A stretch of DNA of 64,000 bases from Leptotrichia wadei. GTDB taxonomy: Bacteria > Fusobacteriota > Fusobacteriia > Fusobacteriales > Leptotrichiaceae. Under the pieces are notes generated by a model. That model made no database searches, was not told the origin of the DNA, and saw nothing but the letters and a program-made list of their open reading frames with translations. The stretch lies in contig NZ_AP019841.1 of assembly GCF_007990445.1 (NCBI RefSeq), positions 620,001 to 684,000 on the forward strand, given 5' to 3'. Below are positions 1-64,000 of this stretch, one piece after another. The number at the start of each line of letters is the position of its first letter. Positions within the stretch are counted from its first letter, which is position 1. Made by a program: the position numbers and the translations under genes.

Positions 1-2
1 TT

Positions 3-221
3 TATTCAGTAGAATTAGACAGTAATTTAATTAATAATTTTCAGAAAGTATTAAAAGAAAGTGGAGGCGATGAAGCCAATATAGTAACTAAAATGCTAAA
101 AAATTATATTGAAATTGAAGAAAATAGAAAAAATAAAAAAATATTAGCTGATAATATGGAATTTTTGGATAAAAAAATGGATGAACATATAGATGTTTTG
201 AGAAGGTTACGTGATAAATGA
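3..221 (+). CDS. Putative antitoxin, 3' part only
   Basis: An open frame enters from the left edge and stops at TGA 219-221. About 72 residues are visible, rich in Lys, Glu and Asn. The part beginning YSVELDSNLINNFQKVLKES looks like a short DNA-binding antitoxin of the ribbon-helix-helix kind, followed by a helical charged tail. Its stop overlaps the start of the Doc toxin gene by 4 nt (ATGA), the usual antitoxin-toxin arrangement. The antitoxin role is inferred mainly from this position; the family cannot be fixed because the N-terminus is outside the window. Confidence 0.6.
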   Translation, partial: YSVELDSNLINNFQKVLKESGGDEANIVTKMLKNYIEIEENRKNKKILADNMEFLDKKMDEHIDVLRRLRDK

Positions 222-592
222 TGATTAGATATTTTGATATTGAAAACGTAGCTTTGATTCATGAAAAAGTCTTAAAAAAAAGTGGTGGATTGCTTGGTTT
301 TAAAGATGAAGGCGGAATTAGTCAAGTATGTGATTTTGTGCAGAATGATTTATATTATCCGACATTTTTAGAAAAATTATCATATATAATTTTTAGCATA
401 TCTAAAAATCATTTTTTCAATGATGGAAACAAAAGAACTGCATTAATGTGTGGAGCATATTTTCTTTCAATCAATGGTTATAGAGAAAAAATAGATTTAT
501 ATATAACTGACATGGAAACATATATAGTTGAATTAGTAGAAGGGAAAATTAGCAGAGAAGAGTTAATAGAAATATTAAAAAAATATATTTAA
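218..592 (+). CDS. doc: Doc/Fic-family death-on-curing toxin
   Basis: A 124-residue Fic-fold protein. The Fic motif HFFNDGNKRTA lies near residues 65-75, matching HxFx(D/N)GNKRT, and the length fits the short Doc subfamily. Doc toxins phosphorylate elongation factor EF-Tu and stop translation; larger Fic proteins AMPylate instead, so the exact chemistry is inferred from size. The gene starts inside the stop codon of the preceding antitoxin-like gene (ATGATG; either ATG possible), which implies translational coupling. A bidirectional terminator follows. The active-site residues look intact. Confidence 0.85.
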   Translation: MMIRYFDIENVALIHEKVLKKSGGLLGFKDEGGISQVCDFVQNDLYYPTFLEKLSYIIFSISKNHFFNDGNKRTALMCGAYFLSINGYREKIDLYITDMETYIVELVEGKISREELIEILKKYI

Positions 593-615
593 TATTAAGT
601 TTCATAGTAAATAAA

Positions 616-656
616 AAAAACCGTTTTAAATGAATTAATCAAACAAGACGGTTTTT
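616..656. terminator. Bidirectional intrinsic terminator
   Basis: AAAAACCGT (616-624) pairs with ACGGTTTTT (648-656), with A and T runs on both sides. It separates convergent doc (+) and fruA (-) and can serve both. Confidence 0.8.
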
Positions 657-690
657 TATTTTGTTCTTAAATTAAAATATATTTAAAATT

Positions 691-2610
691 TTATCCTTCT
701 TTTATGGCAGGTTTTAATGCTCCTAAAACAATAGCCGAAACAATACTTCCAATTATAACTGCTATTAAATATAGGAAGAAGTTGTTGCTTAATGCCATTA
801 CTAGGATTCCACCATGTGGAGCAGGTATTTTTATATTAAATAGTCCTGTTAATGCTCCTGCGATTGCTGAACCTACGACACTTGCTGGTATTACTCTTGT
901 TGGATCTGCTGCTGCATAAGGGATTGCACCTTCTGTGATGAATGAGAATCCCATAATGTAGTTTGTAAGTCCTGCTTCTCTTTCTTGTGCAGTAAATTTA
1001 TTTTTAAATAATGTTGATGCTAATGCGATTGCGATTGGAGGAACCATTCCACCAGCCATAACTGCTGCCATTGGTAAACTTCCACCAGATGTCATTGTAG
1101 CTGCCAATGTTCCAGAACCAAATACATAAGCTGCCTTATTTACAGGGCCTCCCATATCAATAGCCATCATTCCACCAAGAACTGCACCTAATAGAACAGC
1201 GCTTGAACCAGACATTCCATTTAACCAAGCATTTAAACCATTGTTAATTATTGCTGCAAACGGATTTATAACAAGTACCATTGCTACACCTGTGATTAAT
1301 ACTGATAAAACTGGATACAATAATATCATTTTCAATCCGCTTAAAGATCTTGGCATACCTGATAATGCTTTTACTAAACCTTGTACAACATATCCAGCTA
1401 AAAATCCACCAAGCAATGCACCAATAAATCCAGAACCACCAGCTGTTGCAATAGCTCCTGCAACTAGTCCTGCCGCTAATGCCGCTCTTTCACTAATACT
1501 GTAAGCAATATATCCAGCTAATACTGGAACAAACAATCCAAATGCCTGTCCGCCAATATCTTTTAACATTTTAGCTAGCGGTGCTTTAGAACCGTATTCT
1601 GCTCCAGCTCCACCATTACCAGACAATGTATCAACTAAAAATGCCAATGCTATCAAAATTCCACCACTTATTACTAACGGAAGCATATATGAAACTCCAC
1701 TTAATAAGTGTTTGTAAAGTCCTTTTTTCTCAGATGAAGATGATTCAGAAGAATCTGCAGTTTTTGAACCGCTTGCATGGAAAATAGGAGCTTTTCCATC
1801 TAAAACCTGTTGAATTAATGCTTTTGCATTGTTAATTCCTTCTTTTGCTTCCACTTGAATTAACGGTTTTCCATCAAATCTGTCAACTTCGATATTTCTG
1901 TTAATTGCCAAAATTACACCGGTAGCTTTTTTAATATCTTCATCAGTCAAGACATTTTTTCTACCATCTGCACCGTTTGTTTCAACTTTTATATTTATTC
2001 CCATTTCATCAGCCGCTTTTTTTAGTGCTTCTGCCGCCATATAAGTATGGGCAATTCCTGTTGGGCAGGCTGTTGCTGCGATTATGTAAGGAGCATTTTC
2101 ATCAGTTGGAGCTTGTGCAGTTACAGCATCTTTCTTTTCTTCTTCTGCAAATTTTTCTGCTTCAGCTTTATTAATGATTTCCAGTACTTCATCAGCTGTC
2201 TTTGCATTTTCAAGAGCTTCCTTGAAATCATCATCCAATAATAATTGTGATAATCTTGCAAGTGTTTCAATATGAGTGTTATTTGCGCCATCTGGAGCGG
2301 CAATCATAAAGAACAATGTTGCAGGTTCTCCATCCAATGAATCGTAATCAATTCCTTCTGGTTTTCTACCCATTGCAAGTGCAGGTTTTTTTACATATTT
2401 TGTCTTAGCATGTGGAATTGCGATTCCTTCACCAATTCCAGTTGAGCTTTGAGCTTCTCTAGCCATCAATGCCTCTACATATCCGTCATAATCATTCAGG
2501 ACACCTGTTTTTTCGTGCAGTCTGGCAAGTTCTTTAATTATATCTACTTTAGTTGTAGATTTCACATCTAGACTAATTCTATCTTTAATCAGTAAGTCAG
2601 ATATTTTCAT
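691..2610 (-). CDS. fruA: PTS fructose transporter, fused EIIABC
   Basis: A 639-residue three-domain phosphotransferase permease that imports fructose as fructose-1-phosphate. Domain order: EIIA (about 1-150) with the phospho-His motif GIAIPHAKTK near residue 67; EIIB (about 170-275) with the phospho-Cys motif ATACPTGIAHTYMAAEAL; then the membrane EIIC (about 300-639) with many hydrophobic segments and GGPVNKAAYVFG. An acidic Ser-rich linker separates B and C. It lies 139 nt downstream of fruK on the same strand, so product and consumer enzyme are adjacent. The A-B-C order is typical of fructose-family FruA proteins of Gram-positives and Fusobacteria. No regulator gene is next to it. Confidence 0.95.
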   Translation of the reverse strand: MKISDLLIKDRISLDVKSTTKVDIIKELARLHEKTGVLNDYDGYVEALMAREAQSSTGIGEGIAIPHAKTKYVKKPALAMGRKPEGIDYDSLDGEPATLFFMIAAPDGANNTHIETLARLSQLLLDDDFKEALENAKTADEVLEIINKAEAEKFAEEEKKDAVTAQAPTDENAPYIIAATACPTGIAHTYMAAEALKKAADEMGINIKVETNGADGRKNVLTDEDIKKATGVILAINRNIEVDRFDGKPLIQVEAKEGINNAKALIQQVLDGKAPIFHASGSKTADSSESSSSEKKGLYKHLLSGVSYMLPLVISGGILIALAFLVDTLSGNGGAGAEYGSKAPLAKMLKDIGGQAFGLFVPVLAGYIAYSISERAALAAGLVAGAIATAGGSGFIGALLGGFLAGYVVQGLVKALSGMPRSLSGLKMILLYPVLSVLITGVAMVLVINPFAAIINNGLNAWLNGMSGSSAVLLGAVLGGMMAIDMGGPVNKAAYVFGSGTLAATMTSGGSLPMAAVMAGGMVPPIAIALASTLFKNKFTAQEREAGLTNYIMGFSFITEGAIPYAAADPTRVIPASVVGSAIAGALTGLFNIKIPAPHGGILVMALSNNFFLYLIAVIIGSIVSAIVLGALKPAIKEG

Positions 2611-2749
2611 TTGTACACCATCCTTAATTTATTATTTTTCATTTTATTTCTTTAAATAATTTTTATTTTCAGCCGTAGTAAAGCAACTTTAAAATTAAAT
2701 ACAAAAATCATTACTATTTTACTCAATTGTCAAGTTTGATTTTTACTCT

Positions 2750-3667
2750 TTAAAAAGTTTCCTTTGAAATTTCAATTTCATCATACAATTTATTTACTAA
2801 ATCCTTTTCTGCAAGTCCATAAGAATAAGCTGTAGCACTTCCTGAAGCGACTGCTAATCTAAATGAATCTTCTGGAGAAAGCCCCTTTACAAATCCTGCA
2901 GTAAATCCTGCAACCATAGAATCTCCAGCACCAATTGAGTTGATTAATTGCCCTTTTGGAACAGATGCTTCCAGCACAAAGTCCTTGTTTACAAGCAATG
3001 CGCCTTCGCCGCCTCTAGATAAAATGACATTTTTAACTCCTCTGTCTAAAAAGAATTTACATTTTTCTACGATTTCAGCCTTTGTTTCCAGTTTTTCGTT
3101 AAACATTTCTCTTAGTTCATGAATATTCGGCTTAACAAAAAGATTATTGTGAATATTGTCTTGCAATAAATTTCCTCTTGTATCAAGCACAATTTCAACA
3201 TTTGCTTTTACATTTTCAGATAATTGCTTATAAATTTTGCTGCTGATTGAAGATGGGATGCTTCCAGATAAAACAAGTATATCTCCATCTTTTAAATCAG
3301 AAATTTTGTTAGTTAGTTCCTGCAATTTTTCTGCTGTAATTTCTGGTGAAACTCCGGTAAGTTCAGTTTCCTTGTCATTCCCATTAACCTTTACATTAAT
3401 TCTAGTATTTCCTTCAAGTTCCACAAATTCAGATTTTATGTTATCTTTTTTTAAATCTTTAACAATAAAATCTCCAACAAATCCAGCAACAAATCCAATT
3501 GCTGTAGATTCCACATCCAGATTTTTCAATACTTTAGAAACATTAATCCCTTTTCCACCAGCTCTATAATTTACTTCGTGGGCAAGATTCAAATGTTCTG
3601 CTTTTAAATCATCCTTCAGATACATGTCATAATCCAATGCTGGATTCAATGTCAATGTGTAAATCAT
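2750..3667 (-). CDS. fruK: 1-phosphofructokinase
   Basis: A 305-residue PfkB/ribokinase-family kinase that converts fructose-1-phosphate to fructose-1,6-bisphosphate. Seen: the N-terminal MIYTLTLNPALDYDMYL typical of FruK, the GGKGINVSKVL substrate-side motif near residue 38, and the C-terminal anion-hole/catalytic motif NSIGAGDSMVAGF with the catalytic Asp. A strong ribosome-binding site (AGGAGGAG) lies just upstream on the minus strand. It is the first gene of the fruK-fruA pair and probably shares its promoter. TagatosePK/LacC is the close alternative; linkage to fruA favours FruK. Confidence 0.92.
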   Translation of the reverse strand: MIYTLTLNPALDYDMYLKDDLKAEHLNLAHEVNYRAGGKGINVSKVLKNLDVESTAIGFVAGFVGDFIVKDLKKDNIKSEFVELEGNTRINVKVNGNDKETELTGVSPEITAEKLQELTNKISDLKDGDILVLSGSIPSSISSKIYKQLSENVKANVEIVLDTRGNLLQDNIHNNLFVKPNIHELREMFNEKLETKAEIVEKCKFFLDRGVKNVILSRGGEGALLVNKDFVLEASVPKGQLINSIGAGDSMVAGFTAGFVKGLSPEDSFRLAVASGSATAYSYGLAEKDLVNKLYDEIEISKETF

Positions 3668-4001
3668 CTTTTTCTCCTCCTAAATTTAAATATATTTTAA
3701 AACTATTTTTCAAACCATTTAATAGATATGCTTAATAACTCGAATTTTTTTATTTTATCAAAGATTCAAGATTTCTTGCTTCATAATATTTATTTTATTA
3801 TAATTCTAATATAATTTCAAAACAAATCTAATATGGTTCTACTATATTATTTGCCACTATATATTTATAACATTTGAAATTTAAAAAGTCAAATAATTTA
3901 GACTATTAAATTTATTTTCTCATTTTTCTTTAATGTTAATATATTATAATTAAATTAAATCAAGTCAAGATTCAAATCAGATTATAATGGGAGTGGTATA
4001 T
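3668..4001. other. Divergent AT-rich intergenic region
   Basis: About 330 bases between fruK (-) and the split autotransporter (+). It is almost pure A/T with no plausible gene. It must hold both divergent promoters. On the minus strand a TTGAAA with TAAAAT 17 nt further is a weak candidate for fruK; on the plus strand TATAAT at about 3944-3949 is a candidate -10 for the autotransporter. A sugar-responsive operator may be present but I cannot identify one. Confidence 0.4.
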
Positions 4002-4479
4002 ATGAAAAGTAAAATCAAAAAGATATTTATTTATGCCTTGCTTTTATCTTTAATAAGTTGTGGAAGCAGTGGTGGTAATAAGGATACAGAAAAAACACCA
4101 ACACCAACACCAAAGCCAGCAGATCCAAATCCAAAAGGGCCAAGTGCCTCAGATGTTTATTATAACGGTGAAATTGTGATCCGAAATGGAGGATATTCAT
4201 CACAATATCCAAATGGTATAATACTTACAACGGCAACAAGTGATATAGTTAAAATTCCAAATATAGCTGGAACACCAATAAAAAAACAAGATTACCAGAC
4301 ATCTTCAGGGACTCCAATGAATGAAAAAATATTTTTGCACAGTACAGGAACTACACAGCAAGTTACAGATTTTAGTTCAGATTTAACTGCTTCAAATAGT
4401 TATCGAGCAGCAATTGGCGGAGATTTAATGGACGAGTATATTGCAAGGGTAAATTCAGCTTCAGGTGGAGATAATTTAT
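4002..4479 (+). CDS. Subtilase-like autotransporter lipoprotein, 5' exon
   Basis: First part of a gene interrupted by an IStron. ATG 4002 is chosen because GGGAG at 3989-3993 sits 8 nt upstream. The protein opens with a lipoprotein signal (lipobox LISC, then GSSGG) and a Thr/Pro-rich linker. About 150 further residues follow, up to GGDNLY at the junction. Joining base 4479 to base 6391 gives GGDNLYIWPAGD and keeps the frame, for a 909-residue product (478 + 2252 nt). Lipidated subtilase autotransporters such as NalP and SphB1 are a known type. No subtilase Asp motif or HGTHVAG-like His motif is visible, so protease activity is doubtful. Without splicing or excision, translation would run into the element and stop at 4520. 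Confidence 0.8.
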
Positions 4480-4935
4480 TAAATAGTGCAAGAACACTCA
4501 CGACTTTAGTCGTAAAATGAATTGCACGAAAATTTTAGTAAGCATATAGGGAAACTTGTATGTAGACACGGAGCAAAACCGTGCAACAAAGAAACTGAAC
4601 TGCTGGGAACTCTTAAAGCTGGTATAACCACAACATAATATCTAAGTGAAAACATGGTATAAGTGTGATGGTGGCGAAAGCAGAAAAAATATACTAGATG
4701 ATGCAAGGTTAAATCCTAAACATTATGATAATAGACAATCAGCAGCTAAGCCTGAAAAGGAAAGTTCAACGACTATCCCTCGTGAGGGGAGTACAATACA
4801 AGCGATTGGTATTGGAAGTGGTTTCGCCTAAGTCCTTGAAATAGGATATGGATAAGATATAGTCTGTGCTTGTTAGAGATAACAAGAAGTTCATAAGAGA
4901 ACTACATAAATGGTAGCGTATTTATGTGAACGACG
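4480..4935 (+). ncRNA. Group I intron ribozyme, 5' catalytic part (copy 1)
   Basis: Conserved group I core elements are visible in order. P: TGCTGGGAACTC (4601-4612). Q: AATCAGCAGCTAAGC (about 4737-4751), pairing GCTG/CAGC for P4. R: TTCAACGACTATCC (about 4765-4778). S: AAGATATAGTC (4854-4864). P7 is GACTAT (4771-4776) with ATAGTC (4859-4864), and P8 is CCCTC/GAGGG just after R. A candidate internal guide GTAAG (4538-4542) can pair with the 5' exon TTTAT, including the required U-G at the splice site. The intron 3' end would be G 6390, beyond tnpB, so the whole element is spliced out as RNA. A CCCAC/GTGGG hairpin at 4939-4952 follows the core. Confidence 0.88.
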
Positions 4936-5063
4936 CTTCCCACTGTTGTGGGGTTTTAAAAACTTTAAAAATATTTAAAAATAAATAAAAAATATTACTT
5001 TTTTGACAGATAAAATGTAGAATACATGGTATAATATCTCTGATGAAAAGGAGGTGATTATAT

Positions 5064-6311
5064 ATGTATTTAACTCTAAAACAACAAGTAAAACATCTTA
5101 GTAAAAATGAGTTTAGGAATTTAAAATGTTTATCTCATATAGCCAAGAACTTAACTAATGAAGCTATATATAATATTAGACAGTATTATTTTAATAAGAA
5201 AAAGTATTTAAGTTATAACGAAAACTATAAAATGCTTAAAAATAGTGATAATTATAAAAAATTAAATTCTAATATGGCTCAACAAATTTTAAAAGAAGTA
5301 GACGGAAGTTTTAAATCATTTTTTGGACTTTTAAAACTTGCTAGGAATGGTCAATATAATTTTAAAGATATAAAATTACCTAAATATCTTGCTAAAGATG
5401 GATTTACTACTCTTGTTATAGGTTTTGTTAGATTAAAAGATGATATTCTGATAGTTCCTTATTCAAATGCATTTAGAAAGACACATAAGGAAATCACAAT
5501 AAAACTACCACCAGTATTAAAAGGCAAGAAGATAAAAGAGATTAGAATAATACAAAAACAACATTCTAGGTACTTTGAAATTCAATATACTTACGAAGTA
5601 AAAGAAGTTCAAAGGGAATTAGATAAAGAAAATGTACTAGGAATTGATTTAGGTATAGATAATCTTTGTACTTGTGTTACAAATACTGGAGTTTCATTCA
5701 TAATAGATGGTAGAAAATTAAAATCAATAAATCAATACTATAATAAGACAAATGCAAAATTACAAAGCATAAAAGATAAGCAAAAGATTGAGCATATAAC
5801 ATTAAGGCAAAAGAGAATAGCTAGAAAGAGAAATAATCGTATAGAAGATTACCTTTCAAAAGCAGCAAGAATAATTATAAATTATTGTCTTAATAATGAT
5901 ATAGGAAAAATAGTTCTAGGATATAATGAAGATTTTCAAAGAAAATCAAATATTGGAAGTATAAATAATCAAAACTTTGTAAACATACCATATGGAAAAT
6001 TAAGAGATAAATTAATATATCTATGTAAACTATATGGAATAGAATTCAAACTACAAGAAGAGAGTTATACATCAAAAGCAAGTTTCTTTGATGGAGATGA
6101 GATTCCAATATATGATAAAGAAAATCAAAAAGAATATATATTCAGTGGAAAAAGGATAAAAAGAGGACTATATCAAACAAGCACAGGAAAACTTATAAAT
6201 GCAGATTGTAATGGAGCATTAAACATATTAAGGAAAAGTAAAGTTGTGGATTTAAGTATCCTATACAATAGAGGTGAGCTGAACACACCTAAAAGAATAA
6301 GGGTAGTGTAA
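5064..6311 (+). CDS. tnpB: TnpB RNA-guided nuclease of IStron copy 1
   Basis: A 415-residue TnpB of the IS200/IS605-IS607 kind, the ancestor-like relative of Cas12. RuvC residues: Asp in VLGIDLGIDNL (about D195), Glu in VLGYNED (about E289), Asp in INADCNGALNI (about D381). The region between the last two has no CxxC pair, so the usual zinc ribbon has lost its cysteines, as in some TnpB lineages. Start ATG 5064 follows GGAGGTGA, with TGGTATAAT (extended -10, 5027-5035) just upstream, so it can be transcribed from inside the intron. It is expected to use an omega RNA made from the right end and to cut element-free alleles carrying TTTAT plus the flanking guide sequence. Confidence 0.9.
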   Translation: MYLTLKQQVKHLSKNEFRNLKCLSHIAKNLTNEAIYNIRQYYFNKKKYLSYNENYKMLKNSDNYKKLNSNMAQQILKEVDGSFKSFFGLLKLARNGQYNFKDIKLPKYLAKDGFTTLVIGFVRLKDDILIVPYSNAFRKTHKEITIKLPPVLKGKKIKEIRIIQKQHSRYFEIQYTYEVKEVQRELDKENVLGIDLGIDNLCTCVTNTGVSFIIDGRKLKSINQYYNKTNAKLQSIKDKQKIEHITLRQKRIARKRNNRIEDYLSKAARIIINYCLNNDIGKIVLGYNEDFQRKSNIGSINNQNFVNIPYGKLRDKLIYLCKLYGIEFKLQEESYTSKASFFDGDEIPIYDKENQKEYIFSGKRIKRGLYQTSTGKLINADCNGALNILRKSKVVDLSILYNRGELNTPKRIRVV

Positions 6312-6410
6312 AGCTATCAAACTTCTTAGAAAATTTTTAAATAATTTTAAAGATTTTAGAACCCTGCAACTTTAGTTGTGGGAGGTTCAGATATTTGGCC
6401 AGCGGGGGAT
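6312..6410 (+). ncRNA. Probable omega RNA 3' part plus guide (copy 1)
   Basis: The right end after tnpB folds into GAACCC ... GGTTC enclosing CAACTTTAGTTG. In IS605-type systems this is the scaffold of the TnpB guide RNA, and the guide is the chromosomal sequence just past the element, here starting ATATTTGGCCAGCG at 6391. The same bases also form the 3' splice site of the intron (terminal G 6390). Dual use is inferred from known IStrons and the visible structure. Confidence 0.65.
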
Positions 6411-8642
6411 ATCAGAGGAAATAAAAATCCATCACTTGAAGGAGGACTTCCTTATTTTGAAAAAACTTTGGAAAAATCTTGGGTAAATGTAGTTGCACTT
6501 GTGAATAAATCTGGAACTGCAGGATTGGAATGGAAGGATTTAGAGCCATTGTCAAATGCAGGGGTAGCTAGTAAATGGACTATAACTGCGGTAAGTGAAG
6601 ATGGAACATCAGCAAAAGCAGCGGAAAATGTTGCAAAAGCGGTAGATCAGGTACGTGAAAAATTTCCTGGAATGAAAATGGATATGATTAGAGACATAAT
6701 TCTTTCAACAGCTACTGATATCGGAGCAGCAGGAGTGGATGATGTATTTGGATATGGACTTTTAAATGCTACTACTGCTTTAAATGGACCAAGAAACTTG
6801 AATTACAGGTTAAGCAAGTTTCATGTTCCAGATACAAAAACTTGGGTTTTTAGAAATAATATTTATGGCTCGTATACAGATTTAGAAAAAAACGGAAAAG
6901 GGACATTAGTTTTAGAAGGAAAAAATTCTTTTTATAAAATAAAAGTAGATGGTGGAACACTAGTTTTGAAAGGAGACAATACTTCTGAATATGAAACAAT
7001 AATAAAAGATGGAATACTCGATGTTAAGAAAAAATTTACTCCCAAAAATATTGAAATAGAAACAAATGGAACATTGATTACAAATCCTGAAACTGTGATA
7101 GGAGAAATTTCTAAAAATTATCATACGGAGGAGATAACTGTTAATAAGGCAGTTGATGTTGTAAATAAAGGAACATTAAAGAATATTGGAACAGGAGCGA
7201 TTATAACTGGAAATTATACAGCGAAATATGGTTCAGTGACAGAAGCAGAAATTGGATCAAAATTAATAGTAAAAGGAACAATAAAAATTGATGGAAGAGA
7301 AAGAAATCAAACTTTGGGAAGCACAGTAAAACTTTTGAGTAATGGATACGTTACTGCAATGCCAACAACATCGGCAGTTATTGAAGCTGAAAAAGGAATA
7401 GAAGGACAATTTGCAAAAGTGGAAACTGATGGATTGATTAATGGAAAAGTGGAAAATAAAGGAAATTCAATTGAAGCTACAATTAGTAGAAAAAATGTGG
7501 AAGATTATGTAAATAGTTTGAAAAATAGCGATGAAATGCAGAAGAATACTGCTAAAAATGTAGAGGTTTCCTTTAAAGAATTAGATAAAAAAATAGCTGA
7601 AGGAAATGCAAATGTTTCTAATTTTGCTTTAGGTGCGGCAAAACTTCAAAAAAATTCCCTATCTTTGAGTTCAAGTATATTAGATAGTTTATCAGGACAA
7701 ATTTATGCTTCAGCTCAAGCTTTAACATTTCAACAATCGCAAACAATAAATAAGGATTTATCAAATAGACTTGTAATGCTCGGAACGCTTGATAATGCTA
7801 GTGATAAATTTGGATTATGGATTTCTTCCATTGGAGCTAATGGGAAATTAAAACAAAATGGGTATGCTGAAGGAAAAACTAAAGTTTATGGAGGACAGGT
7901 TGGAATTGATAAGCAATTTGGAGAAAATTTGATTTTAGGAACGGCTTTAGCTTATTCAAAAGGGAATGTGAAATTTGATAGACATGGTGGAAAATCAGAT
8001 GCGGATAATTTTGGAATTTCAGTGTATGGAAGAGTTGGAAATAAAGATAATCTGATGTATTTGCAAGGAAGAGTTGGACTTGGATTTGTAAATAGTGAAG
8101 TTAAAAGGGATATTATTTTATCTGAAAATGATATTTCACGAGGAAAAATTGAGCATAATGATAAAGTAATTTCAGGATATTTAGAAACAGGGTATGATGT
8201 GAAAAAAGGTGATTTTGTATTGACACCATTTGCTGGAATCTCGCACGATACAGTTCAAAGAGGAGCATTTCATGAGGAAAATAGCCAATTTGGATTAAAG
8301 GCGGATAAAAAGACTTACAAACAAACAAGTGGACTTGCTGGAGTTAGAGTTAGTCAGAAATTTAATTTTGAAAATGGTTCAAAAACTACATTACAAGGAT
8401 ATATAACACATCAAAGGGCATTTAATAATGAAGATTTGAATTTTAAAGCATCATATTCAGGACTACCAGATGCAAAATTTAAAGTAAAGGGAATAGGACT
8501 TTCAAAGAACCAAACATGGGTAGGAGCTGGAGTTTTAAATGAAGTTAGTTCAAAATTTGCCTGGTATTTGAATTATGATGGAAAAATTGATAAAAAGGCT
8601 AAAAATAATGTGTTTACAGCTGGTATGAGAGTTAATTTTTGA
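6391..8642 (+). CDS. Subtilase-like autotransporter, 3' exon with beta-barrel
   Basis: Continuation of the gene at 4002. The first residues YIWPAGDIRGNKNPSLEGG and SWVNVVAL match the late part of fusobacterial S8 domains. The catalytic-Ser region reads DGTSAKAAENVAKAV: GTS is kept but the usual FAAPxVxG context is lost. Then comes STATDIGAAGVDDVFGYGLLNATTALNGP, a passenger stem with glycine-rich repeats, and a C-terminal autotransporter beta-barrel of about 280 residues ending AGMRVNF with a terminal Phe. With the missing Asp/His motifs this suggests a surface protein derived from a protease. Translation of this part alone could begin only at a poor GTG (6378) inside the element, so function probably depends on intron splicing. 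Confidence 0.85.
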
Positions 8643-8776
8643 TAGACTTTTTTAAATAATAAATTTACAAATTTTTTATGAATTTTAAATTATATATGTT
8701 CAATTATCATTGGTAAAATATTTTCAAATAAAAGTTTAGTTCAAAAATTAAAAATAAGTTTTAGGAGATGATTTTT

Positions 8777-9370
8777 ATGAAAAAGAAAAGAGTTTTAACA
8801 TTGATCCTATTGTCATTTATAATGGTAACATCAACAATGAAAGCAGATTTTTGGTCAAAATTAAGAGATGCTCTTATAGGTGGTGATAATTATTCAAATT
8901 CAAGTTCAGAGGATAAAAATATTGTAGATGGTAAAATTTATAATCCAAAGGATAATAGAGAATATAGACTAGTTGAAAAAATGAAAGATGAAAGAGAAAA
9001 TTCTCAAAGTGACTATAGAAAATTTGAAAATTCATCAAGTAAAATTTTTTATTATGAATGTACAATAAATCCAAAAGATTTTTTATCAATAATAGGATTT
9101 AGGACTTTTTATGGATATGCTGATTTTCCTGTATATGAAATTAGTTCAGGAGTGGAAAAGTGTTATGAAAAGACGGAAAATGAATATAAAAAGGAAGTTT
9201 CTAAAAGGAAAATTTATATAGACAATAAATTGGCAAAATATATTTTAAAAAATGAAATTAATGTTCAAAAAATAGCAGTTTATGATGCAAAATTAAATGA
9301 TAGAGGCTATCCTTTGTTTAGTTCAAAAAATCCAAGAGTTTTGATAAATGATAAATTAGTATCTTATTAA
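8777..9370 (+). CDS. Small secreted protein of unknown function
   Basis: About 197 residues. ATG 8777 is preferred over 8768 because AGGAG (8763-8767) lies 9 nt upstream. A Lys-rich start and hydrophobic stretch (LTLILLSFIMVTSTMKA) make a clear Sec signal peptide; the mature part begins DFWSKLRDALIGG and is polar, with one Cys near the middle and one further on. I recognise no domain. It stands alone between the autotransporter and the convergent alcohol dehydrogenase and is followed by a bidirectional terminator. Confidence 0.7.
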   Translation: MKKKRVLTLILLSFIMVTSTMKADFWSKLRDALIGGDNYSNSSSEDKNIVDGKIYNPKDNREYRLVEKMKDERENSQSDYRKFENSSSKIFYYECTINPKDFLSIIGFRTFYGYADFPVYEISSGVEKCYEKTENEYKKEVSKRKIYIDNKLAKYILKNEINVQKIAVYDAKLNDRGYPLFSSKNPRVLINDKLVSY

Positions 9371-9400
9371 AATGATAAAAATTAAAAAGTAAAAAATAAG

Positions 9401-9440
9401 AAAAAATGTAACTAACAATTTGAGTTAATTACATTTTTTT
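9401..9440. terminator. Bidirectional intrinsic terminator
   Basis: AAAAAATGTAACTAAC pairs with GTTAATTACATTTTTT, flanked by A and T tracts, between two convergent genes. Confidence 0.8.
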
Positions 9441-9483
9441 ATTTATATAAATAAGTTAAAATTATAAATTAAGTTTAAGTAAA

Positions 9484-10527
9484 TTAATGTTTATGTCCGC
9501 AACAGCAAGAATGAGAATGCATATCAATTACCATACGTCCTTGAATTGTTCCTTCTTCCATTTCCTTAAAGATTTCAGGAGCTTCTTCAATAGTTCTAGT
9601 TTGAACTACTGGCACAACCAATCCTTCAGCTCCAAATTGGAATGCTTCTCTCAAGTCTTCTCTTGTTCCAACAAGCGATCCAATTACTTCAATACCGTCC
9701 AATACAGTTTTTACGATTGGCAAGTCCATAGTTTCTGATGGTAATCCAACAGCTACAACTTTTCCTGCAGCTCTTACTGAATCAACAGCTTGGTTAAATG
9801 CAACTTTTGATACAGCAGTAACTACAGCAATATGAGCTCCAATTCCGCTTAATTCTTTAATTTTTGCAACTGGATCTTCTTTTTTACCATTTATAACATA
9901 ATCTGCTCCAACTTCTTTAGCAAGTGCCAATTTATCATCATTAATATCAACAGCAATTACGTGAGTGTTAAACACTTTTTTAGCATATTGAACTGCCAAG
10001 TTTCCTAATCCTCCTACACCGTAAATTACTACCCATTGTCCTGGTTGAGGTTTTCCAACTTTTATAGCTTTATAAGTTGTAACTCCTGCACAAGTGATGC
10101 TGCTGGCTTGAACCGGATCCAGTCCTTCAGGCACTTTTACCGCATAATCAGCCGTAACGATACATTGTTCAGCCATTCCACCATCTGCAGAATATCCAGC
10201 ATTTATTACATCTCTACATAATGTTTCCTGTCCATTAATACAGTATTCACATCTTCCACATCCTTCAAAGAACCAGGCAATACTAACTCTATCTCCAGGT
10301 TTTAATGATGTCACACCTTCAGCAACTTCTCTTACAATCCCAATTCCTTCATGCCCTAAAACTCTTCCCGGAACTTTCCCAAAGTCACCATGAGCCACAT
10401 GCAGGTCAGTATGGCAAACACCGCAATATTCCACATCAACTAATGCTTCTCCGGCTTTTAGTCCTCTTAATTCTTTTTCTACAACTTCTACTCCAGTTCC
10501 TTCTTTATTAACTACTACTGCTTTCAT
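9484..10527 (-). CDS. adhP: Zinc-dependent alcohol dehydrogenase
   Basis: A 347-residue medium-chain dehydrogenase that interconverts primary alcohols and aldehydes with NAD(H), likely in fermentative ethanol metabolism. Catalytic zinc ligands: Cys in EYCGVCHTD (about 37), His in GHEGIG (about 59), Cys near 144 ([11 protein letters not shown]). Structural zinc: the four Cys of [18 protein letters not shown] site: [15 protein letters not shown]. It is very like AdhP/AdhT enzymes. Odd: the C-terminus ends in a His/Cys tail, [11 protein letters not shown], beyond the normal end, which looks metal-binding. Single-gene unit with a ribosome-binding site AAGGAAGGG-like upstream. Confidence 0.92.
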
Positions 10528-10744
10528 TTAATTTCCCTTCCTTTTTACTTATTTTTATTTCTAAGTTCCTAAATTTTTAAATTTAGTTATATGAATATTT
10601 AATCATATGATATATTTATACCCTAAAAAATTTAAAAAGTCAAATTATTTTTCAATAAAATAGTTTGTCTTGCTTATTATTTAGATAAAAAATTTATTTT
10701 AATAAAATGTTATTAAAAAGATTTTTCAAATTTTTTAAAATTTA

Positions 10745-10773
10745 TTGACAATAGGTAGTTTGTTTGGTAGAAT
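10745..10773 (+). promoter_or_regulatory. Sigma-70-type promoter of the mgtE leader
   Basis: TTGACA (10745-10750), 17-nt spacer, TAGAAT (10768-10773). Predicted start is about 10780, giving an unusually long leader of about 285 nt before mgtE. Confidence 0.8.
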
Positions 10774-10779
10774 TTCTGT

Positions 10780-11066
10780 GAGCATAAGTTTTATTAGTTA
10801 TTTATCTTAATTTTTGTTTTGATTTTAGATATAGTAAAAATAACGGATATAAATATTTGGAATTTATGCTAATTTATTGTTTTGTGGAGGTGGATGTTTT
10901 GAACGAGGAAGTCCCGGAAGAGAGATTTAAAAATCTGAATAAATTAAAATTTACAAATTTATGCAAATACGGATAAAGGGAGTATCTTCGTTGCTGTTAT
11001 TCTCCTGATTTTTATTTGCATAAAAATTTAAAAAATTTGAGAATGCAAAAAAGAAAGGAGATAATG
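10780..11066 (+). promoter_or_regulatory. Structured mgtE leader, possible Mg-responsive control
   Basis: A long leader with several possible helices. AGCATAA (about 10781) can pair with TTATGCT (about 10864-10870). ATGCAAAT (about 10961-10968) can pair with ATTTGCAT (about 11015-11022), enclosing GGGAG/CTCC. The second hairpin overlaps the end of a small ORF (10899-10976) and precedes the mgtE ribosome-binding site, so ribosome position on the small ORF could change folding. I looked for the M-box (ykoK) consensus and did not find it. Confidence 0.5.
10899..10976 (+). CDS. Leader peptide upstream of mgtE, MgtL-like in logic
   Basis: A 25-codon ORF with TTG start at 10899 and GGAGGT 7 nt upstream, an excellent ribosome-binding site. 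The peptide starts with an acidic, Pro-containing block, NEEVPEER, and continues Lys/Asn-rich to ...CKYG. In enterobacteria, the leader MgtL ahead of mgtA begins with alternating acidic and Pro residues; these destabilise the ribosome at low magnesium and switch on the transporter. The same order (acidic/Pro start, basic tail, magnesium transporter next) is seen here. That it is translated and senses magnesium is inference. Confidence 0.55.
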   Translation: MNEEVPEERFKNLNKLKFTNLCKYG

Positions 11067-12413
11067 ATGGAAAACAACATTATTCAAAAACTTATAGATG
11101 AAAAAAAATATTTTGAAATTAGAAAATATTTAAATGATTTAAACATTGTGGAAGTTTCAGAACTGCTGAATCAGTTTGAGTCTTCTGAACTAATAATGAT
11201 TTTTCGGCTACTTTCCAAAAATAGGGCAGCCGATGTATTTTCATATCTGGACAGCGAACATCAGGAAATGATTATTAAGACAATGACAGATGTGGAAACT
11301 AAAAATATATTTGATGAGCTGTATTTTGACGATATTGTCGATATTATCGAAGAAATGCCGTCAAATGTAGTAAAAAAAATATTAAAGAATACCGATGCAA
11401 AAGACAGACACACAATAAATCTTTTGTTAAAATATCCAGATAATTCAGCTGGAAGTATCATGACAACTGAATATATGGACTTAAAAAAGGATATGACAGC
11501 TTCTTCTGCAATTTTTAAAATTAGGGATGTTATGGAAGATATGGCAAATGTCTATACCTGCTATGTGATTGATGAAGGTAGGAGGCTGGAAGGAGTAATT
11601 TCCCTAAAAGAGCTTATTACGAGCGAGGATGATGAGCCAATTCAAAATCTTATGAATAAAAATGTAATAAGTGTTCATGTAAATGATGATCAGGAAAAGG
11701 TTGCGGAAATAATAAAAAAATATAATCTTATCGTACTTCCTGTGACTGATGATGAAAATAGACTTTTAGGAATCATTACGATTGATGATGTAATGGATGT
11801 TGTGGAACAGGAAGCGACAGAGGATTTTCATAGAATGGCTGGGATTTCGCCTGTGGAGGAGTCTTATTTAAAAACAAGCGCCTTTACAATGGCAAGACAA
11901 AGAATTAGCTGGCTTATTGTGCTTATGATTTCTGCTACATTTACTGGAAGAATTATAAGCAAATATGAAGATGTGCTGCAGTCTGTAGTTATACTTTCTT
12001 CATTTATTCCAATGCTGATGGACACTGGAGGAAATGCAGGCGCACAGTCTTCGACAATTGTAGTCCGTGCTTTGGCATTGGGGGAAGTTGATACAAAAGA
12101 TACTTTTAAAATATTAAAAAAAGAATTTCTTATTTCATTTATAGTAGCTGTTGTTTTGGCGGCAATAAATTTTTTAAGAATTATAACTTTGACAAAAACA
12201 CCTTTAAATGTTGCAATGACAGTTTCAGTAACTTTAATTTTTGTAGTTATAATTTCTAAAATAATAGGTGCTTTTTTACCAGTTATCGCTAAAACTTTTA
12301 AAATGGATCCGGCAATAATGGCAGGGCCTTTAATAACAACGATTTTAGATGCGCTTACTCTTACTATTTACTTTAGATTTGCAACTATGTTTTTAAGTAA
12401 TGTTATAAAGTAA
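11067..12413 (+). CDS. mgtE: Magnesium transporter MgtE
   Basis: About 448 residues. Order: MgtE N-terminal superhelix (about 1-120, with AADVFSYLDSEHQEMII), a pair of CBS domains (about 120-250) that sense magnesium, the plug helix region, then five membrane segments with the pore region containing GGNAGAQSSTIVVRALALGEV and DPAIMAGPLITTILDALTL. These are signature MgtE sequences; the protein is a Mg2+-gated Mg2+ channel in the inner membrane. ATG 11067 (second of ATGATG) is chosen 6 nt after AAAGGAG. It follows a long leader with a small ORF and is followed by a paralogue. Confidence 0.95.
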   Translation: MENNIIQKLIDEKKYFEIRKYLNDLNIVEVSELLNQFESSELIMIFRLLSKNRAADVFSYLDSEHQEMIIKTMTDVETKNIFDELYFDDIVDIIEEMPSNVVKKILKNTDAKDRHTINLLLKYPDNSAGSIMTTEYMDLKKDMTASSAIFKIRDVMEDMANVYTCYVIDEGRRLEGVISLKELITSEDDEPIQNLMNKNVISVHVNDDQEKVAEIIKKYNLIVLPVTDDENRLLGIITIDDVMDVVEQEATEDFHRMAGISPVEESYLKTSAFTMARQRISWLIVLMISATFTGRIISKYEDVLQSVVILSSFIPMLMDTGGNAGAQSSTIVVRALALGEVDTKDTFKILKKEFLISFIVAVVLAAINFLRIITLTKTPLNVAMTVSVTLIFVVIISKIIGAFLPVIAKTFKMDPAIMAGPLITTILDALTLTIYFRFATMFLSNVIK

Positions 12414-12502
12414 ATATTTTTATAAAATTTAAGAATATAAAAATTGATTGTCTAATCGAAGTTATATGGCAACTAATATAAGAAAAATGAGGTGAGAAAA
12501 AA

Positions 12503-13852
12503 ATGAAAAAAATAAAAAGAATAATTGAAGATCTTTTGAAAGAAAAAAAATATTTTGAAATAAAAAAAGAATTAGATAAATTAAATGCAGTTGAAATTTC
12601 TGATGTGATAAATTTATTTAAACTGCCAGAGCTTGTAATAATGATTTTTAGACTTTTAAAAAAAGATAAAGCGGCGGATGTGTTTTCATATTTGGATAGT
12701 GAACATCAGGAAATGATTATTCACGCTTCAACTGATGTTGAAACACGGGAAATATTTGATGAACTGTATTTTGACGATATTGTTGACATTATCGAGGAAA
12801 TGCCGTCGGATATTGTAAAAAAAATCTTGAAAAATACGGATAGAAAAGATAGACATTTGATAAACCAGCTTCTAAAATATCCAGATAATTCAGCTGGAAG
12901 CATTATGACGACTGAATATGTGGATTTTCAGAAAAATATGACAGTTCAAGAGGCGATAGGACAGCTGAAAAAAACTGGGAAAGACAAGGAAAATATTTAT
13001 ACTTGCTATGTTACGGACAAAAACGGAAAATTGGAAGGCGTGCTTTCACTAAAGGAATTGATTTCTAAAAAGGACAGTGCTGTAATTGAAGATATTATGA
13101 ATACAAATTTTGTAAGTGTAAATACACATGATGATCAGGAAAAAGTTGCAGATTTATTTAAAAAGTACGATTTTATCGTTATGCCAGTTGTTGACCATGA
13201 AAATAGGCTTTTGGGAATAATTACGGTGGATGATGTTTTGGATGTTGTGGATCAGGAAGTTACGGAAGATTTTCACAAAATGGCTGGAATTACTTCACCT
13301 ACCGATGATTCCTATTTAAAAACAAGCATCTTTACGATGGCAAAGCAAAGAATTGGGTGGCTTGCAGTTCTTATGATTTCCGACACAATTTCTGGAAATA
13401 TAATACAAGGTTATGAAAAAGTTCTGGCAAAGTCAATAATTTTAACGGCATTTATTCCAATGCTTATGTCAAGCGGAGGAAATGTTGGTTCACAATCTTC
13501 AACGGTTGTAATCCGTTCACTTGCACTTGGGGAAATTTCTCCAAAAGATGCCTTTAAAGTAATAAAAAAAGAATTTTCAATTGGAATAATGGTTTCAATA
13601 GTTTTGGCGCTGTTAAATTTTATAAGACTTATAACGCTTGAAAAAACTAATTTTGTAATTGCTTTTGTCGTTTCATTGACGCTTGTATTTACAGTAATTG
13701 TATCAAAACTGGTTGGAGCACTGCTTCCGCTTGGAGCAAAAATTGTGAAGGCCGATCCAGCAGTTATGGCAACCCCTTTGATAACAACAATTTCAGATGC
13801 TGTGACACTTGTAATTTATTTTAATTTTGCAGCGATGTTCTTAAAACTTTAA
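12503..13852 (+). CDS. mgtE: Magnesium transporter MgtE, second paralogue
   Basis: A 449-residue protein colinear with the preceding MgtE: N-terminal domain, CBS pair, and membrane domain with GGNVGSQSSTVVIRSLALGEI and DPAVMATPLITTISDAVTL. The two differ throughout, so this is an old tandem duplication and not a recent one. It starts 89 nt after its neighbour, with GAGGTGA 6 nt before the ATG, and has no comparable structured leader. It probably shares the upstream transcript. The GGNAGAQSS of the first copy reads GGNVGSQSS here, so the pore-lining region is slightly altered. Confidence 0.93.
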   Translation: MKKIKRIIEDLLKEKKYFEIKKELDKLNAVEISDVINLFKLPELVIMIFRLLKKDKAADVFSYLDSEHQEMIIHASTDVETREIFDELYFDDIVDIIEEMPSDIVKKILKNTDRKDRHLINQLLKYPDNSAGSIMTTEYVDFQKNMTVQEAIGQLKKTGKDKENIYTCYVTDKNGKLEGVLSLKELISKKDSAVIEDIMNTNFVSVNTHDDQEKVADLFKKYDFIVMPVVDHENRLLGIITVDDVLDVVDQEVTEDFHKMAGITSPTDDSYLKTSIFTMAKQRIGWLAVLMISDTISGNIIQGYEKVLAKSIILTAFIPMLMSSGGNVGSQSSTVVIRSLALGEISPKDAFKVIKKEFSIGIMVSIVLALLNFIRLITLEKTNFVIAFVVSLTLVFTVIVSKLVGALLPLGAKIVKADPAVMATPLITTISDAVTLVIYFNFAAMFLKL

Positions 13853-13964
13853 CAAAAGATAAATGAGAGCAGTTTATAAGTAATGTAAATCTAATGAAAT
13901 ACTGGAAATATCTTTATATATTTATGGTATAATATAATAAACTTTTAGGAAGGAAAATAATTTT

Positions 13965-14495
13965 ATGAAGGCTAAAATATTAATTTTATTAAGCATGCTT
14001 CTATTTGTAGTAAGTTGTGGAACTCATCCGGCGCAAAAGGAATTTGAGAGACAAATGAAAGTAATACAGTCGGGAAATTTATCAAAATTTGGCAAGGCAA
14101 GTGGAGATGTAACGGTTATTTTAGATCAATTTAGTAAAATGTATGGCGAAGGAATGAAAAAAATAACCTACAAAATTAACAAAGTTGAGGCAAAAGGGGA
14201 TACAGCTACAATTAATGTTACTGTAAAATCTCCTGATTTAACACCTTATATGTCAGAACTTCAAAATAGAATGTCTGAAAAACTTTCAAAGGCTATGCCA
14301 AAAAATAACGAAGAACTGCAAAATCAAATATCAGAACTTGGAAAAGAATTTTTTAATGAAAAATTTAATAGCAAGGATTTGAAATATACAGAAAAAACTT
14401 TGGATGTTAAGTATGTAAAAAATGGAAAAGATTGGGAAATGAGCGATGAAAATGAAGAATTTTTCAAAATCTTAACTTTTGGGCTTATGAACTAG
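13965..14495 (+). CDS. Lipoprotein, DUF4878/DUF5105-like
   Basis: A 176-residue predicted lipoprotein: signal MKAKILILLSMLLFVVSC with lipobox VVSC, Cys 18. The mature part starts with a short helix containing the cargo-like KEFERQMKVIQSGNLSKF and has alternating beta-strand patterns (TYKINKVEAKGDTATINVTV), as in small NTF2-like or DUF5105 lipoproteins. An extended -10 (TGGTATAAT, 13925-13933) lies just upstream, so it is probably its own unit. Function unknown. Confidence 0.75.
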   Translation: MKAKILILLSMLLFVVSCGTHPAQKEFERQMKVIQSGNLSKFGKASGDVTVILDQFSKMYGEGMKKITYKINKVEAKGDTATINVTVKSPDLTPYMSELQNRMSEKLSKAMPKNNEELQNQISELGKEFFNEKFNSKDLKYTEKTLDVKYVKNGKDWEMSDENEEFFKILTFGLMN

Positions 14496-14504
14496 TTTAT
14501 ACTA

Positions 14505-14570
14505 TTTCCCATTAAAATAATAGAGTTGTTATAATTTCTACTATGCAAGAGGTCGAGGCTCCTTGTCAGG
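14505..14570 (+). repeat. Dispersed ~65-bp repeat, copy A
   Basis: CTATTTCCCATT near the start and a palindromic end GCAAGAGGTCGAGGCTCCTTG. The inverse complement of 15957-16020 carries the same two blocks (GCTATTTCCCATTTAAA ... TTTGCAAGGGG) in the same order with similar spacing. Confidence 0.5.
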
Positions 14571-14610
14571 AAATAAATAAAATATAATTTCTGGATTTAG
14601 TATTGAATAA

Positions 14611-14652
14611 AAAAGAAGAAGTTACTTTGAATTTAGATAACTTCTTTTTTTT
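14611..14652. terminator. Bidirectional intrinsic terminator
   Basis: AAAAGAAGAAGTTA pairs with TAACTTCTTTTTTTT. It lies between the convergent lipoprotein gene and the minus-strand pair. Confidence 0.8.
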
Positions 14653-14664
14653 GAAAATAAATTT

Positions 14665-14708
14665 TTTAGCAAGGGTCATGCTGTTTTCCATTTAAATAGT
14701 GGATAATT
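14665..14708. repeat. Partial copy of the dispersed repeat
   Basis: AGCAAGGGTCATGCTG followed by TTTTCCATTTAAATAGTGG resembles both blocks of the repeat at 14505 and 15957, but the order and spacing are compressed and the second palindrome arm is missing. Confidence 0.35.
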
Positions 14709-14722
14709 GTGAATTTCAAAAT

Positions 14723-15169
14723 TTAAAGGCTGTTAAATATTGTAAATTCTCTAAGTTCATTTTCTTTGAGTGTATCTGGATGCTTTCTAAATTGAATTTT
14801 TCCAAAAGATTCTGTTATGTCAAATTCTGATATAAGATATATATGTAGTTCAAATTTTGTCTGCGTGCTGCAAATCCAGATTGTTCCTTTGGATGAATCT
14901 GTAAAAGCGTAACCGATATTGCTGCTTCTCTTCCATTTGAAAATGTGGTTTTTTGGAACTGGAAGTTTTGACATTCTTCGGTTAAGTTCCTTGCTAACTA
15001 TATTTTCACAGGCATCAGTGCCAAAAACTATAAAAGATGAAATTACAAAACAGATACCAATAACAAATATTCCGAGTTTTAAAAGAATTAGTGTTAATAT
15101 ACAGGCTAAAAAAATTAGAACTCTTGCTGTATAAGCTAATTTTATATATTTGTAATTTTTTATAATCAT
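14723..15169 (-). CDS. Small membrane protein of unknown function
   Basis: A 148-residue protein with two close hydrophobic segments near the N-terminus (ARVLIFLACILTLILLKLG and IFVIGICFVISSFIVFG) and a soluble C-terminal domain of about 90 residues with beta-like pattern (GTIWICSTQTKFELHIYLI). No known domain recognised. Its start overlaps the stop of the upstream J-domain gene by 4 nt, so the two are translationally coupled and likely act together. Confidence 0.7.
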   Translation of the reverse strand: MIIKNYKYIKLAYTARVLIFLACILTLILLKLGIFVIGICFVISSFIVFGTDACENIVSKELNRRMSKLPVPKNHIFKWKRSSNIGYAFTDSSKGTIWICSTQTKFELHIYLISEFDITESFGKIQFRKHPDTLKENELREFTIFNSL

Positions 15170-15912
15170 TGTCCTTTTCTCCTTTGCATTAGATAATATT
15201 CCAGCTGGTTATCTAAAAATTCCTTTATATCATTTAATTTTTGAGTTTTAGCATTAGCATCTGGATCTGAATTTCTATCTGGATGCACTTTAATTATTTC
15301 CTTTTTATATGCCTTTTTTATTATGTCTTCATTTATTTCTCCATTTTTATCAATTTTCAAAATATCTAGATATTCTTCAAATTTCTGGATAATTCCTCCA
15401 TCATTTGTGCTTTGGTAATCAAAATTTGAATAGCCGTTATTTTTCCTTTCATACTGCTCCCTTGAGTATTCCTGTTGATGTCTATAGTATGAGTATTCTT
15501 GGGATTTTTCTTTCCAGTACTGTTTTTCCCTGTCCTGCTGCTTCTGATATTCTTCCTGAGCTTTTCTTCTTCTTTCGTATTCTTGATCCCTTGCGCTTTC
15601 AAACCATTGCTCATATTTTTTGTAAATTTTTTTATTTTCTCCTCTTTCATTCAGAAGAATTCCTAAAATAAAATTCAAAAATTCTGGAATGGCTTTAAAA
15701 ATCAGAAAAACTGCACAAGCAATTAGAACGTAAATAAGAACACCTAAGAGCCAGCTCCAGTTTCCAGCAAAAATAAAAGCAAGAAGAGCAAAAAATACTA
15801 AAATTGGCAATATCGTGTAAAATCCTATAGCCATTATTGTCAATGAAATTAAACTGCATAATTCAGCAATTTCACTTAATACAAACTGTATTAATCTTAT
15901 TAAGGTTTTCAC
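15166..15912 (-). CDS. Membrane-anchored J-domain protein
   Basis: A 248-residue protein. N-terminal part: three or so membrane segments (about 10-85). Middle: a long charged, Gln/Glu/Arg/Tyr-rich helical or disordered linker (about 95-170). C-terminal: a J domain (about 185-245) with EYLDILKIDKNGEINEDIIK and the HPD motif in VHPDRNSDPDA, the part that stimulates Hsp70 (DnaK) ATPase. Having the J domain last, behind a membrane anchor, is unlike DnaJ. It probably recruits DnaK to the membrane. Coupled (ATGA) to the downstream small membrane protein. Confidence 0.85.
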   Translation of the reverse strand: MKTLIRLIQFVLSEIAELCSLISLTIMAIGFYTILPILVFFALLAFIFAGNWSWLLGVLIYVLIACAVFLIFKAIPEFLNFILGILLNERGENKKIYKKYEQWFESARDQEYERRRKAQEEYQKQQDREKQYWKEKSQEYSYYRHQQEYSREQYERKNNGYSNFDYQSTNDGGIIQKFEEYLDILKIDKNGEINEDIIKKAYKKEIIKVHPDRNSDPDANAKTQKLNDIKEFLDNQLEYYLMQRRKGQ

Positions 15913-15956
15913 TATTTTCCTCCTTTTTAGAATTTAAATCCTGTTTAAAAAATTTA

Positions 15957-16035
15957 AGCAAGAGATCTTTACCCCTTGCAAAGAAATTCATAGCTATTTG
16001 CTGTTTAAATGGGAAATAGCATTAAACAGTATTTA
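15957..16035 (-). repeat. Dispersed ~65-bp repeat, copy B (inverted)
   Basis: On the plus strand it starts with the palindrome AGCAAGAGATCTTTACCCCTTGC (15957-15979) and continues to GTTTAAATGGGAAATAGC. Read on the minus strand it matches copy A at 14505-14570. It lies just upstream of the J-domain gene. Confidence 0.5.
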
Positions 16036-16151
16036 TTTAGCAAAAATTCAAAATTTCCTATTTCAAATAAAAAATTCTTAAATTAATAGTATTTTACTCA
16101 ATTATAAGGTAGATGTCAACTTTTTATATCTTTTATAAATACGATAAAAAA

Positions 16152-16296
16152 ATGGGGCTGTTTCACAAAATAAATAAAATTCCTAAATCATAAATCTATA
16201 TTTATGGAATCAATAAAAATAATATCTATTGATTTTTAAAATATATAATATTTATGTTAGTAAAATTATTTTTGAATTATGAGACAGCCTCACCAT
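16152..16296. repeat. MITE-like element with terminal inverted repeats
   Basis: Left TGGGGCTGTTTCACAAAAT and right ATTATGAGACAGCCTCA are imperfect inverted repeats around about 110 bases of AT-rich non-coding DNA. The same end, TTTTGAGACAGCCCC, occurs at 27021-27035 beside the IS91-like gene. It could be a small non-autonomous element or a large hairpin terminator after trxB; the conserved ends favour the former. Confidence 0.45.
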
Positions 16297-16329
16297 ATAC
16301 TAAACTATGAATTTATTATAAATTTTTTT

Positions 16330-16353
16330 AGCAAGAGGTCTTGACCCCTTGTT
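16330..16353. repeat. Short palindromic repeat
   Basis: AGCAAGAGGTCTTGACCCCTTG, a near-perfect palindrome of the family also seen at 15957, 33787 and 63095. Confidence 0.5.
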
Positions 16354-16382
16354 AGTAGCTAATTAAAGTAAATGCAATAAAA

Positions 16383-17366
16383 TTAATATTTTGTAATTAA
16401 ATAGTCAAATGCGCTAAGCGCCGCCTTTGCTCCTTCTCCCATTGCAATGATTATTTGTTTTTGCTTGATATTTGTAACATCTCCTGCTGCGAAGATTCCA
16501 GCTGCGGAAGTTGAGTTGTTTTCAGGGTTGATTACGATTTCTCCAATTTTGTTTGTTTCAACTAAATCTTTTACGACTTCACTTCTAGGTGATAATCCCA
16601 CTTCTACAAACATTCCTTCCACATTTAATGTTTTTTCTTCTTCAGTTTCTCTGTTTTTGTAGATGATATTTTCTACAAATTCATTTCCGTTTACTTTAGT
16701 AGTTGCAGAATTTAAAATTACTTTTATGTTTGATTGCTCAGCCAATTTTTCCTGTAAAACTTTATCAGCCTTTAATTCAGGCATAAATTCGATTAATGTA
16801 ACTGATTTTGCAATTCCAGATAGGTCAAGAGCCGCTTCAACACCTGAATTTCCACCACCAATTACAGCAACATCCAGTCCTTTGTAGAAAGGCCCGTCAC
16901 AAGTTGAGCAGTAATGTACCCCTTTCCCAACATATTCGGCTTCTCCTGGAATATTAAGACTTCTTGGTTTTGCTCCAGTTGCTATAATAACAGTTTTCGA
17001 TTTATAACTTTTTCCATCATCAGTTACTAAAATTTTATCTTTTCCATCTTCCTTTATTTCTTTTACCAAATGTCCTTCTTTAAATGCAACTTCGTATTCC
17101 TTCAGATGTTTTTCCAAAGTTTGGGCAAATTTAGCTCCAGTAGTCGAAATAGTTCCAATAATATTTTCAATTTCATTTGTATCAAGAACTTGTCCTCCGA
17201 TTTTCACACCAATCATCGCCACATTAAGCCCTTTTCTAGCTGCATAGATTGCCGCTGAGACAGCTGCAGGTCCAGAACCCACTACAGTTACATCATAAAG
17301 TTTATTTTCATCAATTTTTGCCAGTTTCCCTTCATCTAAAGCCCCAAGATTTAAGCTAAAATCCAT
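16383..17366 (-). CDS. trxB: Thioredoxin reductase
   Basis: A 327-residue flavoprotein that passes electrons from NADPH through FAD to thioredoxin. FAD site VVGSGPAAVSAAIYAARKG (about 28-46), redox-active disulfide YCSTCDGPF (about 150), NADPH site VIGGGNSGVEAALDL, and the C-terminal FAD motif GIFAAGDVTN. The active-site pair is CSTC, where CATC is commoner. An N-terminal extension of about 22 residues precedes the Rossmann fold. Monocistronic on the minus strand with a ribosome-binding site GGAGGT just upstream. Confidence 0.92.
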   Translation of the reverse strand: MDFSLNLGALDEGKLAKIDENKLYDVTVVGSGPAAVSAAIYAARKGLNVAMIGVKIGGQVLDTNEIENIIGTISTTGAKFAQTLEKHLKEYEVAFKEGHLVKEIKEDGKDKILVTDDGKSYKSKTVIIATGAKPRSLNIPGEAEYVGKGVHYCSTCDGPFYKGLDVAVIGGGNSGVEAALDLSGIAKSVTLIEFMPELKADKVLQEKLAEQSNIKVILNSATTKVNGNEFVENIIYKNRETEEEKTLNVEGMFVEVGLSPRSEVVKDLVETNKIGEIVINPENNSTSAAGIFAAGDVTNIKQKQIIIAMGEGAKAALSAFDYLITKY

Positions 17367-17600
17367 TTTTTATACCTCCAAATTTTATTTTTATTTATAC
17401 AAATTTATTTAATTTTGTAATCATTACAATTTATTTTAATATAAATTTTTAAAATTGTCAATATTTAAATTTTTAATTTGGTCCTGCAGAATAAATTTTT
17501 AACTTATAAAATAAAAAAAATAAATTGTCGAAACAGGCTTATGATGAAAAAAATATAAAAATTTTGTCTATCAAAAATTATTTATATTTATCTGGAGATA

Positions 17601-17609
17601 TGCTATAAT
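17601..17609 (+). promoter_or_regulatory. Extended -10 promoter for rapZ-uvrC
   Basis: TGCTATAAT, an extended -10 element, lies about 53 nt before rapZ. No good -35 is visible. The rest of the gap from 17367 is AT-rich and holds nothing else I can identify. Confidence 0.55.
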
Positions 17610-17661
17610 AATTTCAAGGGAAATTAGAGAAGTAAATTTATTTTTTAAAGAGGAATTTTTT

Positions 17662-18537
17662 ATGGATAAGATGAAAAAAGAATTAGTTATAATAACTGGA
17701 ATGAGTGGAGCTGGGAAATCTGAGGCGATGAAATTTTTTGAGGATAGGGAATATTTTTGTATTGATAATTTTCCTATTAATTTGTTTCAGTATTTGAATG
17801 AAATATTTATTAGCAGTGGAAAAAGAAACCAGGTGGCAATAGCAATAGACGTTAGAAATCAGGAATTTATTGAACAGTTGACAAAACAGCTGGAAATATT
17901 GGACAAAGAGGAAATATCTCATACTATGATTTATCTGGATGCAAGAACAGATGTTTTGCTTAGCAGATATGAGCTTTCCAGAAGAAAGCACCCGTTGAAT
18001 ATGTATGACACTTTACTTGCTAATATAAAGGCGGAACGTAAAATTATAAAGGATTTTATGGTAAAAGCTGATTTGGTAATTGATACAAGCACATTGACAG
18101 TAAAAAAATTGCAGGAAGTTTTGGAAAAGGAATTTTCAGGACAAAGAAAAAAAATAAGCGTCAATTTAACTTCCTTTGGATTTAAGTATGGAATTCCGCT
18201 GGATCTTCACCTGATGTTCGATTTGAGATTTTTGCCAAATCCCTATTACATTGAGAATTTAAAAAGAAAAACTGGAAATCATAAGGAAGTGCAGGATTAT
18301 GTAATGGGACTTCCAGAAAGTCAGGAATTTTATAAAATGCTTTTAGATATGCTTTTGTACTTAATTCCAAAATATGAAAAGGAAGGAAAATCACATTTAC
18401 GTATAGGAATTGGATGTTCAGGCGGACAGCATCGTTCAGCCACATTTGTGAATAAACTTTACGATGACCTTTCAAAAAAGATGGATTATCATATTGGAAA
18501 ATTTCATAGGGAAGTGGGAGATAAAAAGGAAATTTAG
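17662..18537 (+). CDS. rapZ: RapZ/YvcJ nucleotide-binding RNase adapter
   Basis: A 291-residue RapZ-family protein. N-terminal P-loop domain: Walker A GMSGAGKSEAMKFFEDRE (about 13-30) and FCIDNFP. C-terminal domain: conserved DLRFLPNPYY and IGIGCSGGQHRSATFV near residue 250, which binds a small metabolite or RNA in E. coli RapZ. In E. coli it delivers the small RNA GlmZ to RNase E; in Firmicutes YvcJ supports competence. The exact role here is unknown. It precedes uvrC by 49 nt; a rapZ-uvrC neighbourhood is known in related bacteria. Confidence 0.92.
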   Translation: MDKMKKELVIITGMSGAGKSEAMKFFEDREYFCIDNFPINLFQYLNEIFISSGKRNQVAIAIDVRNQEFIEQLTKQLEILDKEEISHTMIYLDARTDVLLSRYELSRRKHPLNMYDTLLANIKAERKIIKDFMVKADLVIDTSTLTVKKLQEVLEKEFSGQRKKISVNLTSFGFKYGIPLDLHLMFDLRFLPNPYYIENLKRKTGNHKEVQDYVMGLPESQEFYKMLLDMLLYLIPKYEKEGKSHLRIGIGCSGGQHRSATFVNKLYDDLSKKMDYHIGKFHREVGDKKEI

Positions 18538-18586
18538 TTTTACTTACATTTATACAATTTAAAGGAAAGAATAAAAAGATACAAAA

Positions 18587-20398
18587 ATGGGAGAAGAAAT
18601 AAAGACAGAAAAAATAGAAAAAGAAATAAAATCGCCAGTTAAATATAAGGATATTCCCACAAATCCAGGAGTTTACCTGATGAAAAATGAGCGAGGGAAG
18701 ATTATTTATGTGGGAAAAGCAAAAAATCTTCAAAATAGGGTGAAGTCTTATTTTACAAATATAAATTCGCATAATCAGAAAACGCTGGAATTGGTGAAAA
18801 ATATTAGGGATATTGAGTTTTTTATCTGTAAATCGGAAGTTGAGGCGCTTATTCTGGAAAATAACCTGATAAAAAAGAATAAGCCAAAATATAATATTTT
18901 GTTAAAGGATGAAAAGACTTATCCATATATAAAGTTTACAAAGGAAAAATTTCCAAAGGTGGAAATTGTGAGAAGTACGAAAAAATTAAATGAGAATGCC
19001 GAATATTTTGGGCCTTATCCAATGGGAATATTTTTTGCAATGAAATCGCTTATTAAGATATTTCCAGTTCGAGATTGCAACCGAAATATGGATAAAATTA
19101 CAAAGCCGTGCTTGAAGTATTATATGAAAACTTGCCCCGCACCTTGTAAATACAAAGATATTGAAGATGAATACAGTACGAATGTAAGCAATTTCAAAAA
19201 CTTTTTGAAGGGACATTCTGATAAAGTTCTTGAAATGCTGGAAAATAGGATGAAACAGTTTAGTGATGAAATGGAATTTGAGCGTGCGATTAACGAGCGT
19301 GAAAAATTGGCTGTGTTAAAAAGAATGCTGGAAACACAAATTATCGAATATAGCAAGGAAATTGACGAGGATGTGTTTGTATTTGAGGAAAAAAGAGAAA
19401 ATGTGTTTTTATGTGTGCTGAACATTCGGGAAGGGAAAGTTATTAATAAAAATCATATAATAATTTCAATGGAAAGAAGCCAGGAAGAAAGCCTTTTTGA
19501 GCGGCTGATTACTTCATATTATGAAAAAAGGAATATTCCAAAGCATATTATTTGTGATGAACGATTTGTGCAAAGCGAATTTTTGATAAAGGAATGGGCA
19601 AAAATTGAAAAACATAAGGAAGTAAAACTTCATTTTCCAAAGATTAATAGCCGAAGATTGCAGCTTTTGGAAATGGGATATTTGAACTTACGGGAAGAAG
19701 TTGATAAATATTACAGAAAACGGCGTATGGTTCAGGAAGGGCTTCATAATTTAAAAAAAGAATTACGGTTAAAAAGTTTTCCTTACAGAATTGACTGCTT
19801 TGATATTTCAAATATTCAAGGGAAAGATGCGGTTGCGGCAATGACTGTGGCTATTGATGGGGAAACGACGCCTAAGGAATATAGGCATTTTAAAATTACT
19901 GTAAAAGATACGCCAGATGATTTTTTGATGATGAGGGAAGCATTGACACGAAGATATTCTAAAATAGAAAATGAGAAAATGCCCAATCTGATTTTAATTG
20001 ATGGTGGAAAAGGGCAGCTTGGAGTGGCTGTGGATGTACTGGAAAAACTTGGAAAAATGGAGCATACTGATGTGATTGGAATTGCCAAAAGGGAAGAGGA
20101 AATTTTTAAAAGTTATGAAAGTGAGCCGTATTTATTTGAAAAAACAGATGAAACGTTAAAGATTTTGCAAAGATTGCGGGATGAAGCCCATAGATTTGGA
20201 ATTACACATCATAGAAAATTGAGAAGTAAGAGAAATGTCAAAAGTGCGTTGGATGACATTTCTGGAATTGGACCGAAAAGGAAAAAGGAATTGATAAAAA
20301 AATTTGGATTGATAAAAAATATACGAAATGCAACATTAGAGGAACTGATGGAAATTGTGCCAGAAAATATTGCTATTTCTATAAAGAAAAATTTATAA
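18587..20398 (+). CDS. uvrC: Excinuclease ABC subunit C
   Basis: A 603-residue nucleotide-excision-repair endonuclease that makes both incisions around a UvrAB-marked lesion. GIY-YIG domain at the N-terminus (NPGVYLMKNERGKIIYVGKAKNL, about 28-50), a UVR domain in the middle (about 200-240, EFERAINEREKLAVLKRM), an RNase H-like endonuclease domain (IDCFDISNIQGKDAVAAMTV and LILIDGGKGQLGVA), and terminal helix-hairpin-helix motifs (DDISGIGPKRKKELIKKFG). All catalytic regions look intact. Its partner uvrA is in the same window at 29699. Confidence 0.96.
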   Translation: MGEEIKTEKIEKEIKSPVKYKDIPTNPGVYLMKNERGKIIYVGKAKNLQNRVKSYFTNINSHNQKTLELVKNIRDIEFFICKSEVEALILENNLIKKNKPKYNILLKDEKTYPYIKFTKEKFPKVEIVRSTKKLNENAEYFGPYPMGIFFAMKSLIKIFPVRDCNRNMDKITKPCLKYYMKTCPAPCKYKDIEDEYSTNVSNFKNFLKGHSDKVLEMLENRMKQFSDEMEFERAINEREKLAVLKRMLETQIIEYSKEIDEDVFVFEEKRENVFLCVLNIREGKVINKNHIIISMERSQEESLFERLITSYYEKRNIPKHIICDERFVQSEFLIKEWAKIEKHKEVKLHFPKINSRRLQLLEMGYLNLREEVDKYYRKRRMVQEGLHNLKKELRLKSFPYRIDCFDISNIQGKDAVAAMTVAIDGETTPKEYRHFKITVKDTPDDFLMMREALTRRYSKIENEKMPNLILIDGGKGQLGVAVDVLEKLGKMEHTDVIGIAKREEEIFKSYESEPYLFEKTDETLKILQRLRDEAHRFGITHHRKLRSKRNVKSALDDISGIGPKRKKELIKKFGLIKNIRNATLEELMEIVPENIAISIKKNL

Positions 20399-20417
20399 AG
20401 GTATTAGGAGGAAAAAC

Positions 20418-21434
20418 TTGAAAAAATTAATAATATTAATGTTGCTTGGATGCAGTATGACGAGTTTTGCTCTTTTTGATAAAATAAAAAAGGAGATAAA
20501 ATGGAGGGAAGAGGAAAAGCCGCGATTTAATCAGGTAAAAGTAATGATTGATGGGAAGGAAAAAATGCGAAAGGTTATTCCAGGACGTTACGAAATTAAA
20601 TTATTTGAAATTACGTATCCGACAGATCTATTTGGAAAAAATAGATTTTATAACGAATTTAATGCTTTTTTGAAGGATATAAGAAAGGGGAAAAAGTATT
20701 CATTGCTTTTGGAAGAAAGATTTTATCAGGAAATGCAGGATATAAAAGTTGATCAGTTATCAGAAGAGGAAAAAATACTGGAATTGCCAGCATCTTCACT
20801 GGATGAATATTATAGACAGCAAATAACTGCAATGTCTAATGGAGTTAATTTAACCGAATATGTAGGAACAGATCAGGAATATTTGAATAGACAAATTTAT
20901 GTTCTCTATGAACTTTTGAATAAAACTGATTTTAATCCATCAAATGTTTATTCAGAATTGGATAAGGAATTTTTAATTGAAGAATTAAAAAATAACCGCA
21001 AAGAAGTTGTAGAAAACTTTGAGAAATCAAACGTTGAATTTTTTATAAAGGAAACCTATGAAAACTCAGGATTAAATAAATTTAAAGATGATTCAGTATA
21101 CAAATTTGATAAGGATATTTTAATTTCTGACAAATTAGAAGATCAGGCAATATTGCCAGAACTTCAAAGAAATGTTTATTTAACAGGTTTTCCAAGTGAA
21201 ATTATCGAAAAACTTGCAAAAAATCAGTTAAAATTAAAAAGAACGCCATTACTGCTTGAAAATAGCGAATATCATGGGTATACTTATAATGAAAATAATA
21301 CAGTAGTGTTTGTAGGAGGGAAAAAACCAAAATACTACTACAATGATTATAAGATAAATGTAGTTAGAAAGCCGATAGCTGTTCTTGATTTATTAAAAAC
21401 AAGTTCAAATTATTATGTATCAGACTTTTTTTAA
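20418..21434 (+). CDS. Secreted protein of unknown function
   Basis: A 338-residue protein starting at TTG 20418, 7 nt after AGGAGG. Signal peptide: MKKLIILMLLGCSMTSFALF (cleavage likely after SFA; LLGC could instead be read as a lipobox). The mature part is hydrophilic with mixed Lys/Glu and has no repeat or domain that I recognise. It starts 19 nt after uvrC and probably shares its transcript, but no functional link is apparent. Confidence 0.75.
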   Translation: MKKLIILMLLGCSMTSFALFDKIKKEIKWREEEKPRFNQVKVMIDGKEKMRKVIPGRYEIKLFEITYPTDLFGKNRFYNEFNAFLKDIRKGKKYSLLLEERFYQEMQDIKVDQLSEEEKILELPASSLDEYYRQQITAMSNGVNLTEYVGTDQEYLNRQIYVLYELLNKTDFNPSNVYSELDKEFLIEELKNNRKEVVENFEKSNVEFFIKETYENSGLNKFKDDSVYKFDKDILISDKLEDQAILPELQRNVYLTGFPSEIIEKLAKNQLKLKRTPLLLENSEYHGYTYNENNTVVFVGGKKPKYYYNDYKINVVRKPIAVLDLLKTSSNYYVSDFF

Positions 21435-21442
21435 AATTTTAT

Positions 21443-21486
21443 TAAATAGTGCAAGAATCCTGAGGCTTTAGTTGTGGGAGGTTCAG
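21443..21486 (+). repeat. 44-bp IStron relic (both ends, no body)
   Basis: After TTTAT (21438-21442) comes TAAATAGTGCAAGAA, identical to the left end of the IStrons, joined directly to CTTTAGTTGTGGGAGGTTCAG, identical to their right end. Everything between is missing. Left and right ends share a CTTTAGT block, which suggests deletion between these short repeats. It lies 9 nt after the stop of a secreted-protein gene. Confidence 0.8.
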
Positions 21487-21625
21487 TTTTGATGTAAATA
21501 GTAAATTTGTTCAATGTAAAATCCTAAATTATTCACGAAAATAATAACTAAAAATATAAATAAAAAATTTTTTAAATGAATGATTTGAAATTTAAATAAA
21601 ATTAATTTAAGAAGCAGGAGGAAAG

Positions 21626-23143
21626 ATGAGCGAATATATTTTGGAGATGAAAAATATACGGAAGGAATTTTTAGGCGGGAAGATTGTTGCAAATGATGAT
21701 ATTACGCTGAAGGTTAAAAAGGGGGAGATTCATGCAATTGTTGGGGAAAATGGGGCTGGGAAATCCACGCTTATGAAGATTTTGAACGGGCTATATTCTC
21801 CGACTTCTGGTGAGATTTTTTACAAGGGGGAGAAAATTGACATTGACAGTCCTACAACTGCGGCAAATTTAGGAATTGGAATGGTTTATCAGCATTTTAT
21901 GCTGGTTGACACGTTGACAGTTGCTGAAAATATGGTTTTAGGATTTGAGCCTAAAAAAGGTGGAATATTTTTTGACTTGAATACTGCTAGAAAGCAGGTC
22001 AGGGAAGTTTCTGAAAAGTATGGTCTGAATATTGATCCAGATGCGAAAGTGTCAGATTTATCTGTCGGGATTCATCAAAGAATTGAGATTTTGAAAGTGT
22101 TGTTTAAAGGGGCGGAACTTCTGGTATTTGATGAGCCAAGTGCAGTGCTGACTCCGCAGGAAGTGAAGGAGCTTTATGAGATTATGAGAAATCTTATAAA
22201 GGAAGGGAAAACAATTATTTTTATTTCGCATAAATTGCAGGAAGTGCTTGATTTATCTGACAATATTACGGTTATTCGACGTGGAAGCGATGTTGGAGAA
22301 TTGAAAACTAAGGAAGCTACGAAGGAAAAGATTGCCAATCTTATGGTTGGGCGTGTTGTGCTGTTTGAAGTTAAGAGACCTGATGTGAAATTGGGAAATG
22401 TGGTTGTGAAAGTTGAGAATTTGACTGTGAAAAGAGGAGGAATTGAGAAAGTTAAGGGTGTTTCGTTTGAAATCCGTGAAGGTGAAGTGCTGGGAATAGC
22501 TGGAGTACAGGGAAATGGACAGACTGAACTTATTGAGGCTTTGGCAGGACTTGCAAAAGTTGATAGCGGAACATATTTTATAGATAATGATGAGCTGGAA
22601 AACAAGACGCCAAAACTTATTAAGGAAAAGGGGCTTTCCCACATACCTGAAGACAGACACAAAAGGGCAACTATTGATGATTTTACAGTGGAAGAAAATA
22701 TGGCCTTGGGACTTCAGGATCAGTATTCTAAGGGAGCATTGCTGGATTATAGTGAAATTGAGAAAAAAACTAATGAATATATAGAAAAATATGATATTAG
22801 GCCAACAGATGGGAAAATCAAGTTTGGCGGGCTGTCTGGTGGAAATCAGCAGAAAGTCGTAGTAGCAAGGGAGCTGGAACGTGAAAATAAATTTATTATT
22901 GCGGCACAGCCTACAAGGGGAGTCGATATTGGTGCGATTGAGATGATTCATAATACAATTTTAAATGAAAAAACTGAGAAAAAGGCTATAATGCTTGTTT
23001 CGGCTGAGTTATCGGAAATAATGGCATTAAGTGATAGAATTGCAGTGATGTATTCAGGAGAAATTGTAGGAATTTTGGATAGAAAAGATGCAACAACAGA
23101 AAAATTAGGAATATTAATGGCAGGAGGGAAAATAGATGATTAA
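21626..23143 (+). CDS. Nucleoside-type ABC transporter ATPase (double)
   Basis: A 505-residue protein with two fused ABC ATPase domains. First: Walker A GENGAGKST, YQHFMLVDTLTVAENM, signature LSVGIHQR, Walker B LLVFDEPSAVLTP. Second (from about 255): degenerate P-loop GVQGNGQTEL, signature LSGGNQQKVVVARELE. This architecture and the sequence FKGAELLVFDEPSAVLTPQE are typical of the BmpA-dependent nucleoside/purine importers (NupA, YufO, RnsB). It overlaps the next permease gene by 8 nt. A substrate-binding lipoprotein gene is not present here and must lie elsewhere. Confidence 0.9.
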   Translation: MSEYILEMKNIRKEFLGGKIVANDDITLKVKKGEIHAIVGENGAGKSTLMKILNGLYSPTSGEIFYKGEKIDIDSPTTAANLGIGMVYQHFMLVDTLTVAENMVLGFEPKKGGIFFDLNTARKQVREVSEKYGLNIDPDAKVSDLSVGIHQRIEILKVLFKGAELLVFDEPSAVLTPQEVKELYEIMRNLIKEGKTIIFISHKLQEVLDLSDNITVIRRGSDVGELKTKEATKEKIANLMVGRVVLFEVKRPDVKLGNVVVKVENLTVKRGGIEKVKGVSFEIREGEVLGIAGVQGNGQTELIEALAGLAKVDSGTYFIDNDELENKTPKLIKEKGLSHIPEDRHKRATIDDFTVEENMALGLQDQYSKGALLDYSEIEKKTNEYIEKYDIRPTDGKIKFGGLSGGNQQKVVVARELERENKFIIAAQPTRGVDIGAIEMIHNTILNEKTEKKAIMLVSAELSEIMALSDRIAVMYSGEIVGILDRKDATTEKLGILMAGGKIDD

Positions 23144-24203
23144 AAATAAGATAAAGGATTTTCTACCATCTATAATTGCAGTATTAATCGCATTAATTAT
23201 TGGTGGAGTAATAATGATGACAAAGGGTGTAAATCCGTTTACAGCCTACATTGATATGATGCGGGCGGCTTTTTATCAGCCTTATCCAAGATCTCCATTA
23301 TTTAGTGGACTTGCAAATACATTATTTATCGCAACTCCGTTAATATTTTCTGCACTTGCAACAATGGTAGCCTTTAAAGCGGGATTATTTAATATAGGAA
23401 TGCAAGGACAGATGATTGCTGGAGGATTAGCGGCAACTTTTTGGGCAATTACATTTAAAAATTATGTTTTTGGAAATGTGCTTGTTGTAATAATTGTGGC
23501 TGTAATTGCTGGATTTTTGTGGGCTGGAATAGCAGGATTTTTGCGGGCAAAATTTGGAGTAAGTGAAGTAATCAGTACAATTATGTTAAATTATATTATG
23601 CTAGAATTACAAAATTTCCTATTAAATGGGCCTTTAAAGGATCCAACTTCACAAAATACACAATCTCCCCGTGTTTTTGAAGGGGCAAGATTACCGTTAC
23701 TTTTTGCAAATATTACAAGACAAAACTTAAATTTTGGTTTTATAATCGCAATTCTTTTGACAATAGGGATATTTTTCTTTTTTAAATATTTCAAAAAAGG
23801 ATATGAAATAAAAGCAGTCGGACAAAGTGATACAGTTGCTGAAAATGCGGGAATTAATCCAAAATATATCATGTTTTTAGCGATGGGAATCGCTGGAGCT
23901 TGTGCTGGACTTGGTGGAGCTGAACGTGTTTTAGGAGGAGCTTCAGAATATTCATACACTGAACTTATAATGGGAGATTACGGATTTACAGGACTTGCGG
24001 TAGCACTTCTTGGAAAAAATAATCCATTTGGAATATTAGTTGCGGCAATATTTTATGCGGCACTTGAAGTTGGGGGACAAATGTTGCAGCAAAGATATCA
24101 GATTGATAAGGAAATTGTATTTATTATACAAGCATTAATCATCATTTTTGTAGCATCAGAAAATTTATTTAAATTTGTGCTTAATAAAAAGAAAGCAGTG
24201 TAA
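23136..24203 (+). CDS. Nucleoside-type ABC transporter permease 1
   Basis: A 355-residue permease of the BPD_transp_2 family (NupB/YufP-like). About eight or more hydrophobic segments; family motifs GLFNIGMQGQMIAGG near residue 88 and ALLGKNNPFGILVAAIFYAALEVGG near 288. It forms the membrane channel with the following permease. Translation is coupled to the ATPase gene by an 8-nt overlap. Substrate (nucleosides or purines) is inferred from family resemblance. Confidence 0.9.
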   Translation: MIKNKIKDFLPSIIAVLIALIIGGVIMMTKGVNPFTAYIDMMRAAFYQPYPRSPLFSGLANTLFIATPLIFSALATMVAFKAGLFNIGMQGQMIAGGLAATFWAITFKNYVFGNVLVVIIVAVIAGFLWAGIAGFLRAKFGVSEVISTIMLNYIMLELQNFLLNGPLKDPTSQNTQSPRVFEGARLPLLFANITRQNLNFGFIIAILLTIGIFFFFKYFKKGYEIKAVGQSDTVAENAGINPKYIMFLAMGIAGACAGLGGAERVLGGASEYSYTELIMGDYGFTGLAVALLGKNNPFGILVAAIFYAALEVGGQMLQQRYQIDKEIVFIIQALIIIFVASENLFKFVLNKKKAV

Positions 24204-24248
24204 ATTGGTTATCAAATAAAAAATATTAAGTCAGAAAGGAAAATTAAA

Positions 24249-25115
24249 ATGATTATAAAGCAAATATTCGATTTAATACAGCAAACAATAGTAATAGCAC
24301 CTCCAATTCTTATAACAGCCGTAGGAGCGTGTATTTCTGAAAAAAGTGGAGTCATTAATATTGGACTAGAAGGAATTATGCTAAGTTCAGCGTTTGCAAC
24401 GGCAGTTGTCAATATTGCCACAGGAAATCCATATTTGGGGATAATTTTTGGAGTAATAGTAGGAATCTTAATTTCACTAATTCACGCAGTAATCAGTATT
24501 AACCTGAAAGGAAATCAAATTATAAGCGGAGTTGCAATTAATCTATTCGCAGCAGCAACAACATCATACCTAATAAAAGCCATTTATAAAACAGCTGGAA
24601 ATACTCCATTAGCAAAGTCATTGGCAAACCGTCCATTAATGATAATCGTAATCTACGGAATCGCAATCGCAATGTATTTCTTCTTATATAAAACAGTTTT
24701 AGGTTTAAGAATCCGTTCAGTTGGAGAACATCCGCTAGCAGCCGACACGGTAGGAATAAGCGTTTACAAAACAAGATATATAAGCGTACTTATATCAGGA
24801 GCATTGGGAGGACTAGGAGGAGCTTACCTTACAGCAGTCCTACTCCCAGCCTTTTCAAATAACATGTCAGCAGGACGTGGATATATCGCAATGGCTGCAA
24901 TGATCTTTGGAAAATGGAATCCGCTAGGAGCAATCTTAGCAAGCCTGTTATTCGCTTTCGGACAAGCATTTGCCGATGTTTCCAAAACAATAGGACTTCC
25001 AATATCTCAGCAATTTTTGACAATGATACCGTATATTTTGACATTGTTGGCATTAGTTGGATTTGTAGGAAAATCGAAAGCGCCGAAAGCGTCTGGACTT
25101 CCGTATGAAAAATAA
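24249..25115 (+). CDS. Nucleoside-type ABC transporter permease 2
   Basis: A 288-residue BPD_transp_2 permease (NupC/YufQ-like), shorter than its partner as usual. Motifs SGVINIGLEGIMLSSAF near residue 34 and GRGYIAMAAMIFGKWNPLGAILASLLF near 210. It follows permease 1 by 45 nt with AGAAAGGA before the ATG. Together the two permeases and the double ATPase form a full importer apart from the binding protein. Base composition becomes slightly less AT-rich here, as expected for membrane segments with Ala/Gly. Confidence 0.9.
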   Translation: MIIKQIFDLIQQTIVIAPPILITAVGACISEKSGVINIGLEGIMLSSAFATAVVNIATGNPYLGIIFGVIVGILISLIHAVISINLKGNQIISGVAINLFAAATTSYLIKAIYKTAGNTPLAKSLANRPLMIIVIYGIAIAMYFFLYKTVLGLRIRSVGEHPLAADTVGISVYKTRYISVLISGALGGLGGAYLTAVLLPAFSNNMSAGRGYIAMAAMIFGKWNPLGAILASLLFAFGQAFADVSKTIGLPISQQFLTMIPYILTLLALVGFVGKSKAPKASGLPYEK

Positions 25116-25134
25116 AACTCGATAAGGAGAAATT

Positions 25135-25533
25135 ATGAGAAAAATAATTTTTATATTTGTGGTATTTTCTTTAGTTTCTTTTTCAAAGGATTTAGAAATA
25201 AAAACAGTCAAATTTTTTAGTGCGTGTGGAGAAAATGATAACGAACATTTAAAAATACTAGAAAATGAACAAAGAAAAATGGATGAAATATATAATAAAC
25301 TAATTCAGAAATTTGATAAAAATAGAAAGCGTTATTCCAAATTAAAGCAAAAGTTAATTAATTCTCAAGAAATGTGGATAAAATATTCAGATGAAGAAAT
25401 GACGAATTATGGAATGTATAGAAATTGGTATAACCTATGCGTTAGAGAAAAATCTGTAACAAGAGAACGGATTAATTTAATACAACAAAGAATATTGGAA
25501 TTAACAAATGAATATAAAAAATATTTAGATTAA
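25135..25533 (+). CDS. Secreted DUF1311/LprI-like protein
   Basis: A 132-residue protein with a signal peptide (MRKIIFIFVVFSLVSFS). The mature part has the DUF1311 (lysozyme-inhibitor LprI-like) pattern: Cys near residue 27, a long helix ENEQRKMDEIYNKLIQKFD, QEMWIKYSDEEM, and a second Cys in NLCVREKS. Such proteins are periplasmic or surface-exposed; some inhibit lysozyme, but most are uncharacterised. It is 19 nt after the permease with AAGGAG before the ATG, so likely co-transcribed. A terminator follows. Confidence 0.7.
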   Translation: MRKIIFIFVVFSLVSFSKDLEIKTVKFFSACGENDNEHLKILENEQRKMDEIYNKLIQKFDKNRKRYSKLKQKLINSQEMWIKYSDEEMTNYGMYRNWYNLCVREKSVTRERINLIQQRILELTNEYKKYLD

Positions 25534-25544
25534 AATAATAATTG

Positions 25545-25594
25545 AAAAAATCTGTTTCATAGATTGTTGAATAATTTATGGAACAGGCTTTTTT
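25545..25594 (+). terminator. Intrinsic terminator after the ABC operon
   Basis: AAAAAATCTGTTTCATAGATT pairs imperfectly with AATTTATGGAACAGGCTTTTTT. It ends in T-rich sequence. Confidence 0.65.
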
Positions 25595-25659
25595 GTTTAT
25601 AAGTAAAGTAAATTTATTTTTAATAATCAAAAAGAGATACTTATGAATCTATTGAATGA

Positions 25660-27040
25660 CTTTTAGAGGAGGCAATCGCCTCCTCTATTTATAGTTATTA
25701 AAAAAATTGTATTACAAAATATCCAACCAGGTTGGATTGAAAAAATATTAATAATACTTTTTAAGTGGAGGATATAGATAATGGTAGAATTCCCATACAA
25801 TCATCTTAACTTTGCATTCTGGACAGTAAAAAGGATTCATTCCAAAAGTTATGTACATCTGCCTCTGATAAAATGAATATTTTGATACGGAAATATTTTT
25901 CCTAAAAGGCTCCATAGCCTTTTTAAGTTCATCAGAAATATGTCTTGAATAGAAACCGTACCTGTTTACCATTTTAAAGTTTTTAGGAGGCAGATGAATG
26001 AGAATCTGTGAGATAAATTTTTCAGCAGGCATAGTAATGTAAGTTTTCTTTTTATTGCTAGCCAAATCATTGAAAAAGAAGGTAACTTTACCATCATCAA
26101 TTTCGGTAATCTTGTATTCGGCAACAGGTGAACGTGCGAGATATCTTCCGAGATATCTGATAATACCCTCTGTACTGTTGATGTCACCGTCACCGACATT
26201 AAAGAAGAATCTTTTGTTTTCTTTGTAAAGTTTGGAAACAGTGTCCAAGGCCTTCTTCTTAATTTTACTGTCATGATATTCTCCATTCTGAATAATTTTG
26301 AGGACATGGTACTTCCATTGACCGGCAATAGTATCCACATTAAAATGTCTCATTTTCCTGAAGTCAAAATTTTTAGTGAATCCACCCAGGGAAACAATGG
26401 CATGGATGTGCGGATTCCATTTAAGATCCCTTCCGAAGGTATGTATAATAGAAATCAGCCCATAGTGTACGATGTCGGAGTCAGTGAAATATTTTTTGGA
26501 AAATTTTGAGATTTTATTTTTTCTCAGATTTTTCTTACTGATGTTATGGAAGCAGAACTTAAAGATTTCGTTAACGGCCTCAGAAAGCTTTGAGAGGAGT
26601 TTTCTGTCATAGAAGAAAAATTGTCTGCATTCTTTAGGTATAGTAAAGAGTACATGGCGATGTTCAATGTTCAGGATGTGTTTCATAGTATTCTGGGACC
26701 AGATTCTGGCATATTTGAAACCGCATGAAGGACAAAGTTTGGACTTACAAGTAAGAGGGAACTTGTGGATAATGGGACAGAGAGGGCATTTAAATTTAAT
26801 GAAACCCTTAGACATATCCCTGCAAGCGAGGAACTTATCGATAGATTGTATAATGTATTTAAGATGTTTTTTCTCAATATTATTTTTCTTGCACAAATCA
26901 ATAGAATTTAGTAAAATGTTGTTATTACTGAAGATATACTTCAGTTTATTTTGTATGATATATTTGTTGGTCATAAATATATTATACAAAAAAATAGAAG
27001 CTGAACTCAAAATTTTAACCATTTTGAGACAGCCCCTTTT
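25660..27040 (-). mobile_element. IS91-like insertion element
   Basis: The transposase gene is bounded on its 3' side by two hairpins, ATCCAACC/GGTTGGAT (25721-25737) and AGAGGAGGC/GCCTCCTCT (25665-25686). Subterminal hairpins of this kind occur at the termination end of IS91-family elements, which have no terminal inverted repeats. The other end is not defined; GAGACAGCCCC at about 27025 may belong to it or to a neighbouring MITE end. Exact boundaries are uncertain. Confidence 0.55.
25748..27022 (-). CDS. IS91-family HUH transposase
   Basis: A 424-residue transposase (408 if it starts at the internal Met of MTNKYIIQ, which has TATAAT a few bases upstream). N-terminal zinc-binding domain: CRDMSKGFIKFKCPLCPIIH ... 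CKSKLCPSCG (about 65-105). Then HVLFTIPKECR, the HUH metal-binding motif in WNPHIHAIVSLGGF, and the catalytic tyrosines in IRYLGRYLARSPVA, followed by a C-terminal CPECKVKM. These are the features of rolling-circle IS91/ISCR transposases. The frame is unbroken, so it may be active. Confidence 0.85.
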   Translation of the reverse strand: MVKILSSASIFLYNIFMTNKYIIQNKLKYIFSNNNILLNSIDLCKKNNIEKKHLKYIIQSIDKFLACRDMSKGFIKFKCPLCPIIHKFPLTCKSKLCPSCGFKYARIWSQNTMKHILNIEHRHVLFTIPKECRQFFFYDRKLLSKLSEAVNEIFKFCFHNISKKNLRKNKISKFSKKYFTDSDIVHYGLISIIHTFGRDLKWNPHIHAIVSLGGFTKNFDFRKMRHFNVDTIAGQWKYHVLKIIQNGEYHDSKIKKKALDTVSKLYKENKRFFFNVGDGDINSTEGIIRYLGRYLARSPVAEYKITEIDDGKVTFFFNDLASNKKKTYITMPAEKFISQILIHLPPKNFKMVNRYGFYSRHISDELKKAMEPFRKNISVSKYSFYQRQMYITFGMNPFYCPECKVKMIVWEFYHYLYPPLKKYY

Positions 27041-27059
27041 ATATCTCTAATTTTAGCAA

Positions 27060-27788
27060 TTATCTGATAACTCTCATTTTTTCTTCAAAAACTTCTCCCA
27101 CAGAAAAAGTATGTATTTTGTCATCAATGAGTATTTCAAGTTCTCCATTATGATTTATATTTTTTACGATTCCTGAAAAATAAGCCCTGTTTATTTTGAG
27201 ATGAACCTTTTTCTCTTTCAGGTAGCTAAGTTCATTAATTTCAAGAAGGATTTCCTCCCATTTTCCATTTAGAAATGTTTCAAATAGAATTTTAAACTCT
27301 TCAATAATTGAAGTAATAATTTCTTTAATATCATAGTGTTTTCCAGTTATTTCAGAAATGGAAGCTGCTGTTTCTGAAAGTTCGGCAGGCAGTGAATTAT
27401 TTATATTTATTCCAATTCCGACAAAAAAGTTATTTTCAACTCTTTCCACGAGAATACCTGTTATTTTTTTTCCATAAAGATAAACATCATTAGTCCATTT
27501 AAACATATAGTCAAGATTTTCTATTTTTCTAAGCCCCTTTATGACGGAAAGTCCTGTAATTAAAGGCAATTTTAAATATTCAGAATCGTCAATGCCGCTA
27601 TTTTCATCTTTTTTCACGAGAAACGTAAAAAGAGCCATTCCCTTTTGTGAAACCCATGTATTTCCCCGTCTTGCCTTACCGAGAGTCTGATTTTCAGCTG
27701 TAACTACATCATATTCTTCAAATTTTGAAACATTATTTTTCATAAATTCATTAGTTGAATCAAGAGTTTCATAACTGTATATTTTCAT
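27060..27788 (-). CDS. birA: Biotin-protein ligase, without DNA-binding domain
   Basis: A 242-residue class I biotin-[acetyl-CoA-carboxylase] ligase that attaches biotin to carboxylase or decarboxylase subunits. Seen: SYETLDSTNEFMK at the N-terminus, the biotin-binding loop GKARRGNTWVS (GRGRxGR-like, with substitutions), KWTNDVYLYGKKITGILVE and GIGININN, and an SH3-like C-terminal domain. The N-terminal helix-turn-helix of class II BirA is missing, so it should not be a repressor. Stand-alone gene on the minus strand. Confidence 0.9.
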   Translation of the reverse strand: MKIYSYETLDSTNEFMKNNVSKFEEYDVVTAENQTLGKARRGNTWVSQKGMALFTFLVKKDENSGIDDSEYLKLPLITGLSVIKGLRKIENLDYMFKWTNDVYLYGKKITGILVERVENNFFVGIGININNSLPAELSETAASISEITGKHYDIKEIITSIIEEFKILFETFLNGKWEEILLEINELSYLKEKKVHLKINRAYFSGIVKNINHNGELEILIDDKIHTFSVGEVFEEKMRVIR

Positions 27789-27938
27789 TTTTCTCAGCTC
27801 CTGTTCTTTTTTATAATTATATCACAAAAAATATGGTAAAATATTAAAGATTGAATAAAACCTATAAATTTTGTACAGCCTTTATAGGGAAATAAGACTT
27901 CGGAACTGTTATAATAGAATTGAAAGGAGAAAAAGTAA

Positions 27939-28784
27939 ATGAGAATGATTGAAGGATTTAATAAAACCATTGATTATATTGAAAGTGTCATGAAAGATAA
28001 AATTGATGAAAAGAGGATTTTAGAACTGTCAGGGTACTCATATGCTATGTTCCGCAGGATATTTTCAATTCTGACTGAAACAACTTTATCCGAGTATATA
28101 AGGGCAAGGAAGCTGACTGAAGCTGCAAAGAAGATTCGTGAAACAGATGAGAAAATAATAGAAATTGCATTTGAATACGGCTATGATTCACCTGATTCAT
28201 TTGGACTGGCTTTTAAGAATTTTCATGGGTATACTCCTTCAGAAGTAAGAAAAGGAAAGCCTTTCCGTGCAGTTTCACGAGTAAGGCTCATGTTAACAGT
28301 CAAAGGAGGAAATAATATGAATATTACCATTCAGAAAAAGGAAGCATTTAAAGTTGCAGGAATAAATGCTAAGAATATAGAGCCGTCATCCTGTCCGGAA
28401 GTTTGGAAGGAGCTGTTTTCAAAATATTCCCCAGAGAAACTGGAAAATCTTGGAAACGGTCAAAGCTATGGAATATGTCATGATATGAAAAATACGAAAA
28501 AAATCAACTATATGGCATGTTATGATGTAAGGGATATAGAAAAGGCAGAGGAAATGGGTCTTGAAATTGTGGAAGTGGCTGCGGCTGAATATGCAGTTGT
28601 GGAACTTACAGGAAAAATACCTGATTCAATTCATGCGGGCTGGAAGTATCTTTTTGAAGTGTTTTTTCCTGAACAGGGATACAGGCATTCAGGAAAACCT
28701 GATTTTGAAGTCTACTCAGAAGGGGATATGTACAGTGAAACATATAAAATGGAGCTCTGGGTTCCTATCGTGAAAGAACTATAG
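27939..28784 (+). CDS. AraC-family regulator with GyrI-like effector domain
   Basis: A 281-residue transcription factor. N-terminal AraC/XylS DNA-binding domain with two helix-turn-helix motifs (about 1-105), including LTEAAKKIRETDEKIIEIAFEYGYDSPDSFGLAFKNFHGYTPSEVRKG cut into its usual second HTH plus signature. C-terminal GyrI-like/AraC effector-binding domain (about 125-281) with MNITIQKKEAFKVAGI and a terminal ELWVPIVKEL. Such proteins (Rob, SoxS-like with GyrI, MarA relatives) bind hydrophobic small molecules and often control efflux. A GGAGG and internal ATG precede the effector domain. Target genes are not evident. Confidence 0.88.
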   Translation: MRMIEGFNKTIDYIESVMKDKIDEKRILELSGYSYAMFRRIFSILTETTLSEYIRARKLTEAAKKIRETDEKIIEIAFEYGYDSPDSFGLAFKNFHGYTPSEVRKGKPFRAVSRVRLMLTVKGGNNMNITIQKKEAFKVAGINAKNIEPSSCPEVWKELFSKYSPEKLENLGNGQSYGICHDMKNTKKINYMACYDVRDIEKAEEMGLEIVEVAAAEYAVVELTGKIPDSIHAGWKYLFEVFFPEQGYRHSGKPDFEVYSEGDMYSETYKMELWVPIVKEL

Positions 28785-28872
28785 AAAAAAATGAGAGATA
28801 CATAGGTTGAAGAAGAAATTATTGTTTTTTTAAATTTTATTCATATAATTGTCTAGTTTACTAATCTTTCAT

Positions 28873-28901
28873 TTGACAAAGGTAAAAAAAGGAAGTATAA
28901 T
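28873..28901 (+). promoter_or_regulatory. Strong sigma-70-type promoter of a small RNA
   Basis: TTGACA (28873-28878), exactly 17 nt, TATAAT (28896-28901). Start expected near 28908, directly before a stable hairpin. Confidence 0.85.
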
Positions 28902-28907
28902 TAGACA

Positions 28908-28953
28908 TATCAAGTCCCCTACAAATCATTAATTGATTCTTGTAGGGCTTTTA
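28908..28953 (+). ncRNA. abiF-like small RNA hairpin
   Basis: A predicted transcript of about 45 nt made almost entirely of one hairpin: CCCTACAA (28917-28924) with TTGTAGGG (28940-28947), inner AATCA/TGATT pairing, then a T-run. It has its own consensus promoter and lies 19 nt upstream of an Abi_2-type gene fragment. An abiF RNA motif located upstream of Abi_2 genes has been described by comparative genomics; position and shape agree here. A role as RNA antitoxin or as a leader attenuator is inference. Confidence 0.55.
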
Positions 28954-28971
28954 AATTATTTGGAGATATTT

Positions 28972-29121
28972 ATGGAAAAGGAATATTTGAGTATTAAAGA
29001 ACAGATAGAGTTGTTAAAAAAAAGAGGAATGATTTTCAAAGATGAGGAAGAAGCAACAAAAAAATTAACTTTTATAAATTATTATAAGATAAAAGAGGCT
29101 TCATTACCTTTTTTTATGTAA
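28972..29121 (+). pseudogene. Truncated Abi_2 (AbiD/AbiF) family gene
   Basis: Only 49 codons from ATG 28972 (TTGGAG upstream). [20 protein letters not shown] and [17 protein letters not shown] match the start of Abi_2 abortive-infection proteins, which are normally around 300 residues. The frame ends at TAA 29119-29121, and the next gene is unrelated, so the rest has been deleted. An independent tiny gene is the alternative but unlikely. Confidence 0.65.
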
Positions 29122-29149
29122 AAATTTTTATGGACGGGAGTATGAAAAA

Positions 29150-29689
29150 ATGGTAATATTAGATGATGAAGAATATGATAAAGTTTGGGATATAGTTTAT
29201 GGTAGATTTAATTTTAATCCTAGTGTTGATAAAAAAGAAATAGCATTTGAATTTAAAGAACCATATATGGTTTATGATATTAGTTATCATTATGAAAATC
29301 TAGAGAAAATTGAAGGATTTGTAGATTGGGGATTTAAAAAAGAAATTCGTGATAAAATAACGGAAATTTTTTTGAAATGTACTAAGGAAAATGAGGAATT
29401 GTATGCATTGGATTGGCATCATTCTTGCTTTAGATATAATCCTCGTATTAAAGATGAGCCTAAAATTATAGAAGTTAAAGATGAACGCTACTGGGGTGGC
29501 GGGTATACTGCATATTTTCCAACATATTTTCCAAATGGGGATTATTATTTTTTTATCGATGTTAATTTTAATTTTGGATATTTAGGACATCCTTGGCAAC
29601 AAAAGGTTTGGATATATGGAAAAAAATTGATTGAAGAATTTAAAAAAGCTGATTTAGAGGGATTTAAGTTAATTGAGGAGAAAAATTAG
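29150..29689 (+). CDS. DUF2716-like protein
   Basis: A 179-residue soluble protein, rich in aromatic residues. Features: LYALDWHHSCFRYNP near residue 84, YFPTYFPNGDYYFFIDVNFNFGYLGHPWQQKVWIYGKKLIEEF towards the C-terminus (given here only as its GYLGHPW core and the YYFF strand). This pattern resembles DUF2716 proteins of Firmicutes, whose function is unknown. Some DUFs of this type are immunity proteins of polymorphic toxins, but no toxin is nearby. It is placed between the Abi fragment and uvrA; ATG 29150 has only a distant GGGAG. Confidence 0.6.
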   Translation: MVILDDEEYDKVWDIVYGRFNFNPSVDKKEIAFEFKEPYMVYDISYHYENLEKIEGFVDWGFKKEIRDKITEIFLKCTKENEELYALDWHHSCFRYNPRIKDEPKIIEVKDERYWGGGYTAYFPTYFPNGDYYFFIDVNFNFGYLGHPWQQKVWIYGKKLIEEFKKADLEGFKLIEEKN

Positions 29690-29698
29690 AGAGGAACA

Positions 29699-32545
29699 TT
29701 GAAGAAAATGAAAGACAACAAAATAAAGATTACTGGAGCTAGAGAGCATAATTTACAAAATATTGATATTGAGATTCCAAAGAATGAACTGGTTGTAATT
29801 ACTGGGGTTTCTGGGAGTGGGAAGTCTTCACTTGCGTTTGATACGATTTATTCAGAGGGGCAAAGAAGGTATGTAGAAAGCTTGTCGGCTTATGCGAGAA
29901 TGTTTATTGGGCAGATGAAGAAACCGGAATTAGATAGTATTGAAGGGCTTTCTCCTGCGATTTCGATTGAACAGAAAAGTGTGTCGAAAAATCCTCGTTC
30001 GACTGTTGGTACAACTACTGAAATTTATGACTATATGCGGCTTTTGTGGGCACATATTGGGGAAGCGCATTGTCCGATTTGTCATAGAAAAGTGGAAAAA
30101 CAGTCAATTCAGGAAATTGTCGATAATTTGATGAGTTCTAGAAAAGAAAAGGATAAAATGATAATTTTGTCACCAGTTGTGATTGATAAAAAGGGGACTC
30201 ATAAAAATTTGTTTTTGAATTTGCAGAAAAGAGGGTTTCAAAGAGTTCGAGTGAATGGCGATATTCTTGACTTGAGTGATGAAATTGTTTTGGATAAGAA
30301 TAAAAGGCATCATATCGAGGTTGTTGTTGATAGAGTTGTGTTTAAGGCGGATAATAAGGAGTTTTTGAGTCGATTGACAGAAGCAATTGAAACTGCGAGT
30401 GAGCTTTCTGATGGGAAAATAATTGTGAATATTAATGGAGAAGATAACAAATTTAGTGAGAATTTTTCTTGTCCAGACCATCCAGATGTTGTGTTTCCAG
30501 ATGTTGTGCCAAGACTTTTTTCATTTAACGCACCTTATGGGGCTTGTGAAGTTTGTAATGGGCTTGGTTCGAGATTGGAAGTTGATGAGAATAAATTGAT
30601 TGTTGATGAGAATTTGTCAATTAATGAAGGTGGGATAATTTTTCCAGGAGCGACGACTAAAAAGGGATGGAACTGGGATTTATTCATAGCGATGGCAAAG
30701 GCACATAAAATCGACTTGGATAAAAAGGTTTCTAAATTGACTCGAAAAGAAAAAGATGTGATTTTTTATGGAAGTGATAAGCAATTTAACTTTTCTTGGA
30801 GCGGAGACAGTTTTAGCTATAATGGAAAACGAGGATTTGAAGGGATTGTGCATGGAATTGAACGAAGATACAAGGAAACTGCTTCTGAATCAGCAAGAGA
30901 AGAGATGGAAGCAAAATATATGACAGAGAGAACTTGTAAAACTTGTCACGGGAAAAGGCTTAAAGATGTTGTATTGGCGATAACGGTGAATGATAAGAGT
31001 ATTATTGACCTGACTGAAGTGAGCGTTGTTGATGCACTTGATTTTTATGAAAAAATTCAGCTTACGGAAAAACAAATGCAGATTGCAGCTGAAATTTTGA
31101 AGGAAATAAAAGAACGGCTAAAATTTATGATAAATGTTGGGCTTGATTACTTGAGTCTTGCTAGAATGACGAAAACGCTGTCTGGTGGGGAATCTCAAAG
31201 AATTAGACTTGCGACTCAAATTGGAAGTAGGCTTACTGGTGTGATTTATGTGCTTGATGAGCCGAGTATTGGACTTCATCAAAGGGATAATGACAAGTTA
31301 CTTGCGACTTTGAAGGATTTGCGTGATATTGGGAATAGCTTGATAGTTGTAGAGCATGATGAGGATACGATGAGAGAAGCGGATTATTTAATTGACATAG
31401 GTCCAGGTGCTGGAATTAATGGAGGAAAGGTTGTAGCACAAGGAACGCCAAAACAAGTTATGAGAAACAAAAAATCATTGACAGCACAATATTTGAACGG
31501 AAAAATTAAAATTGAAGTGCCTGAAAAAAGAAGAAAAGCGACTAAAGAAATTGTTTTGAAAAATGCAAAAGGAAATAATTTGAAAAATGTAACGGCACAT
31601 ATTCCACTTGAAGTTTTGACGGTTGTAACGGGTGTTTCGGGAAGTGGTAAGTCGACATTGATTAATCAGACATTGTTTCCAGAGCTTCACAACAGGCTAA
31701 ATAAAGGGAAATTATATCCGCTTGAAAATGGTGGAATAGATGGGCTTGAAAACTTGGAAAAAGTGATTGATATTGACCAGTCGCCGATTGGGAGAACACC
31801 GAGATCAAATACTGCGACATATACGAAAATTTTTGATGATATTCGTGATTTATTTGCACAGACAAATGATGCGAAAGTGCGTGGATATACGAAAGGAAGA
31901 TTTTCATTTAATGTAAAAGGTGGACGATGTGAAGCGTGTAGCGGTGCTGGAATTAACAAAATTGAAATGAATTTCTTGCCAGATGTCTATGTGGAATGTG
32001 AAGTTTGTAAAGGAAAACGATACAATCGAGAAACATTAGAAGTTCAGTACAAAGGAAAAAGTATCGCAGATGTGCTAGAAATGACAGTTGAAGAAGCATA
32101 CGAATTTTTCAAAAATATTCCGTCACTTGAGAGAAAACTGCAAACATTGATGGATGTAGGAATGAATTACATTCAATTAGGACAACCTGCGACAACTCTT
32201 TCAGGTGGAGAAGCTCAACGTATAAAACTTGCAACTGAATTATCAAAAATGTCAAGAGGAAAAACTATTTACATTTTGGACGAACCTACGACAGGACTTC
32301 ACTTTGAAGATATCAGAAAATTATTAGAAGTGTTAAACAGATTGGTTGATAAAGGGAATACAGTCTTAGTAATTGAGCATAATTTAGATGTAATTAAAGT
32401 TGCGGATCACATTCTTGATATAGGGCCTGAAGGTGGTTATAAAGGTGGACAGATTATTGCAGAAGGGACGCCTGAAGAAATTGCAGAGAATGAAGGGTCT
32501 TGGACTGGGAAATTTTTAAAGAAGTATTTGAAAAAAGATTCTTGA
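29699..32545 (+). CDS. uvrA: Excinuclease ABC subunit A
   Basis: A 948-residue damage-recognition ATPase of nucleotide-excision repair. Two ABC-type ATPase modules: Walker A GVSGSGKSSLAFDT (about 35-48) and GVSGSGKSTLINQT (about 645), with signatures LSGGESQRIRLATQIGS and LSGGEAQRIKLATELSK. Zinc-finger cysteines CPICH/C..C and the large CEACSGAGINKIEMNFLPDVYVECEVCKG region (four Cys) are intact. TTG 29699 has AGAGG 4-5 nt upstream; ATG 29708 is the alternative. Works with UvrC at 18587; uvrB is not in the window. Confidence 0.96.
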   Translation: MKKMKDNKIKITGAREHNLQNIDIEIPKNELVVITGVSGSGKSSLAFDTIYSEGQRRYVESLSAYARMFIGQMKKPELDSIEGLSPAISIEQKSVSKNPRSTVGTTTEIYDYMRLLWAHIGEAHCPICHRKVEKQSIQEIVDNLMSSRKEKDKMIILSPVVIDKKGTHKNLFLNLQKRGFQRVRVNGDILDLSDEIVLDKNKRHHIEVVVDRVVFKADNKEFLSRLTEAIETASELSDGKIIVNINGEDNKFSENFSCPDHPDVVFPDVVPRLFSFNAPYGACEVCNGLGSRLEVDENKLIVDENLSINEGGIIFPGATTKKGWNWDLFIAMAKAHKIDLDKKVSKLTRKEKDVIFYGSDKQFNFSWSGDSFSYNGKRGFEGIVHGIERRYKETASESAREEMEAKYMTERTCKTCHGKRLKDVVLAITVNDKSIIDLTEVSVVDALDFYEKIQLTEKQMQIAAEILKEIKERLKFMINVGLDYLSLARMTKTLSGGESQRIRLATQIGSRLTGVIYVLDEPSIGLHQRDNDKLLATLKDLRDIGNSLIVVEHDEDTMREADYLIDIGPGAGINGGKVVAQGTPKQVMRNKKSLTAQYLNGKIKIEVPEKRRKATKEIVLKNAKGNNLKNVTAHIPLEVLTVVTGVSGSGKSTLINQTLFPELHNRLNKGKLYPLENGGIDGLENLEKVIDIDQSPIGRTPRSNTATYTKIFDDIRDLFAQTNDAKVRGYTKGRFSFNVKGGRCEACSGAGINKIEMNFLPDVYVECEVCKGKRYNRETLEVQYKGKSIADVLEMTVEEAYEFFKNIPSLERKLQTLMDVGMNYIQLGQPATTLSGGEAQRIKLATELSKMSRGKTIYILDEPTTGLHFEDIRKLLEVLNRLVDKGNTVLVIEHNLDVIKVADHILDIGPEGGYKGGQIIAEGTPEEIAENEGSWTGKFLKKYLKKDS

Positions 32546-32750
32546 TGGAATTTTGTAGCAAGTGATAAGAGTAAATTTTATCAAATAGTCAGTGAATAAA
32601 ATAAAATTTTGGAGTTAAAAGGTAAAACTAATTTGAAAAATATGAAATAATAAATAATATTTTGTATGATTAACTAGAATAGTTTTAGTCATAAAAGTTT
32701 AAAAATACTATTTTTAAGACTAGATTATAAAAAAGAAAAGGAGAATGGAA

Positions 32751-33272
32751 TTGGTTATGAAAAAAAGAAATTTATTTTTTAAAATGGCATTAGTTATGAT
32801 TATAACGGTATTCGGAATAATTTCTTGCGATCTTTTGGCAAATAAGACATTAAGAGTGCCAGATTCTATGATTACAAAGGAATTGAACAAGAAATTTCCA
32901 ATTGAAAAGAATTTTCTGCTGGGGAAAGTTGGACTTAAAAGTCCTGTGATGAGTTTTGCGGGAGATAGACTTTACTTTACAGCTGATTATGATGTTTCAC
33001 TTTTGGCGGGAAAAGCGAAGGGGAAAGTATTTTTGAATAGTCAAGTGAAATTTGATCCAAAAACAAATAAGGTATATTTAGTGGATTTGGATGTTACTAA
33101 AGTTACTGATGAAAAGGGTAATAAAATAGATGATTCGGTTATGGCAAAATCATTAAAAGCGCTTATTTCAAATTATTTGGAAACTAATGAAGTTTATACT
33201 TATGATGATGACAAAAAAGTTAAAGTAAAAAATATGTTTATAAAAGATGGAAAACTATTTGTTCAAACTTAA
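32751..33272 (+). CDS. DUF1439-like lipoprotein
   Basis: A lipoprotein of about 173 residues: hydrophobic signal with lipobox IISC. TTG 32751 is preferred since GGAG (32740-32743) is 7 nt away; ATG 32745 or 32757 are alternatives. The mature part starts with a predicted helix (PDSMITKELNKKFPIEKNF) and continues as beta strands (VGLKSPVMSFAGDRLYFTADYDVSLLAGKAKG), as in DUF1439/YceB lipoproteins, which resemble lipid-binding tubular folds. Cellular role unknown. Stand-alone gene. Confidence 0.75.
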   Translation: MVMKKRNLFFKMALVMIITVFGIISCDLLANKTLRVPDSMITKELNKKFPIEKNFLLGKVGLKSPVMSFAGDRLYFTADYDVSLLAGKAKGKVFLNSQVKFDPKTNKVYLVDLDVTKVTDEKGNKIDDSVMAKSLKALISNYLETNEVYTYDDDKKVKVKNMFIKDGKLFVQT

Positions 33273-33448
33273 TAAATATTTTAACAAAAAGATAGCAAGA
33301 AGTCGTAGGCTTTCTATAAGTGGGAGATGAATTGCTTTTTTTGTAAAAAAAATTGAAAAAAGGATATGCCTATGATACAATTTTTGTATAAAATATCGAA
33401 GAGAAATAATTAAAAATAATATTCAAAATCAAAAGGAGGTGTAATTTT

Positions 33449-34650
33449 ATGAAATATAACTTAGCATTCAAATACAGAATTTATCCAAATAAAGATCAAG
33501 AACTGTTGATAAATAAGACTTTTGGATGTGTTCGTTTTGTTTACAATACGATTTTGTACACTGCAAATAAATTTTATAAAGAAACTGGGAAAAATAAAAT
33601 AATTACACCTGCTAGTTTGAAAAGTGAAAACCAATTTTTGAAAGAAGTGGACAGCCTGGCACTTTCAAATGCTCAATTGAATGTAAGACGATCATTTACG
33701 AATTTTTTCAGAAAAGAGCGAAGTTTCCAAAGTTCAAATCTAAAAAGAATAATAGACCTGTTCGACAACCTAAATTTTTTATTTCCACAAGGGGTCTTGA
33801 CCCCTTGTTTCAGAATATTCATTTTATTAAATTTTAGAAGTTTCCGAACAAGTCTAATGTTAAAAGTTACACGACAAATTGTGTGAACAATTCGATACGA
33901 ATTGAGGAAAACAAGTATTTGGTTTTGCCAAAATTGAAAAGAATAAAATTAAAATATCATAGAGAAATACCAAAGGATTATAGAATAAAGTCGGTAACAC
34001 TAATAAATAGTAATGGAAATTATTATGTTTCTATCTTGACAGAATTTGAAAAAGAAATTCAAAAAAACCCAAGTAATGATAAAGTAATTGGACTTGATTT
34101 TTCAATGTCTGAACTATTTATCAGTTCTGAAAACCAAAGGGCTGATTATCCAAAATATTTTAGGATGTTGGAAGAAGAATTGAAAAAATTACAGAAATCA
34201 TTATCGAGAAAAGTGAAATTTTCTAAAAATTGGTATAGACAAAAAGTAAAAATATCGAAATTACATGAGTTTATCAAGAATTGTCGAAGAGATTTTTTAC
34301 ATAAATTATCGAAAAAATTGTCTGAAGTGTATAATGCTGTGGTTGTTGAGGATTTGAATATGAAAGGGATGAGCCAGGCATTAAATTTTGGGAAAAGTGT
34401 AGGAGATAATGGATGGGGAATGTTTTTGAGGATGCTTGAGTACAAATTGATGTTTTTAGGAAAACAATTTTTAAAAATAGATAAGTGGTTTCCGTCGTCG
34501 AAAACTTGCAGTAAATGTGGAAATGTTAAAGAGGAACTGAAGTTATCAGAAAGAAGCTATAAATGTGAGTGCTGTGGGATTGAGATTAATAGAGATTATA
34601 ATGCAGCACTGAATATAAAAAACATTGGGAAATTGATGTTGAAATATTAG
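33449..34650 (+). pseudogene. tnpB: Broken tnpB, zinc-ribbon type
   Basis: The N-terminal helix-turn-helix part (FKYRIYPNKDQELLINKTFGCVRFVYN) runs to about 33720. There the frame shifts by one base; the true frame continues KFPKFKSKKNN and then meets about 100 bases of inserted or duplicated DNA ending in a stop (TAG near 33838). The coding sequence resumes at KFPNKSNVKSYTTNCVNNSIRIEEN. RuvC residues (VIGLDFSMSE, VVEDLNMKGM, INRDYNAALNI) and the CSKCG ... CECCG zinc ribbon remain. Shift plus insertion make it inactive. The insert includes a palindromic repeat at 33787-33808. Confidence 0.8.
33787..33808. repeat. Perfect palindromic repeat inside tnpB
   Basis: ACAAGGGGTC TT GACCCCTTGT, a perfect inverted repeat and the best copy of the small palindrome family seen at 15957, 16330 and 63095. 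Confidence 0.65.
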
Positions 34651-34767
34651 AAAAATAAAAAAAGACAGGGTAGGAACTACCCGAAGAGCTTGGTAAATAT
34701 ATTTGGCTAGCAAAAGCAGATACTTCCCAAGAAGCTCCCGCTTCTAAAAGCGGGAGTAGTTCACATT

Positions 34768-34799
34768 ACGGCAAAGTTTCAGTTTTGCCGTTTTTTTTG
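34768..34799 (+). terminator. Intrinsic terminator
   Basis: ACGGCAAA (34768-34775) pairs with TTTGCCGT (34784-34791), followed by eight T. It lies just outside the right end of the decayed element. Confidence 0.85.
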
Positions 34800-34874
34800 T
34801 TGAAAAAATGAAAATTCTTTGGTAAGATAATATTTAGTGTGAATTGAGAATATTTTTTGAAAGGAAAGTAAAAG

Positions 34875-37800
34875 TTGGAAGGAATATTTGACAGATTGAG
34901 AAAATTAACTGCTTTGTCTATTGTGAATAGGGGAGTTGAGTATTTTAATAAGCAAAAAGTAAAATTAATGTTGTTTATGAAAAAAGATGATAAAATAGTG
35001 GTGGAATCACAAGTTGATGGAAATTATAGAAATGCCTACAATGTTAATATAACTTATTTTTATGAAGATGGAAAGCCAGATAACAGAATTATATATAGTT
35101 GTGACTGTCCTAACTTTAAAGAGACAAAAAAGCCTTGCAAACATATTATTGCGACTGGGATGGCTGCGGATGCTGAAGTTAAGGCTGGAAATATTTATTT
35201 TAAGGAAAATAGGGAATTTAAAAGAGAAAAAGAAGATAAAAGTAGCAGTAATCGTATAAAAATTGCAGAAGATGAAGTGTATGATGAAATTCTTAGAGAA
35301 GATGAAAAAATTTTAGGAAAAAAAGAAGAAAATACTTATGAGAAGATTGAAGGAAAAGAAATTAAAGAGTTTAGGGAAAAACTGGAAAAATTAAAAAAAA
35401 GAATTGATAAAACTAAGATTTCATATTCAGAAAAAAACGAGTATAAGCTGGCACTTGAAATAGAGCAATTATCATCTACAGTATCAACGTTGAGAGTAAA
35501 GGCGGGAGAAAAAAGTTTAAATTATATAAAGGATTTAGAATCTTTTGTTTATTCAGTAGAAAATGAGCAGTTTTATGAAATTACTCAAAAAAATATTTAT
35601 AATCCAGATTTGCATTATTTTAATGAAATAGATAAAAAAGTGATAAAAAACCTCAGCAACTATTTTAAGAAAAAAAATGAGTTTGGAATGAACTTTAATA
35701 ATAATAATTATTATTATTATGGAAAGCCACAAGGTGAAATAATGAATCCAATGCTGGCAGAACAGATATTTTCAGCCATAGAAAATAAAAAGACAATAAG
35801 ATCTGGCAGCAAGACAATTTATGTGACTGGAGAATACGAGCCAATATTTGCATTTCAAAAAGATGAGAATGGAAATAAAAAAATAATTATAAGAAATTTT
35901 ACAGTTTTATCACCAACAAGTCGTTATTTTACTTTAAAAAATGGTGTGTCAAATATTGAAAAATTTCATAAAATGAGTGATGCAGAGTGGGAAATAATGA
36001 ATACTCTTACAGATGGAACTAGAAAAGGGACAGAATATCTGAATGAAATATCAGGAAAGCTGTTTGATGAAATAAAGGAAGTGCTATCAAAATATGAAAT
36101 TCCAATTGCTAAGGTTACGGAAAATTATGGAACGGTAAATATTTTTGTAGAGGAAGGCAATGGGAAAAATAAACTTCAAGTAACGATTTCCTGCCTTGAG
36201 GAAAGTATTAGGACAGATGATGGCTATTTTATTCCTAAAAAAAATAAAAAACTTCAAAGGGAAATTTCTGAAGATTTTCAAAAATATGCTGATGCTCAGA
36301 TTATTGAGTTAGAGTATAGAATGTATGTTGGATTTAGGGCAAAGCAGTTAAAGTCGGATGACATTGTACTAGTGATTGATAGAAATGAATTTTTAGCAAT
36401 GGCTGATATTATTGATGGAAAATATTCAGAAAAGGTGAATATTAATGTGAGTGATAAAATAAAAAAAGTTCGTAAAATTGGTGTGGATGTTAATATAAGA
36501 GCTATTGGAAATGAACTTTTTAGTGTAAATTTCAATATTGAGGGAATTGATGAAAGAGATGTTGAAACAGTTCTGGAATCGGTAAGAAATGAAGAGAAAT
36601 TTGTGACATTGTCAAGCGGTGAACTTGTGAAAATTGCCAATAGGAGCACTGAAGAAATGGTTGGAATCGTTGATGCAATGAATGATTTGAGAATTGGTGA
36701 AAATAAAATTTCTAAAATAAAGGCATTGCAGCTGGCACAGGTTTCTAGCAGTATTAACAAGGAATTGAATGAAATTGAGGAATTTAAGCAGCTTTTTCAG
36801 AAAATAAAAAAACGTGAAAATAAAGAGCCATCAAACATAAAGGTAAAATTATTTCCATATCAGCAAATTGGGTTTAATTGGCTTAAAAATATGTATGATA
36901 TTGGATTTGGCGGAATTTTGGCGGATGATATGGGACTTGGGAAAACTTTGCAGGCGATTTCACTTATTTCGGAAATTCAGCTGGAAAATGAGGATTTGCT
37001 TGGAATAATTATTGTTCCGACTTCGCTTTTACATAACTGGAAGGAGGAGTTTTATAAATTTTCGGATATAAAGCCGATTCTTGTAGAAGGAAATGCTGAA
37101 ACAAGGAAAGAATTGATTGAAAAAACAGAAAGAGGGATTTTGATAACGACTTATCAAACTTTTAGAAATGATGTGAAAAATTATAACGATAAGAAATTTG
37201 ATGTGGCAATATTGGATGAAGCGCAAAATATAAAAAATGTATCTTCTCTTGTAAAAAAAGCGACAAGTAAGTTAAAAAGCACTGTAAACTTTGCTTTGAC
37301 AGGGACTCCAATTGAAAACAGCATTATGGAACTTTGGTCGATTTTTGACTTTATTTTGCCTGGTTATCTTGATAACATAACAAAATTTAGAAAAAAATAT
37401 AAAAATTCATTAAATAATCCAGATTCAAAAAAAATATTTAATTTGAAAAATATCGTTTCTCCATTTATTCTGCGAAGAACAAAAAGTGAAGTGCTGACAG
37501 AATTGCCTGAAAAAGTTGAAAATAATATGATTGTAGAATTGAGCAAAGAGCAGAAAAAGCTGTATATGGCTTATGTTAAAAGGGCGAAGAAGGAGCTTAG
37601 GGGATTTGACAAGGAGGAAAATAACAATCTAAAAGTTTTGGCAATTTTGACAAAATTACGGCAAATTTGCAATTCTCCACAATTATTTGATGAGAATTAT
37701 ACTGGCGAAGTTGCTAAAATTGAATTATTGAGGGAAATGATACCAGATATTTTAGAAAATGGTCATAGAATGATTATTTTTTCACAATTTTTAGGAACAT

Positions 37801-38246
37801 TGGAGGAAATAAAGGAGGAATTGGAAGAGGAAAACGTAGAATATTTTTACATTGATGGAAGTGTAAAGTCCAAAGAACGAATGGAAATTTCTAAAAAATT
37901 CAATTCAGGTGAAGGGCAAGTTGTTTTAATTTCCCTGAAGGCTGGAGGAACAGGATTAAATCTAACTGGAGCAGATGTCGTAATCCACTATGATCCGTGG
38001 TGGAATTTTGCTGTGGAAAATCAGGCAAGCGATAGAGCCCACAGAATTGGTCAGAAAAAGAGTGTTCAAGTTATTAAGCTTATAACTGAAGGAACAATTG
38101 AGGAAAAAATAATAAAAATTCAGGAGAATAAGCGGGCTTTGAGTGAAAATATCTTAGGGAAAGATAGCGGAAATAATAAGGATTCAAAAGAAATTTTTGA
38201 GATGGATGAGAAGGAATTGATGGAGCTTTTGAGTTTTGAGAAATAA
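34875..38246 (+). CDS. SNF2-family helicase with SWIM zinc finger
   Basis: An 1123-residue SWI2/SNF2 ATPase. N-terminal SWIM zinc finger CDCPNFKETKKPCKH (about 76-90), a long middle region with coiled-coil-like charged segments, then the bacterial SNF2 core from about 655: motif I DDMGLGKTLQAI, DEAQ box LDEAQNIKN, TGTPIENS, and the C-terminal helicase half with FSQFLGTLEEI, SLKAGGTGLNLTGADVVIHYDPWWN and QASDRAHRIGQ. It is a double-strand DNA translocase, probably remodelling protein-DNA complexes. TTG 34875 follows AAAGGAAAG. This SWIM-SNF2 architecture is common in Firmicutes and Fusobacteria. Confidence 0.93.
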   Translation: MEGIFDRLRKLTALSIVNRGVEYFNKQKVKLMLFMKKDDKIVVESQVDGNYRNAYNVNITYFYEDGKPDNRIIYSCDCPNFKETKKPCKHIIATGMAADAEVKAGNIYFKENREFKREKEDKSSSNRIKIAEDEVYDEILREDEKILGKKEENTYEKIEGKEIKEFREKLEKLKKRIDKTKISYSEKNEYKLALEIEQLSSTVSTLRVKAGEKSLNYIKDLESFVYSVENEQFYEITQKNIYNPDLHYFNEIDKKVIKNLSNYFKKKNEFGMNFNNNNYYYYGKPQGEIMNPMLAEQIFSAIENKKTIRSGSKTIYVTGEYEPIFAFQKDENGNKKIIIRNFTVLSPTSRYFTLKNGVSNIEKFHKMSDAEWEIMNTLTDGTRKGTEYLNEISGKLFDEIKEVLSKYEIPIAKVTENYGTVNIFVEEGNGKNKLQVTISCLEESIRTDDGYFIPKKNKKLQREISEDFQKYADAQIIELEYRMYVGFRAKQLKSDDIVLVIDRNEFLAMADIIDGKYSEKVNINVSDKIKKVRKIGVDVNIRAIGNELFSVNFNIEGIDERDVETVLESVRNEEKFVTLSSGELVKIANRSTEEMVGIVDAMNDLRIGENKISKIKALQLAQVSSSINKELNEIEEFKQLFQKIKKRENKEPSNIKVKLFPYQQIGFNWLKNMYDIGFGGILADDMGLGKTLQAISLISEIQLENEDLLGIIIVPTSLLHNWKEEFYKFSDIKPILVEGNAETRKELIEKTERGILITTYQTFRNDVKNYNDKKFDVAILDEAQNIKNVSSLVKKATSKLKSTVNFALTGTPIENSIMELWSIFDFILPGYLDNITKFRKKYKNSLNNPDSKKIFNLKNIVSPFILRRTKSEVLTELPEKVENNMIVELSKEQKKLYMAYVKRAKKELRGFDKEENNNLKVLAILTKLRQICNSPQLFDENYTGEVAKIELLREMIPDILENGHRMIIFSQFLGTLEEIKEELEEENVEYFYIDGSVKSKERMEISKKFNSGEGQVVLISLKAGGTGLNLTGADVVIHYDPWWNFAVENQASDRAHRIGQKKSVQVIKLITEGTIEEKIIKIQENKRALSENILGKDSGNNKDSKEIFEMDEKELMELLSFEK

Positions 38247-38284
38247 TTTATTTAATAAAATAAAAAAAATAATTTCTTATAATG

Positions 38285-38313
38285 TTGACAATTCTGAGAA
38301 AAAGTGATATACT
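38285..38313 (+). promoter_or_regulatory. Promoter of the SRP RNA gene
   Basis: TTGACA (38285-38290), 17-nt spacer, TATACT (38308-38313). It is a near-consensus promoter 5 nt before the first paired base of the RNA. Confidence 0.9.
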
Positions 38314-38317
38314 AGTT

Positions 38318-38590
38318 AAGTCATACTAGCCGGGGAGTTAGCGGTGCCCTGTATCTACAACCCGCTTTAGTAGAGGTGATGTCAAATTTGAGGGAAGTTT
38401 TAGTGTCAACGTCTTATTTCAAGAGTGTTGAGAAAATAGTCCCATATTGTAGAGAGTTAGCGAAACGTGTCAGGTCGGGAACGAAGCAGCACTAAGTTAA
38501 TTTCTTTAGGTTTATGGGGTAGCTGTTTTTGAGCTTTTGACTTAAGAAACGGATGGTAGAACGTTTTCGAGAGTTTGACGTATGACTTTT
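38318..38590 (+). ncRNA. ffs: Signal recognition particle RNA, large bacterial type
   Basis: About 270 nt. The 5' end AAGTCATAC pairs perfectly with GTATGACTT at 38580-38588, followed by a T-run that ends transcription. The Alu domain is seen at the 5' side (GGGGAGTTAGCGGTGCCCTGTA ... CAACCCGC, split over its first 50 nt). Helix 8, which binds Ffh, is TGTCAGGTCGGGAACGAAGC followed by AGCAC (38467-38492), with a GGAA tetraloop and the conserved asymmetric AGCAG side. The pair closing the tetraloop is G-C where E. coli has C-G, a compensatory change. With Ffh it targets membrane proteins to the translocon. Confidence 0.92.
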
Positions 38591-38621
38591 TATTTTTTTT
38601 TAACTACAGACGGAGGTTTCA

Positions 38622-39869
38622 ATGAAAGTAGTCGAGTGGGATAAAAAAGGGAATATTGGTAATATTTTAATAGACATATTGGAGGCAGATCCAAAATTTT
38701 CTTTTAATAAGAAAAAGGAAGATATATTTTTTTTATGCAATAATGAAGATTTATACGGTTATGCAGTTCTTAGTTTAGGTAATATTGCGGAACTGAAAAA
38801 AATATTTATTTTACCGAAATTGAGAAATAATGGATATGGGACGTTTTTTTTGAAACATATGATTAATTGGCTTACAAATAGAAATTTTGATTCACTAATC
38901 GTAACTAATCATAAAAAAATGAATAATTTTCTTGAAAAACAGCGGTTTATAAGAACACAAGACGGATATATCTTGAATAATTTAAGAGAAGGAAAAAAGC
39001 AGGAAGAAAATATGCTTTTTATTTCAAAATTTGCAATTTGTGTAAATATTATTTTAGCTTTTTTAAAAATTGCAGCTGGAAAGATTTTTTTCAGCATGTC
39101 GCTACTTTCAGACGGGTTAAATTCATTTTCAGATTTGATTACAAATATTTTAGTTATTGTAGGATTAAAAGTTGGAAGCAATCCTGAAGATAAAGAGCAT
39201 CCTTTTGGGCATGGAAAGATAGAGTCAGTTTTTAGTGTGATAATTGGGACATTTATAATGATAACAGCTTTTGAGCTGATAAAGGATAATTTTTCAAAAT
39301 TGACATCTCTTAGCAGTGAAAGTAATTTGAAGATTACAGTTATTCCAATAATTGTAACAATTTTAGCGATATTAATAAAAATATTTCAATTGTCTTTTAT
39401 GAAAAAAAGGGTAAAAAAATATAATAATTCATTAATAAATTCGTTGCTTACAGATTATAATTCAGATATTGTAATTTCTGTTTCTGTTTTAGCCGGACTG
39501 TTTTTATCAAGGATTCATCCTGTATTTGACACAATTGTAGGATTTATCGTGTCAATCTATATTATAAAAAGCGGTTATGAGCTAATAAAGGAAAATTCAT
39601 TAATATTGCTGGATTCACAAGATGATGAATTAATCGAAAAAATACGTTCTGAAATATTGCAGTTTAAAGAAATTGAAAATGCACATGACTTTAGAATGAC
39701 TACTTCTGGAAAAGATATTTATATATTTGCTGATGTGAGGATGGATAAAAATAAAACAATTGAAGAAGCGCATGATATTACAAATAAAATTTCCAAAAAA
39801 GTTAAACATAAATATAAAAATATAAAAAGGCTTTTGATTCATATTGAACCTATGTATGAAGATGATTAA
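38622..39869 (+). CDS. GNAT-cation diffusion facilitator fusion
   Basis: A 415-residue fusion. Residues about 1-120 are a GNAT acetyltransferase-like domain: KKIFILPKLRNNGYGTFFLKHMINWL carries the acetyl-CoA-binding R-x-x-G-x-G pattern (LRNNGYG). Residues about 130-415 are a cation diffusion facilitator (Zn2+/Fe2+/Mn2+ efflux): SLLSDGLNSFSDLITN with the metal-binding Asp pair, HPFGHGKIES, TDYNSDIVISV with the second Asp pair, and a cytoplasmic C-terminal domain with His near IENAHDF and IHIEPMY. A single frame covers both with no stop between. It follows the SRP RNA. Metal specificity cannot be told. Confidence 0.88.
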   Translation: MKVVEWDKKGNIGNILIDILEADPKFSFNKKKEDIFFLCNNEDLYGYAVLSLGNIAELKKIFILPKLRNNGYGTFFLKHMINWLTNRNFDSLIVTNHKKMNNFLEKQRFIRTQDGYILNNLREGKKQEENMLFISKFAICVNIILAFLKIAAGKIFFSMSLLSDGLNSFSDLITNILVIVGLKVGSNPEDKEHPFGHGKIESVFSVIIGTFIMITAFELIKDNFSKLTSLSSESNLKITVIPIIVTILAILIKIFQLSFMKKRVKKYNNSLINSLLTDYNSDIVISVSVLAGLFLSRIHPVFDTIVGFIVSIYIIKSGYELIKENSLILLDSQDDELIEKIRSEILQFKEIENAHDFRMTTSGKDIYIFADVRMDKNKTIEEAHDITNKISKKVKHKYKNIKRLLIHIEPMYEDD

Positions 39870-39957
39870 GTTTGTTGGAATAAAAAAACTGTACTTATCG
39901 TATTTTTAGACTTTTACAAATGACTATAATATAAAAATATAAAGGAGATATAGTAAA

Positions 39958-41256
39958 ATGATAGAAAAAATAAAACATGAGAAATATAAAATTTTAAAAC
40001 GAAATATTATTGAAGATTCTGATTTTACAAAGGAAACGATGTTTATTCTTATTTGTGCAATGATTATTGCTTCGATAGGTTTAAATACAAATTCTGTTGC
40101 TGTAATTATTGGAGCTATGCTGATTTCACCATTAATGTCGCCAATTCAATCAATAGGATTGGGGCTGTCAAATGGAAATTTAAAAAGAGTCTATATGTCG
40201 CTTTTTAGGCTGGGAATTTTTATATTAATAAGTGTGATAAGTTCCACTTTTTATTTTTTAGTAAGCCCTATAAATGAAGCAACTCCGCAAATATTAGCTC
40301 GAACTTCTCCAACTTTATGGGATGTATTAATTGCAATTTTTGGTGGAATTGCAGGAGTAATTGGAAAAACGGAGGAAGATGGCGGAAATGTTGTTCCTGG
40401 AGTAGCAATTGCAACTGCATTAATGCCGCCTTTATGTGTAGTAGGATTTGGAATTGCTCATGGGAATCCCAAAGTTTTTCTTGGAGCAGGATATTTATTT
40501 ATAATAAATGTATTTTTTATAATGATGGCAACATTAGTTGGTTTGATAATATATTCTGGAAATATTTTTGAAGCAGGACATAAAATTTCAATAAAAAAGC
40601 AAATAATATTTTATATAGGAAGTTTAATTTTAATTGTTCCAAGTATATATACAGCGGCAACTTTGGTTCAGGATATAGCAACTGAAAATTCATTAAAAAA
40701 ATTTATTTCAAAGGAATTAAATAATCATTATGTTTTTGATAATTCTATTAATAAAAAAGATAAAACTGTTACTTTAAAAATTGTAGGAGAGGCTTTTAAA
40801 AAACAGGATATTGAAAAATTAGAAAAAAAACTGGAAAAATATAAATTGAAAAACTACAAATTAAAAATACAGCAGTTATCAAATGAAAAATATTTGACAG
40901 CACAGGACTTATCAAAATATTTAAATGAAGAAAAAACAAAAGAAAATACAGAAAGCGTTGCATTACCAAGTAAAAATGAAGATCAGGCAATTTTGGAAAG
41001 TGATTTAAAAACTGTTGAAAACGTTTTGTATAAAAATTTTTCAAATAGCATTAGTGGAGTTAAAATTGGGAAACTGATAGATACAAATAATAATGAAAAC
41101 TTTGTTGTTTTAGTTATTGGAAATGAAACAATGACAGATGAAATCGCTGAAAAAATAAAAAATCTTGAGTTTAATACTGAGAAAAAATATGAAATTATTA
41201 TTGAAAAAAATAAGCAAGAGAAAGTTAATGCAATATCTAAAGAAAATCAAAAATAA
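39958..41256 (+). CDS. DUF389 membrane protein
   Basis: A 432-residue integral membrane protein of the DUF389 (TIGR00341-like) family. About six membrane segments in residues 25-235, with the family motif NSVAVIIGAMLISPLMSPIQSIGLGLSNGN near residue 45 (here quoted only as IIGAMLISPLMSPI) and GVAIATALMPPLCVVGFGIA. The last 190 residues are soluble, Lys/Glu-rich and resemble an extra domain with repeated TLKIVGEAF/LVIGNE strands. Function unknown. Starts 88 nt after the GNAT-CDF gene with AAAGGAG before the ATG. Confidence 0.85.
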   Translation: MIEKIKHEKYKILKRNIIEDSDFTKETMFILICAMIIASIGLNTNSVAVIIGAMLISPLMSPIQSIGLGLSNGNLKRVYMSLFRLGIFILISVISSTFYFLVSPINEATPQILARTSPTLWDVLIAIFGGIAGVIGKTEEDGGNVVPGVAIATALMPPLCVVGFGIAHGNPKVFLGAGYLFIINVFFIMMATLVGLIIYSGNIFEAGHKISIKKQIIFYIGSLILIVPSIYTAATLVQDIATENSLKKFISKELNNHYVFDNSINKKDKTVTLKIVGEAFKKQDIEKLEKKLEKYKLKNYKLKIQQLSNEKYLTAQDLSKYLNEEKTKENTESVALPSKNEDQAILESDLKTVENVLYKNFSNSISGVKIGKLIDTNNNENFVVLVIGNETMTDEIAEKIKNLEFNTEKKYEIIIEKNKQEKVNAISKENQK

Positions 41257-41348
41257 ATTTTTGAAAAAAGTAAAATAATAGAAATTCAATAAAAGTTAGA
41301 AAAATAATAAAAAATCTTGTGAATAAATGGAAAAAATAGATTAAAGCC

Positions 41349-41377
41349 TTGACAAATAGCTTTAGATTTATTATAAT
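41349..41377 (+). promoter_or_regulatory. rpmF promoter
   Basis: TTGACA (41349-41354), 17-nt spacer, TATAAT (41372-41377): a perfect sigma-70-type promoter about 100 nt before rpmF. Confidence 0.9.
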
Positions 41378-41475
41378 AGTTTGTATAAGTGTAAAAAATT
41401 ATAAGTTTTATAATTCTTTTTACAATGTTAGATTGAAGTATTAATAATATAAAATTTGAAAGGAGTCGATAAATA

Positions 41476-41664
41476 ATGGCAGTACCTAAGAAAAGAACTT
41501 CTAAAGCAAAAAGAAATATGAGAAGATCACATGATTCAATTAAAGCTCCAAATATTATTGTAGAAGCTGACGGATCAATTAGAAGACCACACAGATTAAA
41601 CTTGGAAACAGGAGTTTACAGAGGTAGACAAGTAATAGCTAATGAAGCTACGGAAGCTGAATAG
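41476..41664 (+). CDS. rpmF: 50S ribosomal protein L32
   Basis: A 62-residue basic ribosomal protein: MAVPKKRTSKAKRNMRRSH is the standard L32 start. The usual zinc-binding CxxC pairs of the C-terminal half are missing; the sequence reads NIIVEADGSIRRPHRLNLE with no Cys. It is therefore the zinc-independent (C-minus) form. Whether a second, zinc-binding L32 exists cannot be told from here. Strong promoter and terminator on either side make it a single-gene unit, though fatty-acid genes follow as in many bacteria. Confidence 0.95.
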   Translation: MAVPKKRTSKAKRNMRRSHDSIKAPNIIVEADGSIRRPHRLNLETGVYRGRQVIANEATEAE

Positions 41665-41670
41665 TTTTTC

Positions 41671-41700
41671 AAAGCAGGATTTATGTCTTGCTTTTTTTTT
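41671..41700 (+). terminator. rpmF terminator
   Basis: AAAGCAGGA (41671-41679) pairs with TCTTGCTTT (41686-41694) and runs into T's. Confidence 0.8.
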
Positions 41701-41830
41701 TGATTTTTTAATTTGATAATTTTTTCGTTTTGCAGTTGTATTTTTAAGTTTTTTGTGATAGACTTTAGTAGAATAATTTTAAATTTGAAAAATATAAATG
41801 GGAAAAATAAAAATAAATCTGAGGTGAGAT

Positions 41831-42808
41831 ATGAAAGTTGGGATTTTAGGAACAGGATCTTATGTGCCTGAAAAGATAATGACAAATGATGATTTGGCAA
41901 GGATTGTGGATACAAATGATGAATGGATAACAGTTAGAACTGGTATCAAGGAAAGAAGAATTGCAGATGAAAATGAAGCTACATCTGATTTGGCATTTAG
42001 AGCTGCTGAAAAGGCAATTGAAGATGCGGGAATAGATAAAAATGAGATTGACTTAGTTATTGTTGCAACAATGACTCCAGATTATGGGACACCATCAACT
42101 GCGGCATTAGTTCAGGATAAATTGGGAATAAATGCGGCGGCATTTGATTTAGGTGCAGCTTGTACAGGATTTGTTTATGCCTATTCAGCTGGACATAGCT
42201 TTATTGCGGCTGGACTTTATAAAAAAGTGCTTGTTATTGGGGCAGAAACAATGTCAAGAGTAGTTGACTGGACAGACAGGGGAACTTGCATCCTGTTTGG
42301 AGATGGTGCAGGAGCTGTTGTGCTTGGAGAAGTGGAAAATGGAGGATATTTGGCAAGCCATCTTGTGGCTGACGGTTCTGGAGCAAGTGAACTTTTAGTG
42401 CCTGCTGGTGGAACTAAAGAGCCTGTATCAAAGGAAAAAATTGAAAACAAGGATATTTACTTGAAAATGAATGGAAGAGAGATATTTAAATTTGCAGTAA
42501 GAGTATTTCCAGAAACAGTTGAAAATGTGCTGGAACAGGCTAAAATTACTGCAGATGATGTTGATTTATTTATTCCGCATCAAGCAAATATTAGAATTAT
42601 TGAGTCGATTGCAAAACGATTTAAGCAGCCGCTAGATAAGTTTTTTGTAAATTTGAATAAATATGGAAATACTTCGGCGGGATCAATTCCGATAGCTCTT
42701 GATGAGGCGATAAAGGAAGGAAAACTTAAAAAAGGAAATAAGTTTGTTGCTACTGGATTTGGTGGAGGACTGACTTATGGTTCGATTATGGTTGAAATTT
42801 CAAAATAA
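41831..42808 (+). CDS. fabH: 3-oxoacyl-ACP synthase III
   Basis: A 325-residue condensing enzyme that starts fatty-acid synthesis from acetyl-CoA and malonyl-ACP. Catalytic Cys in DLGAACTGFVYA (about 112), His in FIPHQANIRIIES (about 248), Asn in NLNKYGNTSAGSIPIAL (about 278). ATG 41831 follows GAGGTGAG. The usual upstream partner plsX is absent between rpmF and fabH. fabD follows after a small membrane-protein gene; acpP and fabF are not in the window. Confidence 0.96.
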   Translation: MKVGILGTGSYVPEKIMTNDDLARIVDTNDEWITVRTGIKERRIADENEATSDLAFRAAEKAIEDAGIDKNEIDLVIVATMTPDYGTPSTAALVQDKLGINAAAFDLGAACTGFVYAYSAGHSFIAAGLYKKVLVIGAETMSRVVDWTDRGTCILFGDGAGAVVLGEVENGGYLASHLVADGSGASELLVPAGGTKEPVSKEKIENKDIYLKMNGREIFKFAVRVFPETVENVLEQAKITADDVDLFIPHQANIRIIESIAKRFKQPLDKFFVNLNKYGNTSAGSIPIALDEAIKEGKLKKGNKFVATGFGGGLTYGSIMVEISK

Positions 42809-42846
42809 TAATTTATAAATATATGATTAAAAAAAATTGTTAAAAC

Positions 42847-42875
42847 TTGTAATTTTAAAAATTTCAGAGTATAAT
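42847..42875 (+). promoter_or_regulatory. Promoter upstream of the small membrane protein-fabD
   Basis: TTGTAA (42847-42852), 17-nt spacer, TATAAT (42870-42875). The remaining 200 bases to 43088 are AT-rich leader in which I see no ORF. A FapR- or FabT-type operator is possible but not recognisable. Confidence 0.65.
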
Positions 42876-43088
42876 GTAATAGAGAATATTTAAAACTAGA
42901 TTTATTAGGTTTACTTTATAAATTTAGAAATATAATAAAATATTATAAGTTAAAAAAATTTTAAATTTTTATAAAAATAAAGTAATAAAATTCGAGTAAT
43001 TTATTATTCTGAAATTATAAATGGTAACTTAAATAGAAATTTCTGAATGTAAAAAATAAAAATTTTTAAATATTAAGGAGGAAAAGTT

Positions 43089-43451
43089 ATGAATTCAAAA
43101 ATATTTTGGGGATTAGTAATTGTAGTTTTAAGTTTATTTAAGTTTATACCCGAAGATATTATGAAGTACATTGTAAATTATCAGGTAGTAATGATTCTTG
43201 TGGGGGCTTATTTCTTGGTTAAAAAGAAGAAACATGGATGGATTTTTCTTTGTGTAGGTGTATATTTGTACATCACTAACTATGTATGGGAAAATTTGCC
43301 GCTATTTATGGTTCCATTGATTTTAGGATTAGTTGTTATTGGATTTGGTGTAAAAGAACTTGTTGACAAGAATCAGCTGACTAAGTTCAGTAATAAAAAT
43401 GCTAAAGAATCAAAGGAAGAAGTAGTTGAAGCAGAAGAAGAAAAAAAATAG
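43089..43451 (+). CDS. Small membrane protein (LiaF-TM-like)
   Basis: A 120-residue protein with three or four hydrophobic segments (KIFWGLVIVVLSLFKFI, YQVVMILVGAYFLV, GWIFLCVGVYLYI, FMVPLILGLVVIGFGV) and an acidic Glu-rich cytoplasmic tail. The pattern is like the membrane part of LiaF/DUF5668 proteins found in envelope-stress systems. It sits between fabH and fabD with AAGGAGG before the ATG, so it may be linked to lipid homeostasis; this is inference. Confidence 0.65.
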   Translation: MNSKIFWGLVIVVLSLFKFIPEDIMKYIVNYQVVMILVGAYFLVKKKKHGWIFLCVGVYLYITNYVWENLPLFMVPLILGLVVIGFGVKELVDKNQLTKFSNKNAKESKEEVVEAEEEKK

Positions 43452-43508
43452 TTTTTTCAATTAAAAATTTTGAGTATTAAAAACTAGAAAATTAAGAGGA
43501 GAGTCTAT

Positions 43509-44420
43509 ATGGCAAAAATTGCTTTTGTATTTCCAGGACAAGGGACACAGTATGCTGGAATGGGTAAAAAGTTATATGATGAAGTAAATGATGAAGATAA
43601 AAAAATAATTGATAAGATTTTTGAAAATAATGAAGATGTGAAAAAGGTTATTTTTGAAGGGACAGATGAAGAAATAAAAAATACAAAATATGCACAGCCT
43701 GCAATTGCGCTATTTTCAGTTGTCTTAACGAAATTATTAAAGGAAAAGGGAATAAATGCAGATTTTGTAGCTGGACACAGTTTAGGAGAATACAGTTCAT
43801 TATATGCTGCTGGAGTTTTGAATGAAATTGATACATTAAAATTAATTTCAAAAAGAGGGGAAATCATGAGCAATGCTAATATTAGTGGTGGAATGGCTGC
43901 AATATTGGGACTTAGTGCAACAGATGTTGAAAATATCTGTAATGAAATTGATGGAACTGTGGAAGCAGTAAATTATAACGAACCAAAGCAGACTGTTATC
44001 GCTGGAGAAAAAGAAGTAATTGAAAAAAATCTCGACTTATTTAAGGAAAAAGGTGCAAGAAGAGCATTGCTGCTAGCGGTTTCAGGGCCTTTCCATTCAT
44101 CATTAATGAAACCTGTTGCCGAAATTTTGAAAAAGGAATTTGAAAATTATACTTGGAACGATCCAACAACTCCAATTATTGCAAATACTACAGCAAATAT
44201 TTTAACTTCAGCTGAAGATATTAAGAACGAATTATACAACCAAACATTTGGCCCAGTAAAATGGGTTGACACAATAAATAAACTGGCTGAAAATGGAGTT
44301 ACAAAAATTTATGAAATCGGACCTGGAAAAGTATTGGCAGGATTGATTAAGAAAATTAATAAAGAAATTGAAGTTATTAATATTGAAAATGTTGAAAATT
44401 TATCAAATTTAGTTGACTAA
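43509..44420 (+). CDS. fabD: Malonyl-CoA:ACP transacylase
   Basis: A 303-residue transacylase that loads malonyl groups on acyl-carrier protein. FPGQGTQYAGMG at the N-terminus, nucleophile Ser in GHSLGEYSSLYAAG (about 93), and VSGPFHSSLM with the catalytic His (about 198). Standard length. Starts 57 nt after the small membrane-protein gene and is followed by a terminator, so it closes the fatty-acid cluster here. Confidence 0.95.
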   Translation: MAKIAFVFPGQGTQYAGMGKKLYDEVNDEDKKIIDKIFENNEDVKKVIFEGTDEEIKNTKYAQPAIALFSVVLTKLLKEKGINADFVAGHSLGEYSSLYAAGVLNEIDTLKLISKRGEIMSNANISGGMAAILGLSATDVENICNEIDGTVEAVNYNEPKQTVIAGEKEVIEKNLDLFKEKGARRALLLAVSGPFHSSLMKPVAEILKKEFENYTWNDPTTPIIANTTANILTSAEDIKNELYNQTFGPVKWVDTINKLAENGVTKIYEIGPGKVLAGLIKKINKEIEVINIENVENLSNLVD

Positions 44421-44502
44421 TAAATACTTTTTCTTTTAGAAAAACTTTGTTTTGTAAATATAAAAAAATGAAAATCTTAAAAATACAAAAAGTATGAAAA
44501 AG

Positions 44503-44540
44503 ACTGGCTTAGAAGTGAATTTCTGAGTTCAGTTTTTTTT
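44503..44540 (+). terminator. fabD terminator
   Basis: ACTGGCTTAGAA pairs with TTCTGAGTTCAGT (one bulge, one G-U) and runs into eight T's. Confidence 0.75.
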
Positions 44541-44631
44541 ATTTATAAGGAAATTAAGTTCATATTTTTTATATAAAAAAACTAAAATTTATAAAAAAAA
44601 GATTTATTTAAAAAATATTTTAATTTTAATA

Positions 44632-44660
44632 TTGACTTTTATTAAAAAATATAGTATAAA
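44632..44660 (+). promoter_or_regulatory. Promoter of the pilus-like gene island
   Basis: TTGACT (44632-44637), 17-nt spacer, TATAAA (44655-44660), 37 nt before the first pilin gene. Confidence 0.7.
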
Positions 44661-44696
44661 TTTATTAAATAAAAATTAATTAAAAGGAGATTAATT

Positions 44697-45146
44697 ATGA
44701 GTGAAGTTATAAAAAAGGAAAAAAGTAAAATTGAAAAGATGAAAAGAAGGGAGGCAAGTAGAAAATTAAAGGAAAGAGAAAAAGGGTTTACACTTGTGGA
44801 AGTGATTTTAGTAGTGGCGATCATTACGATAATATCGGCGATTGCAGTGCCACAGGTTGGGAAGTATTTGAATAAAGCTAATAGAAGCAAGGTGATCGGG
44901 GCGGTTGCAGAGCTTAATAATACGACAACTTCTTGGAGTATTGATCATGGAGGAGATTCACCTAAAAACTTGCAGGATATTTTGACAGAGCATGGAAATC
45001 TAAATAAACTTGGGATTGGGCTGGATAGCAATGGAAAATTTAAAATTGGAAATATTGAAGGAAATGTAGTTTATCAGGATGGAGAGGTTTTTGCTAAGGT
45101 TGCTGCGGGAAGTAAGGCATTTGCGGGGGAAGAAATTAGGAAGTGA
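44697..45146 (+). CDS. Type IV pilin-like major (pseudo)pilin
   Basis: A 149-residue prepilin. The class III cleavage site is EKGFTLVEVILVVAIITIIS, with cleavage after Gly and Glu at +5, then a hydrophobic helix and the globular domain. The leader before the Gly is about 30 residues and strongly charged (KKEKSKIEKMKRREASRKLKERE), much longer than usual; an internal ATG at 44739 would shorten it. A GspG/PilA-like major subunit is likely because it is first and the best-conserved. Its stop overlaps the next start (TGATG). Confidence 0.85.
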   Translation: MSEVIKKEKSKIEKMKRREASRKLKEREKGFTLVEVILVVAIITIISAIAVPQVGKYLNKANRSKVIGAVAELNNTTTSWSIDHGGDSPKNLQDILTEHGNLNKLGIGLDSNGKFKIGNIEGNVVYQDGEVFAKVAAGSKAFAGEEIRK

Positions 45147-45607
45147 TGAATTGGGAAATAGTAAATAGCGTAATTGAAGTTGTAAAATATTGTATTTTTT
45201 GCAGAATAATTTGGGTTGATGTAAAAAAAAGAATAATTCCTGAAGAAAGTGCCGTTATTTTACTTATTTTAGGACTAATAACAGCAGTTCAAAATGACAA
45301 TTTGGAAAAGTATTATTTGGGAATTTGTGCCTATTCAATGCCGATGATTGTACTTTATATTTTAGAGGATTATTTTGGAAAAATGTTAATCGGCTTTGGA
45401 GATGTAAAGCTGATGATGGGGATTGGGGGGCTTCTGGGATATTTTGAAATAGAAAAAGTGTTAAATTTTTATATGATTTTGTATATTTTTTCAGGGATTA
45501 TTGCTTTTTTATTTTTATTTTTGAAAAAATGGAAAAAGTATGAGTATATTCCATTTGCACCATTTATTGTTATAAGTTATATTATTTTTAGAATTTTTAA
45601 TAAGTAA
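45146..45607 (+). CDS. Prepilin peptidase, short A24 form
   Basis: About 153 residues. An integral membrane aspartyl protease that cuts prepilin leaders: catalytic Asp residues in IIWVDVKKRIIP (about 26) and in GFGDVKLMMGIGG (GxGD, about 92). Only the A24 peptidase core is present; the N-terminal methyltransferase and Cys zinc motifs of PilD/GspO are absent, so pilins may not be N-methylated here. ATG 45146 overlaps the pilin stop by one base; the GTG at 45143 is less likely. Confidence 0.85.
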   Translation: MNWEIVNSVIEVVKYCIFCRIIWVDVKKRIIPEESAVILLILGLITAVQNDNLEKYYLGICAYSMPMIVLYILEDYFGKMLIGFGDVKLMMGIGGLLGYFEIEKVLNFYMILYIFSGIIAFLFLFLKKWKKYEYIPFAPFIVISYIIFRIFNK

Positions 45608-45621
45608 AAGCTGGTGAAAAT

Positions 45622-46086
45622 ATGAAGAAAAATAAGGGAGAAACGTTAATTGAGAGTCTTATTTCAATGTTTTTTGTTACAGTTGCAATTATTCCAGTTT
45701 CAAATTTATTTTTGAAAACGTTTCAGACAGATGTGAAGGTGGATGATTTGAATAAAAAAAATGTAAGCATAGAAAATATGATTGAAATAATAAAGGGGAA
45801 AAAATATGAGGAAATATTGAATTTTAGCGGAAAATATGAGATTTCAAAAGTAGATGATTTTTATAATAGATTTGCAGTTGAAAAAAAGTATCAGATTTTA
45901 AAAAATTTTGAACAAAGGAAGGATAAAAAGGGAAAAATTCAAGAGGATAAGATAAATGTGGAAATAAAGAGGACAGATGGGTATTTTGTAAATGAAACTG
46001 GGGAAAGGGAATATATTTTTGAAATAAATGTTGATAAAATAAAGGATTATTACTTTCCTGATTTTGATAAAAATAGTCAATTATAA
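45622..46086 (+). CDS. Pseudopilin (minor)
   Basis: A 154-residue prepilin-like protein: short basic leader MKKNKG, cleavage site G/ETLIESLISMFFVTVAI with Glu at +5, hydrophobic helix, then a polar domain rich in Lys. It is like the GspI/PilV class. 15 nt after the peptidase gene. A minor pseudopilin role in initiating pilus or pseudopilus assembly is inferred from order and sequence. Confidence 0.8.
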   Translation: MKKNKGETLIESLISMFFVTVAIIPVSNLFLKTFQTDVKVDDLNKKNVSIENMIEIIKGKKYEEILNFSGKYEISKVDDFYNRFAVEKKYQILKNFEQRKDKKGKIQEDKINVEIKRTDGYFVNETGEREYIFEINVDKIKDYYFPDFDKNSQL

Positions 46087-46101
46087 AATATAAGGAGGAT
46101 A

Positions 46102-46575
46102 ATGATTGGGAAAATAAAAAATAAAAAAAATGGCTATTTGCTGGTGGAAATATTAATAAGCATGTTTATATTTTCTGTGCTTGTATTTGTGATTTCTGTA
46201 TTTCTGAAGCGGATGGTTATTATGGAAAAGGCTAAGAAGGACAGCCAGAAAATGTATGAGAAAATGTATTTTTCGATGGATAAAATTGTTTTGGATATAA
46301 GAAATAGAGATATTCAGAAGTTTTCTTATGAAGGAGAAAATAATAATATTTTTGTCAGGGAAAATTTCATAATTTTTAAATTGAATGAAATTTTTTATAA
46401 GATTGAATATGATAAAGGAAAACTTTTTGTTTCAGATGCTGAAAATAATGGAAAGTTTGGAAGTAAGGTGGAAGTAGGGAAATTTGATGAAGCAAAGTTT
46501 GAAAAGGTGGGAAAATTGCTGATTATTCGATTAAAGGAAAATAATAAAGAAGATGTCAGAGTTGTAAAAATTTAG
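46102..46575 (+). CDS. Pseudopilin (minor), GspJ-like
   Basis: A 157-residue prepilin-like protein with leader MIGKIKNKKNG, then YLLVEILISMFIFSVLVFVISVFLKRM; Tyr replaces the usual Phe after the Gly, and Glu +5 is kept. AAGGAGG precedes ATG 46102. The polar domain is beta-rich. Position after a GspI/PilV-like gene suggests GspJ/PilW-like, which is an inference from order. Confidence 0.75.
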   Translation: MIGKIKNKKNGYLLVEILISMFIFSVLVFVISVFLKRMVIMEKAKKDSQKMYEKMYFSMDKIVLDIRNRDIQKFSYEGENNNIFVRENFIIFKLNEIFYKIEYDKGKLFVSDAENNGKFGSKVEVGKFDEAKFEKVGKLLIIRLKENNKEDVRVVKI

Positions 46576-46596
46576 TATAAATTGAGGTTTTGGATA

Positions 46597-47199
46597 ATGA
46601 AAAATAGATATTTTAACGGGATGAGAAATAGAAAATTAGATAGGGGAAAATTAAACTTAAATAAAAAAAGAAATAAAGGGGCAAGTTTAGTTTATGTTTT
46701 GGTAATTTTATCAATAATTTCGGCATTTTCAATTAATTTTGTCTATTATGTGCAGCAGAAGAAGGATATGGTATTTTTGAAAAGTCGTAAGGAAAGCAGG
46801 GTAGAGAAAAAGTTTTTAGTTCAGAAGGAAAATCAGAATGTGGAAAGAATTTTGGAGAGTGGGATTAATTTTGATGGAAATTCAATTTTGCTGGAGAAGA
46901 AGGAGCGGTATTTTGATAGTGTTTTGAAAAAAGATGGACAAAATATTGAATTGAAAAACTTGATATTTTTGGGAAAAGATATTGAAAGTATTGGAAATTA
47001 CAGGATTAAGTCTATAAGTGATGAAAATGATAATGAATATTTGTTGCCGCTTGAGGAAAATAAGGTTTATAGTGAGCTGAAAGTTATTTTTGGAAGGAAA
47101 ATTTTAGGCGAAGAGATTTTATTTTGTGAAAAAGTTGGGTTTAAGAGAGTGAGCCCGCTGGAAGTGGAGATGAGAGTTCTGGAATCAGAATTTTTATAA
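46597..47199 (+). CDS. Pilus-associated protein, PilX/GspK-like
   Basis: About 200 residues. A basic start (KLNLNKKRNKGA) is followed by a membrane helix SLVYVLVILSIISAFSINFVYYV. The G/ASLVYVL boundary looks like a degenerate prepilin site without Glu +5, as in PilX and GspK. ATG 46597 is chosen over TTG 46582 since GAGG lies 9 nt before it. The soluble domain has no recognisable family. Genes before and after belong to the same pathway. Confidence 0.65.
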   Translation: MKNRYFNGMRNRKLDRGKLNLNKKRNKGASLVYVLVILSIISAFSINFVYYVQQKKDMVFLKSRKESRVEKKFLVQKENQNVERILESGINFDGNSILLEKKERYFDSVLKKDGQNIELKNLIFLGKDIESIGNYRIKSISDENDNEYLLPLEENKVYSELKVIFGRKILGEEILFCEKVGFKRVSPLEVEMRVLESEFL

Positions 47200-47225
47200 A
47201 TGATTAAACTAGTAAAGGGGGAGTG

Positions 47226-48647
47226 ATGGAAGAAAAAATAAAAATATATATAAGAAATAAAAATAAAATTTATATATTTTTTAATGATGAAATATATTTT
47301 TTTGAAAATCAGGAATTGGAAATGGCTTTGGAGTCGTTTTTTGAGGAAAATAACGTTGAAAAAAATGTAAAACTAGCTGTAATTTTGCATTATTCGTATT
47401 TTTTGTTTGATAATTTTGATGGAAATGTGGAAGAAACTGGTAAAAGGGAAAATTATATTGAAGATTCAGGAAAAAAAACTGTAAAATTAGAAAGTATTTC
47501 GGAAATTTTAAAGAAAAAAATTAATTTTGTAAAAAGGAAAATGGTTATAAATCATTTGGAAAATCAGTTTTTAGATATTTATTTGGATAAAAGGGAAATT
47601 GTTAGGATAAAAAACTGCTTGAAAAAGTATTCTGCAGTAATTTCAGAATTGAAAGTGGATTTTGAGGCTGTTTATAATTATTATAAGGATGGAAATTTTG
47701 AAGTAAGTCAGAATAATGATTTTGAGAATGAAAAAGTTTCTTTTGAAAATGAAGAAAATTTTCAGGATGTTCATGAAAATACTGAAGAGATTCAAAAAAT
47801 GGAAATTTTTGGAAATGAAGATGCTGATGAAACACAAGAAATAGAAATTATTGAAAATACGGATGGCAATAGAAATTTTGGCGAGATAGAGGAAATTGAT
47901 GTAAATGAGGAATCTTTAGAAAATGAAAATAGTAAGATTGAAATTTTGCAGTTGGGAGAAGAAAATAGTCTTAGGATTTTAATTGAGGATGAGAAAATTG
48001 TTGAGGTTGAAAAAATTGAACTGAAAATTGAAGATGTGGACGATGTTGAAAATTTTGATTTTGGAGATATGGTAGTTGTTGGAGATGAAGAAAATGATGT
48101 AAAAGTTATATTTGCAGGAGAAGAACTTTCAAATAGTCTTGATTTTATAAAGAGAATGGCTATTTTTGATAAGGAAAGTGTAAAAAATATAAAAGTTTTG
48201 GATGTTGTTATTGCTGGAATTCTTATATTTGCATACTTCTTGATTTATAATTCGATTCCGCTTCAGAAAAAAACTGTGGAAAATGAAGTTATCCAGAAGG
48301 AGATAAAGTCGCTGGAGAAGGATTACTTGAAAAGAAAGGCTGAGGAAATTCCTGATTATTCAAAGGAACTTGCGACTCTTCGTGAGATTGATGGCGGGAT
48401 AAAAAGGCGGGAGTATTATTCAGTAATAAAATTTTTAGTTGAAAATAGCAAAAATGGGATTGATTATACGAAAATTAATTATGAAAAGGCAAAATGGATT
48501 GTGCAGGGAGAAATGGAAAATTTTAACAATTTTGAGAGACTTGAGAATAATATTTTAAGAAGGTATCCAAATTCTGAATTGGGATATTTGAAGGATAATG
48601 ACACGGCAACGGTTTTTGAATATGTGATTGAGCCATTTCAAAATTAA
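47226..48647 (+). CDS. GspL/PilM-PilN-like inner-membrane assembly protein
   Basis: About 473 residues. N-terminal cytoplasmic part (1-320) is very acidic, with a Glu/Asn-rich repeat-like stretch (about 155-280) of low complexity. One membrane helix (VLDVVIAGILIFAYFLIY, about 327-345) is followed by a coiled coil and a periplasmic ferredoxin-like domain. This is the layout of GspL or a fused PilM-PilN, which link the ATPase to the pilus. The actin-like motifs of PilM are not clear. A PilO-like gene follows, as expected. Confidence 0.65.
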   Translation: MEEKIKIYIRNKNKIYIFFNDEIYFFENQELEMALESFFEENNVEKNVKLAVILHYSYFLFDNFDGNVEETGKRENYIEDSGKKTVKLESISEILKKKINFVKRKMVINHLENQFLDIYLDKREIVRIKNCLKKYSAVISELKVDFEAVYNYYKDGNFEVSQNNDFENEKVSFENEENFQDVHENTEEIQKMEIFGNEDADETQEIEIIENTDGNRNFGEIEEIDVNEESLENENSKIEILQLGEENSLRILIEDEKIVEVEKIELKIEDVDDVENFDFGDMVVVGDEENDVKVIFAGEELSNSLDFIKRMAIFDKESVKNIKVLDVVIAGILIFAYFLIYNSIPLQKKTVENEVIQKEIKSLEKDYLKRKAEEIPDYSKELATLREIDGGIKRREYYSVIKFLVENSKNGIDYTKINYEKAKWIVQGEMENFNNFERLENNILRRYPNSELGYLKDNDTATVFEYVIEPFQN

Positions 48648-48667
48648 AAAATAATAGGAAGAGAAAA

Positions 48668-49213
48668 ATGATAAAATTAAATTTTAAGATGATAATATTT
48701 GTAGTTGGAATTGTTTTTATGCTGGTAAGTATTAATAAAAAGTATGGGAAGTATAAGGAAATTTTGAATAATAGAAAAATTTTAATTGAAAATAAAAGGA
48801 ATCTGGAAAGTAAAATTGTGAATGTGGTGGAAAGCAAAAATGCCGAAAGAAGTAAAATTATGGGAGAATATAACGAGATAATGGCAATTACAGAGAAATT
48901 ATCGTTTTTATCCATAAAAAATGAATCGGAATTTAAGAAGATGATTTATGTATTTTCACATGATAGCGGACTGAAAATGAAGGAAATTTCAAAGTCTGAG
49001 AATGTATGGGAAAGAAATGGATATAGGCTTAAATATATTCATTTTACAGTATATGGAAGTTTGAATGATTTCGGGAAATTTGTTTATTTTGTGAATAAAA
49101 GCAGAAAATATATTGATACATCTAAAATGTTTATGGAACTTACTAGTGATGGGTTCAAAATCTCGCTGGGATTTATAGAGAAAGTTGAAGATAGAAGTAA
49201 AATTAATATTTAA
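48668..49213 (+). CDS. GspM/PilO-like protein
   Basis: A 181-residue bitopic protein: short cytoplasmic start, one membrane helix (MIIFVVGIVFMLVSI), a coiled coil (YKEILNNRKILIENKRNLESKIV), and a small alpha-beta domain with YIHFTVYGSLNDFGKFVYFVN, typical of PilO/GspM ferredoxin-like folds. Sits between the GspL-like and secretin-like genes, where PilO is normally found. Confidence 0.75.
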   Translation: MIKLNFKMIIFVVGIVFMLVSINKKYGKYKEILNNRKILIENKRNLESKIVNVVESKNAERSKIMGEYNEIMAITEKLSFLSIKNESEFKKMIYVFSHDSGLKMKEISKSENVWERNGYRLKYIHFTVYGSLNDFGKFVYFVNKSRKYIDTSKMFMELTSDGFKISLGFIEKVEDRSKINI

Positions 49214-49302
49214 TGGCAATCTTTTGCAAAAAATGTAGAAGTTGAATTAATGAAAAGGAACGATTTATTGTTAAAAAATTATAAAGAATAAAGGGATCAA
49301 AA

Positions 49303-50550
49303 TTGAAAAAAGGGGGGATTGCAATTTTGATGGAAAAGAAGAAATTTAAGTTTATGACCGCTTTAATTCTGTTTTTTTATTTTTCAGGAAATAATATTTT
49401 TGGGGCAAAAGTGGCTGACTATGTTAATAAAAGCGATGTGGAAAATGCTAAAAAAATATTTATTTATGAAGTTCCAAAGAAAGTGCAGACTGATAATAAA
49501 AAAAAGATAAATGATGGGAATAAAGCCAAAAATAATAGTAAGCAAGGTAGTAAAAATAGTCAGGATGGGCATAAAAATAATAATTCTGTTAATAAAAAGG
49601 AAGAAGATAAAAATAAAGGGAATAGTCAGAATCAAAGCCAAAATCAGGTACAGCAGACTGTAAAGGAAATAAAAAAGAAAACTGGGGAAGTTGATTTAGA
49701 ATATAGAAACGGGAAAGATATTACTGAGGCGCTTAATGGATTCTTTGGATTTGAAGTGATTGGAATTGACAATAAGGTTATTTTTAGTGGGGATGAGAAT
49801 AAAATTGAGGAGATGAAAAAGATTATAAAGTCGCTAGATAAGGAAAAGGAGCAGGTTATAATAAAAGGAACTATAATTGATACAAGTTCTAATTTATTTG
49901 AAAGGCTTGGAATTGATTGGAGCATAAATAGTGATAATGCGGGTGCGAATAAAGATAATTTGGTGGCAAAATTTTTGAATGGAGAGGTTTCGATGGCATC
50001 AATTTTTTCTAAAGGCGGGAAATTTTTAGGAATAGATTTTAATTTACTGAAGGAAAATGGGGATATAAGGATTGAGGCTATGCCAACACTTATGATTATG
50101 GAAAACGAAGAGGGAGAATTGAAGGTTACAGAAGAAGTCCTTGTTGGAGAAAAGAAAACTACGAAGAATGATACTGAATATGTAGAGCCGATTTTTTCTG
50201 AAGCAGGGATTGTTTTTAAAATAAATCCTGAAATTAGGAGAATTAATGGAGTGAAGAAAATTTTGCTTAAAATTGATACGGAAATAAGCAATTTTAGATT
50301 GACTTCGAGTTATAATGCTTCTTCTGGCGCTAAGCAGAAAAATCAGACTAAGACAACGATTACACTGAATAATGGCAGTTCAACTTTTATTGGAGGATTA
50401 AAGCAGGATGTAAGCAAGGAAACGATAAGAAGAGTTCCATTTTTGTCAAAAATTCCTATAATTGGTCCATTGTTTAAATATCGCAGAAATAATAGGGAAG
50501 TAAGGGATATTTATATTGAAATTGAAGCAATTATACAGGATAAAACTTAA
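49303..50550 (+). CDS. Short secretin (PilQ/GspD-like)
   Basis: A 415-residue secretin. Signal sequence FKFMTALILFFYFSGNNIFG, then a Lys/Asn/Gln-rich low-complexity stretch (about 60-115), an N-type domain with VDLEYRNGKDITEALNGFFG, and the secretin core ending in RVPFLSKIPIIGPLFKYR and RDIYIEIEAII. Secretins form the outer-membrane pore for pilus or substrate. It is much shorter than typical PilQ or GspD, having few N-domains. TTG 49303 follows AAAGGGA; ATG 49330 is an alternative. Confidence 0.82.
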   Translation: MKKGGIAILMEKKKFKFMTALILFFYFSGNNIFGAKVADYVNKSDVENAKKIFIYEVPKKVQTDNKKKINDGNKAKNNSKQGSKNSQDGHKNNNSVNKKEEDKNKGNSQNQSQNQVQQTVKEIKKKTGEVDLEYRNGKDITEALNGFFGFEVIGIDNKVIFSGDENKIEEMKKIIKSLDKEKEQVIIKGTIIDTSSNLFERLGIDWSINSDNAGANKDNLVAKFLNGEVSMASIFSKGGKFLGIDFNLLKENGDIRIEAMPTLMIMENEEGELKVTEEVLVGEKKTTKNDTEYVEPIFSEAGIVFKINPEIRRINGVKKILLKIDTEISNFRLTSSYNASSGAKQKNQTKTTITLNNGSSTFIGGLKQDVSKETIRRVPFLSKIPIIGPLFKYRRNNREVRDIYIEIEAIIQDKT

Positions 50551-50701
50551 TGGATAAAATAATTTTTTAGATTTTTTTAATCCCTATAAAAAATTTACAA
50601 ATTATACTGGAAATTTCAAAAAAATGTAGTATAATATTAAGTAAAGGTCAGAATTAAAAATAATTTTAAAATAAAAAATTTTAGTTAGGGAAAGGAAAAA
50701 G

Positions 50702-51703
50702 ATGATTTCAATTCAAAGGATTGAAGAGATAATAAAAAAGTTTAGCAGTGTTAAAATAGCTGTTATTGGCGATATGATGCTAGATGAGTATTTGATTGGA
50801 AAAGTAAATAGAATTTCACCAGAAGCGCCTGTTCCGATTGTAAATATAGAAAAGGAAAGATTTGTATTAGGAGGAGCTTCGAATGTGGCAAATAATTTAA
50901 CTTCGCTTGAAGGGAAAGTTTTTGTTTATGGAGTTATTGGAAATGATGCGAACGGAGAAAAGTTTGTTAAGGAGCTTGAGAATAAAGATGTAAATTCTGA
51001 TGGAATTGTGAAGGATGGAACACGTCCAACAATCATTAAAAGTAGAGTTTTATCTCAAGGACAGCAGTTGCTTAGATTAGATTGGGAAAAAGATACTGAT
51101 ATTTCAGAAGAAATTCAAAATCAGCTTTTGGAAAATTTTGAAAAAAATATCGAAAATATTGATGCGGTATTGCTTTCAGATTATAATAAAGGATTGCTTA
51201 CGAAGCATTTATCTAAAAAAGTAATTGAAATAGCTAAAAAACATAATAAAAGGATAATGGTTGATCCAAAACCGCAAAATTTTAAAAATTATGTTGGAGC
51301 AACTTCAATGACTCCAAATAGAAAAGAAATTTTAGATTATTTTGGAATGAAAAAGTTTACAAGTGAAGAGCAAATTGCTGAAAAAATGGCACAGTTAAAA
51401 GATGAACTTAAATTAGACAGCGTTGTGCTTACTCGAAGTGAAGAGGGAGTTTCGTTATTTAAGACTAAACATAAGAGAATACCAACTGTAGCACGAGAAG
51501 TTTATGATGTAACAGGAGCTGGAGATACCTTTATATCGACATTCTTACTTTCAATATGTGCTGGAGCGGATTTATATGAGGCTGGGGTAATTGCAAATAT
51601 GGCATCTGGAATTGTAGTGGCAAAAATAGGAACAGCTACTGCAACACAAGATGAAATATTGGAATTTTACAAGGACAATGACAATATTTTGAAAAAAATA
51701 TAA
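50702..51703 (+). CDS. rfaE1: Heptose-7-phosphate kinase (HldE kinase domain/RfaE1)
   Basis: A 333-residue PfkB-family kinase that makes heptose-1,7-bisphosphate for the LPS inner core. VIGDMMLDEYLIGKVNRISPEAPVP (about 20-45) is diagnostic of RfaE/HldE kinase domains, with VLGGASNVANNL and the C-terminal VTGAGDTFISTFL carrying the catalytic Asp. The nucleotidyltransferase half of HldE is absent, so it must be encoded separately. It lies inside the pilus-like island with its own leader (50551-50701, TATAAT at about 50630). Confidence 0.85.
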   Translation: MISIQRIEEIIKKFSSVKIAVIGDMMLDEYLIGKVNRISPEAPVPIVNIEKERFVLGGASNVANNLTSLEGKVFVYGVIGNDANGEKFVKELENKDVNSDGIVKDGTRPTIIKSRVLSQGQQLLRLDWEKDTDISEEIQNQLLENFEKNIENIDAVLLSDYNKGLLTKHLSKKVIEIAKKHNKRIMVDPKPQNFKNYVGATSMTPNRKEILDYFGMKKFTSEEQIAEKMAQLKDELKLDSVVLTRSEEGVSLFKTKHKRIPTVAREVYDVTGAGDTFISTFLLSICAGADLYEAGVIANMASGIVVAKIGTATATQDEILEFYKDNDNILKKI

Positions 51704-51777
51704 AAATTGTTTATTATTATTAAAATAAAAAATACAAATAGATAAAAAATATAAAAAAGAGAAAAGGAAGTGAAATT

Positions 51778-52665
51778 ATGGCAGTTATTGCAGCAGTTGA
51801 AGCTGGAGGAACAAAATTTATATGTGGATTGGGGACTGAAGATGGGAAAATTATTGACAGAGTAAGCATTCCAACTACAACACCTGAAGAAACTATGGCT
51901 CAAGTCATTGAATATTTTAAAGATAAGGAATTTGATGTAATGGGAGTTGGAAGTTTTGGACCAATTGATCCTGTAAAAGGTTCTAAAACTTATGGGTATA
52001 TTACAAAAACTCCAAAACCTTACTGGAGTGATTATAATTTGATCGGAGAATTGAAAAAATATTATGATGTTCCGATGGAATTTGATACAGATGTAAATGG
52101 TGCGGCTCTTGCAGAAAGCTGGTGGGGTGCTGGAGAAAATCTTAAAAATGTTATGTATATTACAGTAGGAACTGGAATTGGAGCTGGAGCGGTTGTTGAT
52201 GGGAAAATGCTTCAAGGATTGACTCATCCTGAAATGGGACATATATTTTTGAAAAGACATAAGGATGATAAATTTGAAGGAAGATGTCCTTTCCATAAAG
52301 ACTGTATGGAAGGAATGGCAGCAGGTCCTGCGATAGAAGACAGATGGGGTAAAAAGGGTTTTGAACTTGCTGATAGAGATGAAGTTTGGGATATGGAGGC
52401 ATATTATTTGGCTCAGGCTGTGGTAAATTATATTCTGATTTTATCACCACAAAAGGTAATTATGGGTGGAGGAGTTATGAAACAAAAACAGCTGTTCCCA
52501 TTAATTAGAAAATATGTTTCAGAATTTTTAAACAGCTATGTTCAAAAAGAAGAAATTTTGGAAAAAATTGATGATTTTATTGTTTATCCAGGGCTTGGAG
52601 ATGAAGCGGGATTCGTTGGTTCGATTGCATTAGGAAAAGTTGCATTGGAAAACAGCAAAAAATAA
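51778..52665 (+). CDS. ROK-family fructokinase
   Basis: A 295-residue ROK sugar kinase. VEAGGTKFICGLG (ATP phosphate loop) at the N-terminus, VGTGIGAGAVVDG, catalytic Asp in EFDTDVNGAALAE (about 103), and the zinc-binding set H...C.FH..C in GHIFLKRH and GRCPFHKDCMEG. The EGMAAGPAIEDRWG segment is typical of Zn-containing fructokinases (ScrK/GmuE). It phosphorylates free fructose, distinct from the PTS route at 691-3667. 74 nt after the heptose kinase. Confidence 0.88.
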   Translation: MAVIAAVEAGGTKFICGLGTEDGKIIDRVSIPTTTPEETMAQVIEYFKDKEFDVMGVGSFGPIDPVKGSKTYGYITKTPKPYWSDYNLIGELKKYYDVPMEFDTDVNGAALAESWWGAGENLKNVMYITVGTGIGAGAVVDGKMLQGLTHPEMGHIFLKRHKDDKFEGRCPFHKDCMEGMAAGPAIEDRWGKKGFELADRDEVWDMEAYYLAQAVVNYILILSPQKVIMGGGVMKQKQLFPLIRKYVSEFLNSYVQKEEILEKIDDFIVYPGLGDEAGFVGSIALGKVALENSKK

Positions 52666-52704
52666 TAATTGAATTATAATTAATCAGAGGGGGGATTAAT
52701 TAAA

Positions 52705-53748
52705 ATGAAGAATATTATAAAGAATAAGGAAAGCAAAATAAGTGAAAAAGACTTGCTGTCCTTTACTAAAAGTGTGTATTATCTGTTGAATGGAAAGATT
52801 TCACTAATTGATACACTTGGGATTGTTGCACAGAATTATGATGGAGATTTGAAAATCAGGATAATTCGTACAAAACAGCAAATTGAAAAGGGAGTTTCGC
52901 TTCACAGGGCTTTTTCTAAGATTACTGCAAATAGGGAATTTATGGAAATGGTTAAAATTGGGGAAGAGACAGGAAACTTGGAAATAGTTTTTAAGAATTT
53001 GTATGAAAAGTATGAATTTAATCAGAAAATAAAAAAGGATATAAAAAGCTTGAGCATTTATCCAGTAACAGTTATAATTACAGCATTGGTTATTGTATTT
53101 ATACTGTTAAAATTTGTTGTGCCTAAATTTGTCTTGATTTATTCAGATATTGGGCAGGAATTGCCGAAAGTTACACAAATTGTTATAAATTTCAGTAAAA
53201 TAGCTGATAAATATGGGATTATTTTTTTGATTGCCATAGTTTTTTTATTTTTTGGTTTTAAAAAATGGAAAAAACAAAATGAGAAAATTTTTGAGAAAAA
53301 AATTTTAAGAATAAAAATTATTGGAAAAATGTATAAAAATATTTGTATATTAAATTTTACAAGAAATATGTATTCACTTACAGATGCCAATGTTCCATTA
53401 ATTCAATCTTTAAAAATGTGTACAAATTCTAAAAGTTATGTTTTAAATGAGGAATTGAAAAAAATTATTTTGAAGATAGAAAAGGGTGAAAGTATTCAAA
53501 AATCGTTTAAAAATACAACTTTTTTTGATAATGAATATGTAAGTTTTCTGACAATTGGAGAGAAAACTGGAGAAATGAAAATATCATTTTTTAATTTGAA
53601 TGAAATTTATTATGAAAAAGTTAGTGAAAAGATAAAATGGCTTTTGAAAATGTTTGAACCGATTTCGATTATTTTTATTGGAGTAATTATTGGAATGATT
53701 GTATTTTCAGTTATGCTACCTATTTTTAAAATGGGAGAAATGCTGTAA
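52705..53748 (+). CDS. Inner-membrane platform protein PilC/GspF
   Basis: A 347-residue T2SS/T4P polytopic protein with two GspF domains: LLSFTKSVYYLLNGKISLIDTL ... GVSLHRAF (first) and LNFTRNMYSLTDANVPLIQSL ... GESIQKSF (second), and three membrane segments (about 110-135, 170-190, 315-340). It is the rotor that couples the ATPase to pilin insertion. It follows the two sugar kinases, separated from the rest of the pilus genes. An IStron is inserted 97 nt downstream. Confidence 0.85.
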   Translation: MKNIIKNKESKISEKDLLSFTKSVYYLLNGKISLIDTLGIVAQNYDGDLKIRIIRTKQQIEKGVSLHRAFSKITANREFMEMVKIGEETGNLEIVFKNLYEKYEFNQKIKKDIKSLSIYPVTVIITALVIVFILLKFVVPKFVLIYSDIGQELPKVTQIVINFSKIADKYGIIFLIAIVFLFFGFKKWKKQNEKIFEKKILRIKIIGKMYKNICILNFTRNMYSLTDANVPLIQSLKMCTNSKSYVLNEELKKIILKIEKGESIQKSFKNTTFFDNEYVSFLTIGEKTGEMKISFFNLNEIYYEKVSEKIKWLLKMFEPISIIFIGVIIGMIVFSVMLPIFKMGEML

Positions 53749-53845
53749 ATATTAAAATTGAAAAATTTAATTTTTAAAATTTTAAAATAGTAGTGATAAT
53801 AAAAATAAAAAAACGACTAAAATTAAAAGAAAAAGGATAATTTAT

Positions 53846-54260
53846 TAAATAGTGCAAAAACACTCGCAACTTTAGTCGTGAGATAAATTGCACGAAAATT
53901 TTAGTAAGCATATAGGGAAACTTGTATGTAGACACGGAGCAAAACCGTGCAACAAAGAAACTGAATTGCTGGGAACTCTTAAAGCTAGTATAACCACAAC
54001 ATAATACCTTCGTTCAAATATGGTATAAGTGTGAAGGTAGCGAAAGCAGAAAAAATATACTAGATGATGCAAGGTTAAATTCTAAACATTATGATAATAG
54101 ACAATCAGCAGCTAAGCCTGAAAAGGAAAGTTCAACGACTATCCCTCGTGAGGGGAGTACAATACAAGCGATTGGTATTGGAAGTGGTTTCGCCTAAGTC
54201 CTTGAAATAGGATATGGATAAGATATAGTCTGTGCTTGTTAGAGATAACAAGAGGTTCAA
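53846..54260 (+). ncRNA. Group I intron ribozyme, 5' catalytic part (copy 2)
   Basis: Same core as copy 1: P TTGCTGGGAACTC (about 53966), Q AATCAGCAGCTAAGC (about 54102-54116), R TTCAACGACTATCC (54131-54144), S AAGATATAGTC (54220-54230). One helix near 54003-54044 reads TACCTTC/GAAGGTA, where copy 1 has a different but still partly pairing sequence. All elements needed for splicing look intact, so this copy may still splice although its tnpB is broken. Confidence 0.87.
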
Positions 54261-54455
54261 GGCTAATCTCCTTAATTTATTAAGGAGTATATATGCCATG
54301 AGAACTGCATAAGTAGTAGCGTACTTATGTGAACGACGCTTCCCACTGTTGTGGGGTTTTAAAAACTTTAAAAATATTTAAAAATATTACTTTTTTTGAC
54401 AGATAAAATGTAGAATACATGGTATAATATCTCTGATGAAAGGGAGGTGATATCT

Positions 54456-55700
54456 ATGTATTTAACATTAAAACAACAGGTAAAACATCTTAGTAAAAAA
54501 GAGTTTAGGAATTTAAAATATTTGTGCCATATAGCTAAGAATTTAAAGAATCAGGCTATATACAATATTAGGCAATACTATTTTAAAAATAAAAAGTATT
54601 TAAGTTATAATGAAAACTATAAAATGCTTAAAAATAGTGAGAACTACAAGAAGTTAAATTCTAATATGGCTCAACAAATTCTGAAAGAAGTAGACGGAAG
54701 TTTCAAATCATTTTTTGGACTTTTAAAACTTGCTAAGAATGGACAATATAAGGGTAAAATAAAATTACCTAATTATCTTGATAAAGATGGTTTTACAACT
54801 CTTGTTATAGGTTTTGTTAGATTAAAAGATAATATGCTGATAGTTCCTTATTCAAATTCGTTTAAGAAAACTCATCAGGAAGTTAAAATTAAGCTGCCAC
54901 CAGTATTAAAAGTCAAGAAGATAAAAGAGATTAGAATAATACCAAAACAACATTCTAGGTACTTTGAAATTCAATATATTTATGAGGTAGAAGAAGTTCA
55001 AAGGGAATTAAATAAAGAAAATGCACTAGGAATTGATTTAGGTATAGATAATCTTTGTACTTGTGTAACTAATAATGGAGCTTCATTCATAATAGATGGT
55101 AGAAAATTGAAATCTATTAATCAATACTATAATAAGATGAATGCAAAATTACAAAGTATAAAAGATAAGCAAAACACTTCTCGAACAACATTAAGGCAAA
55201 AGAGAATAGCTAGAAAGAGAAATAATCGTATAGAAGATTATCTTTCGAAAGCAGCAAGAATGATAATAAATTATTGTCTTGATAACGATATAGGAAAACT
55301 AGTTTTAGGATATAATGAAGATTTTCAAAGAAATTCAAATATAGGAAATATAAATAATCAAAACTTTGTAAATATACCATATTGAAAATTAAGAGATAAA
55401 CTAATATATCTATGTAAACTATATGGAATAGAATTTAAGCTGCAAGAAGAAAGTTATACATCAAAAGCAAGTTTCTTTGATGGAGATGAAATTCCAATAT
55501 ATGATGAAGAAAATTTGCAAGAATATATATTTAGTGGAAAAAGAATAAAAAGAGGACTATATCAAACAAGCACAGGTAAACTCATAAATGCAGATTGTAA
55601 CGGAGCATTAAACATATTAAGAAAAAGTAAAGTTGTGGATTTAAGCGTCCTATACAATAGAGGTGAGCTGAACACGCCTAAAAGAATAAGGGTAGTGTAA
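54456..55700 (+). pseudogene. tnpB: tnpB of IStron copy 2, nonsense-mutated
   Basis: Nearly identical to the tnpB at 5064, from ATG 54456 (GGGAGGTGA upstream). A single G-to-T change turns the Gly codon of IPYGKLRDK into TGA at 55383-55385, so the product stops after 309 residues and loses the last RuvC Asp (NADCNGALNI, still encoded downstream). It cannot be an active nuclease unless the stop is read through. The copy would depend on TnpB from elsewhere. Confidence 0.88.
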
Positions 55701-55779
55701 AGCTATCAAACTTCTTAGAAAATTTTTAAATGTTTTTAAAGATTTTAGAACCCTGCGACTTTAGTCGTGGGAGGTTCAG

Positions 55780-56422
55780 GATAGAAAATTTTATAGAATC
55801 ATCAAAATATGCACAAAATTTGTTTAAAATTCAAAATGAAATTATACAAAATGTGAAGGATGAAAGTCTGGCGGAAAATGTGCCGATTATTACAGATGAA
55901 GTGCTGAATTATATGATTTTTACGGCTAAAAATATGAAGGCTGGGAATATTTTGGAAATTGGAACGGCAACAGGATATTCTGGGCTATTTTTGGCACGGG
56001 TTGCTAATGAAAATGGCGGTTTTTTGACAACGATGGAAATTGATGAAAAACGTTATGGAAAAGCTGTGGAAAATTTTAAGAAATTGGGATTGTTTGAGAA
56101 GAATAGAATGATTTTGGGTGATGCTTTGAAGGAAATTCCAAGGCTTGATAAGGGTATAAAATATGATTTTATTTTTATTGATGCATCGAAGGGGCAATAT
56201 TTGAAGTTTTTTGAGATGAGTTATGAACTTCTCAATGAAAATGGAATTATTTTTATTGATAATCTGATGTTTCGTGGACTTGTAGCAGTAAAAAAAGAAG
56301 AAATTCCAAAAAGATATAAGACTATTGTAAAAAGGTTAAAAGAATTTATAGAAAAGTTAAATGAAGAATATAATTTTGTGCTGCTGCCGTTTGGAGATGG
56401 AGTTGGGATAGTAAAAAAATAA
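55780..56422 (+). CDS. O-methyltransferase (class I), start codon split by IStron
   Basis: About 214 residues after joining A53844-T53845 to G55780, giving ATG with AAAGG 7 nt upstream. SAM-binding fold: LEIGTATGYSGLFLARV (motif I), FLTTMEIDEKRYGKAVENF, YDFIFIDASKGQYLKFFEM and GIIFIDNLMFRGLVA, typical of the TrmR/YrrM or catechol O-methyltransferase group. YrrM-like enzymes methylate a wobble uridine modification in tRNA; which substrate applies here is not known. Without splicing, translation could start at an in-frame ATG (55730) inside the element, adding 17 residues, but no ribosome-binding site is seen there. Confidence 0.85.
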
Positions 56423-56592
56423 GTTTTGCTTGACCTGTTTGGCAACTGTAAATATGATTAGATTTATTGTTTGAGAAATTAAGGTTTCTTGTAAAAAATG
56501 AAAATATTAAGTTGTTGAATATATTTTATTTGATGTTAAAACAGCTGAAACATAGAATTTTATGAAGAGGCAGGAAAGAGAAGTGAGAGAAG

Positions 56593-57336
56593 ATGAAATT
56601 TCTTTTGTATAATATTCGATATGGAACTGGAAAGTATTTGAATCAGCCATTTAAGCATATACGGGGATATTTGGGACATTCTGTAAAGCATATTTATCGG
56701 ATTGGGAAATTTATTAATAGGTATAAGCCTGATCTTGTGGGGCTTGTGGAAGTAGATCTTGGATCATTTCGGATGTATAGCAGAAATCAGGCTACGCTTC
56801 TTGGGAGAATTACGAGAAATAATAATGTTTATCAGTATAAATATGAGGAAGATTCACAGTATATGAAATTTCCAATGGTTAGAAAACAGGGAAATGCCTT
56901 ACTTTCCAAAAATCCAATTTTAAGGGAGGAATTTCATTATTTGGATATTGGAATGAAAAAATTGATTATTGAAGTGGAAACAGAGGATGTGATTGTGTTT
57001 CTTGTACATTTGGCACTAGGTGGAAAAACACGGCAAAAGCAGATTGTACAGCTTTATGATCTTGTAAAAAATTGCAAAAAGCCAGTTATTGTAGCTGGTG
57101 ATTTTAATGTCTTTTGGGGTGAGGAGGAAATTGAGATGTTTTTACAGGCTTCTGACTTGAAAAATATAAATACAAGAAAGGATCCAACTTTTCCGAGCTG
57201 GAATCCGAAGCGGGAGCTTGATTTTATACTTTGCTCAAAGGAAATAAAAGTTAATAGTTATGAAGTGATACAAACTCAACTTTCAGATCATCTGCCAATA
57301 TTAATTGACTTTGATATTGTTCATAATCATTCATAA
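56593..57336 (+). CDS. Endonuclease/exonuclease/phosphatase-family protein
   Basis: A 247-residue EEP-fold phosphodiesterase. LLYNIRYGTGKYL at the N-terminus (Asn), GLVEVDLGSFR with the metal-binding Glu (about 52), VIVAGDFNVFWG with Asp-x-Asn, LDFILCSKEI and SDHLPILIDF with the terminal Asp-His pair. Such enzymes cut phosphodiesters in nucleic acids, phospholipids or inositol phosphates; the substrate is not predictable. No signal peptide, so cytoplasmic. Monocistronic. Confidence 0.85.
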   Translation: MKFLLYNIRYGTGKYLNQPFKHIRGYLGHSVKHIYRIGKFINRYKPDLVGLVEVDLGSFRMYSRNQATLLGRITRNNNVYQYKYEEDSQYMKFPMVRKQGNALLSKNPILREEFHYLDIGMKKLIIEVETEDVIVFLVHLALGGKTRQKQIVQLYDLVKNCKKPVIVAGDFNVFWGEEEIEMFLQASDLKNINTRKDPTFPSWNPKRELDFILCSKEIKVNSYEVIQTQLSDHLPILIDFDIVHNHS

Positions 57337-57392
57337 AAATCAAATCATTAATTTTATTAATGAAACTATAAAAAACTTATATATTTAACATA

Positions 57393-57421
57393 TTGATTTT
57401 TTATAATTTTTTTGCTATAAT
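57393..57421 (+). promoter_or_regulatory. Arginine operon promoter
   Basis: TTGATT (57393-57398), 17-nt spacer, TATAAT (57416-57421), followed by a leader of about 270 nt before argC. Confidence 0.85.
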
Positions 57422-57465
57422 AAATTTATCAAAAGATAAATAAAAAATAATCAGGAGGAAGTATT

Positions 57466-57534
57466 ATGAAAATGATAAGAAGGATAAGGGATAATAGAAT
57501 AGCTGCACAATTTAATTATAAGCCCTTGTCTTAG
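57466..57534 (+). CDS. Arg-rich leader peptide of the arg operon
   Basis: A 22-codon ORF with AGGAGGAA 5 nt before its ATG. The peptide begins MKMIRRIRDNRIAAQ and has four Arg codons within positions 5-11, all rare-type AGA/AGG. A terminator lies 107 nt further on, before argC. This is the standard make-up of an amino-acid attenuator (as for trp, his and leu), here for arginine. That it is translated is inferred from the ribosome-binding site. Confidence 0.75.
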   Translation: MKMIRRIRDNRIAAQFNYKPLS

Positions 57535-57584
57535 GTATATAATCATTTTTATAATGAATTTCTATTTTAATAAAAATAATTTTT

Positions 57585-57670
57585 GCCAATGACTTTTGGG
57601 TTGTTGGCTCTTTGTTTTTGTATACAAATATAATTTATTTAGAGCCTTTTAGGAAGGCTCTTTTATTTTT
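57585..57670 (+). terminator. Attenuator: terminator with alternative helices
   Basis: Terminator: AGAGCCTT (57641-57648) with AAGGCTCT (57654-57661) and a T-run. Antiterminator: GGCTCT (57606-57611) can pair with AGAGCC (57641-57646) and so prevent the terminator. A competing helix GCCAA (57585-57589)/TTGGC (57604-57608) would block the antiterminator. These are mutually exclusive. The exact coupling to ribosome stalling on the Arg codons, about 60-110 nt upstream, is not worked out. Confidence 0.75.
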
Positions 57671-57698
57671 AAAAGATATTTTAAGGAGATGATTTTAT

Positions 57699-58748
57699 AT
57701 GATAAAAGCTGGTATTATTGGAGCAACAGGATATGCTGGACAGCAGTTGGTTTGGATATTAAATAATCATAAGGAAGTGGAACTTGAATTTATTTCATCA
57801 CATTCAAATACTGGGGAAGATATGGGAAATGTGTATGAAAATTATAAAAAATATTTTAAGAAAGAATTAATTTCTTTGGAAGAAGCTGAAGAAAATTTTA
57901 AAAATATTGATGCATTATTTTTGGCATTGCCACATGGATTATCTGAAAAAATAACAAAAAAGGCACTTGAAAATGATGTGAAAGTCTTTGATTTGGGAGC
58001 GGATTTTAGATTGGATGATTCAGAAATTTATGAAAAATGGTACAAAGTGAAACATAATTATCCAGAAATCAATAAAAATGCAGTTTATGGACTTCCAGAA
58101 ATTCACAAAGAAGAAATTAAAAATACGAAGGTCGTGGCTTCACCTGGATGTTATCCCACTTCTGCTATTTTAGGCGTGGCACCGTTACTAAAAAATGGGC
58201 TTGTTGATACGAAAAAAATTATTGTTGATTCAAAATCGGGAGTTTCAGGGGCTGGAAGAAGTGCTAAATTGGATTTAATTTATGCTGAAGTTAATGAGAA
58301 TTTTAAGGCTTATAATATTTTGAAACATAGACACACACCTGAAATAAAGCAAGAAATGGATAAATTATCGAATGGGAATATTAATTTAGTATTTACTCCG
58401 CATTTATTGCCGATAAATAGAGGGATTCTTTCGACAATTTATTTGGATGTGAAGGATGAATTTAAGGAAAGTTTGACAGAAGAAAAAATTTATGAAATTT
58501 ATAATGAATTTTATAAAAATGAGTATTTTGTGAGAGTTACTGAAAATTTGCCAGAGATAAAAAATGTGAAAAATAGTAATATTTGTGAAATTGGGGTTCG
58601 ATATGACAAGGAATTTGGGAACATCGTTGTCGTGTCGGCGATTGATAATTTGATAAAAGGTGCTGGTGGACAGGCGGTTCAGAGTATGAACATTTTATTT
58701 GGATTTGATGAAAATGAAGGATTAGAATTTTTATCGATGTATTTATAA
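57699..58748 (+). CDS. argC: N-acetyl-gamma-glutamyl-phosphate reductase
   Basis: A 349-residue enzyme of the third step of arginine synthesis (NADPH-dependent reduction of acetylglutamyl phosphate to the semialdehyde). NADP site GIIGATGYAGQQLVWIL at the N-terminus, catalytic Cys in VASPGCYPTSAILGVAP (about 152), KSGVSGAGR and HRHTPEI with the catalytic His. First structural gene after the attenuator; AAGGAGATG lies before the ATG. Confidence 0.96.
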   Translation: MIKAGIIGATGYAGQQLVWILNNHKEVELEFISSHSNTGEDMGNVYENYKKYFKKELISLEEAEENFKNIDALFLALPHGLSEKITKKALENDVKVFDLGADFRLDDSEIYEKWYKVKHNYPEINKNAVYGLPEIHKEEIKNTKVVASPGCYPTSAILGVAPLLKNGLVDTKKIIVDSKSGVSGAGRSAKLDLIYAEVNENFKAYNILKHRHTPEIKQEMDKLSNGNINLVFTPHLLPINRGILSTIYLDVKDEFKESLTEEKIYEIYNEFYKNEYFVRVTENLPEIKNVKNSNICEIGVRYDKEFGNIVVVSAIDNLIKGAGGQAVQSMNILFGFDENEGLEFLSMYL

Positions 58749-58808
58749 AAATATTTTGTTAATAAGATTTTATTAATAGAATTTTACAGATAAAAAAGAA
58801 AGGAGCGT

Positions 58809-60083
58809 GTGATTCATAATTTTTATAAAATTATTAAAAATTATTTATCATACAAAAGTTATATGAAAATAATAGAAAATGGAACAATTACTGATGTTAA
58901 AGGAATTAAAGTGACTGGAATATCAGCAAAATTGAAAAAAAGTGGAAAAAAAGATATGGCTTTGATTTATAGTGAGGAAAAGGCGGTTTCAGCTGCGGTT
59001 TTTACAAAAAATTTGGCAAAGGCTGCACCAATTATTTTGGATATTGAGCATGTAAAAAATAATAATACACAAGCGATTATTGTAAATAGTGGAAATGCAA
59101 ATTCTTGTACGGGGGATACTGGACTTGCGAATGCGAAAAAAATGACCGAGATCGTTGCAAATAAATTAGGATTGAGTGCTGAGGAAGTTTTAGTTCAGTC
59201 CACTGGAATTATCGGAGTTCAACTTGATATGGAAAAAATTGAAAACGGAATTAATCAAGTAGTGGAAAATTTGTCAGAAGATGGCGGAATTGATGCGGCT
59301 ACTGCGATTATGACTACTGACACCTTTGTTAAGCAGATTTGCTTAGAAATTGAGATTACTGGGAAAAAGGTAAAAGTAGCTGGAATATGTAAAGGTTCTG
59401 GAATGATTCATCCAAATATGGCGACAATGCTTTCATTTACTGTAACTGATGTAAATATTGAAAAATCTTTGTTGCAAAAAATGTTTTCTGAAATTGCTGA
59501 CAACACTTTCAATATGATTTCAGTTGACGGAGATACAAGCACAAACGATATGGCTTGCGTTTTGGCGAATGGACTTGCAGGGAATGAAAAAATTGTTGAT
59601 GAAAATTCAGCTGGATATGAAGAGTTTAAAAAGGCGTTATATAAAGTGAATGAAGAATTGGCTAAATTAATTGCGAAAGATGGAGAAGGTGCAACAAAAT
59701 TGATTCAAGTTACAACAAATGGAGCTAAAACGCTAAAAGATGCAAAAAAAGTTTCAAAATCAGTTATCACTTCAAGTCTTTTTAAAGCGGCAGTTTTTGG
59801 TGGCGACCCAAATTGGGGAAGAATTTTGTGTGCGGTTGGATATTCAGAAGCTGATTTGATGATTGATAAAGTTAATATTTTCTTAAAAGCTGGAAATGAT
59901 ATGGTTCAAGTTGCGAAAAATGGGATGGCACAGGATTTTGATATTCCAAAAGCTGAGAAAATTTTAAAGGCTGAAACCGTTGAAATAATTATTGAATTAA
60001 ATGATGGAGAGTTTGAAGCGACTGCTTGGGGATGTGACTTGAGTTATGATTATGTGAAAATTAATGCGGAGTATCATACTTAA
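58809..60083 (+). CDS. argJ: Bifunctional ornithine acetyltransferase/N-acetylglutamate synthase
   Basis: ArgJ moves the acetyl group from acetylornithine to glutamate, making the pathway cyclic. The precursor self-cleaves at the KGSGMIHPNMATML site: Thr nucleophile in MATML. Further motifs: GNANSCTGDTGL, VQSTGIIGVQLDM, DGDTSTNDMA and FGGDPNWGRILCAVGYS. GTG 58809 follows AGGAG closely but adds an 18-residue extension; ATG 58863 (MKIIENGTITDV) matches the usual ArgJ start but has no visible ribosome-binding site. A cyclic route explains the lack of argA and argE here. Confidence 0.95.
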   Translation: MIHNFYKIIKNYLSYKSYMKIIENGTITDVKGIKVTGISAKLKKSGKKDMALIYSEEKAVSAAVFTKNLAKAAPIILDIEHVKNNNTQAIIVNSGNANSCTGDTGLANAKKMTEIVANKLGLSAEEVLVQSTGIIGVQLDMEKIENGINQVVENLSEDGGIDAATAIMTTDTFVKQICLEIEITGKKVKVAGICKGSGMIHPNMATMLSFTVTDVNIEKSLLQKMFSEIADNTFNMISVDGDTSTNDMACVLANGLAGNEKIVDENSAGYEEFKKALYKVNEELAKLIAKDGEGATKLIQVTTNGAKTLKDAKKVSKSVITSSLFKAAVFGGDPNWGRILCAVGYSEADLMIDKVNIFLKAGNDMVQVAKNGMAQDFDIPKAEKILKAETVEIIIELNDGEFEATAWGCDLSYDYVKINAEYHT

Positions 60084-60225
60084 TAATTTTTAAAATAAAT
60101 TTATGATTTTAAGAATTTTTTGTTAGTAAATTTTTCAAGATAATTTTTTAAAAGAATTATTTATAAAATTAAATTTTTAAAAAACTAAAAAAATAAGAAA
60201 AATTTTAATAAAAGAAAGGGAAAAT

Positions 60226-61116
60226 ATGATTTCAAATTTAGATAAAGCGAAAATTTTAGTAAAGGCGTTGCCTTTTATAAAAAAATATCATAATAAAACG
60301 ATTGTTATTAAATATGGCGGAAGTGCGATGGTTAATCCTGTTGCTCGGGAACAGTTCATTCAAGATGTGGTTCTTATGAAATATGTTGGAATAAATCCTG
60401 TGATTGTGCATGGTGGAGGGCCTGAAATAAACGAGATGCTTCAAAAAATTGGAAAAGAAAGCAAATTTATTGCAGGAAATCGTGTGACTGATGAAGAAAC
60501 GATGGAAATCGTGGAAATGGTTCTTTCTGGAAAAGTTAATAAAGGAATTGTGTCAGACATCAATAAATATGGCGGAAAAGCTGTTGGTCTTAGTGGAAAA
60601 GATGGAAATATGGTTTTTGTTGAGAAGAAGTTTGTTGAAGTTGATGGAGAAAAGGTTGATATTGGATTTGTCGGAGAGATTAAGGAAATTAATACGGAAG
60701 TTATAAAATTATTGGAGTCGAATGATACGATTCCTGTGATTTCTTCAATTGGAGTTGACAAAAATGGTCAGACATACAATATTAATGCAGATTATGTGGC
60801 AGGTGCAATTGCTGGAAAATTACAGGCTGACAGACTGATATTTTTGACAGATGTTGATGGAATTTTGCTTGACTATAACAATAAACAGACGCTTATTGAT
60901 GAAATCGATGTGGAAAAAGTGAACGATTTAATCGAGCGAGGAATTATTAGCGGCGGAATGTTGCCAAAAGTTACGACTTGCTTGAATGCAATTGAAAATG
61001 GTGTGGAAAATGTTGTTATTCTAAATGGTAAATTGGAACATTCTGTAATTCTTGAGTTGTTTACAGTCGAAGGGGCTGGAACATTAATTAAGAAAGATGC
61101 AAATTTAGAGGATTAA
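60226..61116 (+). CDS. argB: Acetylglutamate kinase
   Basis: A 296-residue amino-acid kinase that phosphorylates N-acetylglutamate. IVIKYGGSAM at the N-terminus, VHGGGPEINEMLQKIG (substrate loop), FLTDVDGILLD, GGMLPKVTTCLNAIE and a terminal EGAGTLI. An N-terminal helix (MISNLDKAKILVKALPFIKKYH, about 20 residues) is typical of the hexameric, arginine-inhibited form, so feedback control by arginine is likely. Follows argJ by 142 nt. Confidence 0.95.
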   Translation: MISNLDKAKILVKALPFIKKYHNKTIVIKYGGSAMVNPVAREQFIQDVVLMKYVGINPVIVHGGGPEINEMLQKIGKESKFIAGNRVTDEETMEIVEMVLSGKVNKGIVSDINKYGGKAVGLSGKDGNMVFVEKKFVEVDGEKVDIGFVGEIKEINTEVIKLLESNDTIPVISSIGVDKNGQTYNINADYVAGAIAGKLQADRLIFLTDVDGILLDYNNKQTLIDEIDVEKVNDLIERGIISGGMLPKVTTCLNAIENGVENVVILNGKLEHSVILELFTVEGAGTLIKKDANLED

Positions 61117-61231
61117 AATTATTTGAAAAAAGAAAATATCTTAAAAGTAAAAATATTTTATAAAAATTTTGAAATTAAAAACTAGAAGATTGTCGAATAT
61201 TTTCTAAAAAAATTAAGAAAGAAGTGATTTA

Positions 61232-62425
61232 ATGTTATTAAATGTATATAGCCGTTATAATAAAATTTTTGAAAAAGGAAAAGGAACATATATTTACGAT
61301 AATGAAGGAAATGAATATTTAGATTTTGTGTCGGGAATTTCAGTAAATTGCTTGGGACACGCAAGTCCTGTGATTACAAAGGCTTTAACGGAGCAAAGTC
61401 AGAAATTGGTGCATATTTCTAATTTGTATTACAGTCAACCACAATTGGATTTGGCTAATAAACTTACGGAAAATAGTAAAATGGAAAGCGTTTTTTTTAC
61501 AAACAGTGGAACTGAAGCGATTGAGTTAGCTTTAAAAATTGCTCGAAAATATGGGAATAATTTGTCATACGATGAAAATGGAAATAAAATTGCTGATAAA
61601 ACAGAAATAATTTATATGAAAAATTCCTTTCATGGAAGAAGTACTGGAGCGTTGGCAGTCACTGGTCAGCCAAAATATCAAAAACCGTTTGAGCCATTGA
61701 TGAAAAATGTTACAGAATGTAATTTTAACGATGTCGAAGATTTAAAAGTAAAAGTAAGTGAAAAAACTGCTGCTATTATTTTGGAGCCAATTCAGGGAGA
61801 AAGCGGACTTGAAAGTGCTACTTCTGAATTTATGGAAGCTATAAAAGAATTGAGTGAAAAATATAATACACTTGTGATTTTTGACGAAATTCAATGCGGA
61901 ATGGGAAGAACTGGAAAATTATTTGCCTATGAAAATTTTGATTTAGTTCCAGATATAGTTACAATTGCAAAATCACTTGGTGGCGGAGTTCCAATCGGAG
62001 CTTGTTTGACAAAAGGAAAAGCAAATGACGTGCTAGTTCCTGGCGACCACGGTTCAACTTACGGAGGAAATCCTTTGGTTTGTGCCGTTGCAAATGCTGT
62101 TTTACATGAATTAATTGACAACAAATTAATTGAAAAAAATGTTGTGGAAAAAGGTCAGTATTCTGTGGAAAAATTGGAAAAATTAAAGGGAAAATTTGAT
62201 TTTATCGAAGAAATTCGTGGAAAAGGACTTCTTTTGGGAATAAAATTTGATGAGAAAAAAGTTTTGGCAAAAGACGTTGTTTTAAAAGCACTAGAAAATG
62301 GATTGTTACTAGTTGGAGCTGGAAATAATGTTGTGAGATTTTTTCCACCATTTAACGTAATAAACGATGAAATTAACAAAGCTGTTTCAATTTTGGAAAA
62401 AGTTTTTGAAAAAATTTCTTTTTAG
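61232..62425 (+). CDS. argD: Acetylornithine aminotransferase
   Basis: A 397-residue class III PLP aminotransferase that makes acetylornithine. VFFTNSGTEAIELALKIARKY, NSFHGRSTGALAVTGQ, LEPIQGESG, VIFDEIQCGMGRTGKLFAYE and the PLP-lysine in TIAKSLGGGVPIGA (about 247); HGSTYGGNPLVCAV. Could also accept succinyldiaminopimelate, as ArgD often does. Position between argB and argF supports arginine synthesis. Confidence 0.95.
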   Translation: MLLNVYSRYNKIFEKGKGTYIYDNEGNEYLDFVSGISVNCLGHASPVITKALTEQSQKLVHISNLYYSQPQLDLANKLTENSKMESVFFTNSGTEAIELALKIARKYGNNLSYDENGNKIADKTEIIYMKNSFHGRSTGALAVTGQPKYQKPFEPLMKNVTECNFNDVEDLKVKVSEKTAAIILEPIQGESGLESATSEFMEAIKELSEKYNTLVIFDEIQCGMGRTGKLFAYENFDLVPDIVTIAKSLGGGVPIGACLTKGKANDVLVPGDHGSTYGGNPLVCAVANAVLHELIDNKLIEKNVVEKGQYSVEKLEKLKGKFDFIEEIRGKGLLLGIKFDEKKVLAKDVVLKALENGLLLVGAGNNVVRFFPPFNVINDEINKAVSILEKVFEKISF

Positions 62426-62514
62426 TAATTGCAAATTATAATTGTAAATTAAAAATTATTAAGGTAAAATTATACTGAAAGAACGAAAAAATTGAGAGTT
62501 AAAGGGAGATTTTT

Positions 62515-63057
62515 ATGAAAACCTTTAGAAAAATTGTGATACTTTTTCTTTTGGTAAGTTTGATGAATTTTGGTGCGTCGAATATTGAAGGAAAAATTGC
62601 TCAGATTAGGAAAGATTTTGCAAGTACTAATGCTGTGAAAAATTATGTTATTAAGGAAGTTGAAGATTCAGAGCAAAGTACAGATGGTGGCGTTGTGAAA
62701 TATTTTTCGCAAAATGGAATTGTTAAAAAAATTGTGGTTGAACATTTTGGAGAAAGTTGGAATAGTTTGACAGAATATTATTTAAAAAATGGAAAAGTTT
62801 ATTTTATTTTTGATAAAGCTGAAAAATATAATGTGCCATATTATGTGGATTCTAAATGGTATAAAGAAAATAAGCTAAAAAATGGAGAAGTTTTTGATAA
62901 AAGAAAGTCAAAATTTTTTGAACAACGATATTATTTTGATGAAAATGAAAAATTAATTCGGTATATTGGTGAGAATAAAAAAATTGTTGAGAATGGACAA
63001 AAATTGAAGGAAATTGAGAAAGAAATATTGAAAGAATATTATAGAATAAAAAATTAA
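62515..63057 (+). CDS. Secreted protein of unknown function in the arg operon
   Basis: A 180-residue protein with a signal peptide (MKTFRKIVILFLLVSLMNFGAS). The mature part has Gly/Asn-Gly strand repeats (VKYFSQNGIVKKIVVEHFGES, YYLKNGKVYFIFDKAEKYN, KRKSKFFEQRYYFDENEKLIRYI split as needed), recalling MORN-like or antitoxin-repeat proteins seen on the surface. It sits between argD and argF, in the same direction, 89 nt after argD with GGGAG before the ATG. Nothing suggests a role in arginine synthesis. Confidence 0.65.
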   Translation: MKTFRKIVILFLLVSLMNFGASNIEGKIAQIRKDFASTNAVKNYVIKEVEDSEQSTDGGVVKYFSQNGIVKKIVVEHFGESWNSLTEYYLKNGKVYFIFDKAEKYNVPYYVDSKWYKENKLKNGEVFDKRKSKFFEQRYYFDENEKLIRYIGENKKIVENGQKLKEIEKEILKEYYRIKN

Positions 63058-63094
63058 TATCGAGTTACAAATAAAAATTGGAAAAATTAAATAA

Positions 63095-63119
63095 TAGCAA
63101 GGGACAGAATCTCTTGCTA
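63095..63119. repeat. Short palindromic repeat before argF
   Basis: TAGCAAG...CTTGCTA with GA/TC inside: an inverted repeat of the family at 15957, 16330 and 33787. It may fold in the arg transcript but lacks a T-run, so it is not a terminator. Confidence 0.5.
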
Positions 63120-63153
63120 CAATATGATAAAAAATAAAAATTAAGGAGAAATT

Positions 63154-64000
63154 ATGTTAAAAGGAAAATCATTTTTAAAATTATTAGATTTTACGACGGA
63201 GGAATTGCAGTATTTACTAGATTTGGCGAAAAAATTGAAAATAGATAAGAAAAATGGGACTGAGAAGAAAACGATGGTTGGAAAAAATATTGCTTTGATT
63301 TTTGAGAAAACTTCTACTAGAACGAGATGTGCGTTTGAAGTGGGAGCTTATGACCAAGGGGCAAATGTCACTTACATTGGGCCTTCTGCATCACAAATTG
63401 GTGATAAGGAGTCTATGGAAGATACTGCGAAAGTTTTGGGAAGATTTTATGATGGAATCGAATATCGAGGATACGGTCAAGAATTGGTCGAAACTTTGGC
63501 TGAACATTCGGGAGTGCCTGTTTGGAATGGACTTACAACTGAGTTTCATCCGACACAGATTTTAGCGGATTTTTTGACAATTACAGAGAAAAAAGGTAAA
63601 TTGAAAGGAATAAAATTTGCATTTTTAGGCGATGGAAAAAATAATATGGCAAATTCCTTAATGATCGGTGCTGCCAAATTTGGAATGGATTTTAGAATTG
63701 TTTGTCCGAAAGAATATTTTCCTGAAGAAAAATTAGTTGAAGAAGCTAAAAAAATTGCCGAAAAAACTGGTGGAAAAATTTTGTTGACAGAAGATAAAAT
63801 CGAAGGAGTGAAAGATGCCGATGTCGTTTATACTGATGTTTGGGTGTCGATGGGAGAACCAAAAGAAATTTGGAAAGAAAGAATCGATAAATTGCTTCCA
63901 TACCAAGTAAATGCTGATTTAGTAAAGCATTGTGCAAACGATTACTTATTTATGCACTGTTTACCAGCATTTCATGATTTAAATACGAAAGTTGCGAAAA
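63154..64000 (+). CDS. argF: Ornithine carbamoyltransferase, 3' end beyond window
   Basis: The first 282 codons of a carbamoyltransferase, from ATG 63154 (AAGGAG upstream) to the window edge. Motifs: carbamoyl-phosphate loop [15 protein letters not shown] (about 55), [34 protein letters not shown] and the ornithine-side MHCLPAFHD with the catalytic Cys. It converts ornithine to citrulline; in fermenters it can also run backwards in the deiminase pathway, but linkage to argCJBD points to synthesis. Confidence 0.95.

Follow-up and report, generated by a model that had tools for sequence, protein, structure and literature searches.

A conserved acidic/proline leader ORF upstream of mgtE in Leptotrichia wadei, a candidate translation attenuator set by ribosome position

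Control of Mg2+ transporter genes by short leader ORFs has been described for enterobacteria. For mgtQ, the residues Asp2 and Glu5 act together with two alternative sets of RNA helices, 1:2 plus 3:4 versus 2:3, to free the ribosome binding site of mgtB (PMC8092293). In MgtL an EPDP motif leads to ribosome drop-off at low Mg2+, and EttA relieves pausing on mgtL (PMC11282234). In the accessible parts of these two papers, Mg2+ sensing by ribosome stability is presented for enterobacteria only. Here we analyzed the leader of an mgtE gene in Leptotrichia wadei. Like Salmonella mgtQ, as far as it is outlined in PMC8092293, this leader carries a short ORF with a strong Shine-Dalgarno sequence (SD), early acidic residues (codons 2 and 5 in mgtQ) and one proline.

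The locus lies within a stretch of 64,000 nucleotides (the window), and all features named below are on its plus strand unless stated otherwise. The gene mgtE1 (11064–12413) encodes a magnesium transporter with MgtE_N-CBS-MgtE architecture (TIGR00400, PF01769/PF03448/PF00571); in a profile search the product was identified as MgtE with 484.9 bits for TIGR00400, the cut-off being 232.75. Translation starts at the ATG at 11064 or 11067, preceded by the SD AAGGAG at 11055–11060. A second MgtE gene, mgtE2 (12503–13852, TIGR00400 467.8 bits), follows directly 3' of mgtE1, and no leader ORF of its own was seen in the gap of about 90 nt between the two. Upstream we found a sigma-70-type promoter candidate, TTGACA-17-TAGAAT with a TG before the -10 element (10745–10773), which was identified by its match to 11 of 12 consensus positions. 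From this promoter-like site the leader is probably transcribed, and about 285 nt separate it from the mgtE start. A possible GCATAAG/TTTATGC hairpin lies near the transcript start within the 5' part of the leader (10775–10885); this part is kept in most members of the genus and is shorter in L004–L006. The divergent neighbor on the minus strand (9484–10527) is the alcohol dehydrogenase AdhP (NF006940, 599.2 bits). Elsewhere in the window we noticed a long ORF of 754 aa (6378–8642), whose likeness to an autotransporter end was judged by eye, and a large bacterial SRP RNA (38321–38585, RF01854, 143.6 bits). The genome also holds a third, divergent MgtE (G000:C1:821894–822262); corresponding genes exist in three relatives (L140, L141, L143), and the scan gave no acidic/Pro leader before them.

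The leader ORF (10899–10976) starts with TTG at 10899–10901, comprises 25 codons encoding (f)M-NEEVPEERFKNLNKLKFTNLCKYG and ends with TAA at 10974–10976, about 87 nt before mgtE. Its SD GGAGGT (10886–10891) is spaced by 7 nt from the TTG. The peptide begins with fMet-NEEVPEER, codons 2–8 being NEEVPEE. A sequence-only reading of this DNA had described exactly such a TTG-started ORF with its GGAGGT site in a leader of about 285 nt, and the window sequence confirms it. Two other starts were considered and rejected: an ATG inside the leader SD region (ATG-TTT-TGA) is broken in L003, and an in-frame GTG upstream of the TTG is GTA in the same copy.

Each of the 13 genus genomes has the ORF in front of mgtE, and so do 2 of the 20 genomes from the rest of the family, which represent two further genera. 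A DNA search of 60 relatives recovered the leader in all 13 genus genomes and in G022, and G026 also carries it. When 98 genomes of the phylum were searched with a pattern, matches with 0–1 mismatch were confined to those 15 leader genomes and G079, in which match and mgtE lie on separate contigs. A search for a plasmid-borne relative gave no match. Among the 15 copies the length varies (20, 21, 25, 37 or 41 codons), while start and frame are kept, so that the conservation which the earlier reading had asked for is found within the genus and beyond it. The peptides fall into the types LNEEVPEER..., LNEEVPSKK... and LNEETGRSK.... The TTG start and Glu3-Glu4 occur in 15/15 copies and Pro at codon 6 in 14/15; the distant L021 reads NEETG without early Pro, and its ORF ends about 21 nt before mgtE. 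In the other 14 leaders the stop just before the hairpin is kept; L021 reads through. At the nucleotide level the SD, TTG-AA, the GA-GA of codons 3–4, TCTTCG and TGTTATTCT are invariant in 15/15 aligned leaders. We determined a pN/pS of 0.28 in six 25-codon copies and of 0.73 in five 21-codon copies, where one control frame gave a similar value (0.76). The evidence for coding is good in the 25-codon group and weak in the 21-codon group. The leader ORF is probably translated. The conservation of Glu3-Glu4 could be explained by base pairing of the underlying RNA alone.

The leader RNA contains four segments able to pair in two ways. Region 1, AACGAGGA (10902–10909), covers codons Asn2-Glu3-Glu4 and pairs with region 2b, TCTTCGTT (10985–10992), which includes the invariant TCTTCG; this helix of 8 bp is part of the minimum free energy (MFE) structure. 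Region 2a, GGGAGTA (10978–10984), lies just after the stop codon. Region 3 is the anti-SD strand CTGTTATTCTCCT (10994–11006), including the invariant TGTTATTCT, and region 4 extends from the mgtE SD through the start codon to 11070. Region 3 can pair either with 11056–11070 (3:4) or, through TATTCTC at 10998–11004, with region 2a (2:3, an anti-anti-SD). The combination of 1:2 and 3:4 thus stands against 2:3. An outer helix is formed by TATGCAAATA (10960–10969) and TATTTGCATA (11013–11022) with 96.1% of cells paired; the arms of the hairpins flank and include the stop codon, which agrees with the earlier remark on long hairpins around the ORF, one of them over its stop.

Support for each helix was counted as paired cells on the alignment of 15 sequences and compared with slid positions and 500 shuffles. 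In the 1:2 helix 97.4% of cells are paired (38–70% when slid); two-sided changes are absent, and the changes AAC to AAT and GAG to GAA are silent and keep the pairing. The 3:4 helix shows 92.9% paired cells (45–75% when slid). Two-sided changes affect six of its cells, among them U-A/C-G at one pair, and none of 500 shuffles has as many; counted by pairs, two show two-sided changes, a number reached by 24/500 shuffles. For 2:3 together with the outer helix 88.7% of cells are paired (42–54% when slid), with little covariation, matched by 33/500 shuffles. The fold energy of the leader is unremarkable by itself (z = -1.69, 14/200 shuffles fold as well), so that the evidence above chance comes from conservation and switching.

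We calculated how the position of a ribosome affects access to the mgtE SD by masking a footprint of 30 nt and deriving the opening free energy of SD and start codon from the partition function. As a control the segment from codon 10 to the SD was shuffled 40 times per leader; for L021, "stop" in these calculations denotes an out-of-frame TGA aligned with the stops of the other leaders. Over 15 leaders the mean opening energy was 8.2 kcal/mol for the free RNA; a ribosome at codon 6 lowered it to 5.7, and one at the stop raised it to 9.8. The difference between stop and early position was 4.06 as compared to -0.27 for shuffled RNA (maximum of 40 means 0.38), and 13/15 leaders exceeded all of their own shuffles; L005 and L003 failed to do so (27/40 and 5/40). 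For the window leader, opening of the SD costs least while the P site is on codons 1–9, and the SD is closed from codon 12 onwards. Its acidic and Pro residues, codons 3–8, fall within the SD-opening stretch of about codons 1–10. The opening energy of this leader is 5.9 kcal/mol with an early ribosome versus 10.3, the probability of an unpaired SD is about 0.2, and the MFE structure keeps the SD paired even with the early ribosome. Since the equilibrium structure stays closed, co-transcriptional folding or other help would be needed, the switch may be partly kinetic, or the model is incomplete.

The computations show that ORF and helices are conserved, that the pairings exclude one another and that access to the SD depends on ribosome position. 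We propose, with a probability of roughly 0.6, that the leader is a translation attenuator set by the position of the ribosome on the short ORF, in which early destabilization of the ribosome senses low Mg2+. Without a ribosome, or with one at the ORF end, region 3 would pair with the mgtE SD and start and mgtE would be off. A ribosome on about codons 1–10 would mask region 1, region 2 could then capture the anti-SD strand, and the mgtE SD would become more accessible. The early Asn-Glu-Glu-Val-Pro-Glu-Glu is the type of acidic/Pro nascent chain that would cause pausing or drop-off, more strongly at low Mg2+. When Mg2+ is low, early halting or abortion of translation would allow mgtE to be made; when it is high, ribosomes would complete the ORF and mgtE would be shut. 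Early destabilization, a Mg2+ signal and the sign of the regulation are inferred; since MgtE is an importer of Mg2+, low Mg2+ is taken as its natural trigger. The original proposal of an MgtL-like device holds up in part: the acidic/Pro ORF is conserved and an early-halted ribosome favors mgtE in silico, while the layout is closer to mgtQ than to the Rho-dependent mgtL.

No described riboswitch was found that could account for the leader. None of the Rfam 15 families reached its gathering score in the window leader, the best permissive matches being chance matches of microRNA type, and the M-box covariance model (RF00380) gave no hit in the window, in the L. wadei genome (0/1) or in the genus (0/13 genomes). 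A known riboswitch, which had been named beforehand as the finding that would overturn the proposal, is thus missing from these searches. The accompanying notion of a phylum without evident M-box applies to the genus and has to be given up for the phylum, where 18/98 genomes have one. A simple scan of the leader detected no intrinsic terminator. In the L. wadei genome an EttA equivalog was not detected (best match 426.9 bits, cut-off 806.75).

We also inspected other Fusobacteriota. From a table of matches in the phylum 80 further mgtE upstream stretches were picked by hand, which are not all of its matches. A leader beginning with MDSYPKR, MDTYPKR, MDTYPQC, MDSYPQR, MEAGPNY or MGPDPKQ is carried by 14/80, and those of the 14 that were inspected by eye show hairpins at the leader stop whose 3' arms are complementary to the mgtE SD. 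The difference in opening energy between stop and early position was 4.54 for these leaders versus -1.02 when shuffled, with 13/14 exceeding all shuffles. The exception is L100 (MGPDPK), where the SD is closed only mid-ORF and open with a ribosome at the stop. Five of the 14 gave a pN/pS of 0.25. In the folding calculation the early-open switch was absent from five other fusobacterial leaders (L129, L132, L133, L098 and L102). Three of these (L129, L132, L133) are MDDCIRR leaders, reading MDDCIRRLDVMK(Q/K)M or a close variant, from three genomes of one fusobacterial genus (g27).

Scanning named genomes with an MgtE alignment yielded a first sample of 80 loci, mostly from Clostridia. In 40/80 a short ORF with an SD lies no more than 260 nt from mgtE, a count that takes in the Leptotrichia record L144 and the Fusobacteriaceae record L181. 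Common starts of the clostridial leaders are MDSGPLP, MDSGPVP, MDSSPLP, MDSYPEP, MDSSPEP, MDTVPG and MDAGST, and the ORF commonly ends 11–18 nt before mgtE. In 24 picked clostridial leaders 11 different codons are used at codon 3, mostly for Ser/Thr, and Pro5 is encoded by CCT, CCC, CCG or CCA; so many synonymous codons at these two positions favor selection on the peptide. Start codons of mgtE were assigned by a script, in some cases doubtfully; in L179, for example, the start was probably called too late, an in-frame ATG upstream adjoins a GCGTTCC...GGAACGC hairpin, and the attenuator fit may be better there. Over 172 loci (L144, L172 and L181 were left out, being taken as genes duplicated under other loci) an acidic residue in codons 2–4 together with Pro in codons 4–8 was present in 50/99 mgtE-proximal SD-preceded ORFs and in 14/457 elsewhere. 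Collapsing identical N-termini changed this to 33/81 versus 13/441, relatedness being otherwise uncorrected.

A second sample of 69 usable mgtE loci came from the class of Tissierella, with L266 excluded. The acidic/Pro rule applied to 15/69 loci as compared to 6/755 background windows, and an SD-preceded ORF with Asp2 occurred in 26/69 versus 3/755. The two samples overlap: L233 is from the same genome as L147, and L227, L237, L258 and L279 repeat L168, L157, L153 and L160, as judged from the peptide or the length of the contig. The early-open effect in Clostridia was 2.80 versus -0.01 shuffled in the first sample (n=16, 9/16 exceeding all own shuffles) and 1.79 versus -0.13 in the second (n=26, 11/26). 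The set of 16 was drawn from the 24 picked leaders, omitting L180, L191, L195, L197, L199, L200, L203 and L206 for a different N-terminus or longer spacing. L195, L199, L203 and L206, together with L241, L257 and L278, belong to another clostridial type of leader, MDAGS/MDAGGS/MDAGD..., which lies farther from mgtE; of these L257 and L278 gave the opposite folding response.

Rfam families and the M-box were searched in 40/80 loci of the first sample, 20 bearing a leader and 20 without an ORF call. An M-box was located upstream of the ORF in 3/20 and was found in 4/20 of the loci without ORF call, and M-boxes were the only cis-regulatory Rfam matches upstream of mgtE near leaders in the 40 loci scanned. 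In L145 (1145–1307), L156 (1133–1292) and L192 (1114–1275) the M-box lies directly upstream of the acidic/Pro ORF and mgtE, an arrangement of two putative Mg2+ sensors in tandem.

These surveys do not establish the independent evolution that the sequence-only reading had envisaged: acidic/Pro leaders with this layout are found before mgtE in both Fusobacteriota and Clostridia, and the window leader may therefore have arisen by divergence within an old class. We see about even chances that ribosome-based Mg2+ sensing by such leaders is a widespread control of mgtE in both groups, acting by translation attenuation at the SD and sometimes placed behind an M-box.

An attenuator built as proposed might respond to something other than Mg2+, such as charged tRNA-Pro, the activity of EF-P or the overall capacity for translation. 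Any early pause is enough for the RNA switch to work, charged tRNA-Pro is the signal for Salmonella mgtP according to the accessible portion of PMC8092293, and Pro is found at codon 6 in nearly all copies (14/15). However, most Leptotrichia-type copies have one Pro codon among the first nine and L021 has none early, the acidic residues are more constant (15/15 for Glu3-Glu4), and in every family examined the gene downstream encodes a Mg2+ transporter. We consider such a signal unlikely. The conservation of AACGAGGA and TCTTCG at the nucleotide level, with 97.4% pairing of 1:2, would also fit an element made of RNA only or an uncharacterized riboswitch, with codons 2–4 kept only for their pairing with TCTTCGTT and an ORF that is there by chance. 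SD, TTG start and frame are nevertheless kept, pN/pS is 0.28 and 0.25 in two groups, and clostridial leaders retain Asp2-Ser/Thr3-x-Pro5 across many synonymous codons. Considering as well that SD access varies with ribosome position and that Rfam gives no match, we regard an incidental ORF as improbable.

Finally, the leader ORF might do no more than raise mgtE expression through reinitiation or translational coupling, with hairpins that take no part in switching. A distance of 11–18 nt between ORF end and mgtE in many Clostridia, and of about 21 nt in L021, would suit this, but the distance is about 87 nt in the window, and anti-SD pairing as well as position dependence lie above shuffles in most leaders. 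Such a role for the ORF appears very improbable, and we favor translation attenuation in response to low Mg2+.

Searching the open-access literature, with subscription papers and preprints outside the scope, we found, among the matches listed, no paper describing leader peptides of the acidic/Pro type for mgtE genes of Fusobacteriota or Clostridia, and no Rfam 15 family matched the window leader. On this basis we rate the mgtE leader as a new version of the known mgtQ/mgtL principle, with a distribution wider than first suggested. If the proposal is true, sensing by acidic/Pro leaders would rival the M-box in reach, would be much older and broader than enterobacterial mgtL and mgtQ, and would amount to a sensor for the MgtE channel that is general among bacteria. 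The leaders may have escaped notice, since their ORFs are short and fast-diverging and none of the RNA families searched matches them. The natural sequences NEEVPEE, DSYPKR, DSGPLP and DTVPG could be used to ask which nascent chains destabilize ribosomes, and the distribution of leaders would point to organisms whose Mg2+ uptake is controlled in the absence of an M-box.

Among the described systems mgtQ (PMC8092293, accessible text) resembles the window leader most in its layout. In both, 1:2 plus 3:4 helices alternate with 2:3 and the 3:4 helix hides the RBS of a Mg2+ transporter gene, which for the window is a prediction with weak support for 2:3; in both, slowed or aborted leader translation represents the ON state, again by prediction in the window. 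The strong SD and the acidic residues within the first five codons are found in the window leader as well. Unlike this leader, mgtQ has 8 codons, lies between mgtC and mgtB in the enterobacterial mgtC-mgtB operon and has MgtB as its target. Leaders of the window type have 20–41 codons, belong to another phylum, would form the 5' end of the mgtE transcript and would act on mgtE, and kinship in sequence is not evident. With mgtL of mgtA, as presented in the accessible part of PMC11282234, the window leader shares an early acidic/Pro motif, which in mgtL (EPDP) destabilizes the ribosome at low Mg2+ and thereby induces a Mg2+ transporter. The output of mgtL is a Rho-dependent terminator, whereas the predicted target in the window is the mgtE SD; in place of EPDP at codons 2–5 the window has NEEVPEE, and the closest sequence by eye is MGPDPK in L100.

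The M-box (ykoK, RF00380) likewise controls mgtE, in addition to other Mg2+ transporter genes, but is based on an aptamer and was not found in the L. wadei genome or the genus. The M-box-associated uORF2 of mycobacteria is similar in being a conserved small ORF with an N-terminal Pro and a link to Mg2+ control; it differs in lying under an M-box aptamer upstream of pe20 and is described as specific to mycobacteria (PMC12810186, accessible text). The mgtE motif of Thioalkalivibrio is a proposed structured RNA that also contains the mgtE SD and start; it is a riboswitch candidate reported from Thioalkalivibrio only, and the accessible text of PMC11109978 describes no leader ORF. Compared to the MD[ST]xPxP leaders of Clostridia and the Fusobacteriaceae type, the window leader lacks the combination of Asp2 and Pro5 and carries Asn2, Glu3, Glu4 and Pro6 instead. 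It shares with them the SD-preceded ORF shortly before mgtE and the opening of the mgtE SD by an early ribosome, features seen in the window leader though not in every copy.

Follow-up and report, generated by a model that had tools for sequence, protein, structure and literature searches.

The argC operon of Leptotrichia wadei is very probably controlled by a ribosome-mediated transcription attenuator that senses the supply of arginyl-tRNA, as judged from sequence, comparison between genomes and RNA folding. The leader lies in the window, the 64,000-nt stretch of DNA analysed here, and its anatomy, its conservation, the absence of ArgR and a set of mutually exclusive helices can be read from the sequences and their predicted folds. 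The initial annotation had proposed a ribosome-mediated arginine attenuator at this site. Conservation of the leader and the lack of ArgR in the family support that proposal, but the predicted control acts on transcription and is not the translational attenuation it had described.

Anatomy of the leader and its operon

A promoter and a 22-codon ORF with a good ribosome-binding site and Arg at codons 5, 6, 8 and 11 had been described from the sequence alone, and all are present as claimed within positions 57393–57534 (Table 1). Arg makes up 4 of the residues in codons 2–13 of the ORF (P = 4e-4 against a background of 3.2% Arg in window ORFs, in which AGG accounts for 22% of Arg codons). The downstream operon argCJBD-X-argF is likewise confirmed, with argC, argJ, argB, argD and argF recognized by NCBIfam and ORF X giving no family match in Pfam or NCBIfam. 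Elsewhere in the window, positions 54447–55385 hold a 312-aa ORF of the TnpB family (IS605 OrfB) with partial profile coverage, possibly truncated, and positions 38321–38585 match the Bacterial large SRP RNA (Rfam).

Between the ORF and argC, all three previously listed helices, GCCAA/TTGGC, GGCTCT/AGAGCC and AGAGCCTT/AAGGCTCT followed by a T-run, are found. The last is a terminator-like stem as proposed; the first, however, is itself a terminator, T1, so the leader contains two terminators. The 1 kb around the leader contains 4 terminator-like sites compared with 0.2 in shuffled sequences, and T1 and T2 rank as the top two such sites over the last 20 kb of the window. The leader RNA as a whole folds with an energy of -63.3 kcal/mol, against -46.1 +/- 4.5 kcal/mol for shuffles (z = -3.8).

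Table 1 Features of the arginine leader and operon, in window coordinates.
Feature	Position	Strand	Basis or remark
Promoter TTGATT-17-TATAAT, extended -10 (TG)	57393–57421	+	Sequence; TTGATT/TTGAAA-TATAAT-like counterparts at the same place in relatives, by eye
Shine-Dalgarno AGGAGG of the leader ORF	57453–57458	+	Purine-rich SD ahead of each homologous leader
Outer 5′ strand of 1:2, includes start codon	57462–57476	+	Folding
Predicted leader peptide ORF MKMIRRIRDNRIAAQFNYKPLS, 22 codons	57466–57534	+	Arg codons 6 and 8 invariant in 17/17 relatives
Putative sensing Arg codons 5, 6, 8 (AGA AGG AUA AGG)	57478–57489	+	Sequence
Region 1, inner 5′ strand of 1:2 hairpin, GAUAAGGG	57483–57490	+	100% of cells paired, 17 sequences
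Arg codon 11 (AGA)	57496–57498	+	Sequence
Region 2 (whole)	57521–57556	+	Folding and per-sequence tests
Antiterminator strand (2:3), partner of T1 5′ arm and loop	57521–57538	+	Folding, duplex tests
CCCUUGUC in region 2, partner of region 1	57523–57530	+	Folding
AUCAUUUUUAUAAUG in region 2, partner of outer strand	57542–57556	+	Folding
Terminator T1 stem-loop (3:4), then T-rich tract TCTTTGTTTTT	57585–57608	+	11-pair stem, 94% of cells paired
Putative relay antiterminator 4:5, GGCUCU (57606–57611) with AGAGCC (57641–57646)	57606–57646	+	Statistically weak
Terminator T2 stem-loop, then T-rich tract	57641–57661	+	Second terminator also in relatives
argC, N-acetyl-gamma-glutamyl-phosphate reductase, first gene of the operon	57699–58748	+	NCBIfam TIGR01850
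argJ	58809–60083	+	NCBIfam
argB	60226–61116	+	NCBIfam
argD	61232–62425	+	NCBIfam
X, 180-aa ORF between argD and argF, signal-peptide-like start	62515–63057	+	Sequence
argF	63154 to window end (63999)	+	NCBIfam

Conservation of the leader and absence of ArgR

Within the home family, argC is present in 17 of 33 genomes, an 18th, marginal match (25% identity) having been left out; given kinship within clades, the 17 leaders amount to about four independent groups. A leader ORF stands at every one of these loci with RIR(D/E) at codons 6–9, and the Shine-Dalgarno sequence, start and reading frame of this predicted ORF are kept throughout (17/17, by sequence). Conservation of the peptide in relatives had been named in the initial annotation as a possible point of refutation. 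The RIR(D/E) motif of the family, together with diverged Arg-rich leaders in 10 further Fusobacteriaceae genomes, upholds the proposal on that point. The nucleotide motif AGGATAAGGGA is invariant across all 17 family leaders. Paired with its downstream complement it occurs in 15 genomes, in one copy each and always at argC; no such pair was found in the argC-less genomes of the family or at any place other than argC. Codon 5 encodes R, K, T or V, with Arg replaced by T, V or K in L004, L005 and L013, and this variability assigns the core to codons 6 and 8. Past RIR(D/E) the peptides differ through divergence, frame changes or early stops, while RNA pairing is retained.

The textbook regulators of arginine genes are ArgR/AhrC and, in some bacteria, T-boxes. 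The ArgR domain (PF01316) was matched in none of the 33 family genomes, that of L. wadei included, and exceeded the cut-off in one of 98 Fusobacteriota genomes, while the same search found matches in 9 of 14 well-known genomes used as a control. On these genome searches, essentially all Fusobacteriales appear to be without ArgR. Membership of the operon in an ArgR regulon was rejected because the gene for ArgR is missing from the family. The sole strong ArgR-domain matches among the 98 genomes (L083 and L086) belong to a genome of an outlying family (G097), where they lie ~250 bases apart on one contig.

Alternative pairing of the leader RNA

The mechanism that we infer, which includes stalling when arginine is limiting, in vivo termination and a relay to T2, would run as follows. 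When arginine is plentiful, the ribosome would pass Arg codons 5, 6, 8 and 11, reach the stop codon and cover region 2, allowing T1 (and T2) to form and halting RNA polymerase before argC. When arginine is short, the ribosome would stall at the AGA/AGG codons and mask region 1, leaving region 2 free to form 2:3 with the T1 5′ arm and loop and to block T1. The 3′ arm of the blocked T1 would then be available to the T2 5′ arm (4:5), letting transcription proceed into argCJBD-X-argF. If the leader were untranslated, 1:2 would form and the terminators would follow by default.

The 1:2 hairpin encloses the Arg codons and the start codon region, and the mate of its outer helix is the sequence after the ORF. 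All 8 pairs of the inner helix, formed by GAUAAGGG with CCYUURUY, are intact in 17/17 sequences. Five of these pairs are constant and three change solely on the 3′ side through pairing-neutral G-C/G-U or U-G/U-A exchanges, as expected if one strand is held by its coding role and the other by the need to pair. Expected 1:2 pairs number 22–27 compared with 7–11 in shuffles (p <= 0.01 in 9/9 sequences tested). Applied to the whole alignment, RNAalifold recovered T1, part of T2 and, of 1:2, the inner helix alone; it missed the outer and 2:3 helices because their registers differ between clades, and per-sequence tests were used instead.

This pattern also bears on whether the leader could be a metabolite-binding riboswitch or a T-box in which the ORF is incidental. 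Such an element would account for a strongly structured leader with an invariant AGGATAAGGGA, and arginine genes under T-box control are on record (PMC1262725); however, the invariance sits in the coding strand while the partner strand varies, the Shine-Dalgarno sequence, start and reading frame are conserved, and Arg enrichment remains where the nucleotides diverge. Rfam 15 at the gathering threshold, T-box included, assigned no family to the window leader or to 14 related loci, and at E <= 10 gave no meaningful match in the leader. We consider a riboswitch or T-box extremely improbable here and retain the attenuator read by a translating ribosome.

The 2:3 antiterminator joins the 3′ part of the ORF and the sequence after it to the 5′ arm and loop of T1. 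Its sequence is unlike between clades (AACCC..GUCA..UGGU, AUUGCU..UUUU and GUCAUGACUAA), and its duplex energy is better than that of shuffles in 15 of the 17 leaders (p < 0.05), with region boundaries picked after inspection of the folds; the duplex was not significant in L013 and L014. A stricter null based on base-pair probability gave p < 0.05 in 4 of the 9 sequences tested. We then folded transcripts cut before the 3′ arm of T1 in three states, with the ribosomal A-site at Arg codon 8, with the ribosome absent, or with the ribosome at the stop codon. The stalled state gives 8–14 expected 2:3 pairs in 17/17 sequences, the free RNA at most 3.1, and the ribosome at the stop codon at most 2.7 in 16/17, the exception being L007. 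These predicted folds make 2:3 mutually exclusive with both 1:2 and the terminator, although it is individually weak in L013 and L014. The stop codon falls 9 to 45 nt past the start of region 2, in a position to mask it, in every leader but L007. The L007 ORF ends prematurely at codon 14, upstream of region 2, and a ribosome at that stop leaves region 2 unmasked; for this variant the model predicts higher basal argC expression. Full-length thermodynamic folds prefer T1 to 2:3 in most sequences, indicating that the switch must be kinetic. Other attenuators likewise switch kinetically.

T1 has 4 pairs with double changes among family sequences. A relay from T1 to T2 through 4:5 is plausible from the modelled folds, since the 3′ arm of T1, GGCUCU, once freed, pairs with AGAGCC of T2 when L011 and L012 are folded in the stalled state. 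It is quite possible, if somewhat short of probable, that T2 instead acts independently as a constitutive or safety terminator, with T1 alone switched and GGCTCT/AGAGCC incidental. By base-pair counts or probability, 4:5 shows no excess over shuffles and is indistinguishable from chance, probably because chance pairing of U-tracts with A-rich linkers blunts this null; in the Fusobacteriaceae leader L058, moreover, the T1 3′ and T2 5′ arms lack clear complementarity by eye. Against an independent T2, the 4:5 duplex outdoes shuffles in six sequences (L004, L005, L013 and L015–L017) despite their unlike sequences, and a constitutive T2, if fully efficient, would shut the operon in both states. 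The GGCTCT and AGAGCC segments listed in the initial annotation are present, but the putative relay between them is the weaker part of the switch, and the better-supported part, 1:2 with 2:3, did not figure there.

Related leaders and known attenuators

Beyond the family, diverged Arg-rich leaders with terminators precede argC in 10 Fusobacteriaceae genomes (G052, G064, G067, G074, G075, G076, G086, G088, G090 and G092), encoding MMFRISRTRRQIKNQYKSF, peptides that begin MLFRIRRMRRNKK, MLIRSSRMRKIKP, MMIKFLKRTSYTRVN and MMLLRNFRIMTK, and others. Four of these genomes (G086, G088, G090 and G092) carry a pair of Arg leaders one behind the other, of which the first is followed by two terminators and the second by a single one. 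Such serial double leaders stand before argC at loci L062, L063, L067 and L137. In most Fusobacteriaceae stalled-state folds the post-ORF sequence pairs with T1; the 1:2 pair count of these leaders is mostly not above shuffles. Five genomes have argC without a leader (L053, L054, L055, L082 and L138), several of them with argC behind other genes. The same detector found a leader at 0 of 17 non-fusobacterial argC loci used as a control; its strict terminator filter flags 10 of the 17 family loci, so it undercounts.

Other arginine genes carry similar leaders. In the home family, a separate Arg leader with a terminator precedes argG in genus g9 (L089 and L094). No Arg leader with a terminator was found within 480 nt of argG in Fusobacteriaceae, and a wider scan found leaders ahead of a transporter gene that precedes it: genera g13 and g16 have an Arg-containing leader and a terminator ahead of a gene for a substrate-binding protein, with argG next in line (L122, L129, L130, L125, L132 and L134). 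The g13 protein scores best, under the curated cut-off, with the lysine/arginine/ornithine family, and also matches ArtJ and GlnH; in L122 and L130 it resembles ArtJ/ArgT. The g16 leaders have only two or three Arg among their first codons. Judged from their sequences, related leaders across Fusobacteriales appear to govern argC, argG and an operon that joins a basic-amino-acid-type transporter to argG.

These peptides also speak to whether the nascent chain (RIR, R-x-R) might itself arrest the ribosome, as SpeFL and macrolide leaders do, by sensing free arginine, ornithine or a drug within the exit tunnel instead of reporting on charged tRNA-Arg. R-I-R with flanking charge is kept in the family, and R-L-R leaders are linked to drug-induced stalling in other systems (PMC8632094), but little other than Arg is common across families (FRISRTRRQ, LIRSSRMRK, LLRNFRIMTK, RRYRRIRSK and MRRILRTQTK), the Arg at codon 5 is missing in the three family leaders named above, and the downstream genes serve arginine synthesis and uptake, not resistance. 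We regard an arrest peptide as very unlikely and favour the sensing of arginyl-tRNA at the Arg codons.

The predicted mechanism is of a classical kind. Like the trp, his, leu, ilv, thr and phe leaders, the fusobacterial leader has a short ORF enriched in codons for the end product, a hairpin over those codons, an antiterminator, a terminator and a stop codon placed to mask region 2. Its alternating 1:2/3:4/5:6 versus 2:3/4:5 arrangement resembles the layout of the his leader. It differs from the classical leaders in its predicted sensing of arginine, in having two stems each with a T-rich tract, in belonging to Fusobacteriota and in its absence from Rfam 15; what is new lies in the amino acid, the phylum and the tandem terminators. 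ArgR/AhrC control turns down the same kind of operon in response to arginine, but the ArgR gene is missing from the family. Arginine T-boxes respond to uncharged tRNA. They share with this leader the control of arginine genes at the RNA level (PMC1262725) but bind tRNA directly. In the Salmonella speF leader, ribosomes pause in response to arginine at consecutive Arg codons of the upstream ORF34; that leader, however, governs ornithine decarboxylase via Rho, RNase G and structure at the RBS rather than through intrinsic terminators of an arginine biosynthesis operon (PMC6386406). The Staphylococcus aureus rbfL leader peptide senses arginine limitation with rare AGA/AGG codons, but blocks translation of a biofilm regulator through RBS occlusion (PMC13009471). 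In the open-access literature we found no earlier account of an arginine biosynthesis operon under ribosome-mediated attenuation.

With modest confidence, we lean towards a broader picture in which Fusobacteriales lost or never had ArgR and place their arginine regulon (the argC operon, argG and the ArtJ/ArgT-like transporter-argG operon) under Arg-codon attenuators. In this picture Leptotrichiaceae would use a relay across two terminators, one lineage of Fusobacteriaceae would have two complete attenuators one after the other, and the whole would form an arginine class of attenuator not described before. These leaders would provide a phylum-level alternative to ArgR/AhrC and T-boxes in medically relevant bacteria of the mouth and gut, supply annotators with a set of unannotated leader peptides, and make arginine a further amino acid that controls its own operon by classical attenuation.
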